A stretch of DNA of 64,000 nucleotides from an uncultured Latescibacterota bacterium. GTDB taxonomy: Bacteria; Latescibacterota; UBA2968. The notes under the pieces were generated by a model. It was given only the letters and a program-made list of their open reading frames with translations, did no database searches and was not told the origin of the DNA. Where the stretch lies: NCBI GenBank assembly GCA_958295785.1, contig OY282377.1, positions 1,130,394 to 1,194,393 on the forward strand. Reading direction: 5' to 3'. Of the stretch, positions 1 to 64,000 are shown piece by piece. The translations under genes were made by a program, and so were the position numbers. The stretch's first letter is position 1. Each line of letters begins with the position of its first letter.

Positions 1-2
1 TC

Positions 3-1910
3 GCCGCCGACCACTCTGAACGCTGGGCCGACCCAGAGGAGAAAGTCCGCGCCGAGTTGTGGGCGGAACTTATCTACAAATACAAATACCCGCCGGAGCG
101 CATCGGCTTTGAGGTCAGCGTTCCCAGACGGACGCCAAATGACCGTGCGGACCTTGTCATTTTTGCCGATAAAGAGTTGAAAGAGCCTTATTTTGTTATC
201 GAATGCAAACGCCCCGACCTGTCCGATGCTGCCTTTGAGCAGTCCATTGAACAAGCCTGCGGCAACCGCGCCAGCTTGGGCGCGAAGTATTGTGGTGCAG
301 TCGCTGGGCGAACCCGCCGCTTCTTGCGCTTCGACAAATTCCCGTCCTTAGAGCGCGAACGCAACCATCTCTCTGACATCCCCACGCGCTACGGTCACCC
401 ACCTGAATGGCGTTTCTTAAAAAAACATCCAGAGAAGGACTTAACCGCTGTTCCCCGCGAAGAACTGCGTGCCGCCATCCGCAAGTGCCATCAAACCCTT
501 TGGGAAGGCGGACGCCGCAGCCCCATCGCAGCGTTTGGCGAATTTTCCAAACTGGTCTTTATCAAACACCGCGATGAAAAAAATTTGGATCTGTTAGACG
601 ATCAACCGTATGCCTTCCAACGTCGAGATGGCGAGACCGCCGAGGAACTCGCCGCACGCATCAACCAACTCTACGACGCCGAGCAACGAAATGAACCGGA
701 TGTATTTATTGATCCCATCAATGTTGACCCGCTCATCATGGCGCAATGCGTGGAACACTTGGAGGGCATTTCCCTTGACCGCACGGAATTGGACACCAAA
801 GGCGTCGCGTTTGAAGAGTTTATGGGCAGCTTTTTCAAAGGCGATTTCGGGCAGTATTTCACGCCCCGCGAGTTGATTGCCTTCGCCGTTGCCGTGCTCG
901 ATCCAGAACGGACGGACTTCATCCTCGATCCCGCCTGCGGCTCCGGCGGCTTCCTGCTCTACGCGCTCGACCATGTGCGCCGCAAGGCCGATAAGGTGCA
1001 AACGCCCGGTACGATCCCGCATTTTACCTACTGGCACGATTTCGCCGAAAAGAACCTGTTTGGCCTTGAAGTGAACGAAGAACTGGCCCGCGTCGCCAAG
1101 ATGAACATGATTATCCACGACGATGGACATACTAACATTGTCGGTCACGATGCGCTGGATTTTCCCCAAAATATTCAGGCGAAAAACAACGGCCTTGCTG
1201 ATGGCAAATTCGATCTTATTCTCACCAACCCGCCTTTTGGCTCGGTCATCAGACGTACGGAAAAAGGGGATGGGTATCTGGATCAGTTCGAGCTACAGCA
1301 CTACCTCGGCAGAAATTATCCCGATTCCACCAAAACAACCGGAAATATGGCAAAAAGTAGCATCAAAGCTATGACACGCGCCAGCATCAAGACGGAAATT
1401 CTATTCTTGGAGCGCATCCACTCTTTTCTCAAGCCCGGTGGTCGCGCTGCTGTGGTTTTGCCTGATGGCATTCTCACCAACTCCTCGTTGCAAGGCGTGC
1501 GCCATTGGTTGCTCAACCACTTTCAACTGCTGGCAGTAATCAGTCTGCCGCAATTTGCCTTTCAGCACTATGATGCGGGGGTGAAGGCCAGTATTGTCTT
1601 TCTCCGCCGCCTTAAAGACGGTGAAAACGTTTCCAATGATGATCCTATTTTTATGGCTCTGGCAGAGAACATCGGCTACGACGCTACCGGGCGCAAAACC
1701 TTCGATGTGAAGGTTGAGAGGGAAACGCCCCACAAAGAGAGGGTTGAGCGGCATAGTTGCGATTTGTTTGACTACCGTGTTACCTACAAGTGGAGCCGGG
1801 CCGGCTCCGGCGAGGGTCACTGGAGCGAATGGAACCGCGAAATCATCCCCGATACCGGCTTGGTGGCCCAGTGGCGGGAGTTCAGCAAGGACCCAACACC
1901 TTTTTTTTGA
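3..1910 (+). CDS. Restriction-methyltransferase subunit: PD-(D/E)xK nuclease plus N6-adenine methylase (5' end outside window)
   Basis: The frame is open from base 3, so the true start lies upstream of the window. The N-terminal part has a type I R-protein-like nuclease core: RADLVIF followed by VIECKRP, a D...ExK arrangement. The methylase domain follows, with the AdoMet-binding DPACGSGGF and the catalytic NPPF motif of gamma-class N6-adenine methylases. It also carries the QYFTPRE segment typical of HsdM-type proteins. No helicase domain is present, so one chain carries cutting and modification and borrows DNA specificity from the next gene. That layout matches the A subunit of BcgI-like type IIB enzymes; a type I methylase with an HSDR_N domain is the alternative. 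The stop lies in a run of eight T. Confidence 0.85.
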   Translation, partial: AADHSERWADPEEKVRAELWAELIYKYKYPPERIGFEVSVPRRTPNDRADLVIFADKELKEPYFVIECKRPDLSDAAFEQSIEQACGNRASLGAKYCGAVAGRTRRFLRFDKFPSLERERNHLSDIPTRYGHPPEWRFLKKHPEKDLTAVPREELRAAIRKCHQTLWEGGRRSPIAAFGEFSKLVFIKHRDEKNLDLLDDQPYAFQRRDGETAEELAARINQLYDAEQRNEPDVFIDPINVDPLIMAQCVEHLEGISLDRTELDTKGVAFEEFMGSFFKGDFGQYFTPRELIAFAVAVLDPERTDFILDPACGSGGFLLYALDHVRRKADKVQTPGTIPHFTYWHDFAEKNLFGLEVNEELARVAKMNMIIHDDGHTNIVGHDALDFPQNIQAKNNGLADGKFDLILTNPPFGSVIRRTEKGDGYLDQFELQHYLGRNYPDSTKTTGNMAKSSIKAMTRASIKTEILFLERIHSFLKPGGRAAVVLPDGILTNSSLQGVRHWLLNHFQLLAVISLPQFAFQHYDAGVKASIVFLRRLKDGENVSNDDPIFMALAENIGYDATGRKTFDVKVERETPHKERVERHSCDLFDYRVTYKWSRAGSGEGHWSEWNREIIPDTGLVAQWREFSKDPTPFF

Positions 1911-3307
1911 AAAGCCCCGCTGAACTTGGCAAGGCGCAATGCTTTGCAGTGAAGCGGGGCGAAGTCAATGATCGGATTGACCCATACTTTCACAAACCAC
2001 ATTTTCGTAAACTCATAAAAAAAATAAAGGCTGTTGGCAGCAAACCTTTGGGCTTGCTTATCCAATATTCTAAAGAAGTATGGGACAAGTCAGACGGATG
2101 CTTTACAGAAGCATTCCCCTATATCGAAATTTCCGGAGTTGGGTTAGGAACAAATGAATACAAAGTGTCAGAGAGACCTCTTTCTGAAGCCCCAAGTAGA
2201 GCACGCCAAGTAGTGCGTACTGGCGATATTTTGGTTTCTCTGACCCGGCCACATCGCGGTGCTATTACTCAGGTGTTACCTGAGCATGATGGGGCAATAG
2301 CTTCAACCGGGTTTGCCGTTGTGAGACAAGTGGATTCCTCGAAAATAGACCGTGATTATTTGTGGTTGTGCCTTGCTTCTCGATTTGGTTGCGATCAAAT
2401 GCTAATGAGAAGCAGTGGAGGAAGTTACCCTGCGATAACAAAGGATGAACTCTCTAGTGTTCTAATTCCCTCTATTACACTTGAAGGTCAACGGGACATT
2501 ATCGCTGTAATGAATGCGGCACGGGCGGAGCGAAAGGCAAAATTAGCAAAGGCCGATGCGTTACTGGTCGGGATTGACGATTTCCTGCTTGATACGCTGA
2601 ACATTACGTCGCCACCTGAAGATCATCGTCGCGTGTTTGCTGTTCGTAGTCAAGTCGCCCGTAAGCGTTTCGACCCTTACTTTCATTCGCCCAATTTTGC
2701 GCGAATAAAAAAAATGCTTTCACAGACACGGTGCGAACCATTGGGAGATATAGCGGCATTTTCAAAAGAAACTTGGAATCCCCGAGATCACGATCAGTTG
2801 ACATTCCGGTATATTGAAATCAGCACAGTCAGTCCGCAGACAGGCGAAGCTCATTGGAACGATGTTTTAACGTCAGAAGCCCCAAGCCGAGCGCAAATGA
2901 AGGTTAGAGCAAACGATATCATCGTTAGCTTGACCCGCCCCCATCACGGTTCTATTGCTTACCTTGGTTCGGAGTTTGAAGGCTGTATCGCATCCACGGG
3001 ATTTGCCGTAATTCGCAATGTAGCAGAACACGTTCGACGCGATTACCTATGGTGCGTCTTGAGAGCGCAGTTTTGCCTTTATCAGATGCTCCAGCGGACA
3101 AGCGGCGGCAATTATCCTGCCATCATCCAATCAGAGCTATCGAAAATCCTCGTACCTGTACCCGGCGAGAAAATTCAGAATCGTATCACCTCCGAAGTTC
3201 GCCATCGCCGCGAAACTGCCCGTCGCCTGCGCGATGAGGCCGAGAACGGTTGGCAAGCGGCCAAGCGTTGGTTTGAGGAACAGTTGTTGGGGAGTACCTC
3301 GCCATGA
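1907..3307 (+). CDS. Specificity (S/B) subunit with two similar target-recognition domains
   Basis: This is the DNA-recognition subunit for the preceding nuclease-methylase. Two repeated halves are visible: each has RxDPYFHxPxF, YIEIS, SEAPSRA, SLTRPHxG, ASTGFAV and GGxYPAI in the same order. Each half is one target-recognition domain followed by a spacer helix. The frame is open from about 1790, inside the upstream gene, so the start is uncertain; TTG at 1907 in the T8 run is chosen because residues before it are unlike the family. The frame is -1 relative to the upstream gene, so slippage on the T run would make a fusion protein. It ends in an ATGA overlap with the next gene. Confidence 0.85.
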   Translation: MKSPAELGKAQCFAVKRGEVNDRIDPYFHKPHFRKLIKKIKAVGSKPLGLLIQYSKEVWDKSDGCFTEAFPYIEISGVGLGTNEYKVSERPLSEAPSRARQVVRTGDILVSLTRPHRGAITQVLPEHDGAIASTGFAVVRQVDSSKIDRDYLWLCLASRFGCDQMLMRSSGGSYPAITKDELSSVLIPSITLEGQRDIIAVMNAARAERKAKLAKADALLVGIDDFLLDTLNITSPPEDHRRVFAVRSQVARKRFDPYFHSPNFARIKKMLSQTRCEPLGDIAAFSKETWNPRDHDQLTFRYIEISTVSPQTGEAHWNDVLTSEAPSRAQMKVRANDIIVSLTRPHHGSIAYLGSEFEGCIASTGFAVIRNVAEHVRRDYLWCVLRAQFCLYQMLQRTSGGNYPAIIQSELSKILVPVPGEKIQNRITSEVRHRRETARRLRDEAENGWQAAKRWFEEQLLGSTSP

Positions 3308-3915
3308 TTTTTGAATTTCTCCTCACCTGTGGAGTAACGCCAGAAACCGATATAAGACAGGCACTAACCGGTTCACTTGCCGAAGCCTTGGAGAACTCTC
3401 AAAATGAGTTTGACGAGGACGCAGTAAATGACTGGATCCAACTGCGACACGAGCGGGCTAGAGGCATTTCTGTTGATGATGAAGAGACTGTTCAACATAG
3501 AATAATCGGCTTCTCTGTTGAACTGCCAGAAGAAATTGTACCTAACGAGGAGATAATTAAAAACTTCATTAAGAATCTGTCCGATTCGGAGTTTCACATA
3601 GTAAAATTCGAGGATCCGTTACTCCAGACCAAGCTAGCCGAGCGTGCCAAAGAGATATTCGATCTGGAAATGAAGTTGCGCCGTGTATTGTCGATTATCT
3701 ACCTACCTGCTTACCAAAGTGAAGATCCATACAACCTGCTACGAGATGAGAAAACCAAGACAATAACTCTAAAATTGCAACAAAACCAGGTTGCATTGTT
3801 GGGTGGTTATAGCGACGTTGCGACACCGCCGCCTACAACATCGCCTGACGCCACGGCGCGATATGCGCTTTTGCGGTTGGGGGTTGGGACTGACCACCGC
3901 CCACCGCTCCACTGA
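3304..3915 (+). CDS. Unknown protein coupled to the restriction-modification operon; 3' end probably replaced
   Basis: I do not recognise this 203-residue protein. It is translationally coupled to the specificity gene by an ATGA overlap, so it probably belongs to that operon. Residues 1 to about 170 look like a real acidic, helical soluble protein, with a helix around residues 125-140 (EIFDLEMKLRRVL) that resembles HEPN-type helical folds only loosely. The last 30 residues are Pro/Thr-rich and encoded by a segment holding degenerate ACTGACC-type repeat DNA. I infer that the native C-terminus was lost and the frame now runs through repeat sequence. A role in defence is suggested only by context. 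Confidence 0.55.
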   Translation: MIFEFLLTCGVTPETDIRQALTGSLAEALENSQNEFDEDAVNDWIQLRHERARGISVDDEETVQHRIIGFSVELPEEIVPNEEIIKNFIKNLSDSEFHIVKFEDPLLQTKLAERAKEIFDLEMKLRRVLSIIYLPAYQSEDPYNLLRDEKTKTITLKLQQNQVALLGGYSDVATPPPTTSPDATARYALLRLGVGTDHRPPLH

Positions 3916-3923
3916 CAACTAAC

Positions 3924-4430
3924 ATGAAAATTGACCTCCGAGACATACGCGAAGGCGAAACCGAATTTGCGTTTGAAGAAACGCCCGCGGATCTGCACCT
4001 GACCGGTGAAGACGCCCATGTTGAAGGCGCGATCAACACCCGCCTCGTCGTGTACAAATTCGGCACGTCCCTCTCGGCCAAAGGGCAAACCACCTGTCTG
4101 GCGCGCCCGGAATGCGCCCGTTGTCTGGACCCCCTCGCATTTCCCGTCGACGTCTCCTACACATTCGTCTTCCAAAAGGGGCGCCCGCACCTGATGGACG
4201 ACGATGACGACGAAACCCTGATCTGGCTCGACGAAGAACCCGGGGAAATCGACTTGGGCAATGAGATAAAAGACTACATCTTGCTCGAACTGCCCATGAT
4301 TCCAACATGCGCGGCATCGCCCTCTGGCCCTTGCGAACGCTATGATCAAGACCCCCATGAATTGTTGGAACACCAACGCGAAACAGAGCCAGACCCGCGT
4401 TGGGAAGCCCTGCGTGCCCTCAAGGGGTGA
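3924..4430 (+). CDS. yceD: YceD/DUF177 family protein (23S rRNA accumulation)
   Basis: DUF177/YceD proteins sit directly upstream of rpmF in most bacteria and are needed for normal 23S rRNA levels. The 168-residue length fits the family. The conserved core C-x-RC-x-x-P (ECARCLDP) is at about residues 67-75, and the family's second conserved stretch, containing the acidic DLG-NEIKDYILLELPM, follows. The start is the first ATG after a short heptamer-like repeat, with no strong ribosome site visible. It opens the rpmF-fab operon. Confidence 0.88.
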   Translation: MKIDLRDIREGETEFAFEETPADLHLTGEDAHVEGAINTRLVVYKFGTSLSAKGQTTCLARPECARCLDPLAFPVDVSYTFVFQKGRPHLMDDDDDETLIWLDEEPGEIDLGNEIKDYILLELPMIPTCAASPSGPCERYDQDPHELLEHQRETEPDPRWEALRALKG

Positions 4431-4446
4431 AGCTATCGGAGGCAAT

Positions 4447-4623
4447 ATGCTTAAAAATTTCACTTTGGATTTTTGGATCGATGATGGCTGGTATGTTGGG
4501 AAACTCCGCGAAGTTCCCGGCGTATTCAGCCGAGGAAAAGGCTCAAAAGAATTGAAAACCAATATCAAAGACGCTTGCGGTCTTATGATCGCTGACGACC
4601 AACCGCTGACCGCTAACCCCTGA
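4447..4623 (+). CDS. Small HicB-like (antitoxin-fold) protein inserted in the rpmF operon
   Basis: This 58-residue protein resembles the HicB/UPF0150 partial RNase H fold: a short beta segment with DDGWYVGKLREVPGV, then FSRGKGSKEL and a helix NIKDACGLMI. No HicA-type toxin is adjacent, so it may be an orphan. The ATG at 4447 follows GGAGG by five bases, a good ribosome site. The last residues are encoded by DNA resembling the dispersed CTGACC repeat, so the natural C-terminus may have been shortened. It separates yceD from rpmF, which are normally contiguous. Confidence 0.7.
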   Translation: MLKNFTLDFWIDDGWYVGKLREVPGVFSRGKGSKELKTNIKDACGLMIADDQPLTANP

Positions 4624-4644
4624 TAGCTCCAAAAAGGAACTCCC

Positions 4645-4827
4645 ATGGCCAATCCCAAACGAAAAAGTTCGCGTTCCCGCACCGGTAAACGGCGTGCCAA
4701 CTGGAAGTTGCGCCAACCCACGTTCAACGAATGCCCCAACTGCGGGCAGCAAAAAATACCCCATCGGGTCTGCGGCAACTGCGGGTATTACAACGGGCGC
4801 GAAGTGATCGAAACCGACGGTTTTTAA
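4645..4827 (+). CDS. rpmF: 50S ribosomal protein L32
   Basis: L32 is a small structural protein of the large ribosomal subunit. The 60-residue product begins MANPKRKSSRSRTGKRRAN, as expected. It has a zinc-ribbon pair CPNCG (about residues 31-35) and CGNCG (about 44-48), so this is the zinc-binding form. An AAAGGAA ribosome site precedes the ATG. Its place between yceD and fabH is the usual linkage of ribosome and fatty-acid genes, except that plsX is absent. Confidence 0.95.
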   Translation: MANPKRKSSRSRTGKRRANWKLRQPTFNECPNCGQQKIPHRVCGNCGYYNGREVIETDGF

Positions 4828-4877
4828 TGCGTTCTGACCCGTAGATACTTCGGTTTCACCCATCTTCAGATTTGCTT

Positions 4878-5873
4878 ATGGAAAAACCATTTACAGCCAC
4901 GATCACCGGGGTTGGGCACTACGTTCCCGAACGACGGCTGACCAATGCGGACCTCGAAAAAATGGTCGATACATCCGACGAGTGGATCACGTCTCGCACG
5001 GGCATTGAAGAACGCCGCATCCTCGGCGAGGAATTGGGCACATCTTATATGGCCCTCAAATCACTGGAATCCATTCTGCACGCCAAAGGACTCAATGCGC
5101 GAGACCTCGACCTGATCATCGTTGCGACCATCACCCCGGACATGTTCTTTCCGTCAACCGCCTGTTTGGTGCAAGACGAAATCGGCGCCACAAAGGCTTG
5201 GGCTTTCGATCTGTCGGCGGCTTGTAGCGGTTTTGTGTACGCGCTGGTGGTGGGGGCGCAATTTATTGAAACGGGCGTTCACAAGCGCGTGGTCGTCATC
5301 GGCGCCGACAAGATGAGTTGCATTACGGATTACGCGGACCGCGAGACCTGCGTGCTCTTTGGCGATGGCGCGGGTGCGGTGTTGCTCGAACCGGGCGAAC
5401 CGAGTTTGGGGCTGAAGGATTTCATCCTCCATGCCGACGGCAGCGGCGTGGCCTATTTGCGGCAGCCCGCGGGCGGTAGCCTGCATCCGGCGTCTCGCAA
5501 AACCGTTGAAAAAAAAATGCACTACGTCTATCAGGACGGGCGCGAGGTTTTCAAATTTGCCGTTTCCAAAATGGCCGAAGTCTCCGCTCAGATTCTCGAA
5601 CGCAATGGGCTCGTGGGCAAAGACATCGCGCTTTTTGTGCCGCATCAGGCGAACAAGCGCATCATCGACGCATGTGTCAAACGCACGGATTTGCCCAAAG
5701 ACCGCGTGGTGCTCAACATCGACCGCTACGCCAACACCTCGGCCGCCACCATTCCCATTGGCCTGTCCGAAGCCGCCGAACAGGGCCGAGTCAATCGCGG
5801 CGACCATGTGTTGCTCGCCAGTGCCGGTGCGGGATATACCTGGGGCAGTGCCCTGCTTACATGGGCTTATTAG
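4878..5873 (+). CDS. fabH: 3-oxoacyl-[ACP] synthase III
   Basis: FabH starts type II fatty-acid synthesis by condensing an acyl-CoA (usually acetyl-CoA) with malonyl-ACP. The 331-residue protein has the active-site Cys in SAACSGF, the His in VPHQAN, and the Asn of YANTSAATIP. The N-terminus ITGVGHYVPERRLTN and the signature TGIEERR are typical. The ATG at 4878 is preferred to the TTG two codons upstream. The stop TAG is followed at once by the ATG of fabD, indicating tight coupling. plsX, the usual upstream neighbour, is missing here. Confidence 0.96.
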   Translation: MEKPFTATITGVGHYVPERRLTNADLEKMVDTSDEWITSRTGIEERRILGEELGTSYMALKSLESILHAKGLNARDLDLIIVATITPDMFFPSTACLVQDEIGATKAWAFDLSAACSGFVYALVVGAQFIETGVHKRVVVIGADKMSCITDYADRETCVLFGDGAGAVLLEPGEPSLGLKDFILHADGSGVAYLRQPAGGSLHPASRKTVEKKMHYVYQDGREVFKFAVSKMAEVSAQILERNGLVGKDIALFVPHQANKRIIDACVKRTDLPKDRVVLNIDRYANTSAATIPIGLSEAAEQGRVNRGDHVLLASAGAGYTWGSALLTWAY

Positions 5874-6812
5874 ATGGGCAAAACAGCTTTCCTATTTCCG
5901 GGACAAGGGTCGCAATTTGTCGGCATGGGGTACGACCTGTACAGGGCATCGGCAGAAGCGCGCAAAATTTTTGACCTCGCCGACGAGGTGCTCGACAATG
6001 ACATCAAATCGTTTTGCTTCAACGGCCCTGCCGAATCCCTCAAACAAACCGCAGTCACACAGCCGGCCATTTTTGCCCACAGCATGGCCGCCCTTGAAGT
6101 GCTCAAACGCCGGGGCGTGCAACCCGACCTCGTCGCGGGGCACAGCGTTGGCGAACTCGCCGCGCTCGTTGCCGCGGGGGTGATGCGCGTGGAAGACGGT
6201 TTTCGGGTGGTCAGTGTTCGCGGGCATGCCATGCAAGTGGCGGGCAAAATCCGGCCCGGCGCGATGGCTGCTGTACTCGGCCTTGAAGACGACATCGCGA
6301 TCCGGCTTTGCGATGATCTCAGCGCATCGGGGCATGTCACAACCGCCAATTTCAACTGCCCGGGGCAGGTGGTCTTGTCCGGCGAGGAAAACGCCGTTGA
6401 GAAAGCACTCGAAAAAGCCAGCGCACTAGGGGCGAAACGCGCTTTGCGCCTGCCCGTGAGTGGCGCGTTTCACTCGGCCTTGATGCAGCCGGCCATCGCA
6501 GTGCTGACCGATATCCTCGACGATGTGCCATTTGCCCGTGCGCGAATCCCCGTGATTCCCAATGTCACGGCCAACCCCACACGCGATCCCGACCTGCTCA
6601 AAAATCTGTTGATCGAGCAAGTCATTTCGCCTGTGCGCTGGACCGAATCCATGCAACGCCTCGCCGCAAAAGGCGTAACCCATGCCCTCGAAGTGGGGCC
6701 GGGCACTGTGCTCACGGGCCTTATGCGCCGCATTGACCGCAGTGTTGTCGTCCGCGAAGCCGGCACATGGGAAGCCATTGAAAAAGCGGGAGACGCAAAA
6801 GGTGAGACGTAA
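5874..6812 (+). CDS. fabD: Malonyl CoA-ACP transacylase
   Basis: FabD moves the malonyl group from CoA to acyl carrier protein, supplying the extender unit for fatty-acid synthesis. It has FPGQGSQ at residues 8-14, the nucleophile motif GHSVGE at about residues 90-95, and the catalytic His in GAFHSALM. The length of 312 residues is normal. It starts on the base after the fabH stop. The final codons and the following bases share a short GGGAGACGCAAAA repeat (6788 and 6815), so the extreme C-terminus lies in repeat-derived DNA. Confidence 0.96.
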   Translation: MGKTAFLFPGQGSQFVGMGYDLYRASAEARKIFDLADEVLDNDIKSFCFNGPAESLKQTAVTQPAIFAHSMAALEVLKRRGVQPDLVAGHSVGELAALVAAGVMRVEDGFRVVSVRGHAMQVAGKIRPGAMAAVLGLEDDIAIRLCDDLSASGHVTTANFNCPGQVVLSGEENAVEKALEKASALGAKRALRLPVSGAFHSALMQPAIAVLTDILDDVPFARARIPVIPNVTANPTRDPDLLKNLLIEQVISPVRWTESMQRLAAKGVTHALEVGPGTVLTGLMRRIDRSVVVREAGTWEAIEKAGDAKGET

Positions 6813-6879
6813 GACGGGAGACGCAAAAAAGCCACCCGACACCGCCCCAAGGCAATGTATGGGCTTACCGCTCGTTTTG

Positions 6880-6900
6880 CTGACCACTGACCACTGACCA
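6880..6900 (+). repeat. Heptamer array (CTGACCA)x3 abutting fabG
   Basis: Three perfect tandem CTGACCA units end three bases before the fabG start codon, leaving no room for a Shine-Dalgarno sequence. The bases before it (about 6843-6870) match a segment at 43912-43936, including GCCCCAAGG and ATGTATGGGCT, so a second dispersed repeat is joined to this array. Confidence 0.85.
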
Positions 6901-6902
6901 TT

Positions 6903-7649
6903 ATGAATCGACTCACAGACAAAACGGCCCTCGTAACCGGCGGGTCTCGCGGCATTGGCGAGGCCATTGCCCTGCGCCTTGCACGCGAGGGGGCCAATGT
7001 CGCCTTGTGCGCCAGCCAAAGCACAGAAGCCGCCGAAGTTGTGGCTGAAAAAATTCGCGCACAGGGCCGCGAGGCCATCGCGCGGCAAACCGATGTGTCC
7101 AACGCCGAGGCCGTGGATGTGCTGGTCAAAACCGTCCTCGACGCGTGGGGCAAAATCGATGTGCTCGTCAACAATGCGGGCGTCACGCGCGACAATTTGT
7201 TGATGCGGATGAAAGAAGACGAGTGGGATGCGGTGCTCGGCGTCAACCTCAAAGGCGCGTATCAGTGCATCAAAGCCGTTGCGCGCCCGATGATGAAAGC
7301 GCGAACCGGGCGCGTCATCAATATCTCATCGGTCGTGGGCCTGACGGGCAATGCCGGGCAGGTCAATTACGCCGCATCCAAATCCGGGCTTATCGGCCTG
7401 ACCAAATCGGTTGCCAGAGAATTGGCGAGCCGCAATATTACGGTCAACGCGGTCGCGCCCGGGTTTATCCCCACGGACATGACCGACAAAATCAACGCAA
7501 CAATGCGCGAGCAATTGTTCGCGCAAATTCCACTGGGCAAACTCGGCAGTCCCGAAGATATCGCGGCTGCCGTGACCTTTCTCGCCTCAGACGACGCGGC
7601 CTATATCACCGGGCAGGTCCTCGTTGTGGATGGCGGAATGGCAATGTAA
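6903..7649 (+). CDS. fabG: 3-oxoacyl-[ACP] reductase
   Basis: FabG reduces 3-ketoacyl-ACP with NADPH, the first reduction of each fatty-acid cycle. It is a classical short-chain dehydrogenase of 248 residues. The nucleotide motif TGGSRGIGEA is at residues 11-20, NNAG at about 87-90, and the catalytic Ser-Tyr-Lys set is in ISSVVG and YAASKSG. VNAVAPGFIPTDM and the C-terminal TGQVLVVDGGMAM are diagnostic. The start is preceded directly by a heptamer repeat rather than a ribosome site, so it may depend on transcription and ribosomes from the upstream fab genes. Confidence 0.96.
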   Translation: MNRLTDKTALVTGGSRGIGEAIALRLAREGANVALCASQSTEAAEVVAEKIRAQGREAIARQTDVSNAEAVDVLVKTVLDAWGKIDVLVNNAGVTRDNLLMRMKEDEWDAVLGVNLKGAYQCIKAVARPMMKARTGRVINISSVVGLTGNAGQVNYAASKSGLIGLTKSVARELASRNITVNAVAPGFIPTDMTDKINATMREQLFAQIPLGKLGSPEDIAAAVTFLASDDAAYITGQVLVVDGGMAM

Positions 7650-7678
7650 TCACCGCTTTATTTTTTTAGGAGGCTCAC

Positions 7679-7918
7679 ATGGCTGATGATATTCAACAAA
7701 AAGTCACCGATCTGATCGTCGATCAACTCGGCGTCGATGCCGACAGCGTCCATCCAGACGCCCATTTTATCGACGATTTGGGCGCAGACTCGCTCGACAC
7801 GGTCGAACTGGTTATGGCTTTTGAAGAAGAATTTGACATGGAAATCCCGGACGAAGACGCCGAAAAGCTCGAAACGGTCGGCGATGCCATGAAGTATTTG
7901 GCAGAACATCTGGGTTAA
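7679..7918 (+). CDS. acpP: Acyl carrier protein
   Basis: ACP carries growing acyl chains on a phosphopantetheine arm. The 79-residue acidic protein has the attachment Ser in GADSLDTVE at about residues 37-45, followed by the conserved helix [21 protein letters not shown] strong ribosome site, TAGGAGG, lies eight bases before the ATG, stronger than its neighbours, as expected for an abundant protein. Confidence 0.97.
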
Positions 7919-7983
7919 TTTGGAACTGGCGGCTCGTCCTGTTATCCAACGGGAACGGGTCTCAAGCCGCCAGGAGGTCATTC

Positions 7984-9234
7984 GTGGACAGACAACGCAG
8001 GGTGGTCATCACCGGCATGGGCACGCTCGCGCCCAATGGCAACACCACAAAGACCTATTGGGACGCCTTGTGCAACGGGCAAACCGGCGTTGGCCCCATC
8101 ACAAAATTTGACGCTTCTGATTTCCGCGTGCGCTTTGCCGCCGAAGTCAAAGACTTCGATCCCTCGCGCTACGGCGTGGACCGCCGAAGTGCGCGGCGCA
8201 TGGATCTCTTCACGCAATACGCCATTGCCGCGGCTGTGCAAGCCGTTGAAAACGCCGGTCTCGACCTCGGCGCCGAACGGGCCGACCGCGTCGGGGTCGT
8301 TTTTGGCTCCGGCATTGGGGGTATCCGAACCTTTGAAGATCAGCACGACGCGTATCGCAATGGGGGGCCGCGCCGCATCAGCCCGCTTTTTGTGCCGATG
8401 ATGATCCCGGACATGTCCGCGGGGCAGGTGTCCATTCACTTGGGGGCCAAGGGCCCCAACTACACCATCGTCACCGCCTGCGCGTCGGCCGCCCATGCCA
8501 TTGGCAATGCGGCCCGGGAAATTTGGGACGACGAGGCCGATGTCATGATCACCGGCGGGGCCGAAGCCGCCATTACCCCGATGGCCGTGGGGGGGTTTGC
8601 CTCGGCGCGAACGCTTTCAACGCGCAACGACGCCCCAGAACGCGCCAGCAGGCCCTTTGATGCGGACCGCGATGGGTTTGTCATTGGCGAAGGCGCGGGC
8701 GGTTTGGTCTTGGAAGAACTCGGGCGTGCAAAACAGCGCGGGGCTACAATCTACGCCGAAGTGGTGGGCGCGGGGTATACCGGCGACGCGCATCACATCA
8801 CGGATATGGCGCCCGGCGGCGAGGGCGGCGCGCGCGCCCTCAGACGCGCTATGCGCCAAGCGCGGGTCAATCCGGAGAATGTGTCTTATATCAACGCGCA
8901 CGGCACCTCCACGCCCGTGGGCGATCCGGGAGAAACCGCGGCCATCAAAGCCGTTTTTGGGGACCACGCGAAAAAAATCGCCGTCAGTTCCACAAAGTCC
9001 ATGACCGGACACTTATTGGGCGCGTCCGGCGCGATAGAAACCATTGCGGCCACTTTGGCGATTTACCACAGCGTGGCACCGCCCACCATCAATTACGAAA
9101 CACCCGACCCAGAATGCGACCTCGATTACGTGCCCAACCATGCGCGGGAAATGCCCGTCGACATTGCCATCAACAATTCCTTTGGCTTTGGCGGTCACAA
9201 CGCCGTCCTCATCCTACGCAAGTTTGACAACTGA
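7984..9234 (+). CDS. fabF: 3-oxoacyl-[ACP] synthase II
   Basis: FabF elongates acyl-ACP by condensing it with malonyl-ACP. The 416-residue protein starts at GTG after CAGGAGG. The catalytic triad is visible: Cys in TACASAAHAIG, His in NAHGTSTPVGD and His in KSMTGHLLGASG. The C-terminal NSFGFGGHNA is characteristic. The gene lies between acpP and rnc, the standard order. Confidence 0.96.
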   Translation: MDRQRRVVITGMGTLAPNGNTTKTYWDALCNGQTGVGPITKFDASDFRVRFAAEVKDFDPSRYGVDRRSARRMDLFTQYAIAAAVQAVENAGLDLGAERADRVGVVFGSGIGGIRTFEDQHDAYRNGGPRRISPLFVPMMIPDMSAGQVSIHLGAKGPNYTIVTACASAAHAIGNAAREIWDDEADVMITGGAEAAITPMAVGGFASARTLSTRNDAPERASRPFDADRDGFVIGEGAGGLVLEELGRAKQRGATIYAEVVGAGYTGDAHHITDMAPGGEGGARALRRAMRQARVNPENVSYINAHGTSTPVGDPGETAAIKAVFGDHAKKIAVSSTKSMTGHLLGASGAIETIAATLAIYHSVAPPTINYETPDPECDLDYVPNHAREMPVDIAINNSFGFGGHNAVLILRKFDN

Positions 9235-9244
9235 CGAGGCCGCC

Positions 9245-10021
9245 GTGTTACGCGAACTGAGAGGGAGAAGTTTTATCCGACTTGGAACCGTCTTGCAAAC
9301 GATCAGACGCTGGTCCATTGGCGACAGAGCGCGTTCTCAAGAAGAACTGCAAAGCACACTCGGTTATACTTTTTCCAATACCGCTTTGCTCGAACAAGCC
9401 CTCAAACACCGGTCTTATGTGTACGTGAACCGGGAAGGCGGCAATGCTTCCAATGAACGCCTGGAGTTTTTGGGCGATGCCGTGCTCGACCTCGTTGTGA
9501 CGGAACATCTCTACAATCGATTCAAAAACAAAAGAGAAGGCGAACTCACGCAAATCAAGTCGCTGCTCGTCAGCAAGGTGATCCTCGCCGAAAAAGGGCG
9601 CAACATCCGCCTCGGCGAATACCTCTATTTGAGCAAAGAAGAAATCGCCTCGGGCGGGCGGCAACGCGCGTCGATCATCGGCGATGCGTTTGAGGCCCTC
9701 TTGGGCGCGATTTACCTCGATGGCGGCTTCGATGCTGCCCGCGCCTTTGTCGAGCGCGCGATTCTAGCCGATGTCGAAGAAATTTTAGCCGATGGCAATT
9801 ACCTCAACTTCAAGAGCCTGCTTCTCGAACACGCGCAGAGCATGGGACAAGGGCATCCGCGCTATTTGTCCATCTCTGAAGAGGGGCCAGATCATCGAAA
9901 AATGTTTTCTATTGAAGTGACCATTCAGGGCGACCGATTGGGCGAAGGCCAAGGGCACAGCAAAAAGGAAGCCCAACAGATGGCCGCAAAAGACGCGCTC
10001 AAACACTTGGGCTTACACTAA
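9245..10021 (+). CDS. rnc: Ribonuclease III
   Basis: RNase III cuts double-stranded RNA in rRNA and mRNA processing. The signature NERLEFLGDAVLDLV is present, as are the second catalytic acidic residues in GDAFEALLGAIYLDGG. A C-terminal double-stranded-RNA-binding domain ends in GQGHSKKEAQQMAAKDAL. The start is taken as GTG at 9245, eleven bases after the fabF stop, giving 258 residues; the frame is open further upstream inside fabF, and a later TTG near 9295 is possible. rnc after fabF is a common arrangement. Confidence 0.95.
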   Translation: MLRELRGRSFIRLGTVLQTIRRWSIGDRARSQEELQSTLGYTFSNTALLEQALKHRSYVYVNREGGNASNERLEFLGDAVLDLVVTEHLYNRFKNKREGELTQIKSLLVSKVILAEKGRNIRLGEYLYLSKEEIASGGRQRASIIGDAFEALLGAIYLDGGFDAARAFVERAILADVEEILADGNYLNFKSLLLEHAQSMGQGHPRYLSISEEGPDHRKMFSIEVTIQGDRLGEGQGHSKKEAQQMAAKDALKHLGLH

Positions 10022-10022
10022 C

Positions 10023-10862
10023 GTGACACATCGCAACCCCCCGATATGGCGTTTCCTAAATACCGCGTATGGAAACGCCTTTTTTAATATGGCCGCAGAT
10101 GAGGCCCTCGTGCGCGCCGTTGCCAAGGGCGCGCGGCCCGCATTTCGCGTTTACGGGTGGCAACCGCCCGCGGTCTCGTTTGGGTATGCACAGCGCGTCA
10201 GGCGCGAGGTGGATGCCCAAAAAGTTCGCGCGTGCGGCATCGACATCGTCCGCCGGGCAACGGGTGGGCGCGCGGTGTTGCACTGGAACGAATTGACGTA
10301 CAGCGTTGTTTGCGCGGCCGACGACCCCGCAATGGGGGGCAACATTAGCGAAGCCTATCGCAAAATCAGCGCGGGTCTGCTCGCGGGTGTTCGCGCGCTT
10401 GGCGTTGACGCGACCTTTGAATCCCGCCGCCACACACAGCCCTCGCCGCGCGGCAAAACCCTCACCGCGCCCTGTTTTACCAGCACGGCGCAATACGAAG
10501 TCGCGTTCGAGGGCCGCAAACTCATCGGTAGCGCGCAGCAACGCATCGGCGCCACGCTCTTGCAACACGGCTCCCTCTTGCTCGGCGCAGAGCACAAGCG
10601 CATTGCGGACCTCCTGCCCGACGACAAACCCGGCCTGCAAAAACGCTTCCGGCGCGAACTCGACCGCCACACCATTTCGCTTTCAGAAGCCCTTGCAGAC
10701 ACCGTTGATTTTGACGCTGCGGCCGCCGCCATCCAGCAGGGCATCCAAGATACGTTTAACATTCACCTGATTGAAGCGACACTCAGCCAACCCGAACGCG
10801 CCGAAACCCAACGCCTCATCGCCGAGAAATACGCGACAGAGGAATGGAATTACAAGTATTAG
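10023..10862 (+). CDS. lplA: Lipoate-protein ligase A family protein
   Basis: Members attach lipoate or octanoate to carrier domains of oxo-acid dehydrogenases and the glycine cleavage system. The BPL/LplA/LipB fold is shown by NMAADEAL near residue 22, RRATGGRAVLHWNELTYSV at about residues 79-97, and the lysine-bearing GRKLIGSAQQR followed by LQHGSLLL. The 279-residue length fits the short LplA or LipM-type group. The GTG start begins one base after the rnc stop. Its last 54 bases plus stop are duplicated at 12239, past the methyltransferase cassette. Confidence 0.88.
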   Translation: MTHRNPPIWRFLNTAYGNAFFNMAADEALVRAVAKGARPAFRVYGWQPPAVSFGYAQRVRREVDAQKVRACGIDIVRRATGGRAVLHWNELTYSVVCAADDPAMGGNISEAYRKISAGLLAGVRALGVDATFESRRHTQPSPRGKTLTAPCFTSTAQYEVAFEGRKLIGSAQQRIGATLLQHGSLLLGAEHKRIADLLPDDKPGLQKRFRRELDRHTISLSEALADTVDFDAAAAAIQQGIQDTFNIHLIEATLSQPERAETQRLIAEKYATEEWNYKY

Positions 10863-10865
10863 TCC
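10809..10865 (+). repeat. 57-bp direct repeat, left copy (3' end of lplA)
   Basis: The segment covers the last codons and stop of lplA. It recurs at 12239-12286 continuing at 13384-13392 once the IS and one target duplication are removed; 54 of 57 positions match and all three differences are transitions. The two copies bracket a 1.37-kb segment holding a DNA methyltransferase and a ribbon-helix-helix gene. A repeat made of a gene 3' end on both sides is the signature of attachment-site integration, but no integrase is present. Confidence 0.85.
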
Positions 10866-10887
10866 CTTTGTTTAGAGGAAATTTGTC

Positions 10888-10945
10888 GTGAACCCAAATG
10901 CCGAAATAACAGCGTGCAGTCCGCTACCCATTGAGGACGAAAATT
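10888..10945 (+). pseudogene. Possible 5' remnant of a gene cut by the methyltransferase cassette
   Basis: A GTG start at 10888, preceded by AGAGGAAA, opens a frame reading MNPNAEITACSPLPIEDEN. The frame continues to 11166 only as the antisense of the methyltransferase gene. I infer, weakly, that this is the start of a gene formerly downstream of lplA, truncated where the methyltransferase cassette begins. It could equally be chance coding potential. Confidence 0.3.
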
Positions 10946-11941
10946 TTAATCCCAATGCACAGTTGCCCTACGGATGTTCGCCGCAACACATCCAACTCGC
11001 GATAGCTGAAGTTGTGCATCGAAACCAATACCACACGGGGATTCCAAAACTGCCAACTTGGGAATCACAACGCGGCTCATTTCAAAATAATCCCGGTGTC
11101 TCTCGATCCCAATGGATGAGACACCTACGGCCTCTGCGGCTGCAATGGTGGATCCCGATCCCATAAATGGATCGACAACGACACCTTCGCCGAGCGGAAG
11201 CGCGGCATATACGATCTGGCGGAGAAACGATTGCGGCTTGAGACTGGGATGATCGGCAATATCGCGTTCCCTTCGAGGTGTTCGTTCACTCATCACCACA
11301 TCGCCAAACGGCGCGCCATCTGGCCGCCTTCTCAGCCCGCCCGTTTGAAATTCCCTCAAACAGGTGCTCACCGTCATCTTTGGGGGCATCGGCTTTCGCA
11401 GGATGCCCCATGGTTCGTGACACCCTCTCAGCATAGACGATACCTCGGTAAATTCCCTTTCGGCATTCTTAGGGCGATCTCCGCCGCGCAATGTTCGCAC
11501 AAGCCGAATCAATTGGCCTCGAAACTCCAAGCCGCCCTCAACCAGTGCCGACAAAACCAACTGCGAGAGAAACGCATTGGTTGCAATAAATACATGGCCC
11601 CCTGGCCTCAGCACATTGACCACCAGCCGGGCCCACTCGCCAAAAAATCGCCTTAAAATCTCGCGTTCTCTCTGACTTAACGCCGTAAATCGCGGCAAAG
11701 GAGCGCGTTTATGACCGTCAAATGAGGGCGGAAGGCGCCAGATACCTCCATTGTTATTCTTTCTTTTTTGAAGTTGCTCCAAATCGTATTCTTTAACACC
11801 ATAAGGAGGGTCGGTTACGACTGCGTGGATGCTATTTTGCGGTATCCGCCTGAACCAGTCAAAACAATCTGCCCGCAAGATCAAAGATCGCCCTACGCGC
11901 TCTGATCTGTAATCCAGTTCTAATTTTTCAATGGCTTTCAT
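10946..11941 (-). CDS. DNA adenine/cytosine-N4 methyltransferase, orphan
   Basis: The protein transfers a methyl group from AdoMet to an exocyclic amino group in DNA. The catalytic motif TDPPYGV is at about residues 43-49, and the AdoMet-binding motif VVDPFMGSGSTIAAA is near residue 257. The order, catalytic motif before AdoMet motif, is that of beta-class enzymes. The variable middle (about 60-220) is the likely target-recognition region. At 331 residues it is complete. There is no restriction gene nearby, so it may be regulatory or a remnant. It follows a ribbon-helix-helix gene by 49 bases on the same strand. Confidence 0.85.
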   Translation of the reverse strand: MKAIEKLELDYRSERVGRSLILRADCFDWFRRIPQNSIHAVVTDPPYGVKEYDLEQLQKRKNNNGGIWRLPPSFDGHKRAPLPRFTALSQREREILRRFFGEWARLVVNVLRPGGHVFIATNAFLSQLVLSALVEGGLEFRGQLIRLVRTLRGGDRPKNAEREFTEVSSMLRGCHEPWGILRKPMPPKMTVSTCLREFQTGGLRRRPDGAPFGDVVMSERTPRRERDIADHPSLKPQSFLRQIVYAALPLGEGVVVDPFMGSGSTIAAAEAVGVSSIGIERHRDYFEMSRVVIPKLAVLESPCGIGFDAQLQLSRVGCVAANIRRATVHWD

Positions 11942-11990
11942 CCCGAGAACACCCCTTGCGGTAAAAACACCAATCCGCTTATTCTGAAAA

Positions 11991-12155
11991 TCATTTCCGG
12001 CTTTCCTTCCGAGCGAGATATTCTGTAATTGCTTCTCGGATCAGTTCGGCCTTGGGCTTGCCCTCGGCATCTGACACCTTCTCGAGCGTTTCGAGTTGGG
12101 ATATCGTCAAATAACAATTAAACGGGATTTTCCTTTCGAAAATTTTGCGCGACAT
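11991..12155 (-). CDS. Ribbon-helix-helix (CopG/Arc-like) DNA-binding protein
   Basis: The 54-residue protein MSRKIFERKIPFNCYLTISQ continues into LETLEKVSDAEGKPKAELIREAITEYL, the beta-strand plus two-helix pattern of ribbon-helix-helix repressors. The ATG at 12155 has a good AGGAGA site; the longer frame upstream contains the promoter. It is transcribed just ahead of the methyltransferase, and a palindrome lies inside its promoter, so it probably represses its own operon and thereby controls methylase dosage. Confidence 0.8.
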   Translation of the reverse strand: MSRKIFERKIPFNCYLTISQLETLEKVSDAEGKPKAELIREAITEYLARKESRK

Positions 12156-12200
12156 ATTGTTATCTCCTGATTGAGAACAAAGATCCGATTGACACACAAA

Positions 12201-12229
12201 AATATAAGATACATGTTGCAATATGTCAA
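12201..12229 (-). promoter_or_regulatory. Promoter with internal operator for the RHH-methyltransferase pair
   Basis: On the minus strand TTGACA (12229-12224) and TATATT (12206-12201) are separated by exactly 17 bases, a near-consensus sigma-70 promoter. Between them, 12211-12226 reads ACATGTTGCAATATGT, an imperfect palindrome with one mismatched pair. This is well placed for a dimeric repressor such as the adjacent ribbon-helix-helix protein. Confidence 0.7.
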
Positions 12230-12238
12230 TTTGTTGGA

Positions 12239-12288
12239 CAACGCCTCATCGCTGAGAAATACGCGACAGGGGAATGGAATTACAAATA
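12239..12288 (+). repeat. Direct repeat, right copy of lplA 3' end (interrupted by IS)
   Basis: This matches 10809-10858. The repeat continues as TATTAGTCC at 13384-13392 after the IS insertion, so the IS landed within the copy. The interruption post-dates the duplication. Confidence 0.85.
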
Positions 12289-13378
12289 GGACTTACGCAA
12301 TTTCCATTGGAATATCAGGCACTTTGAGTTGTTGTCTCAAGAAGTCAGCCACCCCCCGGTATTTGACTTGATAAATGGTTTGTCCTGTTTGATAGGCCAC
12401 CTGCGCGAGTCTTATCCAAACGAACATCGCACACCCAATATGATTTCGTACCATGCGTGCCAACCGGCATTGACACTTTTCAAGCCCGGTCACCTGTTTG
12501 ACTTCGCGGTGAAATTGCTCAATTTTCCATCTTTGGTGACACACCTGTTGTACCCCTGAAGAATCGTTTTGAGCATGGTCGTTGGTCACGACATACGCCG
12601 TGCGTCTATCAGAAGACGCCACCCGGAATAATTTCACTTTGTGGTCTTTGGGAAACCCTCTGATTTTAATGGGCTTGCCTTGTTTGCGATCCGCTTGAGT
12701 CCAAGTTAAGCTATCTACGCGCTGGTAGGGGGTTGTGCCTGCCTACTCGTCCACGCGCCGGTTCGTCTTGAGGGGACAATAATAGGTTTTTTGCATCTGC
12801 TCTCTGTGTCGCATGACCGTTTTGGTCGCATACCAACTGTCCATCAAGACCCCGGTAAAAGGGAGGCCCTTCTGATAGACCCACGCAGAGAGCATGTCCT
12901 TGAGAGGATCCCATTTGGTTTTGCCATCGCCTTGCGGGTCATAAATCCGATAATCAATCAGCCAGAACCGATCCTGTTGCGGATTGACATAGACACATGT
13001 GACCACCCCAATGCCATTGATGACGCCTTGGGCGTTGCCGCTATATTGACGGCGCACTAACGCGATCTTGCGTGCGTGTCGCTTGTCTAAAACCGTGTCA
13101 TCAAAGATCACATAGCCTTTAGGCGTCAGCGCGATGTGGTCTTTGACGTGTTCCCACACCAAGCGGGGTGGGATACGCTCACCGGCGAGATAGCGGTTGA
13201 TCATATCATGACTGAACCCTTCGCTATGGTCGGCGAAATGGGTCAAGGTATCGTTGAGGGGACTGCTAAGCAGATACTGACAGTAATCCAAACGCGTCGG
13301 TTGGCGCATTGACACCTCCTCAAAGTGATAAATTTTACGGAATTGCACCCTTTTTTAACTCAGCATGCGTAAGTCCTA
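12287..13378 (-). mobile_element. IS copy 1, DDE transposase type (1092 bp)
   Basis: The element starts TAGGACTTACGC and ends with its inverse GCGTAAGTCCTA. It is flanked by a 5-bp target duplication ACAAA at 12282-12286 and 13379-13383. A second copy with exactly the same length and ends lies at 29427-30518 in the opposite orientation. The transposase resembles the IS4/IS701-like DDE group; the exact family is not certain. Confidence 0.92.
12293..13309 (-). pseudogene. Transposase of IS copy 1, amber-inactivated
   Basis: The frame starts at ATG 13309 after a perfect GAGGAGGTG site and would encode 338 residues. Motifs include VIFDDTVLDKRHARK (first Asp), GVLMDSWYATK (second Asp) and IEQFHREVKQVTGLEKC (Glu and the K region). 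One in-frame TAG at about 12743-12745 splits it, where copy 2 has a serine codon TCG. No indels are seen, so the loss is recent or the stop is leaky. Confidence 0.9.
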
Positions 13379-13413
13379 ACAAATATTAGTCCGCGGTTAT
13401 TGGAGGCATCGCA

Positions 13414-13881
13414 ATGCCAAATTTTACTGAAAGAGAACTGTTGCAGATCATTGAGTCCGGCGAATCTGACCGCGTGGAGTTCAAAGAGTCTTTGTCCGGC
13501 GACGCCGCCACGCGCATCAGGGAAGCCATTTGCGCCTTTGCCAACGATTTGCCCGACCACCGAGTGCCCGGCCTGGTTTTTGTGGGCGTGAAGAACGACG
13601 GAACAATGGGCAATTTGTCGGTTAAAGATCGGTTGCTCCAGCAGTTGGCCGACATGAAAACCGATGGCAATATCTTGCCACCCCCTTCGTTGACCGTGGA
13701 AAAGCGGGTGCTGAGGGGCAGAGACGTTGCGGTCATTTCCGTGCAGCCATCCGACTCGCCGCCAGTTCGCTTCAAAGGTGCTATCCACGTTCGCACAGGT
13801 CCGTGCCCTCCCAACCACAAGCGAGGAGCGAATCGTAAGGGCGAATTTCCATATCTGTCCACTTATGTCAAAGGAGTATAA
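13414..13881 (+). pseudogene. AlbA_2 (Schlafen-type) protein, N-terminal part, frameshifted
   Basis: Residues 1 to about 130 match the AlbA_2 domain of COG2865-type proteins (often labelled ATP-dependent DNA helicase-like transcriptional regulators): ESDRVEFKESL near the start, AICAFANDLP, and VISVQPSDSPPVRFKGAIHVRTGP. After the last motif the expected (T/S)xEEERxL helix is found only in the next frame (TSEERIV near 13815), so a frameshift has occurred around 13800-13810. The centre of the gene is missing and its C-terminal part lies at 14780-14995. Confidence 0.8.
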
Positions 13882-13885
13882 CGCA

Positions 13886-14704
13886 ATGAACTTGGAACAA
13901 CTGATTCCGCTGTCGAAGGTCTATTCCTCAGAAGAGGAGTTCTCAGACGATTTTGCGGACAATCTTGACGCGCTCAACGTGGGCATGTTTGAAGACGTGG
14001 AAAGGGAAGCTAACGTTGGATCGCGCAGAGCAGACATCGTTGCTGTTGGCGAAAATGGCACCCTCGTCGTCGAAAACCAGTTCGGCAACGCGGATTGGGA
14101 TCACTGGGGAAGACTTGAAGCTTACGCACGATTGAAGGAGGCCACGGTGGCTGTCCTAGTGGCTGAGAATTTTGAGGAACTCATGATTACCACATGTAAC
14201 CTACGGAATGAAGATAGCGAGATTGACTGGTATCTCATTCAGGCACAAGTTAATTCACACGAGGAGTTGTCCTTCCATCACCTTGCTCGGCCGGCGAGAG
14301 ATATCCAAGTTGAGAGGAGGTCTGACATTGAACACAGCGAATTTTGGACACCGATTCGCCGAGATGGACTATTTAAGGGAAAGCCTGTCCCTGTCATTCA
14401 CGAACGTTTCATTCAGAAACGCGTTCGTAGCGTAGTTCTGAGCCTCACACTTAACAATCGCAAGTGTCATATTCAAATGTCATTTCAGGGAGCTAACAGA
14501 GTTGAACGCCGGAACGCAATCCTGGAGTTGTTTTCAAAATCGGAATACGAGTACTACTGCAGTGAATCGTCGCAATTTGTATCGGTTATATTCCCTGTTC
14601 TTAATAAGGGCAAGGAAGACCGCGAGGATTGGGACGAGATGCGCGAGAAATTAGTCGCCATGGGCACCGACATCTACACCAAAATTAAGGAATCTGACGT
14701 GTAG
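13886..14704 (+). CDS. PD-(D/E)xK nuclease-like protein with DUF4268-like C-terminus
   Basis: The 272-residue protein has an N-terminal nuclease-like region with RRADIVAVGENGTLVVENQFGNAD and then WDHWGRLEAYA, a D-x(n)-ExQ core in the style of NucS/DUF4268 relatives. The second half, LFKGKPVPVIHERF to the end, looks like the DUF4268 domain. ATG 13886 follows AAGGAG and is preferred over upstream in-frame starts that lie in AlbA_2 DNA. It sits inside the broken AlbA_2 gene. Function is unknown; the relatives are common in restriction and defence neighbourhoods. Confidence 0.7.
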   Translation: MNLEQLIPLSKVYSSEEEFSDDFADNLDALNVGMFEDVEREANVGSRRADIVAVGENGTLVVENQFGNADWDHWGRLEAYARLKEATVAVLVAENFEELMITTCNLRNEDSEIDWYLIQAQVNSHEELSFHHLARPARDIQVERRSDIEHSEFWTPIRRDGLFKGKPVPVIHERFIQKRVRSVVLSLTLNNRKCHIQMSFQGANRVERRNAILELFSKSEYEYYCSESSQFVSVIFPVLNKGKEDREDWDEMREKLVAMGTDIYTKIKESDV

Positions 14705-14717
14705 TGGAGGGATAACT

Positions 14718-14840
14718 ATGCTTCCAACAATTAGAGGCGTGTATCGCGACGGTAAAATTGAACTCGCGTTGTCTCCGCCGAGAACTTCGGGCAACCCGGG
14801 GTGGTTGATTACCGCAACCCCAATTTGGCGGACGCGATGA
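14718..14840 (+). pseudogene. Antitoxin-like N-terminal fragment fused to foreign sequence
   Basis: An ATG after GGAGGG opens MLPTIRGVYRDGKIELALSP, which resembles the first residues of small beta-rich antitoxins (AF2212/DUF104-like and related VapB-type proteins). From about 14779 the frame runs out of register through AlbA_2 DNA and stops at 14840. The natural antitoxin would be about 65-80 residues, so only a stub survives. No toxin follows. Confidence 0.55.
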
Positions 14841-14995
14841 AAACGCTCGGCTATGTTCAGCGTTTTGGCGTGGGCATCTCAATCGCCAAACGGCAGTTGG
14901 CAACCGCGGGACATCCTGACCCCGAATTTGATATTTCCGATCATTTTGTGCGCGTGACGATCAAACAGCGCGAAACTGGAAGGATACCAAAATGA
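14780..14995 (+). pseudogene. AlbA_2-type protein, C-terminal remnant
   Basis: From about 14780 the frame reads ENFGQPGVVDYRNPNLADAM and continues KTLGYVQRFGVGISIAKRQL, the conserved C-terminal HATPase-like region of COG2865 proteins. It ends in an ATGA overlap with the ParA-type gene. No start remains except an internal ATG at 14837. With 13414-13881 it is the second half of one ancestral gene whose middle, perhaps 200 residues, has gone. Confidence 0.75.
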
Positions 14996-16008
14996 CGGTT
15001 CCCGTTTTGACTTTCTTCAACAACAAAAGCGGTGTTGGCAAAACTTCGCTGGTCTATCATCTGGCGTGGATGCTGTCCGACATCGGTTATCGGGTGCTCG
15101 CATGTGACTTGGACCCACAGGCAAATCTCACCGCCGCATTTTTAGATGAAGATCGGTTGGAACAGCTTTGGGATGAGGGCGTGACTACAACGAGTAAAAC
15201 CATCATGCAATGCGTTCAACCCCTGATGAAAGTCGGCGACATCCAACCCCCGGCGCTCGCGGAAATCGCGCCCACATTGAGCCTGATTCCCGGCGATTTG
15301 GCCCTGGCTGGTTTTGAAGATACCCTATCGGCAGAGTGGCCCAACGCATTGGGATCCAGCGATCTGTACCGTCCGTTCCGCATCCTAACCGCATTTTCGA
15401 CCGCCATGCAAAATGGCGCGAAGCAGATGGACGCTTCGATTATCCTGGCCGATGTCGGCCCCAATCTCGGCGCCATCAACCGGTCGGCATTGATAGCAAC
15501 CGATTACATCATCGTTCCGTTGGGTGCAGACCTGTTTTCCCTTCAGGGCCTGCGTAACCTCGGCCCAACTCTGAATCGGTGGCGAGGGGATTGGAAGAAG
15601 CGAAAGGACAACTGGACACAACCGGAGTTTCCCTTGCCGGATGGGGAGATGAAACCCTTCGGCTATGTGGTGCAACAGCACGGCGTGCGCTTGAACCGGC
15701 CAGTTAGGGCGTATGACAAGTGGGTGAATCGGATGCCGGAAGAATACGCCCGAAACCTGCTCGAGGATACCAAAGGCCCTTACCCTCCAACGCCGGCCCA
15801 AGATGAAAAACACGCCTTTGCCACCGTTAAGCACTATCGCAGCCTGGTGCCCATGGCGCAAGAAGCACGTAAGCCCATCTTTCACCTCACCACGGCCGAC
15901 GGCGCGATTGGCAGTCACGCTGCGGCGGCTATGGGGGCGCGTGCGGATTTCGCGGTTTTGGCTCAAAAGATCGTGGACAAGATGGGCGAGGTGGCGGGAT
16001 GGCAATGA
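14992..16008 (+). CDS. ParA/AAA_31-family partition-type ATPase
   Basis: The 338-residue protein has a deviant Walker A, FFNNKSGVGKTSLVYHLA, at residues 7-24, Walker A' residues in ACDLDPQAN, and Walker B in ILADVGPNLGAINR. Such ATPases form dimers on DNA and position cargo, but stand-alone versions occur in defence and regulatory loci. The start overlaps the AlbA_2 remnant by four bases, so the two were co-translated. No ParB is present. A pairing of COG2865-type and ParA-type genes suggests a two-gene system whose first partner is now broken. Confidence 0.82.
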   Translation: MTVPVLTFFNNKSGVGKTSLVYHLAWMLSDIGYRVLACDLDPQANLTAAFLDEDRLEQLWDEGVTTTSKTIMQCVQPLMKVGDIQPPALAEIAPTLSLIPGDLALAGFEDTLSAEWPNALGSSDLYRPFRILTAFSTAMQNGAKQMDASIILADVGPNLGAINRSALIATDYIIVPLGADLFSLQGLRNLGPTLNRWRGDWKKRKDNWTQPEFPLPDGEMKPFGYVVQQHGVRLNRPVRAYDKWVNRMPEEYARNLLEDTKGPYPPTPAQDEKHAFATVKHYRSLVPMAQEARKPIFHLTTADGAIGSHAAAAMGARADFAVLAQKIVDKMGEVAGWQ

Positions 16009-16019
16009 GGACCTGTGCC

Positions 16020-16427
16020 ATGCAATCCGCGACTTGGGTTTCGCATCCCTTGCGCGAAGAGCCCGTGGCGAAATCGGTCGCGCTCGTGGTCATCATCGTG
16101 GGTGTTGCGCTGATTGTGGGCGCGAGTTTTCAAAGCCGTGCGTTCGCGCTCGTCGCGCTCGTGTTGCTCGTGGTTGCGATGGCCCGGTATTTTTTTTCAA
16201 CCCGCTATGTGCTCGACGAGACGGGCGTTGGCATTTCGCACTGGGGCGTAAATCGTCACTATGCGTGGACGAATTTTCACCGCGTTGCACGCCATCCCAA
16301 CGGCGTCTTCTTGGGCGCGTTTGCCAAACCGCATCGCCTCGACACCTTTCGCGGGCAATTCCTGCGCGCGAAAAATCCCGATGAGATTTACCATGTGGCC
16401 CAACAATACATCATTGACCCGGCTTAA
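16020..16427 (+). CDS. Small membrane protein, first gene of the MutL-family operon
   Basis: I do not recognise this 135-residue protein. Two hydrophobic segments lie at about residues 11-30 and 34-53 (VALVVIIVGVALIVGASF, then FALVALVLLVVAMARYFF). A soluble C-terminal part follows with TRYVLDETGVGIS and WTNFHRVARHPNGVFLGAF, recalling bacterial PH-like domains of the YdbS type. ATG 16020 gives the most compact reading. Its end overlaps the next gene by 35 bases. Confidence 0.65.
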   Translation: MQSATWVSHPLREEPVAKSVALVVIIVGVALIVGASFQSRAFALVALVLLVVAMARYFFSTRYVLDETGVGISHWGVNRHYAWTNFHRVARHPNGVFLGAFAKPHRLDTFRGQFLRAKNPDEIYHVAQQYIIDPA

Positions 16428-16743
16428 AAAGTACTGCGCGCACGCCTTTGCGGTCTCCCCGCCGGAAAGTGCCATTGACGAAGACGATGAGGCCCTCGCG
16501 GAAAAAGTCGCGGCTTTTATCGCGGGTCGCAAACTCACGGTGCCGGCCATTATGGTACTTGAAACCGGGCGGCCCTTGAATTACATTGGCAGTCAGCTTT
16601 TGACCTTTTTGTCGCCCTTTGTCTCCATCATCTTTTCCACAACGGCTGAATTTGATCGCTTCACGCGCTTTCTCGAAAAGCGGGAAAGCATCCCCTGTCT
16701 CATTCGCCACATTGAAACCCTGGAAAACAAACGCCATGGATAA
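16393..16743 (+). CDS. Hypothetical protein between the membrane protein and the MutL-family ATPase
   Basis: The 116-residue protein is not recognised. It starts at ATG 16393 inside the preceding gene and ends eight bases inside the following one, so it is tightly packed in the operon. An acidic stretch, AIDEDDEALAEKVAAFIAGR, is followed by a hydrophobic span at about residues 65-85 (LLTFLSPFVSIIFS), which could be one membrane helix or an amphipathic anchor. The frame may extend upstream to 16261, but that would lie wholly within its neighbour. Confidence 0.6.
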   Translation: MWPNNTSLTRLKKYCAHAFAVSPPESAIDEDDEALAEKVAAFIAGRKLTVPAIMVLETGRPLNYIGSQLLTFLSPFVSIIFSTTAEFDRFTRFLEKRESIPCLIRHIETLENKRHG

Positions 16744-18526
16744 ACTCGACGTCGTCATTGCCACCGATTGCGGCAGCACCACGACCAAAGCCATTTTGAT
16801 CGAAAAAAAAGACGAGGTCTATCGCCAGACCTATCGCGGCGAAGCCCCCACTACAGTGGAAGCGCCTTACGAAGACGTCACGCGCGGGGTGCTCAATGCG
16901 ATTCAAGAAGTGGAAGAACTCTCGGGCAGGCAGATTCTCGACGGCGAAACCATCATCGCCCCAGCAGATGGAAACCGCGGCGTGGATATCTACATTTCCA
17001 CCAGCAGCGCGGGGGGCGGCTTGCAGATGATGGTCGCAGGCGTCATTAAGGCCATGACCGGCGAAAGCGCGCAGCGGTGCGCGCTCGGCGCAGGCGCGAT
17101 AGTCATGGACGTGCTCGCGTCGAATGACGGGCGGCAACCCCACGAAAAAATTGAGCGCATTCGCCAGTTGCGCCCCGATATGGTGCTCTTGTCCGGCGGC
17201 ACGGACGGGGGCACGATCTCGCATGTTGTCGAACTCGCCGAATTTATCGCCGCAGCCGATCCCAAACCCCGGTTTGGATCGGGGTATCAACTGCCCGTCA
17301 TTTACGCGGGCAATCGAGATGCGGCTCCTGAAATCGAACGCACCCTGGGCCACAAAACCGCCCTGACCATCGCGGAAAACATCCGCCCCAAGCTCGAAGC
17401 GGAAAACCTAGGGCCCGCGCGCCATGTGATCCACGATCTCTTTCTCGAACACGTCATGGCACAAGCGCCCGGGTATCGCAAGCTCATCGCCATGACAGAC
17501 GCGCCCATCATGCCCACGCCCGGCGCGGTTGGCCTGATGATGCAAACCGCGTCCAAACGGCAGAATATCAATGTTGTGGGCGTGGATATCGGCGGTGCCA
17601 CCACCGATGTTTTCAGCGTTTTTGACGGAATTTTCAACCGCACGGTATCGGCCAATCTCGGCATGTCCTACAGCGTGTCCAACGTGCTCGCCGAAGCCGG
17701 CCTCGATTCTGTGATGCGCTGGTTGCCCTTTCGCTTGGACGAAGCCGATTTGCGCGACCGCATCAAAAACAAAATGATCCGCCCGACCACGATTCCGCAC
17801 CTGCTCGAAGAATTGCAAGTCGAACAGGCCATTGCCCGCGAAGCCCTGCGCTTGGCCTTTGTCCAGCACCGCGCACTGGCCGTGGGCCTCAAAGGCGTGC
17901 AAGCCGAGCGCACCCTGTCCGACGTGTTTGACCAATCCAGCGGCGGGGAAAGCCTCATCAAAATGCGCGCCCTCGACCTCCTCGTGGGCAGCGGCGGGGT
18001 CTTGTCGCACGCGCCGCGCCGCGTGCAAACCGCCGCCATGCTCATCGACGCGTTTCAGCCCGAGGGCATCACGCGCCTGGCTGTTGACAGCATTTTCATG
18101 ATGCCGCACTTGGGCGTGCTCTCATCCGTGGATGAACGCGCCGCCACGCAGGTCTTTGAACGCGACTGCCTCATTTACCTCGGCACCTGCATCGCGCCCA
18201 TCGGGCAGGGCAAACTCGGCGCGGCCTGTGCCCAATACGAAATCGACCTGCCCAGCGGCGCGCAATCCGGCGCGCTCAACACGGGCGACCTGCTGCACTT
18301 TTCACTCGAAGCGGACGAGGAAGCACGCCTCACCCTGCGGCCCGAACGCCACATAGACGCGGGCGCAGGGCCGGGCCGAGAACTAACCACCGCGGTCAAA
18401 GGCGGCGCGGCCGGGCTGATCCTCGACGGCCGCGGACGCCCCTTGGTCTTTGCCGAAGACCGCACCCAACGCGCGGATCAACTGCGCCAATGGAGCGAGG
18501 TTCTCGACCATTATCCCAAAAATTGA
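16736..18526 (+). CDS. MutL/GlmL-family ASKHA ATPase (glutamate mutase L-like)
   Basis: The 596-residue protein has the actin/Hsp70-like ATPase layout. Phosphate-1 is ATDCGSTTTKAILIE at residues 8-22, a second glycine motif VVGVDIGGATTDVFSVF lies near residue 282, and VLLSGGTDGGT is at about 150-160. These are the hallmarks of the MutL family beside adenosylcobalamin glutamate mutase. No mutase gene occurs here. Instead the gene lies among membrane-protein genes, so a role powering or regulating that set is more likely than mutase activation. The C-terminal 100 residues form a separate beta-rich region. Confidence 0.85.
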   Translation: MDKLDVVIATDCGSTTTKAILIEKKDEVYRQTYRGEAPTTVEAPYEDVTRGVLNAIQEVEELSGRQILDGETIIAPADGNRGVDIYISTSSAGGGLQMMVAGVIKAMTGESAQRCALGAGAIVMDVLASNDGRQPHEKIERIRQLRPDMVLLSGGTDGGTISHVVELAEFIAAADPKPRFGSGYQLPVIYAGNRDAAPEIERTLGHKTALTIAENIRPKLEAENLGPARHVIHDLFLEHVMAQAPGYRKLIAMTDAPIMPTPGAVGLMMQTASKRQNINVVGVDIGGATTDVFSVFDGIFNRTVSANLGMSYSVSNVLAEAGLDSVMRWLPFRLDEADLRDRIKNKMIRPTTIPHLLEELQVEQAIAREALRLAFVQHRALAVGLKGVQAERTLSDVFDQSSGGESLIKMRALDLLVGSGGVLSHAPRRVQTAAMLIDAFQPEGITRLAVDSIFMMPHLGVLSSVDERAATQVFERDCLIYLGTCIAPIGQGKLGAACAQYEIDLPSGAQSGALNTGDLLHFSLEADEEARLTLRPERHIDAGAGPGRELTTAVKGGAAGLILDGRGRPLVFAEDRTQRADQLRQWSEVLDHYPKN

Positions 18527-19064
18527 GAAATCAGTGGTCAGTTACTCCGCCCTATCTCCATCAACAGTAGGGACAGGCCGACGACCAAACGGGAATGGGT
18601 TTTCGGATCACTCTATCCCCATCAACCATAGGGACAGGCCGCTCGGGGCCGCGGCACATTCGAACATTATTCCCCTCAACCGTAGGGACAGGCCCCCGTG
18701 CCTGTCCTTGCCCCAACCCCAAGTGGTCAGTGGTTACCCCCCCAAATGTGCGGAACGGAGTACAACGGCGTAGCAGTTGAGCGGGTCTGAGCAATGGGTA
18801 ACAACGACCTGTTGTCTCCTGTTCGTCGATTCGTCGATATGCGTGTTAAAAAAAAATTAACAGGACTTTTGAACCAAAAATGTTTATCTTCGTTCGCCCG
18901 CTACCAAAAGCGAGGCTACAAATGTCCATAGCATTCAAAAATTCGCCCGTCAGCGAAATCGCCAAATCCCCAAAAAAAGACGCATGGCACACACACCGGG
19001 CTTATAGGCACCGAATTGAAATGCTGTGCAGCGAGGCCGCGCTCAATTTAAAGGCATTAGATTT
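18527..19064. repeat. Intergenic region with repeat array
   Basis: This gene-free gap of 538 bases has heptamer-type CAGTGGTCAGT near both ends of its first half (18532 and 18722). Between them are three degenerate copies of CCATCAACnnTAGGGACAGGCC at about 18558, 18619 and 18674, roughly 55-60 bases apart. The third continues into the hairpin GGGACAGGCCCCCGTGCCTGTCC. The rest, from about 18790, shows no gene; it includes a small hairpin GTTAAAAAAAAATTAAC at 18845 and may carry the promoter of the next gene. Confidence 0.7.
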
Positions 19065-20183
19065 ATGGCACATGCATACACCCCCGGCCTTCGCGTGACG
19101 CGGCAGGCTCGGCTTCAACGCCAGCGGCAACTGCCCCTCAAGGGCGAGGTCGCGGTGGCGCAGGGCGATAAGGTGACGCGCGATCAGGTCGTTGCGCGCA
19201 CGGACTTGCCCGGCAATGTCACCACCCTCAATCTGGTCAACATCTTGAGTTGCACGCCCGAGGAATTGCCCAATTACATGCTCAAGCGCGAAGGCGATGC
19301 GGTCGAAGTTGGCGAACCCATTGCAGAGACGCGGCCCTTCATCAAATGGTTCAAAACCACGGTCAAAGCACCGATCAGCGGCACGCTCGAAAACATCTCC
19401 AAAATCACCGGACAAGTCCTGTTCCGCGCGCCGCCGCGACCCGTTCAGGTGATGGCCTATATCGACGGCAGCGTGGTCAATGTTTTGCCCAACGAAGGCG
19501 TCATCGTCGAAACCACAGGCGTTTTTGTGCAGGGCATCTTTGGCGTGGGCGGCGAAACATGGGGGCCCCTGCACGTCATCTCCAGCGGGCCGGATGAGAT
19601 CCTAAGCGCGGATCAACTCGACGCCGAGTGCGCGGGCAAAATCGTAGTGGGGGGCAATTTGCTGACCCGCGAGGTGATCGACAAAGCGCGGGAAACCGGC
19701 GCGGTTGGCATCATTGGGGGGGGGATCCGAGACGCGGATTTGCGCGACCTGCTCGGCTACGACTTGGGCGTCGCCATCACCGGCACCGAGGATATTGGCC
19801 TCAGCGTCATTGTCACCGAGGGCTTTGGCCCCATTGCCATGGCGCGCAAAACCTTCGACATTCTGCGGGAAAACAACGGCAAAGAGACCTCTATCTCGGG
19901 GGCCACGCAGATCCGCGCAGGCGTGTTGCGGCCCGAAATCATCATTCCAGAAGCCGACGCGGCCCATCGCGCCGAAGAAGGTGATCAGTTGGGCCTCGTT
20001 GAAGGGGCGCACTTGCGGGCGATTCGCGCACCGCATTTTGGTCGCGTGGGCAAAGTCGCGGCCCTGCCGCCCGAGTTGCAGATGGTCGAATCCGAAACCC
20101 GCGTGCGCGTGCTCGAAGTCGAATTTGAAAATGGCGACCGCGCCATTGTGCCCCGCGCCAATGTCGAGCTCATCGAAGAATAA
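19065..20183 (+). CDS. Operon protein with lipoyl/barrel-like N-terminus and KOW-like C-terminus
   Basis: This 372-residue soluble protein has no assigned function that I know. The region about 55-130 (YMLKREGDAVEVGEPIAE, then TVKAPISGTLENISKITGQV) looks like a biotinyl/lipoyl hammerhead. The middle has a Rossmann-like VGIIGGGIRDADLRDLLG. The C-terminus HFGRVGKVAALPPELQMVES leading to VEFENGDRAIVPRANVELIEE has the shape of a KOW beta-barrel. ATG 19065 is chosen because the region before it is low in coding character. It probably forms a complex with the MutL-family ATPase or the membrane proteins downstream. Confidence 0.65.
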   Translation: MAHAYTPGLRVTRQARLQRQRQLPLKGEVAVAQGDKVTRDQVVARTDLPGNVTTLNLVNILSCTPEELPNYMLKREGDAVEVGEPIAETRPFIKWFKTTVKAPISGTLENISKITGQVLFRAPPRPVQVMAYIDGSVVNVLPNEGVIVETTGVFVQGIFGVGGETWGPLHVISSGPDEILSADQLDAECAGKIVVGGNLLTREVIDKARETGAVGIIGGGIRDADLRDLLGYDLGVAITGTEDIGLSVIVTEGFGPIAMARKTFDILRENNGKETSISGATQIRAGVLRPEIIIPEADAAHRAEEGDQLGLVEGAHLRAIRAPHFGRVGKVAALPPELQMVESETRVRVLEVEFENGDRAIVPRANVELIEE

Positions 20184-20207
20184 CCCACCCGATAGGGAGA
20201 TAGCCTC

Positions 20208-21410
20208 ATGCGATATTGTTTTCTTTTTTTAGCCCTGCTGTTTGGCGCGGCACCCATACACGCGCAACAACCCACAGGGGTTGAAGCGATAGACACCCCC
20301 AACGATTCGGGCGGCAGCATCACCGTCACATGGGCCCGCGCAGAACTGCCCGATGGGGCGGTCTATAAACTCGCAGTCGGCGAATCGGAACATGGGCCTT
20401 TTCATCCCATCAACCGCAGCGAGGTCAATTTGCAATCCACGGACCCCGGCACCTTTGGGCACGGCGACGAAACGCACCACAGGGTCTTTGCCAAAATCAC
20501 CGAATATGCCGACCTCGCGGATCCGTCAAACCGGCTCCCCATTGAAAACGGCAAAACCTATTATGTGCGGGTCAACGCGCAACTCCCTTCCGGCGAGACA
20601 TTGCCCTTTGCCATCGCGTCTGCAACCGCGTCTGAAAACTTCTTCAACTGGAGCAAGGGCAACAATTTTGTCATCGGCACTGTTTTTTCGCTCATCATTT
20701 TGGGCGGCATCATCCTCGCCCAAAAGCGCGACCTTTTCATTCGGCGCATCGCCGGCCTCGAAGCCTTGGACGAAGCCCTGGGCCGCGCCACTGAAATGGG
20801 CAAACCCGTGCTCTTTGCACACGGATTGCATCCCATGGGCAGTGTTTCCACCATTGCGGCGATCAACGTGCTCTCTCGCGTGGCCAATCGCACCGCTGAA
20901 TTTAATACCGAATTGCGCGTGGCGAATAACGATCCCATCGTGATGGCCGTGAGCCGAGAGGTCGTCAAGGAATCCTATCTCAATGCCGGGCGGCCCGACG
21001 CGTATTCCGAGGACATGGTCTTTATGGTTGCCACCGAGCAATTTAGTTATGCCGCCGCGCTCGACGGCATGATGGTGCGCGACCGACCCGCCACCAATAT
21101 TCTGATGGGCTATTTCTACGCCGAATCCCTGCTTTTGGCCGAAACCGGCGCGTCTATCGGGGCGATTCAGATCGCGGGCACGGATTCCTATACCCAACTG
21201 CCCTTTTTCATCACCACCTGCGACTACACCTTGATGGGCGAAGAACTCTACGCCGCGAGTGCGTATCTCTCCCGCGAACCCAAGTTGCTCGGCAGCCTCA
21301 AGGGGCAGGACATCGGCAAAGCCGTGCTCTTGATCGCCATGATCTTGGGTACGCTGTTGGCGACCGTCTTTGACTTCGACACCCTCACGCACGTTTTCTC
21401 GGCGGATTAA
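20208..21410 (+). CDS. Membrane-anchored protein with extracytoplasmic FN3-like domain
   Basis: The 400-residue protein starts with a signal peptide (FLALLFGAAPIHA) after a GGGAGA site. Residues about 25-145 form a fibronectin-III-like domain (SITVTWARAELPDGAVYKL, then GKTYYVRVNAQL). A membrane helix at about 147-168 (FVIGTVFSLIILGGIILAQK) is followed by a cytoplasmic alpha/beta domain with LFAHGLHPMGSVST and ASIGAIQIAGTDSYTQLPFF. A last hydrophobic segment lies near 370-390. It starts the four membrane-protein genes of this operon. Confidence 0.68.
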   Translation: MRYCFLFLALLFGAAPIHAQQPTGVEAIDTPNDSGGSITVTWARAELPDGAVYKLAVGESEHGPFHPINRSEVNLQSTDPGTFGHGDETHHRVFAKITEYADLADPSNRLPIENGKTYYVRVNAQLPSGETLPFAIASATASENFFNWSKGNNFVIGTVFSLIILGGIILAQKRDLFIRRIAGLEALDEALGRATEMGKPVLFAHGLHPMGSVSTIAAINVLSRVANRTAEFNTELRVANNDPIVMAVSREVVKESYLNAGRPDAYSEDMVFMVATEQFSYAAALDGMMVRDRPATNILMGYFYAESLLLAETGASIGAIQIAGTDSYTQLPFFITTCDYTLMGEELYAASAYLSREPKLLGSLKGQDIGKAVLLIAMILGTLLATVFDFDTLTHVFSAD

Positions 21411-21422
21411 CAGGAGTCTCAC

Positions 21423-22082
21423 ATGCTTTTTTTAAGACGTACACTCCCGCTGATCATCGCCTTTGTCATGGGCGTCATCGGCATTCTGTGTTTTTACATC
21501 CCACACAGCGCAGCGGAAAGCCTCGAATTGGAATTGACCAAGTGGGACCGCATTGTCGCGGCGTTCGCGCTGGTGCTGGGCATCTACAGCTTGATGCGCT
21601 TGCACTGGACGCGCGTGAGACGGCAGAACCCCGGGTGGGGATACAGTTTTCTCGTGTTCGTGGGCTTTGCGATCATGACCCTGTTTGCGATTTACAACGA
21701 CGGACAGGGGCCGCTCAATCCCCAAGAAATCGACACAGGCCCCTTTGTGTGGATGTACAACAATGTGCAAGTGCCCGCGGACGCCACCATGTTCTCCATC
21801 CTCGCGTTTTTCATCGCATCGGCGGCGTATCGCACCTTTCGCGCACGCACGCCCGAAGCGGCCATTCTGCTCGTATCGGCCATCATCGTCATGATAGGGC
21901 GCGTGCCCATTGGCGCGGCCATTTACCATGCATTGCCCGACCTCGCCCAATGGATGATGGACGTGCCCAACTTGGCGGCCAAGCGCGGCATCTTGCTCGG
22001 CGTCAGCTTGGGCGCGGTCGCAACGGCCTTGCGGATCATCTTTGGCATTGAACGCTCTTATCTCGGCGGAGGCGAAGAATGA
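21423..22082 (+). CDS. Six-helix integral membrane protein of the MutL-family operon
   Basis: The 219-residue protein has about six predicted membrane helices (near residues 8-30, 45-60, 74-92, 122-138, 146-164 and 190-208). Short loops separate them; the one with GPLNPQEIDTGPFVWMYNN is the longest. No motif identifies a transporter family. AGGAG precedes the ATG, and the stop overlaps the next start in ATGA, indicating obligatory co-expression. Confidence 0.65.
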   Translation: MLFLRRTLPLIIAFVMGVIGILCFYIPHSAAESLELELTKWDRIVAAFALVLGIYSLMRLHWTRVRRQNPGWGYSFLVFVGFAIMTLFAIYNDGQGPLNPQEIDTGPFVWMYNNVQVPADATMFSILAFFIASAAYRTFRARTPEAAILLVSAIIVMIGRVPIGAAIYHALPDLAQWMMDVPNLAAKRGILLGVSLGAVATALRIIFGIERSYLGGGEE

Positions 22083-22909
22083 AAGCCTTTTTGCTCAACC
22101 TCGACCGTCGCGTCATCTTCGTGTTTGTCGCGCTCGGCATTGTCATTCCCTCGCTGGCGCCGGTGCGTATGCCCATCCCCATCACCAAAGACGTGCAGGC
22201 GATTTACGACACCATTGAAGATGTGGGCGCGAAAAATGGCACGGTGCTCATTTCGTTCGACTATGGCCCCAGCGCCAAGCCCGAAGTGCAACCCATGGCG
22301 CTTTCGGTGTTGCGCCATTGTTTTCGCAATCAAATCAAAGTGATCGGCATGTCGCACATTCCGACCTCTGTGGGGCTTGCCCAACGAGCATTCGAAACCG
22401 CCGCGAAAGAATACGGCGCGCAATACGGCGAGGATTACACGTTCTTGGGGTTCAAGCCGGGCGGTGGCTCTTTGGTCATCAACATGGGCAGCGACTTTCA
22501 CGGCGCGTTCCAAAAAGACCTGCGAGGCAGCGACACAGCCGAATTATCCGTGACAAAAAACATCAGGGGCTTGGCGGATTTCGCCTATGTGATCTGCTTG
22601 GCATCGGGCAACACCCCCGACGGCCTGTGGATCCCCTACGGGCAGGAACGCTACAAATTCAAATTTGGCCTCGGTTGCACAGCGGTGATGGCGCCCGATC
22701 AATATCCCTATTTGCAATCGGGCCAAATGAACGGCATGATGGGCGGCTTGGCCGGCGCTGCCGAATACGAAACCCTGATTAACGCATCGGGCAAAGCCAC
22801 CGCGGGCATGGGCGCGCAATCTTTTGTGCATCTCATCATCATTTGCTTCATCGTCTTGGGCAATGTGATGTTTTTCCTCTATGGTCGGCAGAAAGGCGGT
22901 GCCCAGTGA
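22079..22909 (+). CDS. Membrane-anchored Rossmann-like protein of the MutL-family operon
   Basis: A 276-residue protein with one membrane helix at each end (residues about 9-28 and 246-268) and an alpha/beta domain between them. The domain contains TVLISFDYGPSAKPEVQPMA and GGLAGAAEYETLI, which echo in order and tone the C-terminal domain of the 20208 gene product, suggesting related modules in two chains. It overlaps the preceding gene (ATGA) and the following one (GTGA). Confidence 0.65.
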   Translation: MKAFLLNLDRRVIFVFVALGIVIPSLAPVRMPIPITKDVQAIYDTIEDVGAKNGTVLISFDYGPSAKPEVQPMALSVLRHCFRNQIKVIGMSHIPTSVGLAQRAFETAAKEYGAQYGEDYTFLGFKPGGGSLVINMGSDFHGAFQKDLRGSDTAELSVTKNIRGLADFAYVICLASGNTPDGLWIPYGQERYKFKFGLGCTAVMAPDQYPYLQSGQMNGMMGGLAGAAEYETLINASGKATAGMGAQSFVHLIIICFIVLGNVMFFLYGRQKGGAQ

Positions 22910-23637
22910 ATCGCGATCATCTTGTTTTTTTTCTCTTTTTGCTCGTCTTTGCCGCAGTCAATATTTACCTCTTTGCATCGGGCAGCCTGCCCGCGAACAT
23001 GACCGGCTTGGGCACGTTTATCGCGGCGGGCATTACCCTGTCGCTCTACAGCTTTTTGTACAAAGACAATCCCCTCTTCAAATTTGCCGAAAACCTCTAC
23101 GTGGGCGTCGCGGCCGCATACACGCTCAATCAGGTGTGGTACACCGTGCTCCTGCCCGACGTCATCACGCCCATCTCGGAACTCGATGGCGAAAGCATGA
23201 ACAATTTGTGGTTGCTCGTGCCCACCATGCTCGGGTTCTTTATGCTCACGCAACTCTCTGCGGCAAAATACAGTTGGCTCAGCCGCATTGCGTTTGCGTT
23301 TGTCGTGGGCTTGGGATCCGGCCTCGCCATTCCGCGCACCATCGCGGCCAATTTGCTCGCCCAAATGCAGCCGACGATGCAGGCCATCACGCCCGATTTT
23401 GCGGGCGTCAATCTGTTTATTATTCTGGTCGGCGTCGTTGCGGTGCTCGTCTATTTCTTCTATTCTGTCGAACACACCGGCGCGGTCGGTGTGGCTTCCA
23501 AAATTGGCATCTATTTTTTGATGATCTCGTTTGGCGCGTCCTTTGGCTACACCATCATGGCGCGTCTTTCCCTGCTGATCGGGCGCGTCGGATTTTTGCT
23601 CGAAGAGTGGCTCGTGCTCCAACTGCCTTTGTTTTGA
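22906..23637 (+). CDS. Polytopic membrane protein ending the MutL-family operon
   Basis: The GTG start at 22906 overlaps the previous stop by four bases. The 243-residue product has about seven hydrophobic segments: FFLFLLVFAAVNIYLF, then others near residues 33-52, 62-80, 102-118, 124-147, 167-186 and 193-215. A periplasmic-type loop with LLPDVITPISELDGES lies between helices three and four. No family is recognised. It is the last of five consecutive genes (19065-23637) with tiny gaps or overlaps. Confidence 0.65.
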   Translation: MNRDHLVFFLFLLVFAAVNIYLFASGSLPANMTGLGTFIAAGITLSLYSFLYKDNPLFKFAENLYVGVAAAYTLNQVWYTVLLPDVITPISELDGESMNNLWLLVPTMLGFFMLTQLSAAKYSWLSRIAFAFVVGLGSGLAIPRTIAANLLAQMQPTMQAITPDFAGVNLFIILVGVVAVLVYFFYSVEHTGAVGVASKIGIYFLMISFGASFGYTIMARLSLLIGRVGFLLEEWLVLQLPLF

Positions 23638-23728
23638 CGGAGCGATCCGCAGTGGGCAAAACGAGTGACCGCGCGTTCAAAAAACCGGGAACGTTCAACA
23701 CCTCCAAGAAGTTCATAAAGCATTGTAC

Positions 23729-24691
23729 ATGCCCAATTCTGTGCTGACAGTAGATACCCTCCAAACGCATTTTCATACAGACAGCGGAACGGCTCGGGCC
23801 GTAGATGGTGTATCGTTCACACTCAACGCGGGCGAAACCTTTGGGCTCGTGGGTGAATCGGGGTGCGGCAAGAGCGTTACTTCCCTGTCCATCATGCGAT
23901 TGGTGCCCCATTCTGGCCGCATTGAAGGTGGGCGTATTTTTTTTCTGAACCGCGATCTGTTGTCCATTTCAGACGCTGAAATGCGCGATGTGCGCGGCAA
24001 TGAGATTGCGATGATTTTTCAAGAACCCATGACCAGCCTCAACCCGGTGTACACCTGCGGGTTTCAAGTGGATGAAGCCGTGCGCCGGCATCGGGGGCTT
24101 TCGGAAAAAGAAGCGCGTCAAAAAACAGTGGAAATGCTGCACTTGGTGGGCCTACCCGATCCCGAGCAGCGGGCAAACGAATACCCGCACCAGTTGTCCG
24201 GCGGGCAACGCCAGCGCGTGATGATCGCCATGGCCCTCTCGTGCAATCCCAAAGTGCTGATCGCCGACGAACCCACCACCGCGCTCGATGTCACCATTCA
24301 GGCCCAAATCCTCGACCTGTTGCGCGATTTGCAACGCCAACTCGGCATGGCGGTTTTGCTCATCACACACGACTTGGGCGTCATTGCCGAAGTTGCCGAT
24401 CAGGTGGCGGTGATGTACGCCGGCAAAATTGTGGAAATAGGGCCGGTCGATGCGATCTTTCACCACCCGATGCACCCCTACACCCGAGGGTTGCTCGCAT
24501 CCGTGCCCCGCTTGGACATGGTGCGCGACCGCCTCAAAACCATTCCGGGCCATGTGCCCGAAGCCACGCGCTTTGCATCCGGGTGTCGCTTTGCGGATCG
24601 GTGCGAAAGTGCCGATGCGATTTGCCGAGAAGCCATCCCGCCATTGGAAACGGTGGCTGGCGATCACCAAACCGCGTGTTGGATGGCGTAA
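23729..24691 (+). CDS. Oligopeptide/dipeptide ABC transporter ATPase (DppD/OppD type)
   Basis: The protein hydrolyses ATP to drive peptide or nickel import by a Dpp/Opp-type permease. Walker A GESGCGKS is at about residues 40-47, the signature is LSGGQRQR, and Walker B is [12 protein letters not shown] followed by ITHDLG. The C-terminal oligopeptide-specific region [16 protein letters not shown] and the cysteine-bearing CRFADRC are present. The 320-residue length is standard. ATG 23729 is preferred over the TTG two codons earlier. No permease or binding-protein gene is in the window. Confidence 0.93.
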
Positions 24692-24811
24692 GGGAGGCAA
24701 GGGTGTTATTCGGGAATGTAGGGGCGCGGCCCCCGTGCCCGCCCGAAGGCGAAAAGCAACCACATGGGAACGCACACGGGCGGCGGGTTGGGCGGTAACT
24801 GACTACTAATC
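24692..24811. repeat. GC-rich hairpin and heptamer remnant between ABC ATPase genes
   Basis: The 120-base gap contains TAGGGGCGCGGCCCCCGTGCCCGCCCGAA (24719-24747 region), a member of the dispersed hairpin family also found near 34892, 52366 and 57150. It ends in GTAACTGACTACTAATC just before the next ATG, a degenerate heptamer array. Confidence 0.7.
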
Positions 24812-25789
24812 ATGCTTCTTCAAGTTCAAAATCTAAAAAAATACTACCCCATTTCCCAGGGACTCTTTGGTCGCTCAACGCGGCAGGTCAAAGCGGTGGA
24901 TGGCGTGAGTTTTGATATTTCTCCAGGCGAGACCCTCGGCTTGGTGGGCGAATCCGGATGCGGAAAAACCACGGTCGGTCGGGCGATTTCGCGCTTGATC
25001 GACGCGACCGCTGGCGCGGTTCGGTTTCGGGATACCGATGTGCTCGCGCTGAAAAAAAAGCAACTCCGCGCGTTGCGCCGGCACATGCAAATGATCTTTC
25101 AGGACCCTTATGGATCGCTCAACCCGCGCCTCACCGTTGGCGGCATTCTTTCGGAACCCCTGAAAATCCACAAAAAAAAAGATCGGGTCGCCGATCTGCT
25201 CAACACCGTGGGCTTATCGCCCGATGTGGCCCGACGCTATCCCCACGAATTTTCCGGAGGTCAGCGGCAGCGCATTGGCATTGCTCGGGCATTGGCCGTC
25301 AAACCGCAATTCATTGTGGCGGACGAACCCGTGTCCGCGCTCGACGTGTCCATCCAAGCGCAAATTGTCAACTTGCTTCAGGACTTGCAAGCGCAGTTTG
25401 GCCTGGCCTATCTCTTCATCGCCCACGACTTGAGCGTGGTCAAACACATCTCGAATCGCGTGGCGGTCATGTATTTGGGCCGCATTGTCGAATTGGCCGA
25501 GAGCCAAAAATTGTACGACAACCCGCAGCACCCCTATACGCGCGCCTTGCTCTCGTCCATTCCCGTGCCCGACCCGCGCGTCAAACGACCGCGCATCGTT
25601 TTGTCGGGGGACGTGCCCAGTCCGATCAACAGGCCATCGGGCTGTCCGTTTCACCCGCGTTGCCCCGAAGCCGTACGCGATTGTGCGCGGGAGATGCCCG
25701 CGCTTTTGGAGATCGAATCGGGTCACAGCGTGGCGTGTCTTTTGAGGCATCATGAGCCGACTTTCACCCCACCCATTGTAAAGGAGTAA
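24812..25789 (+). CDS. Oligopeptide/dipeptide ABC transporter ATPase (DppF/OppF type)
   Basis: This is the partner ATPase of the 23729 gene product. It has Walker [14 protein letters not shown], signature FSGGQRQR, Walker [19 protein letters not shown] and the OppF-type insert around residues 10-20 after [10 protein letters not shown]. The C-terminal [11 protein letters not shown] oligopeptide domain is complete at 325 residues. The two ATPases are separated by a repeat-filled spacer, so the original overlap or short gap has been expanded. Confidence 0.93.
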
Positions 25790-25794
25790 CGGTC

Positions 25795-28700
25795 TTGAAA
25801 ACTTTTTTGTTGGTCCTGTGTCTCATCGGTCTTAGTCCTCTCGCAACACTTGCACAACCCCCGTCTTTAGGCCCCGCCAAAGCCATTGGGGTCGATCTCG
25901 CCAATACCCCGCTGAACCTCCCGTCTCCGGATCAAAAGTCCTATACGTATTGGACCCCCGAAACTGCCGATGGCTTTTTTCCATCGCTTTTGGGGTTGCG
26001 AACCTCTGGCTCCAAAGTGATTCGCACCCGATATTTCAATATCTATTTTTCGACCGCAGAAAAAACCGCGCGCCATATTGCCGATTTTTGCGATGAGACC
26101 CTGTCCAATCTCATGCGGCACTACCCCACCTTTGTGGATCGCATCGCGCCCATTCACGTCGTGGTTGACGATCAGGCGGATTTTTTGGGCAATGCCTTTG
26201 CCATATACAGCGCGAATTACATCCACTTTTGGACCAATCCCATCGACTGGGAAATCCGCGGCAGCAGCGACTGGGTTCGCAATGTTTTTGTGCATGAACT
26301 CACGCACATCGTCACGTTGAAAGCCGCGCACAAGGGATTGCCATTTCAAATTGGCCTGATCAACACCTCCCGCGCCAATGAAAATCCCGATTTCAGCTTT
26401 ACACTCGGCTTGTATCACCTCGCGGTCAGTTCGGGTTTTGCCGAGGGCATTGCCCAGTGGGAAGCCACGCAATACGGCGACGACCATTGGGACACGCACC
26501 GCGATATGCTCTTGCGTATGGCATCGCTCGAAAGCGATTTGTTGTCGCTGTCGGACATGGGGCAACTCGGCGGCAAGGGCAATTTCTATGGCGAGATGGT
26601 GTACAACCAGGGATATGCCATGCTCAACTACATCGGCGACCGGTTTGGCCCCGGCGCGGTCAGGCAAATTTTTGAACACAAGCCCATCGTCAATTTCAAC
26701 TCATCGCTCAAAAAGGCCACGGGCGTCTCGGCCAAGCAACTCTACCGGGATTGGACCGCGCATATCGGGGAACAATACCGCGCGGTTCAAAGCGACATTG
26801 AGCGAGCCGGCGAGCGCGAAGGCGAATTGATCGCGGATCTGGGCAGTTTGGATTATCACCCGGTCTATTCTCCCGATGGCACGAAGATCGGCTTCATCTC
26901 CAATGATGACAGCGACTATTTCATCACCGAACTCAAAGTGATGGACCTATCTACCAAAAAAGTGACGAAAATCGCGGACCGCGTGGATAATCGCTTTGTG
27001 TGGACCGCCAGCGGCGACAGCCTGATGTACATCAAAGCCATTGGGTCGCGTTGGGACATTTTCACATACAACTTAAAAACGAAAAAAGAGAGCCGCGTCA
27101 CAGTGGGCCTGCGCGGCAAAGACCCCACCCTCTCGCCCGATGGCAAGCAAATCGCCTTTGTGACCATGCGAGATGGCACGGCCAATATCGGCCTCGTCAA
27201 TACCGATGGCACGGATGTGCGATTCCTCACGCGCAACAACGACGCCACGCAGTACTTCGGCCCCAAGTGGTCGCCCGACGGCAAGCATCTGATCTTCAGC
27301 GTGTTCCGCACGGGCGAGGACAGGGACATTGCCATCATCGACACAGATGCCACGACGTGGAAACGGGAAAAGGGCAGGCGTTCAAAAGAAAAACGAGAAG
27401 TTGAAACCCAACGGGACAGTCTCCAACAAGCGATGGCCGACAGCATCGCGGCATTTCCCGATAGTATGGCGTATGCGAACAACGCCAATTTCAGATCGGT
27501 TGTGCATTCCGAGGCCGACGAGCGCGATCCGGTGTGGTTGCCCGATGGCAGTGGGTTTGTCTTCAGTTCGGACCGCACGGGCATTTTCAATCTCTACACG
27601 CACGACCTGGCAAGCGGCGAACAAAAGCAACTGACCCATGTTGTCGGCGGCGCGTTTTTGCCCACCCTGTCGCCCGACGCCAGCGACGCGATCTACGTGG
27701 GCTATCGCGCCGCGAATTACAACCTCTATCGCATTCCCTTGTCCGAAGGCGTTGCGGTTGCCGCACCCGAGGGCATTGAACGCGATTACGCCGCGATTTA
27801 CACCGGCAAATCCCTCGCCGATCTCCACGACATCGGGCGCTATTCCCCGCGCCTCGTCTCTTATGGCATCACGCCCATCGCATTGCTGGGGCCCACATTT
27901 ATCGGCAACCGATTTGGCCTGGATCAACTCAGCGCGGGCTTTCAATGGGCCTGGGGTGATCTGCTCGGCAGTGACGTTTTTGTTTCCACCGCGCTGATCG
28001 GCAAGAACTTCAAACGGCAGCAAGATTTCAACTCGGAATTTGCCTTTTTTTACCGAAACAGCCTGACTCCCATTTTGTCTGAACAAAGCGCGTACATCCC
28101 GCGCATCTTTTTTGGGGGCAGCCGGCAAACCATCAACAGCATTGTGGATTTGGGCGCGGTGCAAACCGTGCGCGATACCATGAGCGGCACATTGGTCTCC
28201 CAAAACAGCGAGGGGCAACAGGTGCTGATCCCCAATGTCACGCAGTACTTAAACCTCACGGTGACGGAAGAAGACGATTTTAAGGATGTTTTCTCGGATT
28301 TTACCGTGGGCGCGGAAATGGGGATTGGGCGCGGGCACGCGGTCAGCCTGGCTTATGGCTATCGCAAGTACGCGGAAAACCTCCACGCGGTTCAGGTCGT
28401 CCACGACAGCACGCGCGTTTTTCAGACCAACTTGGAGACCGGCACTGTTTCAGACATCACGGATCAGATTCCCAACTCGGATTATGGATCGGAGAGAACC
28501 GTTCTCGACGATTTTCTCTACAAAGACCTCAATTTTTTCAAAAGCCACGAATGGATGGCGGGGTGGAACTATCTCACCCTTAAACCCGCGACGGATCTCT
28601 TCATCAATCCCTCGGGCGGTCGCGCGTTGACCTTCCGCTATCGGCGCATCAATGCGACCGTGTCGGATTCCCTTGCCCGCACGCCCGACGCCGACGAGGA

Positions 28701-29364
28701 TTTTGTGCCCGACCCCATTGGCGACGACTTGTCGCCCGCTTATTTTCGAGATGACAAAGCCAATGTCAGTTTTAACGAATACATCGCGTCCTACAACGAA
28801 TTTATCCCGCTCGTCGGCAGATCCACGCTCGCGGTCCAAGTCTTTGGCGCCTACAAAGATGGCTATGTCAAAGAAGTACAACAAGACGGGGGCACCTATG
28901 AGGGTGTGTTCTATTATCCCCTGCGCTATTATCTCGGGGGGTTGGGCACATTGCGCGGGTATCCGTATTTTACGATCTCGGGCGGCAAAGCCCTCTTTGG
29001 TCGCGCCACGCTGACGCTGCCCATCTTTAAGCACGTCGGCGCGGAACTCCCCCCCTTCTTTTTTGACAAAATCTACGCCACGCTCTTTTTTGAATTTGGC
29101 GGCACGTCCAATGCCGCGACTTTGGGCGATCTTTTCGACGTGGATGACGCGCGATATGACGGGCGGTGGGACAAAATCAAAAGTTCTTTTTTGACGGATT
29201 ACGGCGCCGAGTTGCGCTTCCAGATGTTTTCGCATTACCGCTTGCCCGTGTTCGGCTATCTCATTTTCGCCCGCCCCACCAAACGCGAAGTGCCCTCCCG
29301 CAATGACCCATCTGTTCTCGAGGAAGTCGGCGGGTACCGCATCTATTTTGGCTTGGCGTTGTAA
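25795..29364 (+). CDS. Metalloprotease-like, beta-propeller and outer-membrane beta-barrel fusion
   Basis: The TTG start after AAGGAG gives 1189 residues with a cleavable signal peptide (LSPLATLAQP). An N-terminal peptidase-MA-like domain has VHELTHIV (an HExxH zinc site) near residue 166 and a downstream GFAEGIAQWEA glutamate. WD40/PD40-type propeller blades follow at about 340-650, with recurring YSPDGTKIGFIS, LSPDGKQIAFVT and WSPDGKHLIFS. The C-terminal third has barrel features of surface-antigen/Omp85-like proteins: alternating beta strands, GGLGTLRGYPYF and a final aromatic-hydrophobic strand YRIYFGLAL. I infer an outer-membrane anchored protease or peptide-handling protein. Confidence 0.82.
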   Translation: MKTFLLVLCLIGLSPLATLAQPPSLGPAKAIGVDLANTPLNLPSPDQKSYTYWTPETADGFFPSLLGLRTSGSKVIRTRYFNIYFSTAEKTARHIADFCDETLSNLMRHYPTFVDRIAPIHVVVDDQADFLGNAFAIYSANYIHFWTNPIDWEIRGSSDWVRNVFVHELTHIVTLKAAHKGLPFQIGLINTSRANENPDFSFTLGLYHLAVSSGFAEGIAQWEATQYGDDHWDTHRDMLLRMASLESDLLSLSDMGQLGGKGNFYGEMVYNQGYAMLNYIGDRFGPGAVRQIFEHKPIVNFNSSLKKATGVSAKQLYRDWTAHIGEQYRAVQSDIERAGEREGELIADLGSLDYHPVYSPDGTKIGFISNDDSDYFITELKVMDLSTKKVTKIADRVDNRFVWTASGDSLMYIKAIGSRWDIFTYNLKTKKESRVTVGLRGKDPTLSPDGKQIAFVTMRDGTANIGLVNTDGTDVRFLTRNNDATQYFGPKWSPDGKHLIFSVFRTGEDRDIAIIDTDATTWKREKGRRSKEKREVETQRDSLQQAMADSIAAFPDSMAYANNANFRSVVHSEADERDPVWLPDGSGFVFSSDRTGIFNLYTHDLASGEQKQLTHVVGGAFLPTLSPDASDAIYVGYRAANYNLYRIPLSEGVAVAAPEGIERDYAAIYTGKSLADLHDIGRYSPRLVSYGITPIALLGPTFIGNRFGLDQLSAGFQWAWGDLLGSDVFVSTALIGKNFKRQQDFNSEFAFFYRNSLTPILSEQSAYIPRIFFGGSRQTINSIVDLGAVQTVRDTMSGTLVSQNSEGQQVLIPNVTQYLNLTVTEEDDFKDVFSDFTVGAEMGIGRGHAVSLAYGYRKYAENLHAVQVVHDSTRVFQTNLETGTVSDITDQIPNSDYGSERTVLDDFLYKDLNFFKSHEWMAGWNYLTLKPATDLFINPSGGRALTFRYRRINATVSDSLARTPDADEDFVPDPIGDDLSPAYFRDDKANVSFNEYIASYNEFIPLVGRSTLAVQVFGAYKDGYVKEVQQDGGTYEGVFYYPLRYYLGGLGTLRGYPYFTISGGKALFGRATLTLPIFKHVGAELPPFFFDKIYATLFFEFGGTSNAATLGDLFDVDDARYDGRWDKIKSSFLTDYGAELRFQMFSHYRLPVFGYLIFARPTKREVPSRNDPSVLEEVGGYRIYFGLAL

Positions 29365-29367
29365 GGC

Positions 29368-29398
29368 GAATGGACGGATGAATCCCGTCTGTCCATTC
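29368..29398 (+). terminator. Terminator-like hairpin after the barrel fusion gene
   Basis: GAATGGAC (29368-29375) pairs with GTCCATTC (29391-29398) around a 15-base loop, and CCTCGTTTATT follows. The T run is weak, so termination is likely but not certain. Confidence 0.55.
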
Positions 29399-29426
29399 CT
29401 CGTTTATTGACTGAAGATAACCAATG

Positions 29427-30518
29427 TAGGACTTACGCATGCTGAGTTAAAAAAGGGTGCAATTCCGTAAAATTTATCACTTTGAGGAGGTGTCAATGCG
29501 CCAACCGACGCGTTTGGATTCCTGTCAGTATCTGCTTAGCAGTCCCCTCAACGATACCCTGCCCCCTTTCGCCGACCATAGCGAAGGGTTCAGTCATGAT
29601 AGGATCAACCGCTATCTCGCCGGTGATCGTATCCCACCCCGCTTGGTGTGGGAACATGTCAAAGCCCCCATCGCGCTGACGCCTGAAGGCGATGTGATCT
29701 TTGATGACACGGTTTTAGACAAGCGACACGCGCGCAAGATCGCGTGAGTGCGTCGTCAAGAGAGCGGCACCGCCCAAGGCGTCATCAACGGCATCGGGGT
29801 GGTCACATGTGTCTATGTCAATCCGCAACAGGATCGGTTCTGGCTGATTGACTATCGGATTTATGACCCGCAAGGCGATGGCAAAACCAAATTGGATCAT
29901 CTCAAGGACATGCTCTCTGCGTGGGTCTATCAGAAGGGCCTTCCTTTTACCGGGGTCTTGATGGACAGTGGGTATGCGACCAAAACAGTCATGCGACACA
30001 GAGAGCAGATGCAAAAAACCTATTATTGTCCTCTCAAGACGAACCGGCGCGTGGACGATTCGGCAGGCACAACCCCCTACCAGCGCGTAGATAGCTTAAC
30101 TTGGACGAAAGCGCAACGCAAACAAGGCAAGCGAATTAAAATCAGAGGGTTCCCCAAAGACCACAAAGTGAAATGATTCCGGGGGGCGTCTTCTGATAGA
30201 CGCACGGCGTATGTCGTAACTAACGACCATGCTCAAAACGATTCTTCAGTGGTACAACAGGTGTGTCACCAACGATGGAAAATTGAGCAATTTCACCGCG
30301 AAGTCAAACAGGTGACCGGGCTTGAAAAGTGTCCATGTCGGTTGGCACGCATGGTACGAAATCATATTGGGTGTGCGATGTTCGTTTGGATTCGACTCGC
30401 GCAGGTGGCCTATCAAACAGGACAAACCATTTATCAAGTCAAATACCGAGGGCTAGCTGACTTCTTGAGACAACAACTCAAAGCACCTCATATTCCAATG
30501 GAGATTGCGTAAGTCCTA
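29427..30518 (+). mobile_element. IS copy 2, DDE transposase type (1092 bp)
   Basis: Same length and ends (TAGGACTTACGC ... GCGTAAGTCCTA) as the copy at 12287-13378, in opposite orientation. The 5-bp target duplication is CAATG at 29422-29426 and 30519-30523. The right-hand CAATG contains the ATG of the next gene, so the element inserted at that start codon. Confidence 0.92.
29496..30512 (+). pseudogene. Transposase of IS copy 2, inactivated by two TGA codons
   Basis: The 1017-base frame has the same length as in copy 1. TGA codons at 29745-29747 and 30174-30176 replace TTA leucine codons of copy 1. The amber site of copy 1 is TCG here, so the copies were inactivated independently. Missense changes are also present, including in the Leu-to-Pro style positions near 29600. 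Confidence 0.9.
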
Positions 30519-30520
30519 CA

Positions 30521-31936
30521 ATGAATAGATTCTCACTCAATGAAAAAAGAAATTTACTCTTGTACGGGGCCATCTATGTGGGCATATTTCTAGGTCATCT
30601 ATTCTATACTGTTGGCGTCGACGGCATCTGTATTTTGAGCGATTCTGGCGTATATTATGTGTTTTCGCGTTTGCCCTTGACCGACAGCCAATTCTGGGGA
30701 TCGGCCCGTCCCCCAGTTATTTTGTTTTTTTATAAATTATTTGGAGGCTATGATTACGGATCTTGGGACTGGACTTGGAGCAATATTTATGTGGATGATG
30801 CCACATTATTGTACGGGCAGACATTTGTCAGCATAGCCGCTTTCTCATTTTTGGCGGTTGCATGTGCGAAGACAGCCCGAACTTCCAAGGGACGACTCAT
30901 CTTGTTTGCGTTTCCATTGTTGTTTAGCCTGACTCCCCTGGTGGCCAAGTGGAATCTCGTAGCATTAAGTGAATCCTTCACCTTTTCCCTGTTTGCCGTT
31001 TTCGTCGCGCTATGGATTTTTTATTTTTTGACCAAGCGTCCATCTTGGCTGGTGGGAATTGCCATAGTAGCCCTGCTTTGGGGTGGGGTGCGTGATACAA
31101 ACGCTTATTTGTTGATCATGATCGCGGGTGTCATCATGATCGTCACGATCGCGGGTGTTTTGCGAAAAAATGAGGTGGGGAGGCGCGCCACCCGAGTTTC
31201 TCTCGTTCCTCTGACTGCACTCTGTATCTGGTTCGGCGGCGTATTCGCGCTGTCGAACTTCTCCTCGGAACGAGGAGACCGCTGGGTGTTTCCCTTTTAC
31301 AATAGCGTGGGACAGCGCATCCTGCCCGTTCCCGAATATGTTTCATATTTTGCGGACCACGGTATGCCGATAAGTCCAGCACTTCTGGAGCGAACGGGAA
31401 AATGGGCCAGCGATGATGACTCGGCATTTTATAGCGATCCTCGTTTGGAGGAATTCCGTGTTTGGACCGCCAACCACGGCAAAATGACCTACATCAAATT
31501 CCTGATGTCTCATCTCGTCTATTCGGTGACGGCACCCGGCCTTGATTTTCAAAAGAATTTTCTCAATGAGGTGGCCTATGTGGTTTATTTTCATCCAGCG
31601 ATTCCGCCCCCCATTCCTCTCGTTATGCCCCCCAGACTTTCGGTAGCCATGTTGTACCTACTCCTCGTTAGTTATGGGGTGACAGCCCTCCTCACGTTCA
31701 TCCTTTATTGGCGCAGATGGTTACATGAATCCCCTTACCTAGCAGTTCCTCTGGTTATGGTCCTGTTATCGGTTCCACACGCTTGGCTGGCCTATCACGG
31801 CGATCCAATGGAAATCGTGAGACACAGCTTGACTGCTGTTATACAGTTCTTGTTGGGGTTTGTGTTGTTGTGGCTTAATATTATGGACGCCAAAACGCAT
31901 AGACACAGCATACGACAAGCGGAACAGGATACATGA
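30521..31936 (+). CDS. Polytopic membrane protein, glycosyltransferase-like
   Basis: The 471-residue protein has about ten to twelve hydrophobic segments, and an early loop with SDSGVYYVFSRLPLTDSQFW before the second. This layout is typical of GT-C/Wzy-like envelope glycosyltransferases or polymerases, but I cannot assign a substrate. A large extracytoplasmic loop lies near residues 250-350. Its base composition is more AT-rich than most neighbours, which suggests acquisition. The start codon is inside the IS target duplication, so its own leader and ribosome site (GAAGATAACC before 29422) have been displaced by 1.1 kb. Confidence 0.72.
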   Translation: MNRFSLNEKRNLLLYGAIYVGIFLGHLFYTVGVDGICILSDSGVYYVFSRLPLTDSQFWGSARPPVILFFYKLFGGYDYGSWDWTWSNIYVDDATLLYGQTFVSIAAFSFLAVACAKTARTSKGRLILFAFPLLFSLTPLVAKWNLVALSESFTFSLFAVFVALWIFYFLTKRPSWLVGIAIVALLWGGVRDTNAYLLIMIAGVIMIVTIAGVLRKNEVGRRATRVSLVPLTALCIWFGGVFALSNFSSERGDRWVFPFYNSVGQRILPVPEYVSYFADHGMPISPALLERTGKWASDDDSAFYSDPRLEEFRVWTANHGKMTYIKFLMSHLVYSVTAPGLDFQKNFLNEVAYVVYFHPAIPPPIPLVMPPRLSVAMLYLLLVSYGVTALLTFILYWRRWLHESPYLAVPLVMVLLSVPHAWLAYHGDPMEIVRHSLTAVIQFLLGFVLLWLNIMDAKTHRHSIRQAEQDT

Positions 31937-32225
31937 CAACAGTTCATCTATGGTCAAGATTCAACTGCCTAGCAGTTCATTAAAGGTCTCCGTGGCTTGG
32001 GGTGGTGGTGGGGACTGACCGCTTGGGATTGGGTCAAGGACAGGCACGGGGGCCTGTCCCTACGGTTGATGGATGCAAGGCGGGGACTAACCACTGACTA
32101 CTGACCACTTCTCATATCTTCGGGCGGGCACAGAGGCACCGCCCCTACGGTCTCACATCTCGATTTTAAGGGTGGACTGACCACTGACCACTGACCACTC
32201 TCCACTTTCCACTTTCCACTGCCTT
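31937..32225 (+). repeat. Intergenic heptamer and hairpin cluster before the prenyltransferase gene
   Basis: About 290 bases without a gene. It holds the hairpin GGACAGGCACGGGGGCCTGTCC (32036-32058 region), a second GC-rich hairpin (GGGCGGGCACAGAGGCACCGCCC near 32123) and, at 32175-32222, seven contiguous heptamers: three ACTGACC, then ACTCTCC, two ACTTTCC and a shortened ACTGCC. The last ends three bases before the next start codon. Confidence 0.85.
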
Positions 32226-33092
32226 ATGCCGCATCTCATCCGCGCGATGCGCCCGCACGAATGGCTCAAAAATGTCTTTGTGTTGGCCGCTCTCGTTTTT
32301 GCCAAACGCATTTTTGAACCCGACGACCTGTTGCGAAGCGGGCTGGCCTTTGTGTGTTTTTGTCTGATTTCCAGCACCGCGTATTTGTTTAACGACATTC
32401 GAGATCGGGCATCCGACCGCCAACATCCCCAAAAGTGCCATCGCTCCATCGCCTCCGGCGCTTTGAGCGTCCAAGTCGCGGTCATCGCCGCGGTTGTGCT
32501 CGCGGTTGTCGCCCTGAGTGGCGGATTTTACGCGCATCCCCATTTTGGCATTGTGCTCCTCATCTATGCGGTCGTGAACATCGCCTATACCCTGTATCTC
32601 AAACACGTCGTCATTCTCGATGTTATGGCCATCGCCACGGGGTTTCTGTTGCGCGCCATCGGCGGGGCAGTCGCCATTCAGGTCTCCATTTCCTCGTGGT
32701 TCATCCTCTGCACTTTGCTCTTGGCCCTGTTTTTGTGCTTTGCCAAACGCCGGCAAGAACGCGCTTTGCTCAAGGGCGAGGCGCGCAATCACCGCCGCGT
32801 CCTCGAAAATTATTCCACGCAATTTCTCGATCAAGCCATCGCCATTGTCACAGCGGGCGCGCTCGTGTCCTACGCGCTTTATACCATGTCGCCCGAGGTG
32901 ATGGAAAAACTCGACAGCGACCACCTCAACCTCACCATTCCCTTTGTGATCTACGGGATGTTGCGCTATCTCTATCTCATGTACACACAAAGCGAGGGCG
33001 GCAATCCCGCATCCACTGTGTTGGGCGACGCGCCGCTGTTGATCGTCTGCACACTGTGGTTGCTAACCCTCGGCGTGCTGATCTACTTTTAG
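32226..33092 (+). CDS. UbiA-family prenyltransferase, decaprenyl-phosphate phosphoribosyltransferase-like
   Basis: The 288-residue membrane protein has the Asp-rich motif NDIRDRASDRQHP at about residues 58-70 followed by KCHRSIASG, the pattern of the Rv3806c-type branch of the UbiA family. This branch moves phosphoribose onto polyprenyl phosphate for arabinan precursor synthesis. A second Asp region, VVILDVMAIATGFLLRA, is present, and about eight hydrophobic segments are visible. An exact substrate cannot be read from sequence. The glycosyltransferase-like gene upstream makes an envelope-glycan role plausible. Confidence 0.82.
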   Translation: MPHLIRAMRPHEWLKNVFVLAALVFAKRIFEPDDLLRSGLAFVCFCLISSTAYLFNDIRDRASDRQHPQKCHRSIASGALSVQVAVIAAVVLAVVALSGGFYAHPHFGIVLLIYAVVNIAYTLYLKHVVILDVMAIATGFLLRAIGGAVAIQVSISSWFILCTLLLALFLCFAKRRQERALLKGEARNHRRVLENYSTQFLDQAIAIVTAGALVSYALYTMSPEVMEKLDSDHLNLTIPFVIYGMLRYLYLMYTQSEGGNPASTVLGDAPLLIVCTLWLLTLGVLIYF

Positions 33093-33120
33093 ACGTACAT
33101 TGCGATTTGTTATGCTGCCT

Positions 33121-33152
33121 GGCCGATTCCCCTAGGGATCGGCTTTTGTTTT
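33121..33152 (+). terminator. Intrinsic terminator after the UbiA-family gene
   Basis: GCCGATTCCC and GGGATCGGC pair with one bulged T around CTA, followed by TTTTGTTTT. This separates the prenyltransferase from the sulfatase. Confidence 0.75.
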
Positions 33153-33246
33153 GCCCTGCACGCGGGCGTTGTGCAAAGGCGTTGGATTGCATATTTTAAC
33201 CCCGATTTGATGTGAAGTTTTCATTCTTTTCCGCGAGGAGTTGCAC

Positions 33247-34815
33247 ATGGCAAAACGACCGAATATCTTGCTGATTATGAACGACGATATGGGCTATTCC
33301 GATATCGGGTGTTACGGGGGCGAAATTCACACGCCCAATTTGGACAGGCTGGCGGGCAATGGGTTGCGGTTCACGCAGTTTTACAACACGGCGCGGTGTT
33401 GCCCCACGCGGGCGTCGCTGCTGACCGGGTTGCACCCGCACCAAGCTAGCGTGGGGCACATGATGGATGATCGGGAGTACGAGGGGTATCGCGGCGATTT
33501 GAATTTTCAAAGTGTGACCATTGCCGAGGTGCTCAAGACCGCGGGCTATGCGACCTATATGAGCGGCAAGTGGCATATTACGCGGCATGCGGACGCAGAA
33601 GGCCCCAAACACAGTTGGCCCTGCCAGCGCGGGTTTGATCGCTTTTTTGGCATCATTACCGGCGCGGCCAATTATTGGAAGCCGCAAACCCTGACGCGGG
33701 ACAACGCGCAAATTTCGGTGGATGAGTTCCCCGAGGATTTCTTTTTGACCGATGCCATCAGCGATCACGCGGCGGATTATATCCGAGCGCATGCGCGGGC
33801 AAATGGGGATCAGCCCTTCTTTTTGTACACGGCCTATACCGCGCCGCACTGGCCCTTGCACGCGCACGAGGAAGATATTGCAAAATACAACGGGCGATTC
33901 GCCGCTGGATGGGATAAATTGCGCGAGGCGCGGTTGGCGCGGATGCGCGAGATGGGCATTTTGAAACCCGAATGGGGATTGAGCGACCGCGATCCCTCGC
34001 AAGTGCCGTGGGAAGACGCCGAGCACAAGGCGTGGCAGCAGCGGCGCATGGAGGTTTATGCCGCGCAGGTTGATCGCATGGATCAAGGCATTGGGCGCAT
34101 TGTACACGCGCTTGAAGAGAGCGGACAACTGGACAACACCCTGATCGTCTTTTTGGCCGATAATGGGGGCTGTGCCGAGGAGTTGGGAAACAGGATGCGG
34201 AGAAGCGCGATAGCCCCTGCAACCACGCGCAATGGTCGCGCGGTGCAACGCGGCAATGATCCCAATGTGATGCCGGGCGACGAGACCACGTATCAGAGCT
34301 ACGGCGTGCCGTGGGCAAATGTGTCAAACACGCCTTTCCGCCTGTACAAACACTGGGTTCACGAAGGCGGGATTTCAACGCCTTTTATTGTGCATTGGCC
34401 CGATCGCATCGCGGATACGGGCGCGTTGCGCGAGCAACCCGGTCAACTGACCGATGTGATGGCAATGTGTCTCGATGTGGCCGGCGCCGAGTATCCCGAG
34501 ACGCATGATGGACATGATATTTTGCCGCTGGAAGGCACATCACTCACGCCGATTTTCGACAATCGGGACAATGGCAAACCCTATCTGATTTGGGAACACG
34601 AGGGCAATGGCGCAGTTCGCAAGGGCAAGTGGAAACTGGTAAAACGCTATCCGGGCGATTGGGAACTTTACGACATTGAAGCCGACCGATCAGAACTCGA
34701 CGATCTGGCACAGGAGCACCCCGATGTGGTGGCCGAACTCGCGGCGATTTACGACGCTTGGGCCGAGCGGTGTGGCGTTGAGCCGTGGGACAATATCCTC
34801 GCTAAGCGGGGGTGA
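33247..34815 (+). CDS. Sulfatase (arylsulfatase type)
   Basis: The enzyme hydrolyses sulfate esters. The formylglycine motif is CCPTRASLLTG at about residues 54-64, fitting C-x-P-x-R. The metal-site motif NILLIMNDDMGYSDIGCYG is at the N-terminus, and the second conserved SGKWHI is near residue 108. The C-terminal metal site DNGG is in LADNGGCAEE. The 522-residue length is normal for the A subfamily. No signal peptide is evident, so it may be cytoplasmic. The ATG at 33247 follows GCGAGGAG. Confidence 0.92.
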   Translation: MAKRPNILLIMNDDMGYSDIGCYGGEIHTPNLDRLAGNGLRFTQFYNTARCCPTRASLLTGLHPHQASVGHMMDDREYEGYRGDLNFQSVTIAEVLKTAGYATYMSGKWHITRHADAEGPKHSWPCQRGFDRFFGIITGAANYWKPQTLTRDNAQISVDEFPEDFFLTDAISDHAADYIRAHARANGDQPFFLYTAYTAPHWPLHAHEEDIAKYNGRFAAGWDKLREARLARMREMGILKPEWGLSDRDPSQVPWEDAEHKAWQQRRMEVYAAQVDRMDQGIGRIVHALEESGQLDNTLIVFLADNGGCAEELGNRMRRSAIAPATTRNGRAVQRGNDPNVMPGDETTYQSYGVPWANVSNTPFRLYKHWVHEGGISTPFIVHWPDRIADTGALREQPGQLTDVMAMCLDVAGAEYPETHDGHDILPLEGTSLTPIFDNRDNGKPYLIWEHEGNGAVRKGKWKLVKRYPGDWELYDIEADRSELDDLAQEHPDVVAELAAIYDAWAERCGVEPWDNILAKRG

Positions 34816-35459
34816 AAAGGCAAAGCGGCCCCTGTGCCCCCATGTGGTTTTATCGCGCCGTAAAGCGATTCCTGGGGTGAAAAGGTAAATGTAGGGGCGC
34901 GGGCCCCCTGTGCCCGCCCGAAGATACAAGAGGAATGAGGAACAGACGTTCCGTAGAGATAAGGCGTTGCTTGTCTCAAGCGTTTGGTTCTGCCTTCGCG
35001 TGGGTTGCCTTCGATGCGTTGGCTACGCCTGTGCCTACGGCGTGCGGCGACCTACTTTTTTTCAACAGCAAAAAAAAGGAAGCAAAAAATGCCGCTCTCA
35101 TACGCCGAGGGGCTTGCACAGCGCAAATCGCTTTTGTAACAGCAAGACATGCGTTGGCCTGCGAGGTGGGTTGCGAGATGGACTTGCGCGCTGTGCGTGA
35201 TGGCATGATCTGATGGTCTTTTGGGATGGCATTTTTGCAATGGCTTTTTTGAATGACTGCGTAATGTCAAGGGAATCATTTCTCGACCGGGCTGGTAGCT
35301 CAAACTGTCCCTACGCCTGATGGGGCAGGTGTGTAGGACGTTTTCCCTTTCGCGCTTTTCGCGTATTTCGTAGTGGTTCCTGTCCCTACTAACGGATACG
35401 AGGACAGGCACGGGGGCCTGTCCCTACGACTGACCACTGACCACTGACCGCTGACCACC
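34816..35459. repeat. Repeat-filled gene desert between sulfatase and anion transporter
   Basis: These 644 bases hold a GC-rich hairpin (TAGGGGCGCGGGCCCCCTGTGCCCGCCCGAAG near 34893-34924), truncated copy A of the MITE-like element (34929-35282), the GGACAGGCACGGGGGCCTGTCC hairpin (35403-35425) and a heptamer array (ACTGACC)x3-GCTGACC at 35429-35456. The array abuts the next start codon. No credible gene is seen. Confidence 0.8.
34929..35282 (+). repeat. MITE-like repeat, copy A (truncated at both ends)
   Basis: It is homologous to copies at 39360-39743, 43992-45683 and 58088-58537. Shared landmarks are GCGTTTGGTTCTGCC, TTCGATGCGTTGGCTACGCC, an A/T-rich hinge (CTTTTTTTCAACAG, then eight A) and GCAAAAAATGCCGCTCTCA. 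The terminal TACCAATTTGA sequences are missing here. Confidence 0.85.
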
Positions 35460-36830
35460 ATGACCCGCTCCCAAACCATTGGCCTTATCCTTGGCCCTGT
35501 CCTGTTCCTGCTCATCCTCCTCTTGCCCAGTGATCTGAGCTCCTCTGCGCGTTTGGCTCTCGCGCTGACCGCGCTGACCGTTATCTTCTGGACGTTTGAA
35601 CCCGTTCCCATTTCCTATACGGCCATTTTTGTCCTCACGCTCTTTCCGCTTCTGGCTATTCTGCCCTTTGAAACCGCTTTTCAGGGCTTTTCCGGCAAAG
35701 CCGTGTGGCTCGTTTTTGCGGGCATGGCTTTGAGCTTGGGCATCACGGAAACGCCCCTGGGTGCGCGACTGGCCCAGTATGTGATCGGTCGCGTAGATAG
35801 GTATGGGCAACTCGTCTTTGGCCTCAATGTCCTCGGCGTGGCTATGGCGTTGCTGATTCCCTCTGCGGTGGTGCGCGTCCTCATCCTGATGCCAATGGTC
35901 GTTTCCCTGCTCAAAACCCTGGGGGAAGCCCCCGGATCAAGGGTCAGTGCCGGCCTCGTTCTCTCCCTGACTTGCGCCACCTATTACAGCGGCACGGGCA
36001 TTCTGACGGCTAGCGTGCCCAATTTGGTCATTCTCGGCGTTCTCGAATCGCGCGATATTTCAGTCTATTGGAGTATGTGGGCGTATTATCTCTTTCCCGT
36101 CATCGGCCTGTTGCGCGTGGGCCTGCTCTACGGCCTTATATGGTTGCTGTTTCGCCCTGCGCGACAACCCGATTTTTCGATCCCACGCACTATCGCCGAT
36201 GTGCCCGTGCGGATCACCTGTGCGGAAAAAAAGGTGCTCGGCATTCTCATTGCGGGGGTTGTTATGTGGACGACAGACGCGATGCACGGCATTCATCCGG
36301 TCTATATCGGCCTGGGCCTCGTGCTCCTCTGCTATCTGCCCGGCTGGGGGCCTTTGCCTTTTGACGCCATAAAAAAAGTCAATTTTCCCCTGCTCATCTT
36401 CATTTCTTCGATCTTTGCCATAGGCCACGCGCTCGAACAGTCTGGGATCAACCGCGCGCTCGCGTCCGCGTTCATCCCCTATCTCCAAACCCTCGAAACC
36501 CCGGTTGCCCAACTCGCGCTCATGGCCTGTTTGGCTGTGCCATTTGATTTTTTGATGGATACCGCTGCGGTCGGCGGGGTGCTCGCCCCGTTTTTGCTCG
36601 ACCTCGGCCCACAATTCGGCCTGTCGCCCCTGCCCATCGCGCTCAGTCTGGCAATTGGCACGGGCGTGGTTTTTATCCCCTACCAGAGCGCGCCATTTAT
36701 TGTCGCCTACGGCTTTCGCTATGCCCGAATGGGACAATTTGTGCTCGTCATGTCCCTGATTTCCGCGCTCACGCTCGCGGTGCTGCTTCCCCTGACCCTG
36801 CTCTACTGGCGGGTGATTGGGTTTATCTAG
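35460..36830 (+). CDS. DASS (SLC13)-family anion:sodium symporter
   Basis: The 456-residue protein has about 11-12 membrane segments and the features of the divalent-anion symporter family: ISYTAIFVLTLFPLL, the helix with FAGMALSLGITETPLGARLA, and the substrate-binding loops SxxNT-like TASVPNLVILG and DTAAVGGVLAPFLLDLG. Typical substrates are dicarboxylates, sulfate or related anions. The start directly follows a heptamer array without a ribosome site. It is followed by a PLP enzyme and a TRAP binding protein on the same strand. Confidence 0.85.
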   Translation: MTRSQTIGLILGPVLFLLILLLPSDLSSSARLALALTALTVIFWTFEPVPISYTAIFVLTLFPLLAILPFETAFQGFSGKAVWLVFAGMALSLGITETPLGARLAQYVIGRVDRYGQLVFGLNVLGVAMALLIPSAVVRVLILMPMVVSLLKTLGEAPGSRVSAGLVLSLTCATYYSGTGILTASVPNLVILGVLESRDISVYWSMWAYYLFPVIGLLRVGLLYGLIWLLFRPARQPDFSIPRTIADVPVRITCAEKKVLGILIAGVVMWTTDAMHGIHPVYIGLGLVLLCYLPGWGPLPFDAIKKVNFPLLIFISSIFAIGHALEQSGINRALASAFIPYLQTLETPVAQLALMACLAVPFDFLMDTAAVGGVLAPFLLDLGPQFGLSPLPIALSLAIGTGVVFIPYQSAPFIVAYGFRYARMGQFVLVMSLISALTLAVLLPLTLLYWRVIGFI

Positions 36831-36853
36831 AAAAGTAGTATTCCGTTCAAGAG

Positions 36854-36881
36854 TTGCTAACTAAAAAAATGTGTTTATATT
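36854..36881 (+). promoter_or_regulatory. Candidate sigma-70 promoter of the PLP-enzyme gene
   Basis: TTGCTA (36854-36859) and TATATT (36876-36881) are separated by 16 bases, about 55 bases before the start codon. The ribosome site AAAGGAGTG lies at 36925-36933. Confidence 0.5.
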
Positions 36882-36937
36882 TCGCTTTGAAAACAAGCAT
36901 CCATAGAAATATTGCTGTCTCTCGAAAGGAGTGAACA

Positions 36938-38053
36938 ATGCAAATCTACGAAGACCTGGGCGTCGTGCCCGTGATCAACGCCGCGGGTTATCAGACGCTC
37001 ATCGGCGGGTCGCGGGTCGGTCCTGAGGTGCAGACGGCCATGGACGCGGCGAACCGCTATTTTGCAGACATGGAAGACCTGCTGAAAAAAACCGGGGCGA
37101 TCATCGCGGACCTGCTCGGCACAGAAGCCGCGCTGGTCACGCCCGGATGCGCGGCAGCCCTGGCCCTTGGCTCGGCGGCGTGCATGTCCGGCAATGATCC
37201 GGCGAAAATGGAACAACTGCCGGATACCACGGGCGTGAAGCACCGCATTTTGATTCAGAAAAAACAGCGGTATCACTACGACCGCGTGTTGACCATTTTC
37301 GGGGCCAAGCTCGTCGAAGTCGGCGATGAAAACGGCACGACCGCAGCCCAACTCGAAGCCGCCATTTCAGACGAGACCGCGGCCATTCACTATTTCGCGC
37401 CCGGGGGGCAGGATGGCGTTTTGTCCGCCCAAGACGTGATCCGCATCGCGCATGCCAATGGCGTCCCGGTCATTGTCGATGCGGCGAGTCAGGTTTATCC
37501 GCTCGAGGTCATGCGCCGGTATCCCGACATGGGCGCAGACTTGATCGGGTACGGCGCGAAATACATCGGCGCGTGTCATTCCACGGGCATTTTGTGCGGG
37601 CGCGCGGACCTGATTGACGCGGCTTATTTGCATTCGTTCATCGGCTATGAGACCTGCCCCTACGACACCCTGGGCCGACCGCTCAAAGTTGATCGCCAAG
37701 AAGTGATCGCCGTTGTCGTGGCATTGCGCGCGTGGTTCAGCGCAGACCACCAAGCGCGCTTGGCGTCGTACAAGCGCGAAGCGGAATCTCTTCTCGCAGA
37801 CTTGGCGGACATTCCCCACATTGCGACCGCGTTTGCAACAGACGAGCGCAGCCTGAGCAATGGCGTGCAAATTACAGTGGATGAGGCCGCGCTGGGCAAA
37901 ACCGCAGTGCAAATCATCGAAGAACTCAAGCGGGGCAATCCATCCGTGTGGGTGCGCGGCAGCGAAAATGCGTTTCGCGTTGCCGTGACCAATCTCGTAG
38001 AAGACGACCGCGAAATCGTGGCATCTCGCCTGCGCGATGTGTTGACGAACTGA
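36938..38053 (+). CDS. SelA-like PLP-dependent enzyme (aminotransferase class V fold)
   Basis: The 371-residue protein starts with the family pattern VVPVINAAGYQTLIGGSRVG and has DLLGTEAALVTPGCAAAL in the small cofactor-binding region. A likely PLP lysine is in DLIGYGAKYIGACHSTG, and VPVIVDAASQVYPLE precedes it. This is the SelA/D-glucosaminate-6-phosphate lyase (DgaE-like) branch; no selenocysteine gene is visible here, so a sugar-acid or amino-acid lyase or isomerase is more likely. It stands between a DASS transporter and a TRAP solute-binding protein, suggesting use of an organic-acid substrate. Confidence 0.85.
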   Translation: MQIYEDLGVVPVINAAGYQTLIGGSRVGPEVQTAMDAANRYFADMEDLLKKTGAIIADLLGTEAALVTPGCAAALALGSAACMSGNDPAKMEQLPDTTGVKHRILIQKKQRYHYDRVLTIFGAKLVEVGDENGTTAAQLEAAISDETAAIHYFAPGGQDGVLSAQDVIRIAHANGVPVIVDAASQVYPLEVMRRYPDMGADLIGYGAKYIGACHSTGILCGRADLIDAAYLHSFIGYETCPYDTLGRPLKVDRQEVIAVVVALRAWFSADHQARLASYKREAESLLADLADIPHIATAFATDERSLSNGVQITVDEAALGKTAVQIIEELKRGNPSVWVRGSENAFRVAVTNLVEDDREIVASRLRDVLTN

Positions 38054-38203
38054 CCTCGCGCTTATAGTAAACCACCAAGTGGTCAGTGGTCAGCCCCCGC
38101 ACAACAACCCCAAAACCCGGCGCACTTCGTTGGTTCGCTGATGAACGGCCTGAGAGACAGCCAGTTGTGCCCCGATTCGCCGATTCGTACATAGGAGAGC
38201 ACC

Positions 38204-39241
38204 ATGAACAAACGCGATTTTCTGAAAACAGCCGGCATTGCCGCCGCGGCCACTGCGGTGATCGCGCCTGCGGTGATCGCGCAATCCAAATCCCCCATCC
38301 GCTGGCGCCTGCAAACATACTCCGGTAGTTCGCTAGCAGAACATGTGGTCAAGCCGGCGATTGACTCGTTCAACAAGATCGCCAATGGCGAAATGGCGAT
38401 TGAGCTGTACACTGCGGATCAACTCGTGCCCACATCCGAACTGTTCCACGCGCTGCAAAAGGGCGCGCTCGACGCGGTGCAAAGCGACGACGATTCGATG
38501 GCTTCGCCCGCGGATGTGGCGGTGTTCGGCGGGTATTTCCCGTTCGCCACGCGCTATAGCCTCGATGTGCCGGTGCTGTTCAACCAGTACGGTCTGAAGG
38601 ATATTTGGGAAGAAGCCTACGGCGAGATCGATGGCGTGACGTGGTTGAGCGCGGGGTCGTGGGATCCCTGCCATTTCAATACGGTTGATCCCATCCGCAG
38701 TTTGGACGATCTCAAGGGCAAGCGCGTGTTCACCTTTCCGACCGCGGGCAAGTTCCTGTCGCGTTTCGGCGTCATTCCAGTCACCCTGCCGTGGGACGAA
38801 GTCAAAGACGCGGTGCGGAACGGCGCGTTGGACGGCCTGGCTTGGTCGGGCATTACCGAGGCTTATACCGTCGGCTGGGCGGATGTGACCCAGTACTTTT
38901 TGACCAACAATATTTCCGGCGCGTGGTGCGGCTCGTTTTTCGCCAACACGGATTCGTGGAACGCGTTGCCCGATCACTTGCGGGAATTGTTCCGCGTTTG
39001 CATGGACAGTTCGCACTATTACCGCCAGCACTGGTACTGGGGCGGCGAAGCACGCCAGCGCGTCATGGGGGCGAAACTCGAACTCACGTCCATCCCAGAC
39101 GCGGAATGGCAACAGGTGGAAGACGAAGCCCTCAAATTCTGGGACGAGATCGCCCAGACCAGCCCACGCGCGGCGCGAGTCATCGAGATCTTCAAGGCGT
39201 ACAACGCAACCATAGCAAAAGCCGGCCGGCCCTATCGCTGA
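38204..39241 (+). CDS. TRAP transporter solute-binding protein (DctP family)
   Basis: The 345-residue protein has a leader beginning MNKRDFLKTAGIAAAATAVI, similar to Tat signals though with KR in place of RR. The mature part begins SPIRWRLQTYSG and carries the TRAP pattern GEMAIELYTADQLVPTSELF and RSLDDLKGKRVFTFPTAGK. It would bind an organic acid in the periplasm. No DctQ or DctM membrane genes are within the window, so it is orphaned here or works with a distant permease. The spacer upstream holds CAGTGGTCAGT heptamers in reversed orientation. Confidence 0.9.
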   Translation: MNKRDFLKTAGIAAAATAVIAPAVIAQSKSPIRWRLQTYSGSSLAEHVVKPAIDSFNKIANGEMAIELYTADQLVPTSELFHALQKGALDAVQSDDDSMASPADVAVFGGYFPFATRYSLDVPVLFNQYGLKDIWEEAYGEIDGVTWLSAGSWDPCHFNTVDPIRSLDDLKGKRVFTFPTAGKFLSRFGVIPVTLPWDEVKDAVRNGALDGLAWSGITEAYTVGWADVTQYFLTNNISGAWCGSFFANTDSWNALPDHLRELFRVCMDSSHYYRQHWYWGGEARQRVMGAKLELTSIPDAEWQQVEDEALKFWDEIAQTSPRAARVIEIFKAYNATIAKAGRPYR

Positions 39242-39359
39242 ACCCAACGGCTTTTTGAGAAGCGATAGACAGGGCACAACTGACCGTTGTACCCCATTGC
39301 TCAGAAGTTGTCTTAAAATTATTGGGACCTATCCCCCTACCTCGTGACTCGCTCCGCGC

Positions 39360-39743
39360 GTTACGCAGTCATTCAGAAAAGCCATTGCAAAATGCCATCC
39401 CAAAAGACCATCGGATAAAGCCATCGCGCACAGCGCGCAAGGCCGTCTCGCAACCCACCTCCATTTTGCAAACCCACCTTGCAGGCCAACACATGTTGTG
39501 CTACCTGCAAAGCGCTTTGCGCTGTGCCAGCCTCTCGGCGCATGAGAGCGGCATTTTTTGCCTACTTTTTTTTGCTGTTGAAAAAAAGTAGGTCGCCGCA
39601 CGCCGTAGGCACAGGCGTAGCCAACGCATCGAAGGCAACAAACGCGGAGGCAGAACCAAACGCTTTACGTAAATCTGTCCCCAATTCCTCATTCCTCCCT
39701 GATGGGAGGCAGGATACGGACAACTTGAAAGCAAATTGGTATA
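39360..39743 (-). repeat. MITE-like repeat, copy B (minus orientation)
   Basis: It matches copy D reverse-complemented from the ACGCAGTCATTCA segment through the A/T hinge (39568-39590) to AAGCAAATTGGTATAA at its end, which is the TACCAATTTGA-type terminus. The other terminus is eroded. Between 39242 and 39360 nothing else is recognised. Confidence 0.85.
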
Positions 39744-39779
39744 ACGTCTCCCGTTGCGGAGAGGGGCCGGGGGAGGGAC

Positions 39780-39813
39780 AAAAAAACGCCATCGGCAAAT
39801 CGCTGATGGCGTT
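39780..39813 (-). terminator. Intrinsic terminator of the GWxTD gene
   Basis: On the minus strand AAACGCCATC and GATGGCGTTT form a 10-bp stem around an 11-base loop, followed by a T run (A run at 39780-39785 on the plus strand). It lies about 30 bases beyond the stop of the GWxTD gene. Confidence 0.85.
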
Positions 39814-39844
39814 TGTGTTTATTGGGCGCGGGCGGTCCGATCGC

Positions 39845-42220
39845 TTAATCTGCGACGGCAAACGCGGCTTCTTTTTTCGTGGTTTCGCCAGAGGTCAAAT
39901 CCGTGATCGCCACGCGCACGATGTGATGACCCAAACCACACGCCATCAGATCCAGCGCGACATAAGTCGCTTCGGAAGAACGCAGACCCGATTGCTTGAA
40001 ATCTATGGCGATCTCCTCGTCCTTGTCCCGGGTGACCGTCTTGATCAGGTGAGAAATCAGCGCGCCGAGCACGTCTTTTTTCTCCGAGCGAATGGAATAT
40101 TCCACGCGGTATTGCGTCTGCCCAAACGCATTCTGTTTCAAGTTGTAAATCTCGTAATACACAAATATGGGGCGATCTCTCGGATAGGTCTTCGTCGGCA
40201 TGGGGATGACCGCCACCTGCCCTTTGCGGAACTTGCTGTGCGCGTTGGTCTCGGAAATCTCCCACGCCAGTTCTAGGTCGCTGATCTGAAGGCGCGTTTG
40301 GGGATATGTCTCGATCTCCATTTCTTGGCGGTAGCGTCCCTGCCCTGTGGAAAGCAAATCGCGGATGGCGGTTTCCAATCTGTATGGACTGGGGGGCACA
40401 TTGAGGCGAATCACATCCGGGACAAACGCGCCTTTGACAGCGGTGACATTGCCCGTCGTTTTGAAGTGCAAGGGGCCGCGGTGGCGATAAATCCCCCCGG
40501 TTTGTGTGTTGATCAGCGCGATGGTGCGCTCCACAGAGAGGCGGGTCTCATCCGCTTTGGCAAAGTAATATCCCAACCCGTAGGGCACGCCGAGATAGAC
40601 TTCGCACGCGGTTTTTTGATTCTCTCCCTGAAAGTCCGCAGTGGTATAATAAAATTCGGATGGGGCTTTGTTTTTTGGGGGTCGATAATAGTCGGGTGTT
40701 TTTGCGGCGGCTTGTTCGGCGACGGTTCTCGGGTTGTAGCGATTGAGGACAGCGGCTTGTCTTAAGGGGATCATATCGCCGGGCGGCGCGGGTGCGTACT
40801 CATAGACGCCTGTTCCGCGTTCATCGGTGAAGGTCATGTCGAGGCCATCGCCGATATGGACATACACCCAATTCTCCCACGCCACCGTTGAGGCGTTTTC
40901 CGATGCGGTCACAGGTCGAAAAATGTCTGTCCGCGATTGGCGTGCAGAACCGGTTGAGGTACTGAACAATTCTGCGGAATAGCCTTGAAACTCGGATATG
41001 TTCCCGCGCAGGCTCCGCACTGGATAAACAGGGCCCACATACGTAGCTCCCAATGGCGCGATTAAAGGCGGCGGCTCAAAGGGATTACTGCGCGGTGGTC
41101 CCGATTTGTCGAACTCCTTGGGATGGACTTTGGTGCCATAGATCGACAACGCCAATCGCTCTTTGATTTTTTGCACCGCCAAGCTCTGGTCAAAATTCAA
41201 TTCATCGGACCGAGAACGATAGTCCGGCTCGCCAAATCGAATATAGACCTCTCCGCGTCTGTCCCACGGCACTTGACCCGCAGAAAAATAATGCCGCGCA
41301 TACCACACACGCCAATAGTGTTCGATCCGACGTTCATTCTCGGCGGTCGTAATATCCGGATCGCGTAAGTTCCAAAAGCGCTGTAAGAACCCTTGGCGTT
41401 GGTCAATGGGCATCTCGTCAAACGCGGCGCGTTCGGCACGGGAGGCGACAAAGCCGATGTCGTCATACAGCGTTTTCTCATCCGGATCAAGGGCGGCTAA
41501 ATACCGATCAAAATACCCCTCCGCACGGGATATGTTCCCCAATTTCAGATACGAGTATGCCAACACGGGCAACACATCTGTCGCGCTGGGATACCGAGTC
41601 ACAAATCCCCCCAAGGTCTCGGTGATTTTCTGATAATTCCCCATCTGAAAATAAAACTCAGCCGACAGCCTGTGGCCTTCGCCATCCTCTGACACAAGCG
41701 CGAGATAGCGGTCGTAATAAGTGGCCGCCTTCTCCATATCCAACCCCACCTTTTCATACCATTCGGCCAGTTGCAGATACGCAGGCGCGTAGGTCGAATC
41801 CATCGCTATGACGCGCTGCAAAGCGCGTTTTGCCAATACATTTTTCTGCTCAATGTAAAATCGCGCCAGATTGATCTGTGCTTCGATATAGGCCGGGTCA
41901 ATTCGCAATGCCCTGCGAAAATAGTTGGGTGCGTTGTATTTGTGGTGTGTCTTGGAGTACATAAAAATCAGCCCCATACCCGTGTACGCGGCCGCAGACT
42001 TGGCGTATTGCATCCCCTTGCGGAATGCCCCCTCCGCTCGCTTCATATCCCCCGCTGAAAAATAGGCGTCCCCCAATTTGACCCACAAGTTCCCATCTTT
42101 CGGCGCGTGCCTGATCGCCGCTTCGAGTTGGCGAAGGGAATCCGGGGCAACCGCCTCCGCGCGTGAACCGACTGCCAAGAGGCATGCCAAAAGCATGAGA
42201 ATGGAATGCACGGAGCTCAT
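39845..42220 (-). CDS. Secreted TPR plus GWxTD-domain protein
   Basis: The 791-residue protein has a signal peptide (ILMLLACLLAVGSRAEA). TPR helices occupy residues about 25-260: NLWVKLGDAYFSAGDMKRAEG, then AEGYFDRYLAALDPDEKTLY. The GWxTD module follows at about 280-370, with PIDQRQGFLQRFWNLRDPD, YARHYFSAGQVPWDRRGEVYIRFGEPDYR. A second, less defined GWxTD-like region spans 380-780. The C-terminus looks beta-rich. GWxTD proteins are typical of FCB-group and acidobacterial genomes, but their biochemical role is unknown. It is transcribed alone, toward the terminator above. Confidence 0.83.
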   Translation of the reverse strand: MSSVHSILMLLACLLAVGSRAEAVAPDSLRQLEAAIRHAPKDGNLWVKLGDAYFSAGDMKRAEGAFRKGMQYAKSAAAYTGMGLIFMYSKTHHKYNAPNYFRRALRIDPAYIEAQINLARFYIEQKNVLAKRALQRVIAMDSTYAPAYLQLAEWYEKVGLDMEKAATYYDRYLALVSEDGEGHRLSAEFYFQMGNYQKITETLGGFVTRYPSATDVLPVLAYSYLKLGNISRAEGYFDRYLAALDPDEKTLYDDIGFVASRAERAAFDEMPIDQRQGFLQRFWNLRDPDITTAENERRIEHYWRVWYARHYFSAGQVPWDRRGEVYIRFGEPDYRSRSDELNFDQSLAVQKIKERLALSIYGTKVHPKEFDKSGPPRSNPFEPPPLIAPLGATYVGPVYPVRSLRGNISEFQGYSAELFSTSTGSARQSRTDIFRPVTASENASTVAWENWVYVHIGDGLDMTFTDERGTGVYEYAPAPPGDMIPLRQAAVLNRYNPRTVAEQAAAKTPDYYRPPKNKAPSEFYYTTADFQGENQKTACEVYLGVPYGLGYYFAKADETRLSVERTIALINTQTGGIYRHRGPLHFKTTGNVTAVKGAFVPDVIRLNVPPSPYRLETAIRDLLSTGQGRYRQEMEIETYPQTRLQISDLELAWEISETNAHSKFRKGQVAVIPMPTKTYPRDRPIFVYYEIYNLKQNAFGQTQYRVEYSIRSEKKDVLGALISHLIKTVTRDKDEEIAIDFKQSGLRSSEATYVALDLMACGLGHHIVRVAITDLTSGETTKKEAAFAVAD

Positions 42221-42360
42221 GGCCTATTTGTCCTGGAGAATACGGATTTGTCGGGCAGAGCGATTTCTCGAAATTTTTGAATCATAGAGACGCCGGAGAA
42301 AGTCGTAAAGAACCAACTCTTGTGCGCTTTGTTCTGAACGCAAAAGACGATTCGCAATCG

Positions 42361-43776
42361 TCACGCAACGCCCCAGCCGGGATACTTATCGGGATCGGCG
42401 AATACCTGCCCCAGATCGAGAAACCCTCTGGCGCCGCGTTTGCCATATTCAAACGGATCGCGCGTGGCCTCCATCCATCGGTGGAGGCGTTCCTCCATCT
42501 CTTCGAGCGCGGGGCGAGCCTCGGCAGCATCCGCGAGATTGACCATCTCCAAGGGATCGGCAGACCGATCAAACAGCCAGGGACCGCGCTCGTTGGCATA
42601 CCAGCGCGCATACGTGTAGGACTCGGTGCGAACCCCGCGCCAGCGGCCCACCCACCCCTCGCGGTTGGGCCACCCGTGCGCCATGTTTTGGAGATAAACC
42701 GATTCCGATCCCCCGGGCGCGTGTTCCGCATCTGTGGGCGCGTCACGGCCTCGCCAAACGCCGGATATATCGCGGCCTTGAAGCCCTTCGGGCAGGGGCA
42801 CATCGCACGCGCCGAGCAACGTGGGCACCAGATCTATCGCGCCGAAAAATGCGCGGCTTCGCACCCCCGCCGGTATTGCGTCCGGCCAGCGCACGATAAA
42901 TGGGACGTGAATGGACTCCTCATAAGGCGTTGCCTTTGACGCGCGCATCGACTCGTGCAACCAGTGGTCACTCGGCTTGCCATACCCGTGGCTGGACAGG
43001 TGATCCCCGTGATCAGACGTGTAACACACTATCGTATTGTCGCGGATGCCGAAGCGATTCAGCGCGTCCAAAAGCCGCGCCATTTGGGCATCCAACCCCG
43101 TGCAACAGCCGTAGTAATCGGCAATTTCTCGGCGTGCAAAATCCACCATCTGCGGCGGCACATTGTCCGGCACATCCACATCTGCGGGATTGTAAATCGC
43201 GTGCTCTGGCGGATATTGCGCGTAGGGCCAATGCGGCGGCCGCCACGACACAAACAGCGCGAAGGGGTCATCGGGTCGCGCATCCAAATGCCGCGCCATA
43301 AACCGAATTGCCAAATCCGTCTCCACCTCTGGCGCCCAACCGTCAAAAAACGTCGGCCCCGATTCATTCTCGTAATAACTGCGGTCAAAATACCCCCTGC
43401 CACCGTGCAGCGCGGCCAGATAATCCAGCCCATAGCGATCCGCTTCTGCATAAGGCCCTTTGCCCAAGTGAAACGTGCCCACATGCCCCGTGCCATAGCC
43501 GCGTTCGCGCAACGCCCCCGGCAGCGTTGGAATATCCCTGCGCGGGCGGTATTCATTGTCGATCACGAGATTTTGCCAGCCGTATCGCCCCGTCAACAAA
43601 ATCGCCCGATACGGAGAACACAGCGGGTGGTTGGAAAACATATTGTCGCACGCCATCCCCTCGCCCGCGAGCCTGTCCAATGCGGGCGTCTGAACAACGC
43701 GATTCCCATTTGCCCCCAGCGCACTATACCGCTGCTGGTCTGAAAAAACGAATAGAATATTTGGACGCTGTTTCAT
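42361..43776 (-). CDS. Sulfatase
   Basis: The sulfatase signature is CSPYRAILLTG at about residues 54-64, and the N-terminal metal site is NILFVFSDQQRYSALG. Further conserved sites are VGTFHLGKGP and TSDHGDHLSSHG. The 471-residue length fits choline-sulfatase-like or polysaccharide sulfatases. ATG 43776 has GGAG eight bases upstream and is preferred over the ATG three codons earlier. It lies upstream of the GWxTD gene with a 140-base gap on the same strand. Confidence 0.9.
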   Translation of the reverse strand: MKQRPNILFVFSDQQRYSALGANGNRVVQTPALDRLAGEGMACDNMFSNHPLCSPYRAILLTGRYGWQNLVIDNEYRPRRDIPTLPGALRERGYGTGHVGTFHLGKGPYAEADRYGLDYLAALHGGRGYFDRSYYENESGPTFFDGWAPEVETDLAIRFMARHLDARPDDPFALFVSWRPPHWPYAQYPPEHAIYNPADVDVPDNVPPQMVDFARREIADYYGCCTGLDAQMARLLDALNRFGIRDNTIVCYTSDHGDHLSSHGYGKPSDHWLHESMRASKATPYEESIHVPFIVRWPDAIPAGVRSRAFFGAIDLVPTLLGACDVPLPEGLQGRDISGVWRGRDAPTDAEHAPGGSESVYLQNMAHGWPNREGWVGRWRGVRTESYTYARWYANERGPWLFDRSADPLEMVNLADAAEARPALEEMEERLHRWMEATRDPFEYGKRGARGFLDLGQVFADPDKYPGWGVA

Positions 43777-43801
43777 GTTCATCACTCCAAAAAGACGGAT
43801 C

Positions 43802-43995
43802 GCGGATTAAACGGATTACGCAGATTACGCGGATGAGAGGCGAAAAGCAAGGAATAGTAATGTAGGGGGGGACGGACTACTGAATATTAACTTTCAGCCC
43901 CTACCCATCTGCCCCAAGGCGATGTATGGGCTAGCGGATTAAACGGATTACGCAGATTACGCGGATAAGAGGCGAAAAGCAAGGAATAGTAATAC
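43802..43995 (+). repeat. 62-bp direct repeat pair
   Basis: 43802-43863 and 43934-43995 match nearly base for base: GCGGATTAAACGGATTACGC, then AGATTACGCGGAT(G/A)AGAGG and GCGAAAAGCAAGGAATAGTAAT. The pair is 132 bases apart. The spacer contains GCCCCAAGGCGATGTATGGGCT, matching 6846-6867. The gap 43777-44285 holds only these repeats and the start of MITE copy C. Confidence 0.85.
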
Positions 43996-44285
43996 CAATT
44001 TGATTTTCTGTTGCCCTGGTGTAATGCGATATGTTGCCAGCAAATGATTCCCTTGACGTTCCTCAGTCATTCAAAGAATCCATCACAACAAGTGCCATCC
44101 CAAAAGACCCTCCGATAAACCCATCACGCACAGCGCGCAAGGCCGTCTCGCAACCCACATACATTTTGCAACTCTCTTTGCAGGCCAACGCATGTTGTGC
44201 GACCCGCAAAGCGATTTGCGCTGTGCCAGCCCCTCGGCGCATGAGAGCGGCATTTTTTGCCTACTTTTTTTGCTGTTAAAAAAAA

Positions 44286-45521
44286 GGGAATTATATACTT
44301 GCCAACCCTCAATCATCTTGTTAAAGTAATCACGGGTTTTTGGTGTTGAATGCAAGCGACCTCTGATTTTGGGCATGCCTGCCCCTAACATCTAACGTTT
44401 CAAAACGTTTTCCTTCGCGTCTTTCAGGAACGGATAACCTTTGCATGCGTGGATAAGATTTCCCGTTGACTGCCATATCGCCCGCCTGTGCCATAAAGGT
44501 TGTTCATGCAACCCCCTCACTGGCTATAAGTTGCTTGTAAGTCAACCGGGCGCCCATCGCCCTATTCAACATCTCATCAACACGACTTAAGGTATCACCC
44601 TTTTTTCGAGTGATGCGAAACACGCAAGCATTCAGGTCCTTTTGCATGTGTTTGTCTGACCAATGGTGATGAATACCCATATAGACACGCTTAACCCGTG
44701 CCCACAAACTCTCAATGGCGTTCGTATGGACACCATCGCGTTCATATTCGTCGGCAGAATGATTGATTTGTTCCACTTCGTAATCATCCCTCAATGCGCC
44801 GTATGCGCGGTTCTCGTCTGCATGAATAGTTGCGCCCGTCAAGACCTGGTTCAACATCTGATCGTGTCATGTTGCCCCTTTTGCATCCTGTACATGAACC
44901 GCCATTGCCTCACCATCTTCACCTTTTTCCCGCATTCCGAAAGCAACCGATTTACCTACTGTTCCGCGACCCGCATTCAACTTTTTGGATTTATGTTTGT
45001 TCTTTTCTTTCCCACCGATGTAGGTTTCATCAATTTCAACGATACCAGACAGAAAACCATCATCATCATCGTCTTTGTTGCCAAAAGCGTTTCGTATTCT
45101 TTGAAGCATAAACCAAGCGGTCTTTTGCGTTGTACCGATCATTTTAGCCAACTGAACGCTTGAAATACCTTTTGAGGGGTTCGTTTCAATCCATATTGCC
45201 GCGAACCATTTAGGCAACATCTTGATTTTTGACGCGCCAAACATCGTTCCGTAAATCATATGAAAATTACGCCCACAATCCGAGCACCTATACGCCAAAT
45301 CAGAACGACGATAGATTTTTCCCATACTACCACAGTGCGGACAAGACGCGCCATCCTTAAAGCGTATCTTTTCAAGGTGCAAAATACACGCTTCAGGCGT
45401 GGCAAACTTCTGTGTGAACGCGACGAAACTAAGCTGCTTTGCCATCATACACCCCCTTGTTCATTCGTAACTTCTATAAATATAACAAGAAAGGTTAGGG
45501 TTGGCAAATATATAATTCCCC
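44286..45521 (-). mobile_element. IS1595-type insertion sequence, nested in the MITE
   Basis: Imperfect inverted ends GGGAATTATATACTTGCCAACCC (left) and the inverse of TTGGCAAATATATAATTCCCC (right) border the element, with GGGTTGGCAA at the inner part. The flanks are runs of eight A (44278-44285 and 45522-45529), consistent with the 8-bp A-rich target duplication usual for IS1595. Confidence 0.85.
44504..45448 (-). pseudogene. IS1595-family transposase with one in-frame TGA
   Basis: The minus-strand frame begins MMAKQLSFVAFTQKFATPE and has a zinc ribbon CPHCGSMGKIYRR with CSDCGRNF, then the ISXO2-like DDE region: VEIDETYIGGKEKN (first Asp), ATIHADENRAYGAL (second Asp) and NAIESLWARVKR (Glu). 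A TGA at 44867-44869 interrupts after AKGAT; the same frame continues to 44504. Apart from that codon it appears complete. Confidence 0.9.
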
Positions 45522-45688
45522 AAAAAAAAGTAGGTCGCCGAAGGCATCGAAGGCAACCCACGAGGCGTTAGGACCAAACGCTTGAGACAAGCAACGCCTG
45601 AGTGCTACGGAACGTCTGTTCCTCATTCCTCATTCATTCTTGATGGGAGGCAGGATACAAAAAATAAAAATCAAATTTGTGGCTAAAC

Positions 45689-46978
45689 TCACATCTTATT
45701 CTCCCGTCTCGCCACTGCTGAAACCGCTTCAATGGTCGCATCGATCACGTCATCGGTATGCGCGGTGGATAAAAACCATGCCCCGCGCTCGAGGGCGCGC
45801 ACGCCTCGATAGAGAAGTGCTTCCGTGAATGCGATATATTGCTCGCGGTCAGCTTGAAGCGCGTTGCGATAATCGGTCACGGGCGCGTGGACGCCAAATC
45901 CGACGTGGAAAATCTGCGGAAAGCCCGCAACCCGCGCTTGGATATTCGCGTCGCGCAGTGCCCGGCGGATGCCCTCCATGAGTCGCGTTCCCCGTTCGTG
46001 CAACACGTCGAACGTCTCCTGTTGTTTCAACGCGGTCAGCGTGGCAACCACCGCGGCCATAGACGCGGGTTGGGCATTGTACGTGCCCCCGTGCATCACA
46101 TCTTGGACGAACAGATCCATCAAATCCCCGCGACCGGCCAAACACGACACCGGAAACCCATTGGCGATAGCCTTGCCAAACACCGCCAGATCAGGCGTCA
46201 CGCCAAAATATTGCTGCGCGCCGCCGGGCGCCACGCGAAACCCGGTGATCACCTCGTCAAAAATGAGCACTGTTCCCGCATTGGAACAAACCTCCCGAAC
46301 GCCTTCCAAATAGCCCTCGGTCGGAAAAATCACACTGGTATTGCACATCACAGGCTCCATAATCACCGCGGCGACATCGCCCCGTTTCAGACGCGCGGAC
46401 AGAAGATCCAGATCGTTCCAGACGAGCACCTCAGTGCGCTCGTCCGCCACTTGCCCCGCGCTGCCGGGAACGGGCATGGGTGTGTCAACAGGCCCGTACT
46501 GATCGGGCGAGGGCGCGACCGACCACAGCACATTGTCGAACCAACCGTGGTAATGCCCCTCAAATTTGACCGCAACAGATCGGCCCGTGGCCGCACGCGC
46601 CAAGCGCAGGGCCGCTTGCACCGCTTCGCTGCCCGCGCTGCTAAATCGCACCCGATCCGCGCACGGCACCATCTCGCAAACCAATCGGGCGGCTACTTGC
46701 TCAACCGCGGTTTGCCCGGCAAAGAGGATGCCCGACTCGAGTTGTTCTCGAACCGCAGACAAGACCGATTGGGGATTGTGACCGAGAATCATCGGCCCCA
46801 TGCCCAAATAATAATCGATCAACCGGTTGCCATCCACGTCGTAGAGGTAGGGGCCTTCGCCGCGTTCAAACACCAGCGGCGTGGGACGCATCCCCAGCCG
46901 AAAATTGCTGTTCACACCGCCCGGCAAATAGCGCGCGGCTTCGGCGATCAAGTGCTTGGATTTTTCAAACCTCTCCAT
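45689..46978 (-). CDS. Class-III aminotransferase, glutamate-1-semialdehyde aminomutase-like
   Basis: The 429-residue PLP enzyme has AARYLPGGVNSNFR at the N-terminus, GSEAVQAALRLARAATGR, FEGHYHGWFD, LIFDEVITGFRVA and the PLP lysine in AVFGKAIANGFPVSC. This pattern is shared by HemL and by broader class-III aminotransferases; no other heme gene is nearby, so the substrate is uncertain. ATG 46978 has GAGGAG upstream. It overlaps the 3' end of the preceding restriction gene by 14 bases, which ties its expression to that gene. Confidence 0.85.
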   Translation of the reverse strand: MERFEKSKHLIAEAARYLPGGVNSNFRLGMRPTPLVFERGEGPYLYDVDGNRLIDYYLGMGPMILGHNPQSVLSAVREQLESGILFAGQTAVEQVAARLVCEMVPCADRVRFSSAGSEAVQAALRLARAATGRSVAVKFEGHYHGWFDNVLWSVAPSPDQYGPVDTPMPVPGSAGQVADERTEVLVWNDLDLLSARLKRGDVAAVIMEPVMCNTSVIFPTEGYLEGVREVCSNAGTVLIFDEVITGFRVAPGGAQQYFGVTPDLAVFGKAIANGFPVSCLAGRGDLMDLFVQDVMHGGTYNAQPASMAAVVATLTALKQQETFDVLHERGTRLMEGIRRALRDANIQARVAGFPQIFHVGFGVHAPVTDYRNALQADREQYIAFTEALLYRGVRALERGAWFLSTAHTDDVIDATIEAVSAVARRENKM

Positions 46979-49613
46979 CAACGCTCTCCTCGCTATTCCT
47001 CTCAAAAATTGCCGTGGCAATTAGCACCGTTTCAGCCACAGCATTGCGGAGATCCCGTTGGAGTTCGCGAACGCGACGGGCGTAGCCAATGAGCCGTTCG
47101 CGCTGTTCTCCTTTTTTGGGCATGGGCAGAAGGAATTCATTTTCAAAAATGGATTCTCTGATTTCCGGCTGGACAGCCGTTATCGCCAGATAATAAACCT
47201 GTTTCCGAAACATTTCCGACGTGAAAATGCTCCACAAGAGGAGTGCCTCTTCACGGGTTTCAGGTCGAATCGCAATAAACCCTGTCGTGACCAAGTGTCC
47301 GTCAAACTCAGGAGGCACAATGACGGCAGTTCCCCTGGATGAAATGTTCTTGGCGAACAAAACATCGTTGGTCTGCACCTGCAACCGCGCCCGCGTGGGC
47401 AGGTTTTCGAAATAATCCTCGCGGTAATTGACGATTGCCCCTTCTCGGGTCACGTCTCCGATCTCAAAATATCGAAAAATTTCGCCCATGCACGCGCTCC
47501 CTTCTCGCGCGGTCAACTTTGGCACAATATGAAACTCGCGCCCGGTTAGCATATCCACGCGCCCTTCCGCCGCACGCGCTTGCAAATCAGCCCGCGTTCT
47601 CGCCAAATCCGGCGCGTAGTGAAACGCATCCAACCTCTTGGGATTGAGTTTGTCCGCGGGAACGACAAAAGTCTGGAAAGGACACCCCAAATTTTCATTT
47701 TGAACCGTGTTGGGTTCAAAAATCTCTATGCTCTCCCCATCTCTCCGCCAGTGATTCCAGACCTCTGTCAGCCGCGGTATGTTATTCCTCTCAGGCGTAT
47801 AACGCTGATAGTCGTCATGGCCCACATTGTTGAGAATCGCCATGAACACCGCGCCCTGTGCATCTTTCTCATTTTCGCGTTTCACAAGGTGAATGATGGA
47901 TGTTTGCACCCCGGCTTGCGCGGGCAAAAAAGTATTGAACGGCAAAGCGATGACCTGGCGTATGATAAAGTTTTCCAAAATATAATCTCGGTATCTCTGG
48001 CTGCTCTCGCCATTGAGAACGGTGTTGTCGATAACCGTGAGCAACTCACCGCCATTGTTGAGAAGGTGGCAATACCGCTCGAGAAACAAAACATTGGATT
48101 TCGTACTGCTCTTGCGCTTCCCAGTATTGGTAAGGGCGATTTCGTATTGGTCCAGCATCCGCCTCTCGTCGTCATTTTTGCGTTGGTACGAGATGCTGAA
48201 TGGCGGGTTGGTCAGCACGACGTCAAATTTGCGACGCGCGTCAATCAAAAGGTGTTGCAGTTCTTTGACCTCTTTAGTCCTCTCTAGCGACAGGCCGGTG
48301 GGAGGCTGAAGATCGCCATCAAGGGTATCGGCCACAAATACCGTGCTGCCCCCATCTCCGTGCAAATACATATTGAGGCGTGCGATGCGCGCGATCTTAT
48401 CTGCCTTGTCAATACCGTACAGATGTTCGATATAAAGCCGTTTCTTGAGCGCGTTTTTTTCCGTATTGGTCAGGTCATTGCGGGCATCAATGGCGTGGAC
48501 GAGTTTCGCCATGGCTTCAATGAGAAATCCCCCACTCCCGCAACAGCCATCGAGAACGACCGGCAATTCGTCGCCGCGCACCCGGAGGTCGGCCGCTTGG
48601 CTCATATACTTCACGACGCTTCTCGGCGTAAAAAACTGACCGAGCTCTCGCCCGCGAACGGTCGCATTCAAAAATGTTTCGAACATCCGTCCGTTGAGGT
48701 CTTCGTCAATGCCGTGTAGGTCGTAATGCTCCAATTTCTCCACGATCTGCTGAATGGTATCCGCGCTCAAATTCAACGGCTCTTCTTCGTCAAAAATGCG
48801 CTTCTTCTCGCCGATCCCAATTTTCTGTTCCAAATCATCCCGAACATTCTTGAAAAGAATCTCCCCCAAGGGATTCGCGCTTATGCCGCGACTGGTTTGG
48901 TCTTGAATCCACGCCGATGAAAAATTGAAGTCTCGCGCCTGTGGCACAGTGCCATCGGCAACTATCGCGGCGATTCGATTGTCTTCACGCAATTTGATGA
49001 ACATTAACTTGGCAAACTCGTAGAACGCATCTGTAGGGCCCAATGCCTCCTTCTTCCGTATGATGTTGTGGCAATCGCCAAACACGCGGATGAGGTCGTT
49101 CAGGTCGGGCCGGTCAAATAAAAATACGTCCCGAGGGGCGCGGACGACATCTGCGGCGCCGCAAGTGAGCAAAGAGCGCAGTTGGACAAATTTTGCGTTG
49201 TCCTCCTCAAAGTCGCAAAACGACAGGTGGAGTTTGGGCGCATCTCTATCCCAATGCCACAAAACCGAGGTGAGGCCATTCGTCGCGACGACATACTGGA
49301 CTGGGTTGTTATCGTACCGCTGATTCAGCATCAGCGCGTATCCGCTGACCTGATAGTGGTAGTCCTCGGGGGGTTCACCGGGCGATTTCGCGTCAATGAT
49401 GATGGCGGGGTCGCCTTGCCCGTCGAGGAGCACGTAGTCGGGCCTGTACTGTTCTTTGCCGCGGCCACGCGGTATGGCAATTCTCTCCAACGAATCTTTG
49501 CGCCGGATGCGATTATCCGGATAATTCAGCTTGGACAGTAGCCTTTCGATGACCAAGGCTTCGACATCGGCCTCTGAATCGAGGTCCGCGCGTTCGCAAA
49601 ACATGTTTCTCAT
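46965..49613 (-). CDS. Single-chain nuclease, N6-adenine methylase and specificity protein (type IIG-like)
   Basis: The 882-residue protein has an N-terminal HSDR_N-type nuclease core (YRPDYVLLDGQGDPAIIIDAKSPGE, a D...DxK site). Next comes an HsdM-type methylase with FFTPRSVVKYM, DGCCGSGGFLIEAM and VLTNPPFSISY. The C-terminal 250 residues form one target-recognition domain (FRYFEIGDVTREG, LQVQTNDVLFAKNISSRG, TTGFIAIRP). All three activities sit in one chain, as in type IIG enzymes, and no helicase R subunit is nearby. It lies next to HerA-type and glycosyltransferase genes on the minus strand. Confidence 0.86.
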   Translation of the reverse strand: MRNMFCERADLDSEADVEALVIERLLSKLNYPDNRIRRKDSLERIAIPRGRGKEQYRPDYVLLDGQGDPAIIIDAKSPGEPPEDYHYQVSGYALMLNQRYDNNPVQYVVATNGLTSVLWHWDRDAPKLHLSFCDFEEDNAKFVQLRSLLTCGAADVVRAPRDVFLFDRPDLNDLIRVFGDCHNIIRKKEALGPTDAFYEFAKLMFIKLREDNRIAAIVADGTVPQARDFNFSSAWIQDQTSRGISANPLGEILFKNVRDDLEQKIGIGEKKRIFDEEEPLNLSADTIQQIVEKLEHYDLHGIDEDLNGRMFETFLNATVRGRELGQFFTPRSVVKYMSQAADLRVRGDELPVVLDGCCGSGGFLIEAMAKLVHAIDARNDLTNTEKNALKKRLYIEHLYGIDKADKIARIARLNMYLHGDGGSTVFVADTLDGDLQPPTGLSLERTKEVKELQHLLIDARRKFDVVLTNPPFSISYQRKNDDERRMLDQYEIALTNTGKRKSSTKSNVLFLERYCHLLNNGGELLTVIDNTVLNGESSQRYRDYILENFIIRQVIALPFNTFLPAQAGVQTSIIHLVKRENEKDAQGAVFMAILNNVGHDDYQRYTPERNNIPRLTEVWNHWRRDGESIEIFEPNTVQNENLGCPFQTFVVPADKLNPKRLDAFHYAPDLARTRADLQARAAEGRVDMLTGREFHIVPKLTAREGSACMGEIFRYFEIGDVTREGAIVNYREDYFENLPTRARLQVQTNDVLFAKNISSRGTAVIVPPEFDGHLVTTGFIAIRPETREEALLLWSIFTSEMFRKQVYYLAITAVQPEIRESIFENEFLLPMPKKGEQRERLIGYARRVRELQRDLRNAVAETVLIATAIFERNSEESVDGEV

Positions 49614-49631
49614 CGTCTTCGTCTCCTCTTT

Positions 49632-50600
49632 CTATTGAGGGGTTTTATTGCGATGACCGTCTTCGAGTTCCATAGATCGCACGCGCGTGGAAACGTCTTC
49701 GAGGAGGGCGCGGTTGGTGGCGATGAGATCGGCGACAATGCCGGTGAGGAACATCTGGAACCCGGCGAGCAAGAGGATGGCCGCGAGGATGAGCGATTGA
49801 ATGTGGCGTTCGCCCTCGTCAGTAAAAAAGAAAAAATAGAGAAAGCGGAGACCGATCAGCGTGCCCACCGCGAAAACGGCTGCGCCAAATGCGGAAAAAA
49901 TTCGCAGGGCTTTGTAGCGCGCGTACGTCCGCAGGCTGATCATGCCCGACTTAAACACGAACTCCCCCGGATTGGCGAACAGGCGCGACTCGCGCGTTTT
50001 GGGATTGGTGCGAATGGGCACGATTTCAATGGCGAGGCGGCCTTGCCCGGCTTGTATGACGTGCTCGGCGGTGTGATCGAAATCCGTGAACATCGACAAA
50101 TGCAGGGCCGCGTCCCGGGAAAATGCGCGAAAACCACTGGCGACATCGGGCACCTCGACATCGGCGAGGCGGCTTATCACGCGGCTGCCAACCCCCTGAA
50201 GCCATCGCTTAAAAAAAGAAAAGTGGCCGATGCCACCCGTTTGGCGATCCCCAATGACGATGTGGGCGCGTTTTTCGAGAATGGGTTGCACGAGCGCGGC
50301 AATGTCCGCCCCGCAGTACTGGTTGTCGCCATCTGTGTTGACGATGATGTCCGCGCCGAGTTTGAGGCAGGTGTCGAAGCCCGTTTTGAATGCGTGCCCC
50401 AAACCGCGATTTTTGGGGAATGTGACGATGTGATCCACGCCGAGTTCGCGGGCGACTTCAGACGTGCGATCATCCGAACCGTCGTCAATGACCAAGACCT
50501 CGACCTCGTCAATGCCGGGAACTTCGCGCGGAATGTCGGCGACCGTCGCGGGCAGGGTTTCTTCTTCGTTGAGGCACGGGATTTGGACGATGAGTTTCAT
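49632..50600 (-). CDS. Family 2 glycosyltransferase (DPM/undecaprenyl-phosphate type)
   Basis: The 322-residue protein begins MKLIVQIPCLNEEETLPATV. The GT-A nucleotide motif is VLVIDDGSDDRTSE and the metal motif DGDNQY is at about residues 94-99. Two or three C-terminal helices around 225-290 anchor it to the membrane. Such enzymes move a sugar to a lipid phosphate. ATG 50600 is chosen because the frame before it reads as antisense of intergenic DNA. Its place between HerA and the restriction gene is probably incidental. Confidence 0.88.
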   Translation of the reverse strand: MKLIVQIPCLNEEETLPATVADIPREVPGIDEVEVLVIDDGSDDRTSEVARELGVDHIVTFPKNRGLGHAFKTGFDTCLKLGADIIVNTDGDNQYCGADIAALVQPILEKRAHIVIGDRQTGGIGHFSFFKRWLQGVGSRVISRLADVEVPDVASGFRAFSRDAALHLSMFTDFDHTAEHVIQAGQGRLAIEIVPIRTNPKTRESRLFANPGEFVFKSGMISLRTYARYKALRIFSAFGAAVFAVGTLIGLRFLYFFFFTDEGERHIQSLILAAILLLAGFQMFLTGIVADLIATNRALLEDVSTRVRSMELEDGHRNKTPQ

Positions 50601-50643
50601 GTGATTTTTGTGCTTTTTGTGGGGATCCGCGAATTGATTTTGG

Positions 50644-52320
50644 TCAATCGCCAAAAATCGCGGCTGACGCAGCTGCGGCTTTTTCCGTTCTCTCTTCATC
50701 GGACAAATCGCCCATCGCCTTGTAAAAAGCCTCGTCGTAATTGCGGGTTTTGATCACCACGGGCATCGGCACCGCATGCCCAAACACGAGGGCCTGTTGT
50801 TTGGAATCGAGACTCGCCAACACACTTCGCAAGCCATTGGCATTGGACACGCCCGTGAGCACGCCTTGGATATCTTTTTCGTCGTTGAGCAAGGCCGTGA
50901 TCTTGGTGCCGAGTTGCGAGAGCACTTCCTCGTCAATGCCCGAGGGGCGTTGGTCAACGACGAGGAGGGAGACATAGTACTTCCGCATTTCTCGGGCGAT
51001 GGTGCCGAAAATGGTCTGTTTTGCCGTGGCCGGGTTGAGAAACTTGTGGGCTTCTTCGATGGTGATGACCAGGGGCCGGGGTTGGTCTTCGGGATTTTGA
51101 GATGCGTAGAATTTTTCGCTCTTCGTGACGTACTGCTCGTGAATGCGCCGCGAGAGAATATTCGCCACGAGCAAATAGGCGAGCATGCTGGTCTGCCGCC
51201 CAAATTCGAGCACGATGTGAATGCCGCGGTCGATGTAATCCATCATCGTATCCACGGCATCGGCGCCGTCGAGGCGATTGACCATAAAGGGAAAATTGTC
51301 GATGCGCTTGAGCTTGCGATGCAATGCGGACAGCGAGCTTTTGTTCGCGCCGATATCCTCGGCGAATTGCTCGACATCCGGGCCATCCACCGACAGCAAC
51401 TGCCGCAACCAGCGGTTTTTGTACATCGCATAGACGAGATAGGCCGATTCGGCTGCCGTGGGATTGAGTTGCAACTCGTCTTGCAGTGCGATCACATCCT
51501 CGACCGCGATTTGATCGTAGGCGATGTACACCTCGTGGTCCGGCTGAATCCCGCGCTGTCGGGACGATTCCGGATCCAGAGAAAACAGGGCCACCTGATT
51601 GCCGAACAACTGCTTGAGGCCCTTGACAAAACTGCTGCCTTGCCCGCCGCCCTCTTTCATCGCGCGAAACCCGTACTCGTTGTGCATGTCAAAAATGAGA
51701 TTGACGGCCTTCTCGTTCTTGATCAGGCCGCACAGCACCAAGCGCGTGAGAAAGGATTTGCCCGTGCCGGTCTTGCCAAAAATGCCATTGCTGCGCTCGA
51801 CAAAGCGATTGAGATTGATGCACACCGGCGTGTCCATATCCAACGGCGTGCCCAGGTTGAAAAACCGGTCGTCCTTGTCCTCGCTGCCAAACACGCGCGA
51901 CACATCTTCTTCGTCGGCCTCCACGACTTTGGAAAAATGACTCGGAATGGTCTTGACCGGACGCGGCTCATCCACGATTTCCTCGCCCTGTTCGAGCATG
52001 AGCATGGGCCGCAGCGCGACCGTGACGTACGTGCTCGACCCATTGAGCACGCTGTGCAACAACTGGTCGCCATCGCGGGGCGGATAGAGCAAAATGTCGG
52101 GATTGGTGGCATCGAGGGTCAAATCGGTGATCATCGAGAAGAACTGATTTTTATACCCCTCGATCACCACGAACTTGCCGGCTTTGACGTCCTCAACGCT
52201 GCGGTTGGGGTTGAGCTTCATCTCGACCCCCTCGGTCAATGACCCGCGCGTGACAACGCCAATTTCGCCAATGGTCTGAATATTGGGCGACCCGTTGAGA
52301 TTGTTCCAGAGATCGTTCAT
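50644..52320 (-). CDS. herA: HerA-type hexameric ATPase
   Basis: HerA-family ATPases form rings that translocate DNA. With NurA they resect double-strand breaks in archaea, and in bacteria they pair with nucleases in phage defence. The 558-residue protein has an N-terminal beta-rich HAS-barrel-like region (IGEIGVVTRGSLTEGVEMKL), Walker A GIFGKTGTGKSFLTR at about 185-199, Walker B PLVITIEEAHKFLNPATA, and the arginine-bearing VVDQRPSGIDEEVLSQLGTK. GT2 and restriction genes follow on the same strand; the 199-residue partner and NurA lie upstream. Confidence 0.87.
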   Translation of the reverse strand: MNDLWNNLNGSPNIQTIGEIGVVTRGSLTEGVEMKLNPNRSVEDVKAGKFVVIEGYKNQFFSMITDLTLDATNPDILLYPPRDGDQLLHSVLNGSSTYVTVALRPMLMLEQGEEIVDEPRPVKTIPSHFSKVVEADEEDVSRVFGSEDKDDRFFNLGTPLDMDTPVCINLNRFVERSNGIFGKTGTGKSFLTRLVLCGLIKNEKAVNLIFDMHNEYGFRAMKEGGGQGSSFVKGLKQLFGNQVALFSLDPESSRQRGIQPDHEVYIAYDQIAVEDVIALQDELQLNPTAAESAYLVYAMYKNRWLRQLLSVDGPDVEQFAEDIGANKSSLSALHRKLKRIDNFPFMVNRLDGADAVDTMMDYIDRGIHIVLEFGRQTSMLAYLLVANILSRRIHEQYVTKSEKFYASQNPEDQPRPLVITIEEAHKFLNPATAKQTIFGTIAREMRKYYVSLLVVDQRPSGIDEEVLSQLGTKITALLNDEKDIQGVLTGVSNANGLRSVLASLDSKQQALVFGHAVPMPVVIKTRNYDEAFYKAMGDLSDEERTEKAAAASAAIFGD

Positions 52321-52433
52321 GGGAAAGTAGGGGTCAGTGGTGGGGGCTAATTGCTTCTTGTACTTTGGGCGAGCACGGGGGCATCGCCCCTACACACACG
52401 GCGCGCCTTTTGTGGCTAAACTTCCATCTCGCC
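52321..52433. repeat. Heptamer and GC-rich hairpin between HerA and its partner
   Basis: The spacer carries GGGTCAGTGGTGGG next to the HerA start (an ACTGACC-type array on the coding strand) and the hairpin GGGCGAGCACGGGGGCATCGCCCC at 52366-52391. Confidence 0.65.
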
Positions 52434-53033
52434 TTATTGCGAAACGCGCCTCATAATCGAACTGAGGCGGTCGTAGTCGTCGCGGATGAGGCGGCACAGG
52501 TCTTTGCCAATGCCCACCAGATAGGGCATGTCAAACGCACGCGCGGCCCAGGCATTTCGCACCGAGGCGATGATGAGATCGTCCGCGGGCAGACGATTGC
52601 CATTGCCGCACAAAATGCTGCGGAGAAAATCGCCGCTGTTGGTCAGGGCTTTGATCTCGGATTCCGAGCAGGGAAACACAAAACTGTGGATGCCGGGCGG
52701 CTGCGGGGGCAAGACCTGTTGCGGGCCTTTGTCGTCGCCATAGCCGATGATCACCGCCTCGAACTCGGTCTTGAGCAGTTCGAAAATTTGCGGCTGTTCT
52801 TCGCGCAACTGTTGCTCGGTCAGGCCATAGGCCGTCGCGCGGCGGTTGGGTTCAATCGAGTGCGTACACACGTTGAACACCAAGCCATACACGGGCAATG
52901 CGCCGAGGGTTTTGACAAAGGACCCGAAGGGCGGCGCGCCATTGAGCTCGCGGCTTTCAGACGTGAATTGCGACGTGGAACTTTCCACGATTTCGCCGAT
53001 AAATTCGCTGAGATCGAGTTGCGCGAGTGACAT
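52434..53033 (-). CDS. HerA-linked protein of unknown function
   Basis: A 199-residue soluble protein I cannot assign to a named family. It starts MSLAQLDLSEFIGEIVESST, has a beta-rich middle (FGSFVKTLGALPVYGLVFNV, then AVIIGYGDDKGPQQVLPP) and a helical C-terminus with DMPYLVGIGKDLCRLIRDD. It is directly upstream of HerA on the same strand, so it is most likely a HerA cofactor, possibly an N-terminal HAS-like adaptor split into its own gene. Confidence 0.65.
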   Translation of the reverse strand: MSLAQLDLSEFIGEIVESSTSQFTSESRELNGAPPFGSFVKTLGALPVYGLVFNVCTHSIEPNRRATAYGLTEQQLREEQPQIFELLKTEFEAVIIGYGDDKGPQQVLPPQPPGIHSFVFPCSESEIKALTNSGDFLRSILCGNGNRLPADDLIIASVRNAWAARAFDMPYLVGIGKDLCRLIRDDYDRLSSIMRRVSQ

Positions 53034-53207
53034 AGAAACCTCTATTGTGAAAAGCAGTAGTCAGTGGTCAGTCCGCCCATTCGCTCCGTTGCCCCACATG
53101 CGTGCCCCGCCCGACTATCCGTCCGCCCGTGCGTTCCCTTCCTCGCCCCGATCCGCCATGTGCGCTATACCCAATCCCCAACCCGTGCCTGTCCTTGCAC
53201 CCAGCGA
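53034..53207. repeat. Heptamer-containing spacer at the edge of the restriction cassette
   Basis: GTAGTCAGTGGTCAGTCC at 53058-53075 is a reversed heptamer array facing the 52434-53033 gene. A degenerate CCCGTGCCTGTCCTTGC hairpin half lies at 53184. The region marks the left edge of the three-gene R-M cassette. Confidence 0.65.
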
Positions 53208-53993
53208 CTAAACCACCCCTGCCATCGGTATTTGTCCGCCAAAGACACGTTCTTTTGCTATGGCAACATACGCCTTGGAGATATCCACCCCGATGAACCT
53301 TCGATTGTGCTTCAGGGCCATTTTGCCCGTCGTGCCACTGCCGCACATGGGATCGAAGACGAGATCGCCGGGATTTGTCCAAGACAAGATATGATCCTCC
53401 GCCAACTTTTCGGGAAAGACCGCGGGATGGTCAAAGGCAATTTTGTCGGTTGTCGTGCCGCCATAACCCACCGCATAAGGCCAGATATTTGTACGGGTCT
53501 TTTCTTTTTTGAGTTCCTTGAGCACCTTTTTGTTCACGCCATCGGCGCCCTTGTTGTGTGTCAGCATTTCCATGCCGTGTCTGACCGTTTCAACTTTTAA
53601 GGGATTAAATGTGTTCGGTTTGCCCCGCGACAACACAAACATAAACTCATAGCAGTTCGTGTAGGCATTGCTCCGCATAAAAGGCGTGTTCTTCTTTTGG
53701 TAGATCATGACATCGTGCATAAGAAAACCCATGTCCTGAAAGAACAAGCCCTGCCTAAAACTGGTTAGGGTTCGTCCGCCGTTGATTTTGTCCCCAACGA
53801 CCCAGACGACGACGCCTCCCTCTTTTGTCACCCTGTATAGATGCTTTGCGATATTCTCAAAGTCAAACGAATAGCCTTTGTAATTTCGCAAATTATCATA
53901 GGGCGGCGACGTCACGGTCAAGTCTATGGATTTCTCATCCATACGAGACATAAACGCGACACAATCATCGACAAAAAATCCTTCTTCCATCAT
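53208..53993 (-). CDS. Beta-class DNA methyltransferase of the restriction cassette
   Basis: The 261-residue protein has the catalytic TSPPYDNLRNYKG at residues 29-41 and the AdoMet-binding motif VFDPMCGSGTTGKMALKH near residue 210, the order of beta-class N4-cytosine or N6-adenine methylases. Two adjacent ATG codons open it; the second (53990) is better spaced from AGGAAG. It is the last gene of a cassette with an alpha-class methylase and a probable endonuclease. Two methylases with one endonuclease recall MboI/DpnII-like systems. Confidence 0.85.
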   Translation of the reverse strand: MMEEGFFVDDCVAFMSRMDEKSIDLTVTSPPYDNLRNYKGYSFDFENIAKHLYRVTKEGGVVVWVVGDKINGGRTLTSFRQGLFFQDMGFLMHDVMIYQKKNTPFMRSNAYTNCYEFMFVLSRGKPNTFNPLKVETVRHGMEMLTHNKGADGVNKKVLKELKKEKTRTNIWPYAVGYGGTTTDKIAFDHPAVFPEKLAEDHILSWTNPGDLVFDPMCGSGTTGKMALKHNRRFIGVDISKAYVAIAKERVFGGQIPMAGVV

Positions 53994-54062
53994 TTCTTCC
54001 TGCCTTGTATCTAAAACTCACATTCGCGCCTCTGACGATTGCGGCAACCTTTCCGCGTCGAG

Positions 54063-54818
54063 TTACCAGTTGCCGAAGGTTTTGACCGCACTGCCATAGA
54101 CAACGATCGTTTTGTTGTGGTGCTGTCTCTCTTGGATATTGCCCCACAAGAGTTCCATAACGGGTATTTTGTTGATGTTAAAACGCACTTCTCGATAGTG
54201 TTGGGGGCTGTCATTTCTCATTTCGAGTTCCCCGACATTTCTGCCATTATACCTAAACAATACCTTCTGCTCAGGCGGGTTGCCTCTTGAATTTTCAACA
54301 GTGAAGCACTCGCCCATGATATGAACCACATCCCTATTCAAAAAAACGTGATAATTATCCTCATGCAAAGCCGTAAGATAGTTGACTTCACCACCGTTAA
54401 AAAAGGCTTTCATCAGAAATGCACGCAACAATGCTTTGCGCTGAAACCGATCTTTGAGTTCGCGCATCGGGGTTCGCAGAAGTTCCTTTGATGCCTCTTT
54501 GCTATTCTCATAGTCCTCATAGCGCGGCGGAAAAGTATCAATACAATGGATCAACAAAGAACCGATACCGTTCAAGGCTTGAAATCCATCATCGGTCTCA
54601 AACCTCGATCTTCGATAGAGAAATACTTGCCACTTCTTTTGCCCAGACTTGACGGAATGGGCATCGCCAGAAGGGTCAATGACGTCCTTCTTTGCTTTTT
54701 TGTCATTGCGGTAATCGTTATCTAATCCGAGAAGAAGTGCGAACCGAAGCGCGTCTGCGTGCCCTTGTTGTCGGTAGGTACGCGCTTGCTGAGGAGAAGA
54801 TGCGCGTCTGCGAGCCAT
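54063..54818 (-). CDS. Probable type II restriction endonuclease
   Basis: The 251-residue protein lies between two methylase genes, and its ATG overlaps the stop of the D12-class methylase by one base. That position is the main evidence for its role. A candidate catalytic segment is VLFRYNGRNVGELEMRND near the C-terminus, with charged residues that could form a PD-(D/E)xK variant; I cannot prove this. The N-terminus (MARRRASSPQQARTYRQQGH) is basic. No family was recognised by eye. Confidence 0.6.
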   Translation of the reverse strand: MARRRASSPQQARTYRQQGHADALRFALLLGLDNDYRNDKKAKKDVIDPSGDAHSVKSGQKKWQVFLYRRSRFETDDGFQALNGIGSLLIHCIDTFPPRYEDYENSKEASKELLRTPMRELKDRFQRKALLRAFLMKAFFNGGEVNYLTALHEDNYHVFLNRDVVHIMGECFTVENSRGNPPEQKVLFRYNGRNVGELEMRNDSPQHYREVRFNINKIPVMELLWGNIQERQHHNKTIVVYGSAVKTFGNW

Positions 54819-55810
54819 TAGTTTGTATCCTTCCATATCAACAACTCGTGTGATTTCTTCACATGCGAACCTTTGTTGTTTTGCATGCGATTTTTTCCAA
54901 TTCTCGTATCGCCCTGACCAAATGTGTACTGCCACTGCGGCGTCTCGATATGAAAATCCGAATACCAGTTGCGGATGGTGTCGCAGTCGTTGTAGGACAG
55001 GATAAATCCGCCCTGATGTGAGAGAAGCAGATCTCGGAGTTTTTCATGTGGGAAACCGACATGATGGATCGGGAAGTTGCGGTGCGGATACATGCCGACA
55101 AATGTTTTTCCATCTTCGAGGTAGTAAGGCGGATCGCAATACAGAAAATCGCCTCTATGCGACGGAATCGAATCCTCAAAACTCGCGCATTGCACGGACA
55201 TGCTGTTTGCGTGAAAGCATTTCACCTTTTCGAGCATTCTCGCATAGCGATTTTCATTGAGATAAATATCCGAAGGCCATCCGAGAAAATGGGGGCCATA
55301 AGATGTGTTGGAATTGAAATAATAGTGTGCGGCGAGATCGCGGGGACCGAGCGTTTCCCCGTCCTTCCAATGGGCGGCGAGTTTGTCCTTCACCTTTTTG
55401 AACGTGACGCGATTGGGAAAAAATTGTTCCAAGCGATTGTAGAGCGCGTCCCTCTCTCGCAACTGAATGTCCCAGTACGTGCATAAAATGTCGAATACAT
55501 CATAGGCGATCACTTCGATACCCAATTCTCGGGCGCATGCAACTTCAACCGAACCGCCCCCTAAGAATGGCGACACCAATCGACTCAGTCCTTTCGGCAA
55601 ACGCTCTACGACATAGCCCACAGCGAGGCTTTTCCCGCCGGCATAGCGCAGGGGCGAACCGAGATAGCGTTTGTAGTCCTGCTTTCCACCGCTCTTTAGA
55701 GAATGGAGAAATCTCTCTTTGTGTGAAAGGGAGAGACGCATATCATCAAACGAAAACAAAGTGGGTACCCGTGTTCCATCGACAGGTGAAACCGCAAAAT
55801 TTTCTTTCAT
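54818..55810 (-). CDS. D12-class (Dam-type) N6-adenine methyltransferase
   Basis: The 330-residue protein has the alpha-class order: LRYAGGKSLAVGYVVERL and FLGGGSVEVACARELG (AdoMet site), then a recognition region, and the catalytic DFLYCDPPYYLEDG near residue 215. ATG 55810 follows CGAGGAGAAC and is preferred over the TTG ten codons upstream. Dam-type members often methylate GATC, but the target cannot be read here. It is the first gene of the three-gene cassette and starts 57 bases after the NurA stop. Confidence 0.88.
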   Translation of the reverse strand: MKENFAVSPVDGTRVPTLFSFDDMRLSLSHKERFLHSLKSGGKQDYKRYLGSPLRYAGGKSLAVGYVVERLPKGLSRLVSPFLGGGSVEVACARELGIEVIAYDVFDILCTYWDIQLRERDALYNRLEQFFPNRVTFKKVKDKLAAHWKDGETLGPRDLAAHYYFNSNTSYGPHFLGWPSDIYLNENRYARMLEKVKCFHANSMSVQCASFEDSIPSHRGDFLYCDPPYYLEDGKTFVGMYPHRNFPIHHVGFPHEKLRDLLLSHQGGFILSYNDCDTIRNWYSDFHIETPQWQYTFGQGDTRIGKNRMQNNKGSHVKKSHELLIWKDTN

Positions 55811-55866
55811 GGATGTTCTCCTCGTTCCCGGTGAGGACAAATTGTGCCGCCTATAGTGGGATTCGC

Positions 55867-57087
55867 TTATACGGCCGCAGCCATCTTTTTCAGTTGTTTG
55901 AGCGATTGTTCAATTTTCACGTCGTTTTTGACAAAGGCGTCTTTTAGAAATTTGAAGAATATGTCGCGGTCGGCCCCGCGCACAATGGCGCGCTCGTGGG
56001 ATTCGGACAACACCACGGGATAGCCCCGCCCTTTATCGACTTGATCGACAATGGTGGCATGGACGAGGTCGAGCAACTCGCGGTCGCGGGCAACCCATTC
56101 GGGAATTTCCACGCGCCCGATTTCCCAACCCGTGTGGACGTAAAAAAAGCAGATATGGTGCGGGCCGTAGTCGTCGAGGATTTTGGACGCGCTTCGGTAC
56201 ACCCCACTGCGCTCACCGCGCTTGAGCTTGCGGGCGTATAGCATATCGTCTGTCACGCCGGCAATGGGTTCGCAGGGAATGGGCGCGGGCGGTTCGGCAT
56301 CGGCATCAAAATTGAGGAGATGCTGCGCTTCGGCGGCTTTCCATGGGCACCGGTCGCAGTTGGGCGGCTGTTCCGGACACAGGCCCACGCGCAGGGCATT
56401 GAGCACATCCGCACTGCCGGGATCGGAAATATAGCCCGCAATGGGCACGCGCAATTCGCGCAACCGTTGCAAACTGGCGAGTGTGGTCTTGAGGATTTCC
56501 CGGCGAAAATCGTAGGGTTTGCCCTCGAGCATCCACAAAATCAAGGTCCCGTCTGTCAGCCCTGCGATGGTTCGCCCCTCTGCGTGCGCCTGAGCGGCCA
56601 GGGCCACGACCTTTTCCAATTCCATTGCATTGCGCCGCATCCCCACCACCTCGCGGGTGACAGTGCTGCGCTTGCCCGCCCACTCTTGATAGAGATCGTC
56701 CTCATCGTAAAACAGCGTGGGTTCACTGCTCAACACGGGCCGCTCTCCGCTGCCGTAATGGATGACGACATAGCCGATATTGATGAGAAAACAATTGGCG
56801 ATCTCGTGCCGATCCGGGAAAATTTGAGACCCATCTGCGGCGATCACGGTGAGTTCTTTGGGCCGGTCGGGCTTTGGACAGGTCTCGGTAATCGGCCCGC
56901 CCGGTTGGGCCACCAGCCAAGACGTGCGGCTGCGTGCAATTTTAACGCTCAGGCTTTCCCACGCATCTTCCCAGCGATCCATTTCGGAACACGCCAGATC
57001 GATGCGGGTGTAAAAGTCGTCTTGCAGGGTTCGGGCATCGACAGCCATCTGGTCGATCTGGCGTTTGAGCAAACCGTAATTGAGCAT
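55867..57087 (-). CDS. nurA: NurA-domain nuclease
   Basis: NurA is a 5'-3' exonuclease that works with HerA. The 406-residue protein has the NurA catalytic pattern: ELTVIAADGSQIFPDRH (motif I with its Asp), TIAGLTDGTLILW, the metal-site region RVPIAGYISDPGSADVL, and a C-terminal SESHERAIVRGADRD. A cysteine pair CDRCPWK near residue 250 may bind a metal, an extra not typical of archaeal NurA. It is separated from HerA by the restriction cassette. Upstream DNA carries a heptamer array in the coding-strand orientation. Confidence 0.82.
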   Translation of the reverse strand: MLNYGLLKRQIDQMAVDARTLQDDFYTRIDLACSEMDRWEDAWESLSVKIARSRTSWLVAQPGGPITETCPKPDRPKELTVIAADGSQIFPDRHEIANCFLINIGYVVIHYGSGERPVLSSEPTLFYDEDDLYQEWAGKRSTVTREVVGMRRNAMELEKVVALAAQAHAEGRTIAGLTDGTLILWMLEGKPYDFRREILKTTLASLQRLRELRVPIAGYISDPGSADVLNALRVGLCPEQPPNCDRCPWKAAEAQHLLNFDADAEPPAPIPCEPIAGVTDDMLYARKLKRGERSGVYRSASKILDDYGPHHICFFYVHTGWEIGRVEIPEWVARDRELLDLVHATIVDQVDKGRGYPVVLSESHERAIVRGADRDIFFKFLKDAFVKNDVKIEQSLKQLKKMAAAV

Positions 57088-57263
57088 TATGAGGCTCCTG
57101 TGCAGTGGGTCAGCGGTCAGCGGTCAGAGGCAAAATGCGAGGATAGAAACGTAGGGGCGGTGCCCCCGTGCCCGCCCGAACCCCCGACCCCAAGCGGTCA
57201 GCCCATCTATCGCTTTGGGCGGATGGAGGGAGGCTAAAAGCTGATAGTTGACCGCCGATAGCT
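57088..57263. repeat. Heptamer and hairpin repeats upstream of NurA
   Basis: GGTCAGCGGTCAGCGGTCAG at 57106-57125 is a heptamer array (ACCGCTG-type, minus sense). The hairpin GTAGGGGCGGTGCCCCCGTGCCCGCCC at 57151-57177 belongs to the dispersed family. No gene is seen. Confidence 0.75.
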
Positions 57264-57821
57264 TCACACAATTGATTCGTAAAAAAATTGCCGACCGCCG
57301 CCGGACACGCTGCCATCGCGCACGCGGCACACGAGACCCATTTTCTGAAGGGCGTTGAGCCGGTTGCACGCGATATTGATGTTTTTCCTCAAGGCGTGGG
57401 CGAACTCGGACGACGTCCCTTTCTTGCGGGTCAGCACCACGTCCAGGGCTTCTCGAATGGGCGTTTTGAGCACGCCGATCACATGGATGTCGCCATCGTC
57501 GTCTTTGAAAAGCGCGGCCAAGTTTCGCAACTTGAGCACGGCCTCGAGGGTTTCGCGCACGGAATCGTTGGCGTTTTGGATAAAGGCAAAGCGATGCCCG
57601 AGCTCGCCGCTGCCGATTCGCATGAGGAGTTTGGAAAGCAATTCGTCGGCGCAGGAGATATCGATGAAAGAGACGTTGGCAAAGTCGAGCGGCGTAACCG
57701 CATCGTCATCGGCGGTTTGCATAAATGCCATGAGCCGATTGAGCAGGTCTTCACCTCGGTCGCGGCCACTCAATATGCCCGTGGGTGTCTCAAAAACAAA
57801 GGGAGGGGTTTGTTCAGGCAT
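57264..57821 (-). CDS. STAS-like plus winged-helix protein
   Basis: The 185-residue protein has an N-terminal STAS/DUF4325-like part (LDFANVSFIDISCADELLSK, then LGHRFAFIQNANDSVRETLE). Its C-terminal 70 residues look like a winged helix: TSSEFAHALRKNINIACNRL, then LQKMGLVCRV and a wing with GSVSGGGRQFFY. It is the first gene of the HerA-NurA strand block and would be a regulator or scaffold. An independent upstream origin is possible. Confidence 0.68.
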   Translation of the reverse strand: MPEQTPPFVFETPTGILSGRDRGEDLLNRLMAFMQTADDDAVTPLDFANVSFIDISCADELLSKLLMRIGSGELGHRFAFIQNANDSVRETLEAVLKLRNLAALFKDDDGDIHVIGVLKTPIREALDVVLTRKKGTSSEFAHALRKNINIACNRLNALQKMGLVCRVRDGSVSGGGRQFFYESIV

Positions 57822-58008
57822 GCATCGTTCCTCAAAATTCGGTCGAGATGATGTTTGTGGGGATGGGCGGGGGAACGATGGGGAGAAGGGGGGAAGTGGT
57901 CGGTGGTCAGTCCGTTCAACTCGCCAACCCCCAAGCGGTTGGCGGTTAGCAGTCGGCGGTCAGTAAAACACGTTGCCTTGCGGACGGGGAAAAGACAAAA
58001 GTCACTGG

Positions 58009-58055
58009 ATTCTGACCCCTGCTTTAAGCATACAGGGGCATGCTTTCGTCAGAAT
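58009..58055. repeat. Nested hairpin repeat
   Basis: ATTCTGAC (58009-58016) pairs with GTCAGAAT (58048-58055). Inside it CCCCTG pairs with CAGGGG. The form resembles the widespread TTCTGAC-type intergenic palindromes of many genomes. Confidence 0.65.
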
Positions 58056-58087
58056 GACGGGGGCGGATGTCTTGCGTCTGCCATCTT

Positions 58088-58537
58088 ATACCAATTTGAT
58101 TTTAAGTTGTCCGTATCCTGCCTCCCATCAGGGAGGAATGAGGAATTGGGGACAGACTTACGTAAAGCGTTTGGTTCTGCCTCCACGTTGGTTGCCTTCG
58201 ATGCGTTGGCTACGCCTGTGCCTACGGCGTGCGGCGACTTCCTTTTTTTCAACAGGAAAAAAAAGGAAGCAAAAAATGCCGCTCTCAGACGCCGAGGGGC
58301 TAGCACAGCGCAAAGCACTTTGCGGGTCGCCCAACATGCGTTGGCCTGCAAGGTGGGTTGCAAGATGGCTGTGGGTTGCGAGACGGCCTTGCGCGCTGTG
58401 CGCGATGGCATGATCTGATGGTCTTTTGGAATGGCATTTTTGCTATGGCTTCTTTGAATGACTGCGTAAGGTCAAGGGGATCGCTTGCTGGCAACATAGC
58501 GCATCACATGAGGACAACAGATATTCAATTTGGTATT
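58088..58537 (+). repeat. MITE-like repeat, copy D (complete, about 450 bp)
   Basis: The ends are ATACCAATTTGATTTT at 58088 and TCAATTTGGTAT at 58525-58536, inverse to each other over 11 of 12 bases. The element contains the A/T-rich hinge and the landmarks listed for copy A. Several frames are open but none is conserved among copies, so it is non-coding. This is the best reference copy for the family. Confidence 0.85.
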
Positions 58538-58774
58538 ACGTCTCACTTGTCTTTAATTGAATACAGTTAAGTTGTCGGAAATTAGGCGTTATGAAATGAT
58601 ATGTCAAGTATTTTTTCAGCGTGCGTGGGAAAATGCGAGGATGCTTGCAAATACCGCATGGGTGCGATATATTAAGCCCATCGCTCCTACAAAGCACGGG
58701 CCGACCATTGCGCCAGCACACACAAAGGCTTGACGTCCTCTGCTGATAGCGCGTAGCTGAACAAAGGTTTGACC

Positions 58775-59398
58775 ATGATCCCTCCTGCATCCAAAGACCA
58801 AATGCCCGTTTGGCGCGGCGATGGCAAAGTCTTGCAGGTCAATGAAATTTTCTACTCTATCGAAGGCGAGGGCCTGCGCGTGGGGCAACCCACGACATTT
58901 GTCAGGCTTGCGCGGTGCAATTTGCGCTGTTTTTTTTGCGATACAGAGTTCGATTCTTTTCGGGAAATGACCCTCGCGCAAATTGTCAAAAAAGTCGAGC
59001 GGTACTCGGCAACGTGGGTGTGCTTGACCGGGGGCGAACCGCTCGGGCAAAATATCGCGCCGCTTTGTCGGGCGTTGGTGCGGGCGGGTTTTCGGTTGCA
59101 CATTGAAACAAATGGAACGATTGATCCGGATCCGGTTTTGTGCGATCTCATTGAACACTGGACTGTATCGCCCAAACGCCGAAAAATTGCCGAGGGCCTG
59201 ACGCATATCACCGAACTCAAATACGTGGTGGGCCAGGCGTTCCACGAGGACGTGGTCGATGAACACCGCGCAAAATACATCTACTTGCAACCCGAATCGA
59301 GCAAGCCCCAATATATTCACAAGGCATTGGACATTTTGACGCGGCATCCCAACTGGCGGTTGTCGTGTCGCATTCACAAAATATTGCACTTGCCATAA
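58775..59398 (+). CDS. queE: 7-carboxy-7-deazaguanine synthase
   Basis: QueE is a radical-SAM enzyme that contracts 6-carboxytetrahydropterin to CDG on the way to queuosine. The 207-residue protein has the diagnostic CNLRCFFCDTEFDS (CxxxCxxC) at about residues 46-59 after FYSIEGEG. WVCLTGGEPLGQNIAPLC and HIETNGTIDPD follow. ATG 58775 is preferred over the TTG two codons before it. Other queuosine genes are not in the window. Confidence 0.93.
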   Translation: MIPPASKDQMPVWRGDGKVLQVNEIFYSIEGEGLRVGQPTTFVRLARCNLRCFFCDTEFDSFREMTLAQIVKKVERYSATWVCLTGGEPLGQNIAPLCRALVRAGFRLHIETNGTIDPDPVLCDLIEHWTVSPKRRKIAEGLTHITELKYVVGQAFHEDVVDEHRAKYIYLQPESSKPQYIHKALDILTRHPNWRLSCRIHKILHLP

Positions 59399-59410
59399 GG
59401 AGAAGGGCAC

Positions 59411-60412
59411 ATGATCAAACTGGGCATGATCGGATGTGGGGGCATGGGAGGGGCGCACATGCGGCGGTTTCACACCTTGCGCCATCGCGTCTCATTGGCC
59501 GCTGCCGTCGATGTGGTGCGGGAACGCGCAGAAAGCGTGGCGCAACACTTTCCCGGCGCCATCGCGGCCACGGATTACCGCGAGATTTTGGGATCGGTTG
59601 ACGCGGTATTGCTCGCGTTGCCCCATCACTTGCACTTTTCCGTGGGGCAAGCGTGCTTGGACGCGGGCGTTCACGTCTTGCTCGAAAAGCCCATGGCCAA
59701 TTACGAAGTGGCGTGCAAAGAACTGATAGAAGCCTCGGAAAAATCGGGCAAAGTGCTGATGATCGCGTACTGCATGCGCTTTCATCCCTTGGTCCAACGC
59801 TTGAAAGCCCTGTTGGACGCCCAGGCGTATGGCGATGTGTTTCAGGTGTCGATCTGGACCGAGCAACTCACGCGCTACCCGCCGGACCACTGGGCGTCGA
59901 GCAAAGAGCGATTGGGCGGCGGGCAGTTGTTCAGCCACGGATGTCACTATATCGACTTGTTGCTCTGGTTTTTGGGCCGACCCGTGCGGGGCATGCACAT
60001 GGGCACGAATTTCGGCACGCCTTGGATGGAGCGCGAAGGCACGAGCAATGTGACCATTGAATTTGAAAATGGCCGCTTGGGCTACCACTTTGGCACCTGG
60101 GGCGCGCGGGGCACTCGCTTGCGGTATTCGATTCACGCGCATTGCACCGAGGGGTTGCTCGACGCCAATCTCTCGGGCGGCAAACTCGTGCATATTATGC
60201 GCGGCAGCGAAGAGGTGTTGCTCGAAGCCGAATCCGGCAAACACACGGAAAACGAGATGGCCCATTTTCTCGATTGCATTGAAACCGGGCAGCCCCCGCT
60301 GACGGATGGCGGGAGCAGTTTGCAGGGCTTGCGCGTGATCTGGCGGTTGTATGACGCCGAGCAGGCAGGACATATCGCAGATTTGACGGGCTTGGGGCTG
60401 GAAGACGTTTGA
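59411..60412 (+). CDS. Gfo/Idh/MocA-family oxidoreductase
   Basis: The 333-residue protein has a Rossmann motif KLGMIGCGGMGGAHMRRFH at residues 3-21 and the conserved VLLEKPMANYEV, which carries the catalytic lysine. The C-terminal dimer/substrate domain has GGQLFSHGCHYIDLLLWFLG with the family's His. These enzymes oxidise or reduce sugars and cyclitols with NAD(P). It follows queE by 12 bases with an AAGGAGA site but has no functional link to it. The substrate is unknown. Confidence 0.9.
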   Translation: MIKLGMIGCGGMGGAHMRRFHTLRHRVSLAAAVDVVRERAESVAQHFPGAIAATDYREILGSVDAVLLALPHHLHFSVGQACLDAGVHVLLEKPMANYEVACKELIEASEKSGKVLMIAYCMRFHPLVQRLKALLDAQAYGDVFQVSIWTEQLTRYPPDHWASSKERLGGGQLFSHGCHYIDLLLWFLGRPVRGMHMGTNFGTPWMEREGTSNVTIEFENGRLGYHFGTWGARGTRLRYSIHAHCTEGLLDANLSGGKLVHIMRGSEEVLLEAESGKHTENEMAHFLDCIETGQPPLTDGGSSLQGLRVIWRLYDAEQAGHIADLTGLGLEDV

Positions 60413-60486
60413 TAAATTTTGAAAATTCAGGGAATTGAGAGGGCGTTTTTCGTCTGCTGTTGTCCGCTCAACAGGGGAATTTTCGC

Positions 60487-60515
60487 TTGACACTCCGTTC
60501 TTCTTATGATAGATT
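60487..60515 (+). promoter_or_regulatory. Promoter of the infC operon
   Basis: TTGACA (60487-60492) and TAGATT (60510-60515) are 17 bases apart, near-consensus sigma-70. About 180 bases of leader follow before infC. Confidence 0.7.
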
Positions 60516-60609
60516 TGTCCCAACTTTGGCAGGTCTTATTTTTTTCTCATTGCTAAGGGGTGGTTGCGGCGAAACGGCGAACCGAACAGTTTCAGGATTT
60601 CACATTTTG

Positions 60610-60641
60610 CGCGCTGGCAATTCCTGAGCGCGGTTTTTTTT
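60610..60641 (+). terminator. Attenuator-type intrinsic terminator in the infC leader
   Basis: CGCGCT (60610-60615) pairs perfectly with AGCGCG (60627-60632) around an 11-base loop, followed by G and eight T. It lies between the promoter and infC, so transcripts must read through it. This is the position of translation-factor and L20 attenuators in other bacteria. Confidence 0.75.
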
Positions 60642-60695
60642 AGCCGAAAATTAGGCCATGCGTTTGCAACCCCCAACTTTGTTGGAGGTGATCGT

Positions 60696-61238
60696 ATCAA
60701 TAGAGGTTCAAGAGGTCGGGATACCAGGCGGGAACTCGGCCCGCGCGTGAATCGGCAGATTCGCATTCCGCAGATTCGCTTGATCGGCGAAACGGGCGAT
60801 CAAGTGGGCATCGTAGAAACGAACCAAGCTCTGACCATAGCCCAACGGGCAGGGCTCGATTTAGTTGAAGTCGCGCCCCATGCACGCCCTCCGGTGTGCC
60901 GAATTATGGACTACGGCAAATACCGGTATGAGCGAGGAAAAAAAGCGAGAAAAAATCGTCAGAGTACCGCGCAGTTGAAAGAAATTCGGATGCGCGTTCG
61001 GATCAGCGATCACGATTATCAATTCAAGCTCAGGCACGCCGAGCGATTTTTGACCCAGCGCCACAAAGTGCGGGTCGCCATTGAGTTTTTTGGCCGAGAA
61101 AATGCACACCGCGATCTGGGCCGCCACTTATTGCAGCGGATCGAAAAAGATTTGCAAAACGTCGGGCAGATCGAAACGCGCCCCCGCGACGAGGGGCGAA
61201 AGCTGGTGATGATTTTCGCGCCCAAATCTCAGTCGTAG
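60696..61238 (+). CDS. infC: Translation initiation factor IF-3 with ATC start
   Basis: IF-3 keeps ribosomal subunits apart and checks the start codon. The product from ATC 60696 is 180 residues and reads INRGSRGRDTRREL, then QIRIPQIRLIGETGDQVGIV. Next come LVEVAPHARPPVCRIMDYGKYRYE and HKVRVAIEFFGRENAHRDLG. The start is fixed by GGAGGTGATC at 60684-60693, an extended match to the 16S rRNA 3' end. Rare ATY starts are characteristic of infC and let IF-3 limit its own synthesis. It heads infC-rpmI-rplT. Confidence 0.95.
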   Translation: MNRGSRGRDTRRELGPRVNRQIRIPQIRLIGETGDQVGIVETNQALTIAQRAGLDLVEVAPHARPPVCRIMDYGKYRYERGKKARKNRQSTAQLKEIRMRVRISDHDYQFKLRHAERFLTQRHKVRVAIEFFGRENAHRDLGRHLLQRIEKDLQNVGQIETRPRDEGRKLVMIFAPKSQS

Positions 61239-61272
61239 CCCGTGTCACCCGAGTTCCCATAAGGAGTTTGTC

Positions 61273-61467
61273 GTGCCCAAAATGAAAACCCACAGCGGTG
61301 CCAAAAAGCGGTTCAAAAAGCGCGGTTCTGGCAAAATCAGCCGCAGCAAGGCCACCGCAGCGCACAACCTGACCAAAAAGACGAGCAAGCGCAAAAGAGG
61401 CCTTCGTAAGACAGCCTATATCCACGCCTCTGACAATGGCCGCGTCAATCGCCTGCTGGCGTCCTAA
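61273..61467 (+). CDS. rpmI: 50S ribosomal protein L35
   Basis: The 64-residue basic protein starts at GTG (VPKMKTHSGAKKRFKKRGSG) after AAGGAG, and ends in the family pattern VNRLLAS. It is placed between infC and rplT as usual. The gap to rplT is unusually long (217 bases) and holds two hairpins. Confidence 0.95.
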   Translation: MPKMKTHSGAKKRFKKRGSGKISRSKATAAHNLTKKTSKRKRGLRKTAYIHASDNGRVNRLLAS

Positions 61468-61517
61468 CAAGGGTCAAAAAAATCGAGAATTGAAACGATG
61501 ACAGAGTGCCGCGCGTT

Positions 61518-61634
61518 TGTCAATGCTGACAACATTGACAGTCGCCATTCTCGTATCTGTTTTTGCTGATTTCGTAGCGGTGCTTGGCTATTTGTTTCAA
61601 ATCAGCGGCACGCTGACACAAATCGCAGTCAGCG
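61518..61634 (+). promoter_or_regulatory. Structured rpmI-rplT spacer, candidate L20 control element
   Basis: TGTCAATG (61518-61525) pairs with CATTGACA (61533-61540). Further on TCAGCG (61602-61607) pairs with CGCTGA (61611-61616), while CGCTGAC (61611-61617) can pair instead with GTCAGCG (61628-61634). The two last pairings exclude each other, as in a switch. L20 is known to repress its own operon by binding mRNA. Confidence 0.5.
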
Positions 61635-61684
61635 TTTCAAAAATCCAATAGGTAAGGTCAATCAATTGTTCACTGGAGATCGAC

Positions 61685-62038
61685 ATGCCGAGAGCGACCA
61701 ACAGCCCTGCTTCCAGACGCAGGCGAAAAAAAATTCTGAAACAGGCCAAGGGCTATCGGGGAGGGCGTAGCAAACTGCTCCGCACAGCCAGCAATGCCGT
61801 AGATAGAGCGTTGCAATACGCCTATCGAGATCGCAGGCAAAAAAAGAGAAATTTCAGGGCGTTGTGGATCGCGCGCATCAATGCCGCAGCCCGGCAACAC
61901 GGATTGACTTACAGTCGGTTCATGGCGGGCTTAAAGCGCGAGGGTATTGACCTCAACCGCAAAGTATTGGCCAATCTGGCCGTCACAGATGCCCAAGCCT
62001 TTGCCGCCTTGGCCGAGCGGATTAAGCAAAACGCATGA
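61685..62038 (+). CDS. rplT: 50S ribosomal protein L20
   Basis: L20 nucleates assembly of the large subunit and represses its own operon. The 117-residue protein has the classic [39 protein letters not shown] and [20 protein letters not shown]. An intrinsic terminator follows, so the operon ends here. Confidence 0.96.
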
Positions 62039-62056
62039 GCATCTCATGGGGAAAAC

Positions 62057-62093
62057 AAAGCGAAATCCGGGCGCAGTTCGGGTTTCGCTTTTT
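62057..62093 (+). terminator. Intrinsic terminator of infC-rpmI-rplT
   Basis: AAAGCGAAA (62057-62065) pairs with TTTCGCTTT (62083-62091) with a GC-rich inner extension and a T run, 18 bases after the rplT stop. Confidence 0.9.
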
Positions 62094-62110
62094 GCATGCG
62101 GATCGCGGGC

Positions 62111-62139
62111 TTGACTTTCGGCTAAGATGGTATTAAATT
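62111..62139 (+). promoter_or_regulatory. Candidate promoter for the acidic protein-zapA operon
   Basis: TTGACT (62111-62116) and TAAATT (62134-62139) are 17 bases apart, 44 bases before the start at 62183. Confidence 0.55.
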
Positions 62140-62182
62140 GGATTTGTATTCGATAGTTTTTGATCGTTTCCAAGGAGCAGAT

Positions 62183-62827
62183 ATGGACCCCAACACCCGT
62201 GTAGCAAACGACGCCGAAAATGTACAGGCCGTCGAAGAAGTGAACGATGTCGAAGAAGCGGATGGCACCGAAGAAGTGAATGACGCCGCAGAAGTCAGCG
62301 TAGATGTTGCCGAAGATGCAGACGGTAACGCAGGGGCAGACGACGTTGAAGATGCAGACGCCGCAGACGAAGACGTGACCGACGAGTCTAGCGACGAAGA
62401 TGCGGAGGACGACGAAACGGCTGATGACGTCGAAGACGCAGATGACGCGGACGAAGAGGAGGATACCGGCGAAGAGATCGGCGAGGACGAGATCGAAGAG
62501 GTCGAGGTCGAAGACGCAAGTGACGCCGAACCCCTGAGCGAAGGTGTTGAACGCCTCATTGTTTTGGCAGAACGCGCCGTTGTCACCAACGAGAATTTGA
62601 AGCGCGAAAATGTCGAGTTGCGGCAACAAAATCAGGCATTGCAATCAGATGTATCGCGCCTCGAAGAGGAACTGGTGGACCTGAGTCGTAACCGCGACAA
62701 GTTGCAAGAGATTTACAACGACAACGTGTTTCTGATCGACAACAAGACGGAAATCCTGAGCAAGGTCAAGGCCGTCGAGGCCGTGTTGGAGCGTCTCGAT
62801 GCGCTCAATTCCGAGAGAAATGAGTGA
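62183..62827 (+). CDS. Highly acidic protein with C-terminal coiled coil
   Basis: The 214-residue protein begins at ATG 62183 after AAGGAG. Residues about 5-115 are dominated by Asp, Glu, Ala and Val in degenerate E/D-V-E/D-A repeats and are likely disordered. Residues about 125-205 form a coiled coil: LKRENVELRQQNQALQSDVS and RLEEELVDLSRNRDKLQEIY. The coiled coil and overlap with zapA recall ZapB, a division protein that bundles with ZapA, but the acidic extension is not known to me there. Confidence 0.65.
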   Translation: MDPNTRVANDAENVQAVEEVNDVEEADGTEEVNDAAEVSVDVAEDADGNAGADDVEDADAADEDVTDESSDEDAEDDETADDVEDADDADEEEDTGEEIGEDEIEEVEVEDASDAEPLSEGVERLIVLAERAVVTNENLKRENVELRQQNQALQSDVSRLEEELVDLSRNRDKLQEIYNDNVFLIDNKTEILSKVKAVEAVLERLDALNSERNE

Positions 62828-63117
62828 TGTCTGGTTTGTCCGACGTGCGCGTTCAGATATTTGGGTCAAAATACCGCATTGTCAGCGATGCCGATCCCGA
62901 GCACATCCGCGAGGTGGCGAGTTATATCGATCAGAAAATGCGCGAAGTGGCCCATTCGCTTTCCCTTCGCACGCACTCGAAGATCGCTGTCTTGACCGCT
63001 GTGAACTTGGCGGATGAGCTTTTTAAGATCCAGGAAGAAGGCCGCCGGATAGATCAAATTTCACGAGAAAAAGCCGAACAACTCGCAGATTCGGTCAATC
63101 GCACCATGCGGATGTGA
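62827..63117 (+). CDS. zapA: Cell division protein ZapA
   Basis: ZapA crosslinks FtsZ filaments at midcell. The 96-residue protein reads MSGLSDVRVQIFGSKYRIVS, then ADPEHIREVASYIDQKMREV, the typical beta-hairpin head and coil. The C-terminal coil is IQEEGRRIDQISREKAEQLA. The ATG overlaps the previous stop (GTGATG), so the acidic protein and ZapA are co-translated. Confidence 0.88.
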   Translation: MSGLSDVRVQIFGSKYRIVSDADPEHIREVASYIDQKMREVAHSLSLRTHSKIAVLTAVNLADELFKIQEEGRRIDQISREKAEQLADSVNRTMRM

Positions 63118-63141
63118 GGCAAAAACTCACCGCGCAATGAA

Positions 63142-63206
63142 CCCCGCCGCGTTTGTCCTTCAAATTGGGCACAAGCGCGGTGGGGATTTCTTTTGTTGTT
63201 TTATTT
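63142..63206 (+). terminator. Hairpin with T-rich tail after zapA
   Basis: CCCCGCCGCG (63142-63151) pairs with CGCGGTGGGG (63176-63185), one G-U pair included; an inner TTGTCC/GGGCAA pairing extends it. TTTCTTTTGTTGTTTTATTTTTT follows. It probably ends zapA transcription or lowers read-through into rny. Confidence 0.7.
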
Positions 63207-63224
63207 TTTGGAAAGGAGAAGGCC

Positions 63225-64000
63225 ATGGAACCAGTATTTGTGATCGCGCTGTCCACCGGGCTTTTGGCACTCGGATTTGTTTTGGGATGGGTCATCAGCA
63301 ACAGAACGGCCCAAAGCAGGCTTGATCGCGCCGAAGCCTCGGTCGAGCAAATGTTGGAAGACGCTCGAAAAGAAGCGGAAACCGAAAAACGCACCGCGCT
63401 CTTAGAAGCCAGAGACCTGATCCATCAAGAGCGCGTGCAAGCCGCAGAGGCACTCGAAGACCGAAAAAAGAAAATGGAGGGCAAAGAAGAGGTGTTGAAT
63501 CACCAGTCGCACGAATTGAATCGGCGTGCGGATTTGCTCAACCAAAAATTTGGACAAGTAGAGGAATTGGAACAGCAACTCGTACAGCAACAGGACGAGA
63601 TTTCGGTCAAAGAACTGGAATTGAAAGCGATGTTGGAGGCGCAAAACACGCGATTAGAACGCATTGCAGCCCTGACCCGGCAACAGGCCAAACGCGAGTT
63701 GATAGAAAATATGGAGATCGAAGCCCAGCGCGAAGCGGCCTGGCGCGTCAAGGAAATTCGGGAAGAGGCGCAAGCCAAGGCCCATGAAGAAGCCCGAGAA
63801 ATTATCGCCAGTGCAATTCAAAGGCTCGCGGTCAATTACACGGTCGAATCCACAGTGACCAAGGTCGGGTTGCCCGCCGAAGACATGAAAGGCCGCATTA
63901 TCGGGCGCGAGGGACGTAATATCCGGTCTTTTGAGATGTGTACCGGCGTGGATATTATTGTCGATGACACCCCCAAAGCCGTGATGTTGTCCGGGTTTGA
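63225..64000 (+). CDS. rny: Ribonuclease Y (3' end outside window)
   Basis: RNase Y is a membrane-anchored endonuclease that starts mRNA decay. The ATG at 63225 follows AAAGGAGAAGG. An N-terminal helix ([20 protein letters not shown]) is followed by a long coiled coil (about residues 25-185) rich in Glu, Gln and Arg. The KH domain begins near residue 205 with [20 protein letters not shown], then [20 protein letters not shown]. The HD domain lies past the window end. zapA next to rny is a familiar neighbourhood. Confidence 0.93.

Follow-up and report, generated by a model that had tools for sequence, protein, structure and literature searches.

A putative type II-like restriction-modification cassette in the slot of a hicBA toxin-antitoxin pair within a conserved HerA-NurA operon of Latescibacterota

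The locus described here comes from an uncultured Latescibacterota bacterium whose genome is a single 5.66 Mb contig, 99.3% complete (GCA_958295785.1, contig OY282377.1). We analyzed a stretch of 64,000 nucleotides (positions 1,130,394 to 1,194,393), referred to below as the window. An earlier note, made from the sequence alone, had described restriction-modification (R-M) genes inside a HerA-NurA locus, and each gene that it named was recovered as a minus-strand open reading frame (ORF) at the same position. The features of the locus, given in the direction of the operon, are as follows.

57264 to 57821, minus strand: STAS-like and winged-helix (STAS/wHTH) protein, at the head of the conserved operon
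55867 to 57087, minus strand: NurA nuclease, 406 amino acids (PF09376, E value of 1.2e-28)
55829 to 55851, minus strand: hicB relic, the first codons with a broken start codon (19 of 23 bases match the hicB start of relatives)
54818 to 55810, minus strand: D12-class N6-adenine DNA methylase (PF02086, 1.8e-31)
54063 to 54818, minus strand: probable restriction endonuclease, 251 amino acids, between the two methylases
53208 to 53993, minus strand: beta-class (N6_N4) DNA methylase (PF01555, 4.9e-43)
53047 to 53206, minus strand: spacer partly built from dispersed intergenic repeats (repeat parts 53182 to 53206 and 53047 to 53090)
53038 to 53053, minus strand: hicA relic, the last codons (14 of 16 bases match)
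52434 to 53033, minus strand: stand-alone HAS-barrel protein (HASp), a HerA/NurA partner, 199 amino acids (PF09378)
50644 to 52320, minus strand: HerA translocase (Pfam DUF87, 3.6e-32; HAS-barrel, 8e-6)
46965 to 49613, minus strand: single-chain HsdR-N and N6 methylase protein (type IIG-like), 882 amino acids (PF02384, 3e-36; PF13588, 1e-5)

The Pfam profile matches to DUF87 and PF09376 place HerA and NurA within their families, as had been proposed. The Walker A motif of HerA (GKTGTGKS) and its ITIEEAH motif are invariant among relatives, and the protein is 94 to 95% identical in 10 of 10 congeners and also present in most genomes of the same family and class. NurA carries the acidic motifs D85-G-S and D179-G-T, which we take from knowledge of the family to be catalytic and which are invariant among the relatives aligned. 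Cysteines 237, 244, 247, and 272 of NurA are all invariant across the class, suggesting that they may form a metal-binding insertion.

HASp, always found between NurA and HerA in relatives, matches the HAS-barrel family PF09378 with an E value of 1e-5 in the window and 2.8e-10 in a relative (L040). The HAS-barrel is the fold by which HerA contacts NurA (PMC9960219). Profile comparison of HASp with the window HerA detected no relation (probability of 0.9%), the two being HAS-barrel proteins by Pfam only, and an AlphaFold model of HASp built from 10 close homologues was poor (pLDDT of 48). The gene at the head of the operon was correctly placed in the earlier note as to ORF, strand, and position; its domain label held up less well, the winged helix being a weak match (NCBIfam Sta1, 0.0014) and the STAS part falling under every cut-off (DUF4325, E value of 0.14, in a relative). 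This gene lies 5′ of NurA in the genus, in other genera, and at the order and class level, in every genus, family, or order locus that extends far enough, and its product might be a regulator. A scan for promoters and terminators yielded nothing above chance.

Retrieval with NurA returned named Latescibacterota metagenome-assembled genomes (MAGs), one of them labelled Gemmatimonadota. The order STAS-NurA-HASp-HerA was uninterrupted by R-M genes in all 10 congeners and in other genera up to the class level. Counting the loci in which the NurA-HASp junction is readable, 29 of 29 genomes outside the window keep NurA-HASp-HerA with no R-M gene between NurA and HASp. Because the core order occurs without R-M genes in every relative examined, the R-M genes must have been inserted in the window lineage. 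It had been argued beforehand that an uninterrupted order in related genomes would favor insertion and that a seven-gene order fixed in many genomes would speak against it; the former was found in all relatives examined and the latter in none. Comparison of the window with congeners gave dN/dS values, which average over the time before and after the insertion, of about 0.03 for HerA and HASp, 0.04 for the STAS/wHTH gene, and 0.06 for NurA, and no reading frame was broken. This strong purifying selection on the core genes suggests that the HerA-NurA operon probably still works in the window lineage.

The inserted block contains the D12 methylase, probable endonuclease, and beta methylase that had been recognized earlier; Pfam firmly identifies both methylases, which supply the methylase part of a type II R-M system, and the putative endonuclease is so named from context and motif. 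The D12 protein matches a PADLOC type II methylase model (1.4e-112), has a DPPYY motif, and has DpnM and Dam as its relatives in the PDB. The ATG at 55810, preceded by GAGGAG, is a better candidate for its start than the TTG at 55840. In the beta methylase, a TSPPY motif precedes FDPMCGSGT, which is the beta order. For the ORF between them, a start at 54818 that overlaps the stop codon of D12 is the most likely, with a product of 251 amino acids. It is probably a restriction endonuclease, as judged from its context and its DVI-x(7)-SVK motif, seen in conserved form as KPDVI/KKDVID...S(I/V)K. Searches of Pfam, NCBIfam, PADLOC, PHROGs, and PDB sequences assigned it to no family; homologues were absent from the plasmids, phages, PHROGs, and PDB entries searched and from 63 other genomes of the phylum. 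A single-sequence AlphaFold model had a mean pLDDT of 39.8, and a PDB fold search with it yielded nothing usable.

The composition of the block is also distinct from that of its flanks, a comparison that the earlier note had proposed. GC content is 44 to 51% over approximately 53250 to 55999 versus 55 to 62% in the core genes, and GC3 is 0.48 to 0.60 in the cassette genes versus 0.69 to 0.74 in the operon genes. A viral contig (L051) encodes a 65% identical D12 methylase followed by a 59% identical relative of the endonuclease ORF, with an overlap identical to that in the window, near a phage integrase. This second occurrence argues that the D12-endonuclease pair travels. In another viral contig (L104), a distant relative of the endonuclease ORF adjoins a D12 gene.

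The NurA-HASp junction of the congeners exists in two states. It is bare, at 14 to 18 bp, in 3 of 10 (G001, G002, and G006; loci L034, L036, and L042). The remaining 7 (G003, G004, G005, G007, G008, G009, and G010; loci L031 to L033, L035, L039, L043, and L044) have a junction of approximately 512 bp with two small genes, of which the hicA copy in G008 is broken. One product is a HicB-like antitoxin (PF21748, 1.7e-23) and the other a HicA-like toxin (PF07927, 6.4e-5), the latter with 23.4 bits being slightly under the 27-bit Pfam cut-off; together they make up a hicBA-type pair, in the order B then A and internal to the operon. Bare alleles are scattered over the operon tree, in which not all inner nodes are well supported. 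The first 30 bases of HASp are 98% alike among bare alleles and 61% alike between these and the others, and all other flanking segments show no split between bare and hicBA alleles. Since bare alleles are scattered on the tree yet share the start of HASp, slot alleles may have been exchanged through recombination within the conserved flanking sequence, or one shared junction may have moved between lineages. Elsewhere, a mandelate-racemase-like gene occupies the NurA-HASp junction in a different genus (G012, L045), and a nucleotidyltransferase-like gene (DUF2204/DUF6036) lies between the STAS/wHTH gene and NurA in another (L046).

Both edges of the cassette retain pieces of this toxin-antitoxin (TA) pair. 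Directly after NurA, the window reads ATAGGCGGCACAATTTGTCCTCACC, and the hicB start of relatives reads ATGGCGGCTCAATTTATCCTTAC. This is the best place for the match in the 64 kb window with both strands searched, and 4 of 5 hicB starts from relatives scored higher than any of 2000 shuffled versions of the window. At the other edge, directly before HASp, CTTTTCACAATAGAGGT in the window corresponds to the hicA end CTTTCACGATAGAGGT of relatives. This match too is the best in the 64 kb, and, for different relatives, 0 to 23 of 2000 shuffles scored as high. Although the two relics span only about 23 and 16 bases, each is at exactly the expected place. The retention of hicB and hicA fragments at the edges indicates that the R-M genes supplanted hicBA in one and the same slot. 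The operon tree sets the window as the sister lineage of all 10 congeners, which places hicBA in the slot before the split. A gain of hicBA after the window lineage had diverged was considered and rejected, as both cassette edges carry hicBA fragments.

We found no transposon ends around the cassette, with neither a target duplication nor a direct or inverted pair of flanking repeats. The spacer at its downstream border has 27 matching places in the genome, itself included, and GCGGACTGACCACTGACTACTG occurs in 21 genome copies with up to 2 mismatches versus 0 for the reversed control. These repeats could possibly have been a substrate for recombination. The dispersed repeat CGGACTGACCACTGACTACTG was seen in the window at 53055 to 53075, 57894 to 57914, 32083 to 32193, and 35426 to 35446; when up to 3 mismatches are allowed, the window contains it in 5 places, and its 22-base form has 21 genome copies with up to 2 mismatches.

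Two possibilities had been raised for this locus, a composite defence island and a cassette that jumped into an operon whose parts still work. The uninterrupted order in relatives, the distinct composition, the absence of the endonuclease gene from the other genomes of the phylum searched, and the constraint on the core all agree with the latter. The TA pair that was replaced, the identity of the HerA partner as a second HAS-barrel protein, and the additional R-M gene at 46965 to 49613 had been overlooked. We are thus able to propose, with high confidence, that an R-M cassette replaced the hicBA of the slot within a vertically inherited operon and restricts independently, while HerA-NurA continues its own work. 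The operon of STAS/wHTH, NurA, HASp, and HerA genes, with its slot between NurA and HASp, would have been passed down vertically, and in the ancestor of the genus the slot would have held a hicBA-type pair. In the window lineage, a compositionally foreign type II-like cassette would then have displaced the interior of hicBA, a fragment of each gene staying behind at the edges. The three cassette genes are probably co-transcribed with the operon, because they share its direction and the junctions are short or overlapping. Most likely, the cassette would restrict unmethylated incoming DNA and maintain itself through addiction, in the way expected of the lost TA pair, and DNA-end processing by HerA-NurA would go on independently of R-M.

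The main competing explanation is that the block does not restrict at all and instead consists of two orphan or phage-type methylases and an unrelated small gene brought by a mobile element. The best PADLOC model for the beta methylase is indeed an orphan methylase (1.5e-84), relatives of the D12 enzyme without the endonuclease ORF are common in cyanophages, and the ORF belongs to no recognized nuclease family. However, the ORF forms a tight pair with D12 both in the window and in the unrelated context of L051, its start overlapping the D12 stop each time; a distant relative sits beside D12 in L104; and the ORF has retained an Asp...Ser-x-Lys motif of the kind usual in PD-(D/E)XK-like enzymes. 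We therefore regard this reading as rather unlikely. Chimeric assembly, by which the cassette would have been joined to the operon in error, could be imagined for an uncultured lineage with relatives known as MAGs and for a block of deviating composition, but the block lies within one long, nearly complete contig, the hicB and hicA relics are continuous with host genes at both edges, and the border spacer is partly composed of repeats that are dispersed in the host genome. The chance of such an artifact seems negligible.

It is also conceivable that all seven genes form one anti-phage system, in which the methylases would mark self, the small ORF would nick or cut, and HerA-NurA would act as a processive effector. 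Sir2-HerA is an anti-phage system in which HerA is paired with a nuclease. DUF4297-HerA is likewise a proven defence made of a HerA motor and a nuclease (PMC11291478), although the nuclease in the window is NurA rather than DUF4297 or Sir2. The seven genes share a strand and are closely spaced, and PADLOC HerA models match the window HerA. Its scores of 94 and 75 bits nevertheless reach neither of the NCBIfam antiphage HerA equivalog cut-offs (800 and 850), and NurA matches no PADLOC model. The combination occurs in one genome only, HerA-NurA-HASp-STAS standing alone in others, and the core has been conserved by vertical inheritance throughout the class, under the constraint described above, like a housekeeping operon and unlike patchy defence genes, with the R-M genes a later insert. 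The idea of a composite island thus found no positive support, and we consider it very improbable. Co-operation between R-M and HerA-NurA is not needed for anything seen here. Somewhat less improbable, though still doubtful, is a role of the NurA-HASp junction as a docking slot that exchanges self-maintaining modules (hicBA, R-M), favored since the operon processes the DNA ends that these, and especially R-M, create. If this were true, shared operon control of break-making and break-processing genes would be a selected coupling.

The locus resembles several known systems in part. DpnII/MboI-type R-M systems consist of a D12 methylase, a beta methylase, and an endonuclease. The window has the same mix with an endonuclease-like ORF, and its D12 enzyme resembles DpnM; its gene order is D12-ORF-beta, and the ORF had no match to a DpnII-family endonuclease or any other Pfam entry at E values up to 1. 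In 2010, Furuta et al., as cited in PMC3874152, reportedly described mobile R-M systems that insert into or replace genes. The mobility of R-M systems and their kinship with TA pairs as addiction modules are established (PMC3874152, PMC3031569). As with such mobile R-M systems, the cassette is absent in close relatives and was inserted with loss of target sequence. Here, in contrast, what was lost is a TA pair, itself an addiction-type module, from a slot inside a HerA-NurA operon, where the window keeps edge fragments only.

The operon itself shares with the HerA-NurA end-resection complex of archaea and of Deinococcus (drNurA-HerA, PMC9960219) a DUF87 and HAS-barrel HerA encoded with a NurA nuclease, and the Walker and NurA acidic motifs are likewise present and, here, invariant. 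It differs in having a stand-alone HAS-barrel protein between the two genes, a STAS/wHTH protein before them, and four cysteines in NurA. The bacterial group named for HerA-NurA in that paper is Deinococcus-Thermus, outside which the phylum of the window falls. Within the open literature that we searched, two points are new: that Latescibacterota have a conserved operon of HerA and NurA that encodes a further HAS-barrel protein, and that R-M took the exact place of a TA pair of which remnants persist at either edge. Such a takeover of the position of one addiction module, to the base, by a module of another class supports the idea of competition between R-M and TA systems for the same niches. 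The locus also adds a conserved HerA-NurA operon from a phylum outside Deinococcus-Thermus, with an extra HAS-barrel subunit that is biochemically testable. If R-M and HerA-NurA are co-transcribed, the locus would offer a natural test of whether co-regulation is of benefit to break-making and end-processing genes.

The type IIG-like gene at 46965 to 49613 lies between a glycosyltransferase gene and an aminotransferase gene, which adjoin in congeners. Because congeners lack it, there were two R-M insertions in the same gene run of the window lineage. Just past the aminotransferase gene, at 44504 to 45448, is a broken IS1595-family transposase, split into two ORFs. A search of the genome for RecC (PF04257) found none, and we did not conclude that HerA-NurA replaces RecBCD, because a 1002-amino-acid ORF with a strong RecB/AddB-type PDDEXK_1 domain is present (G000 C1:1257591-1258424). 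HerA-NurA may therefore not be the sole end-processing machinery in this bacterium.
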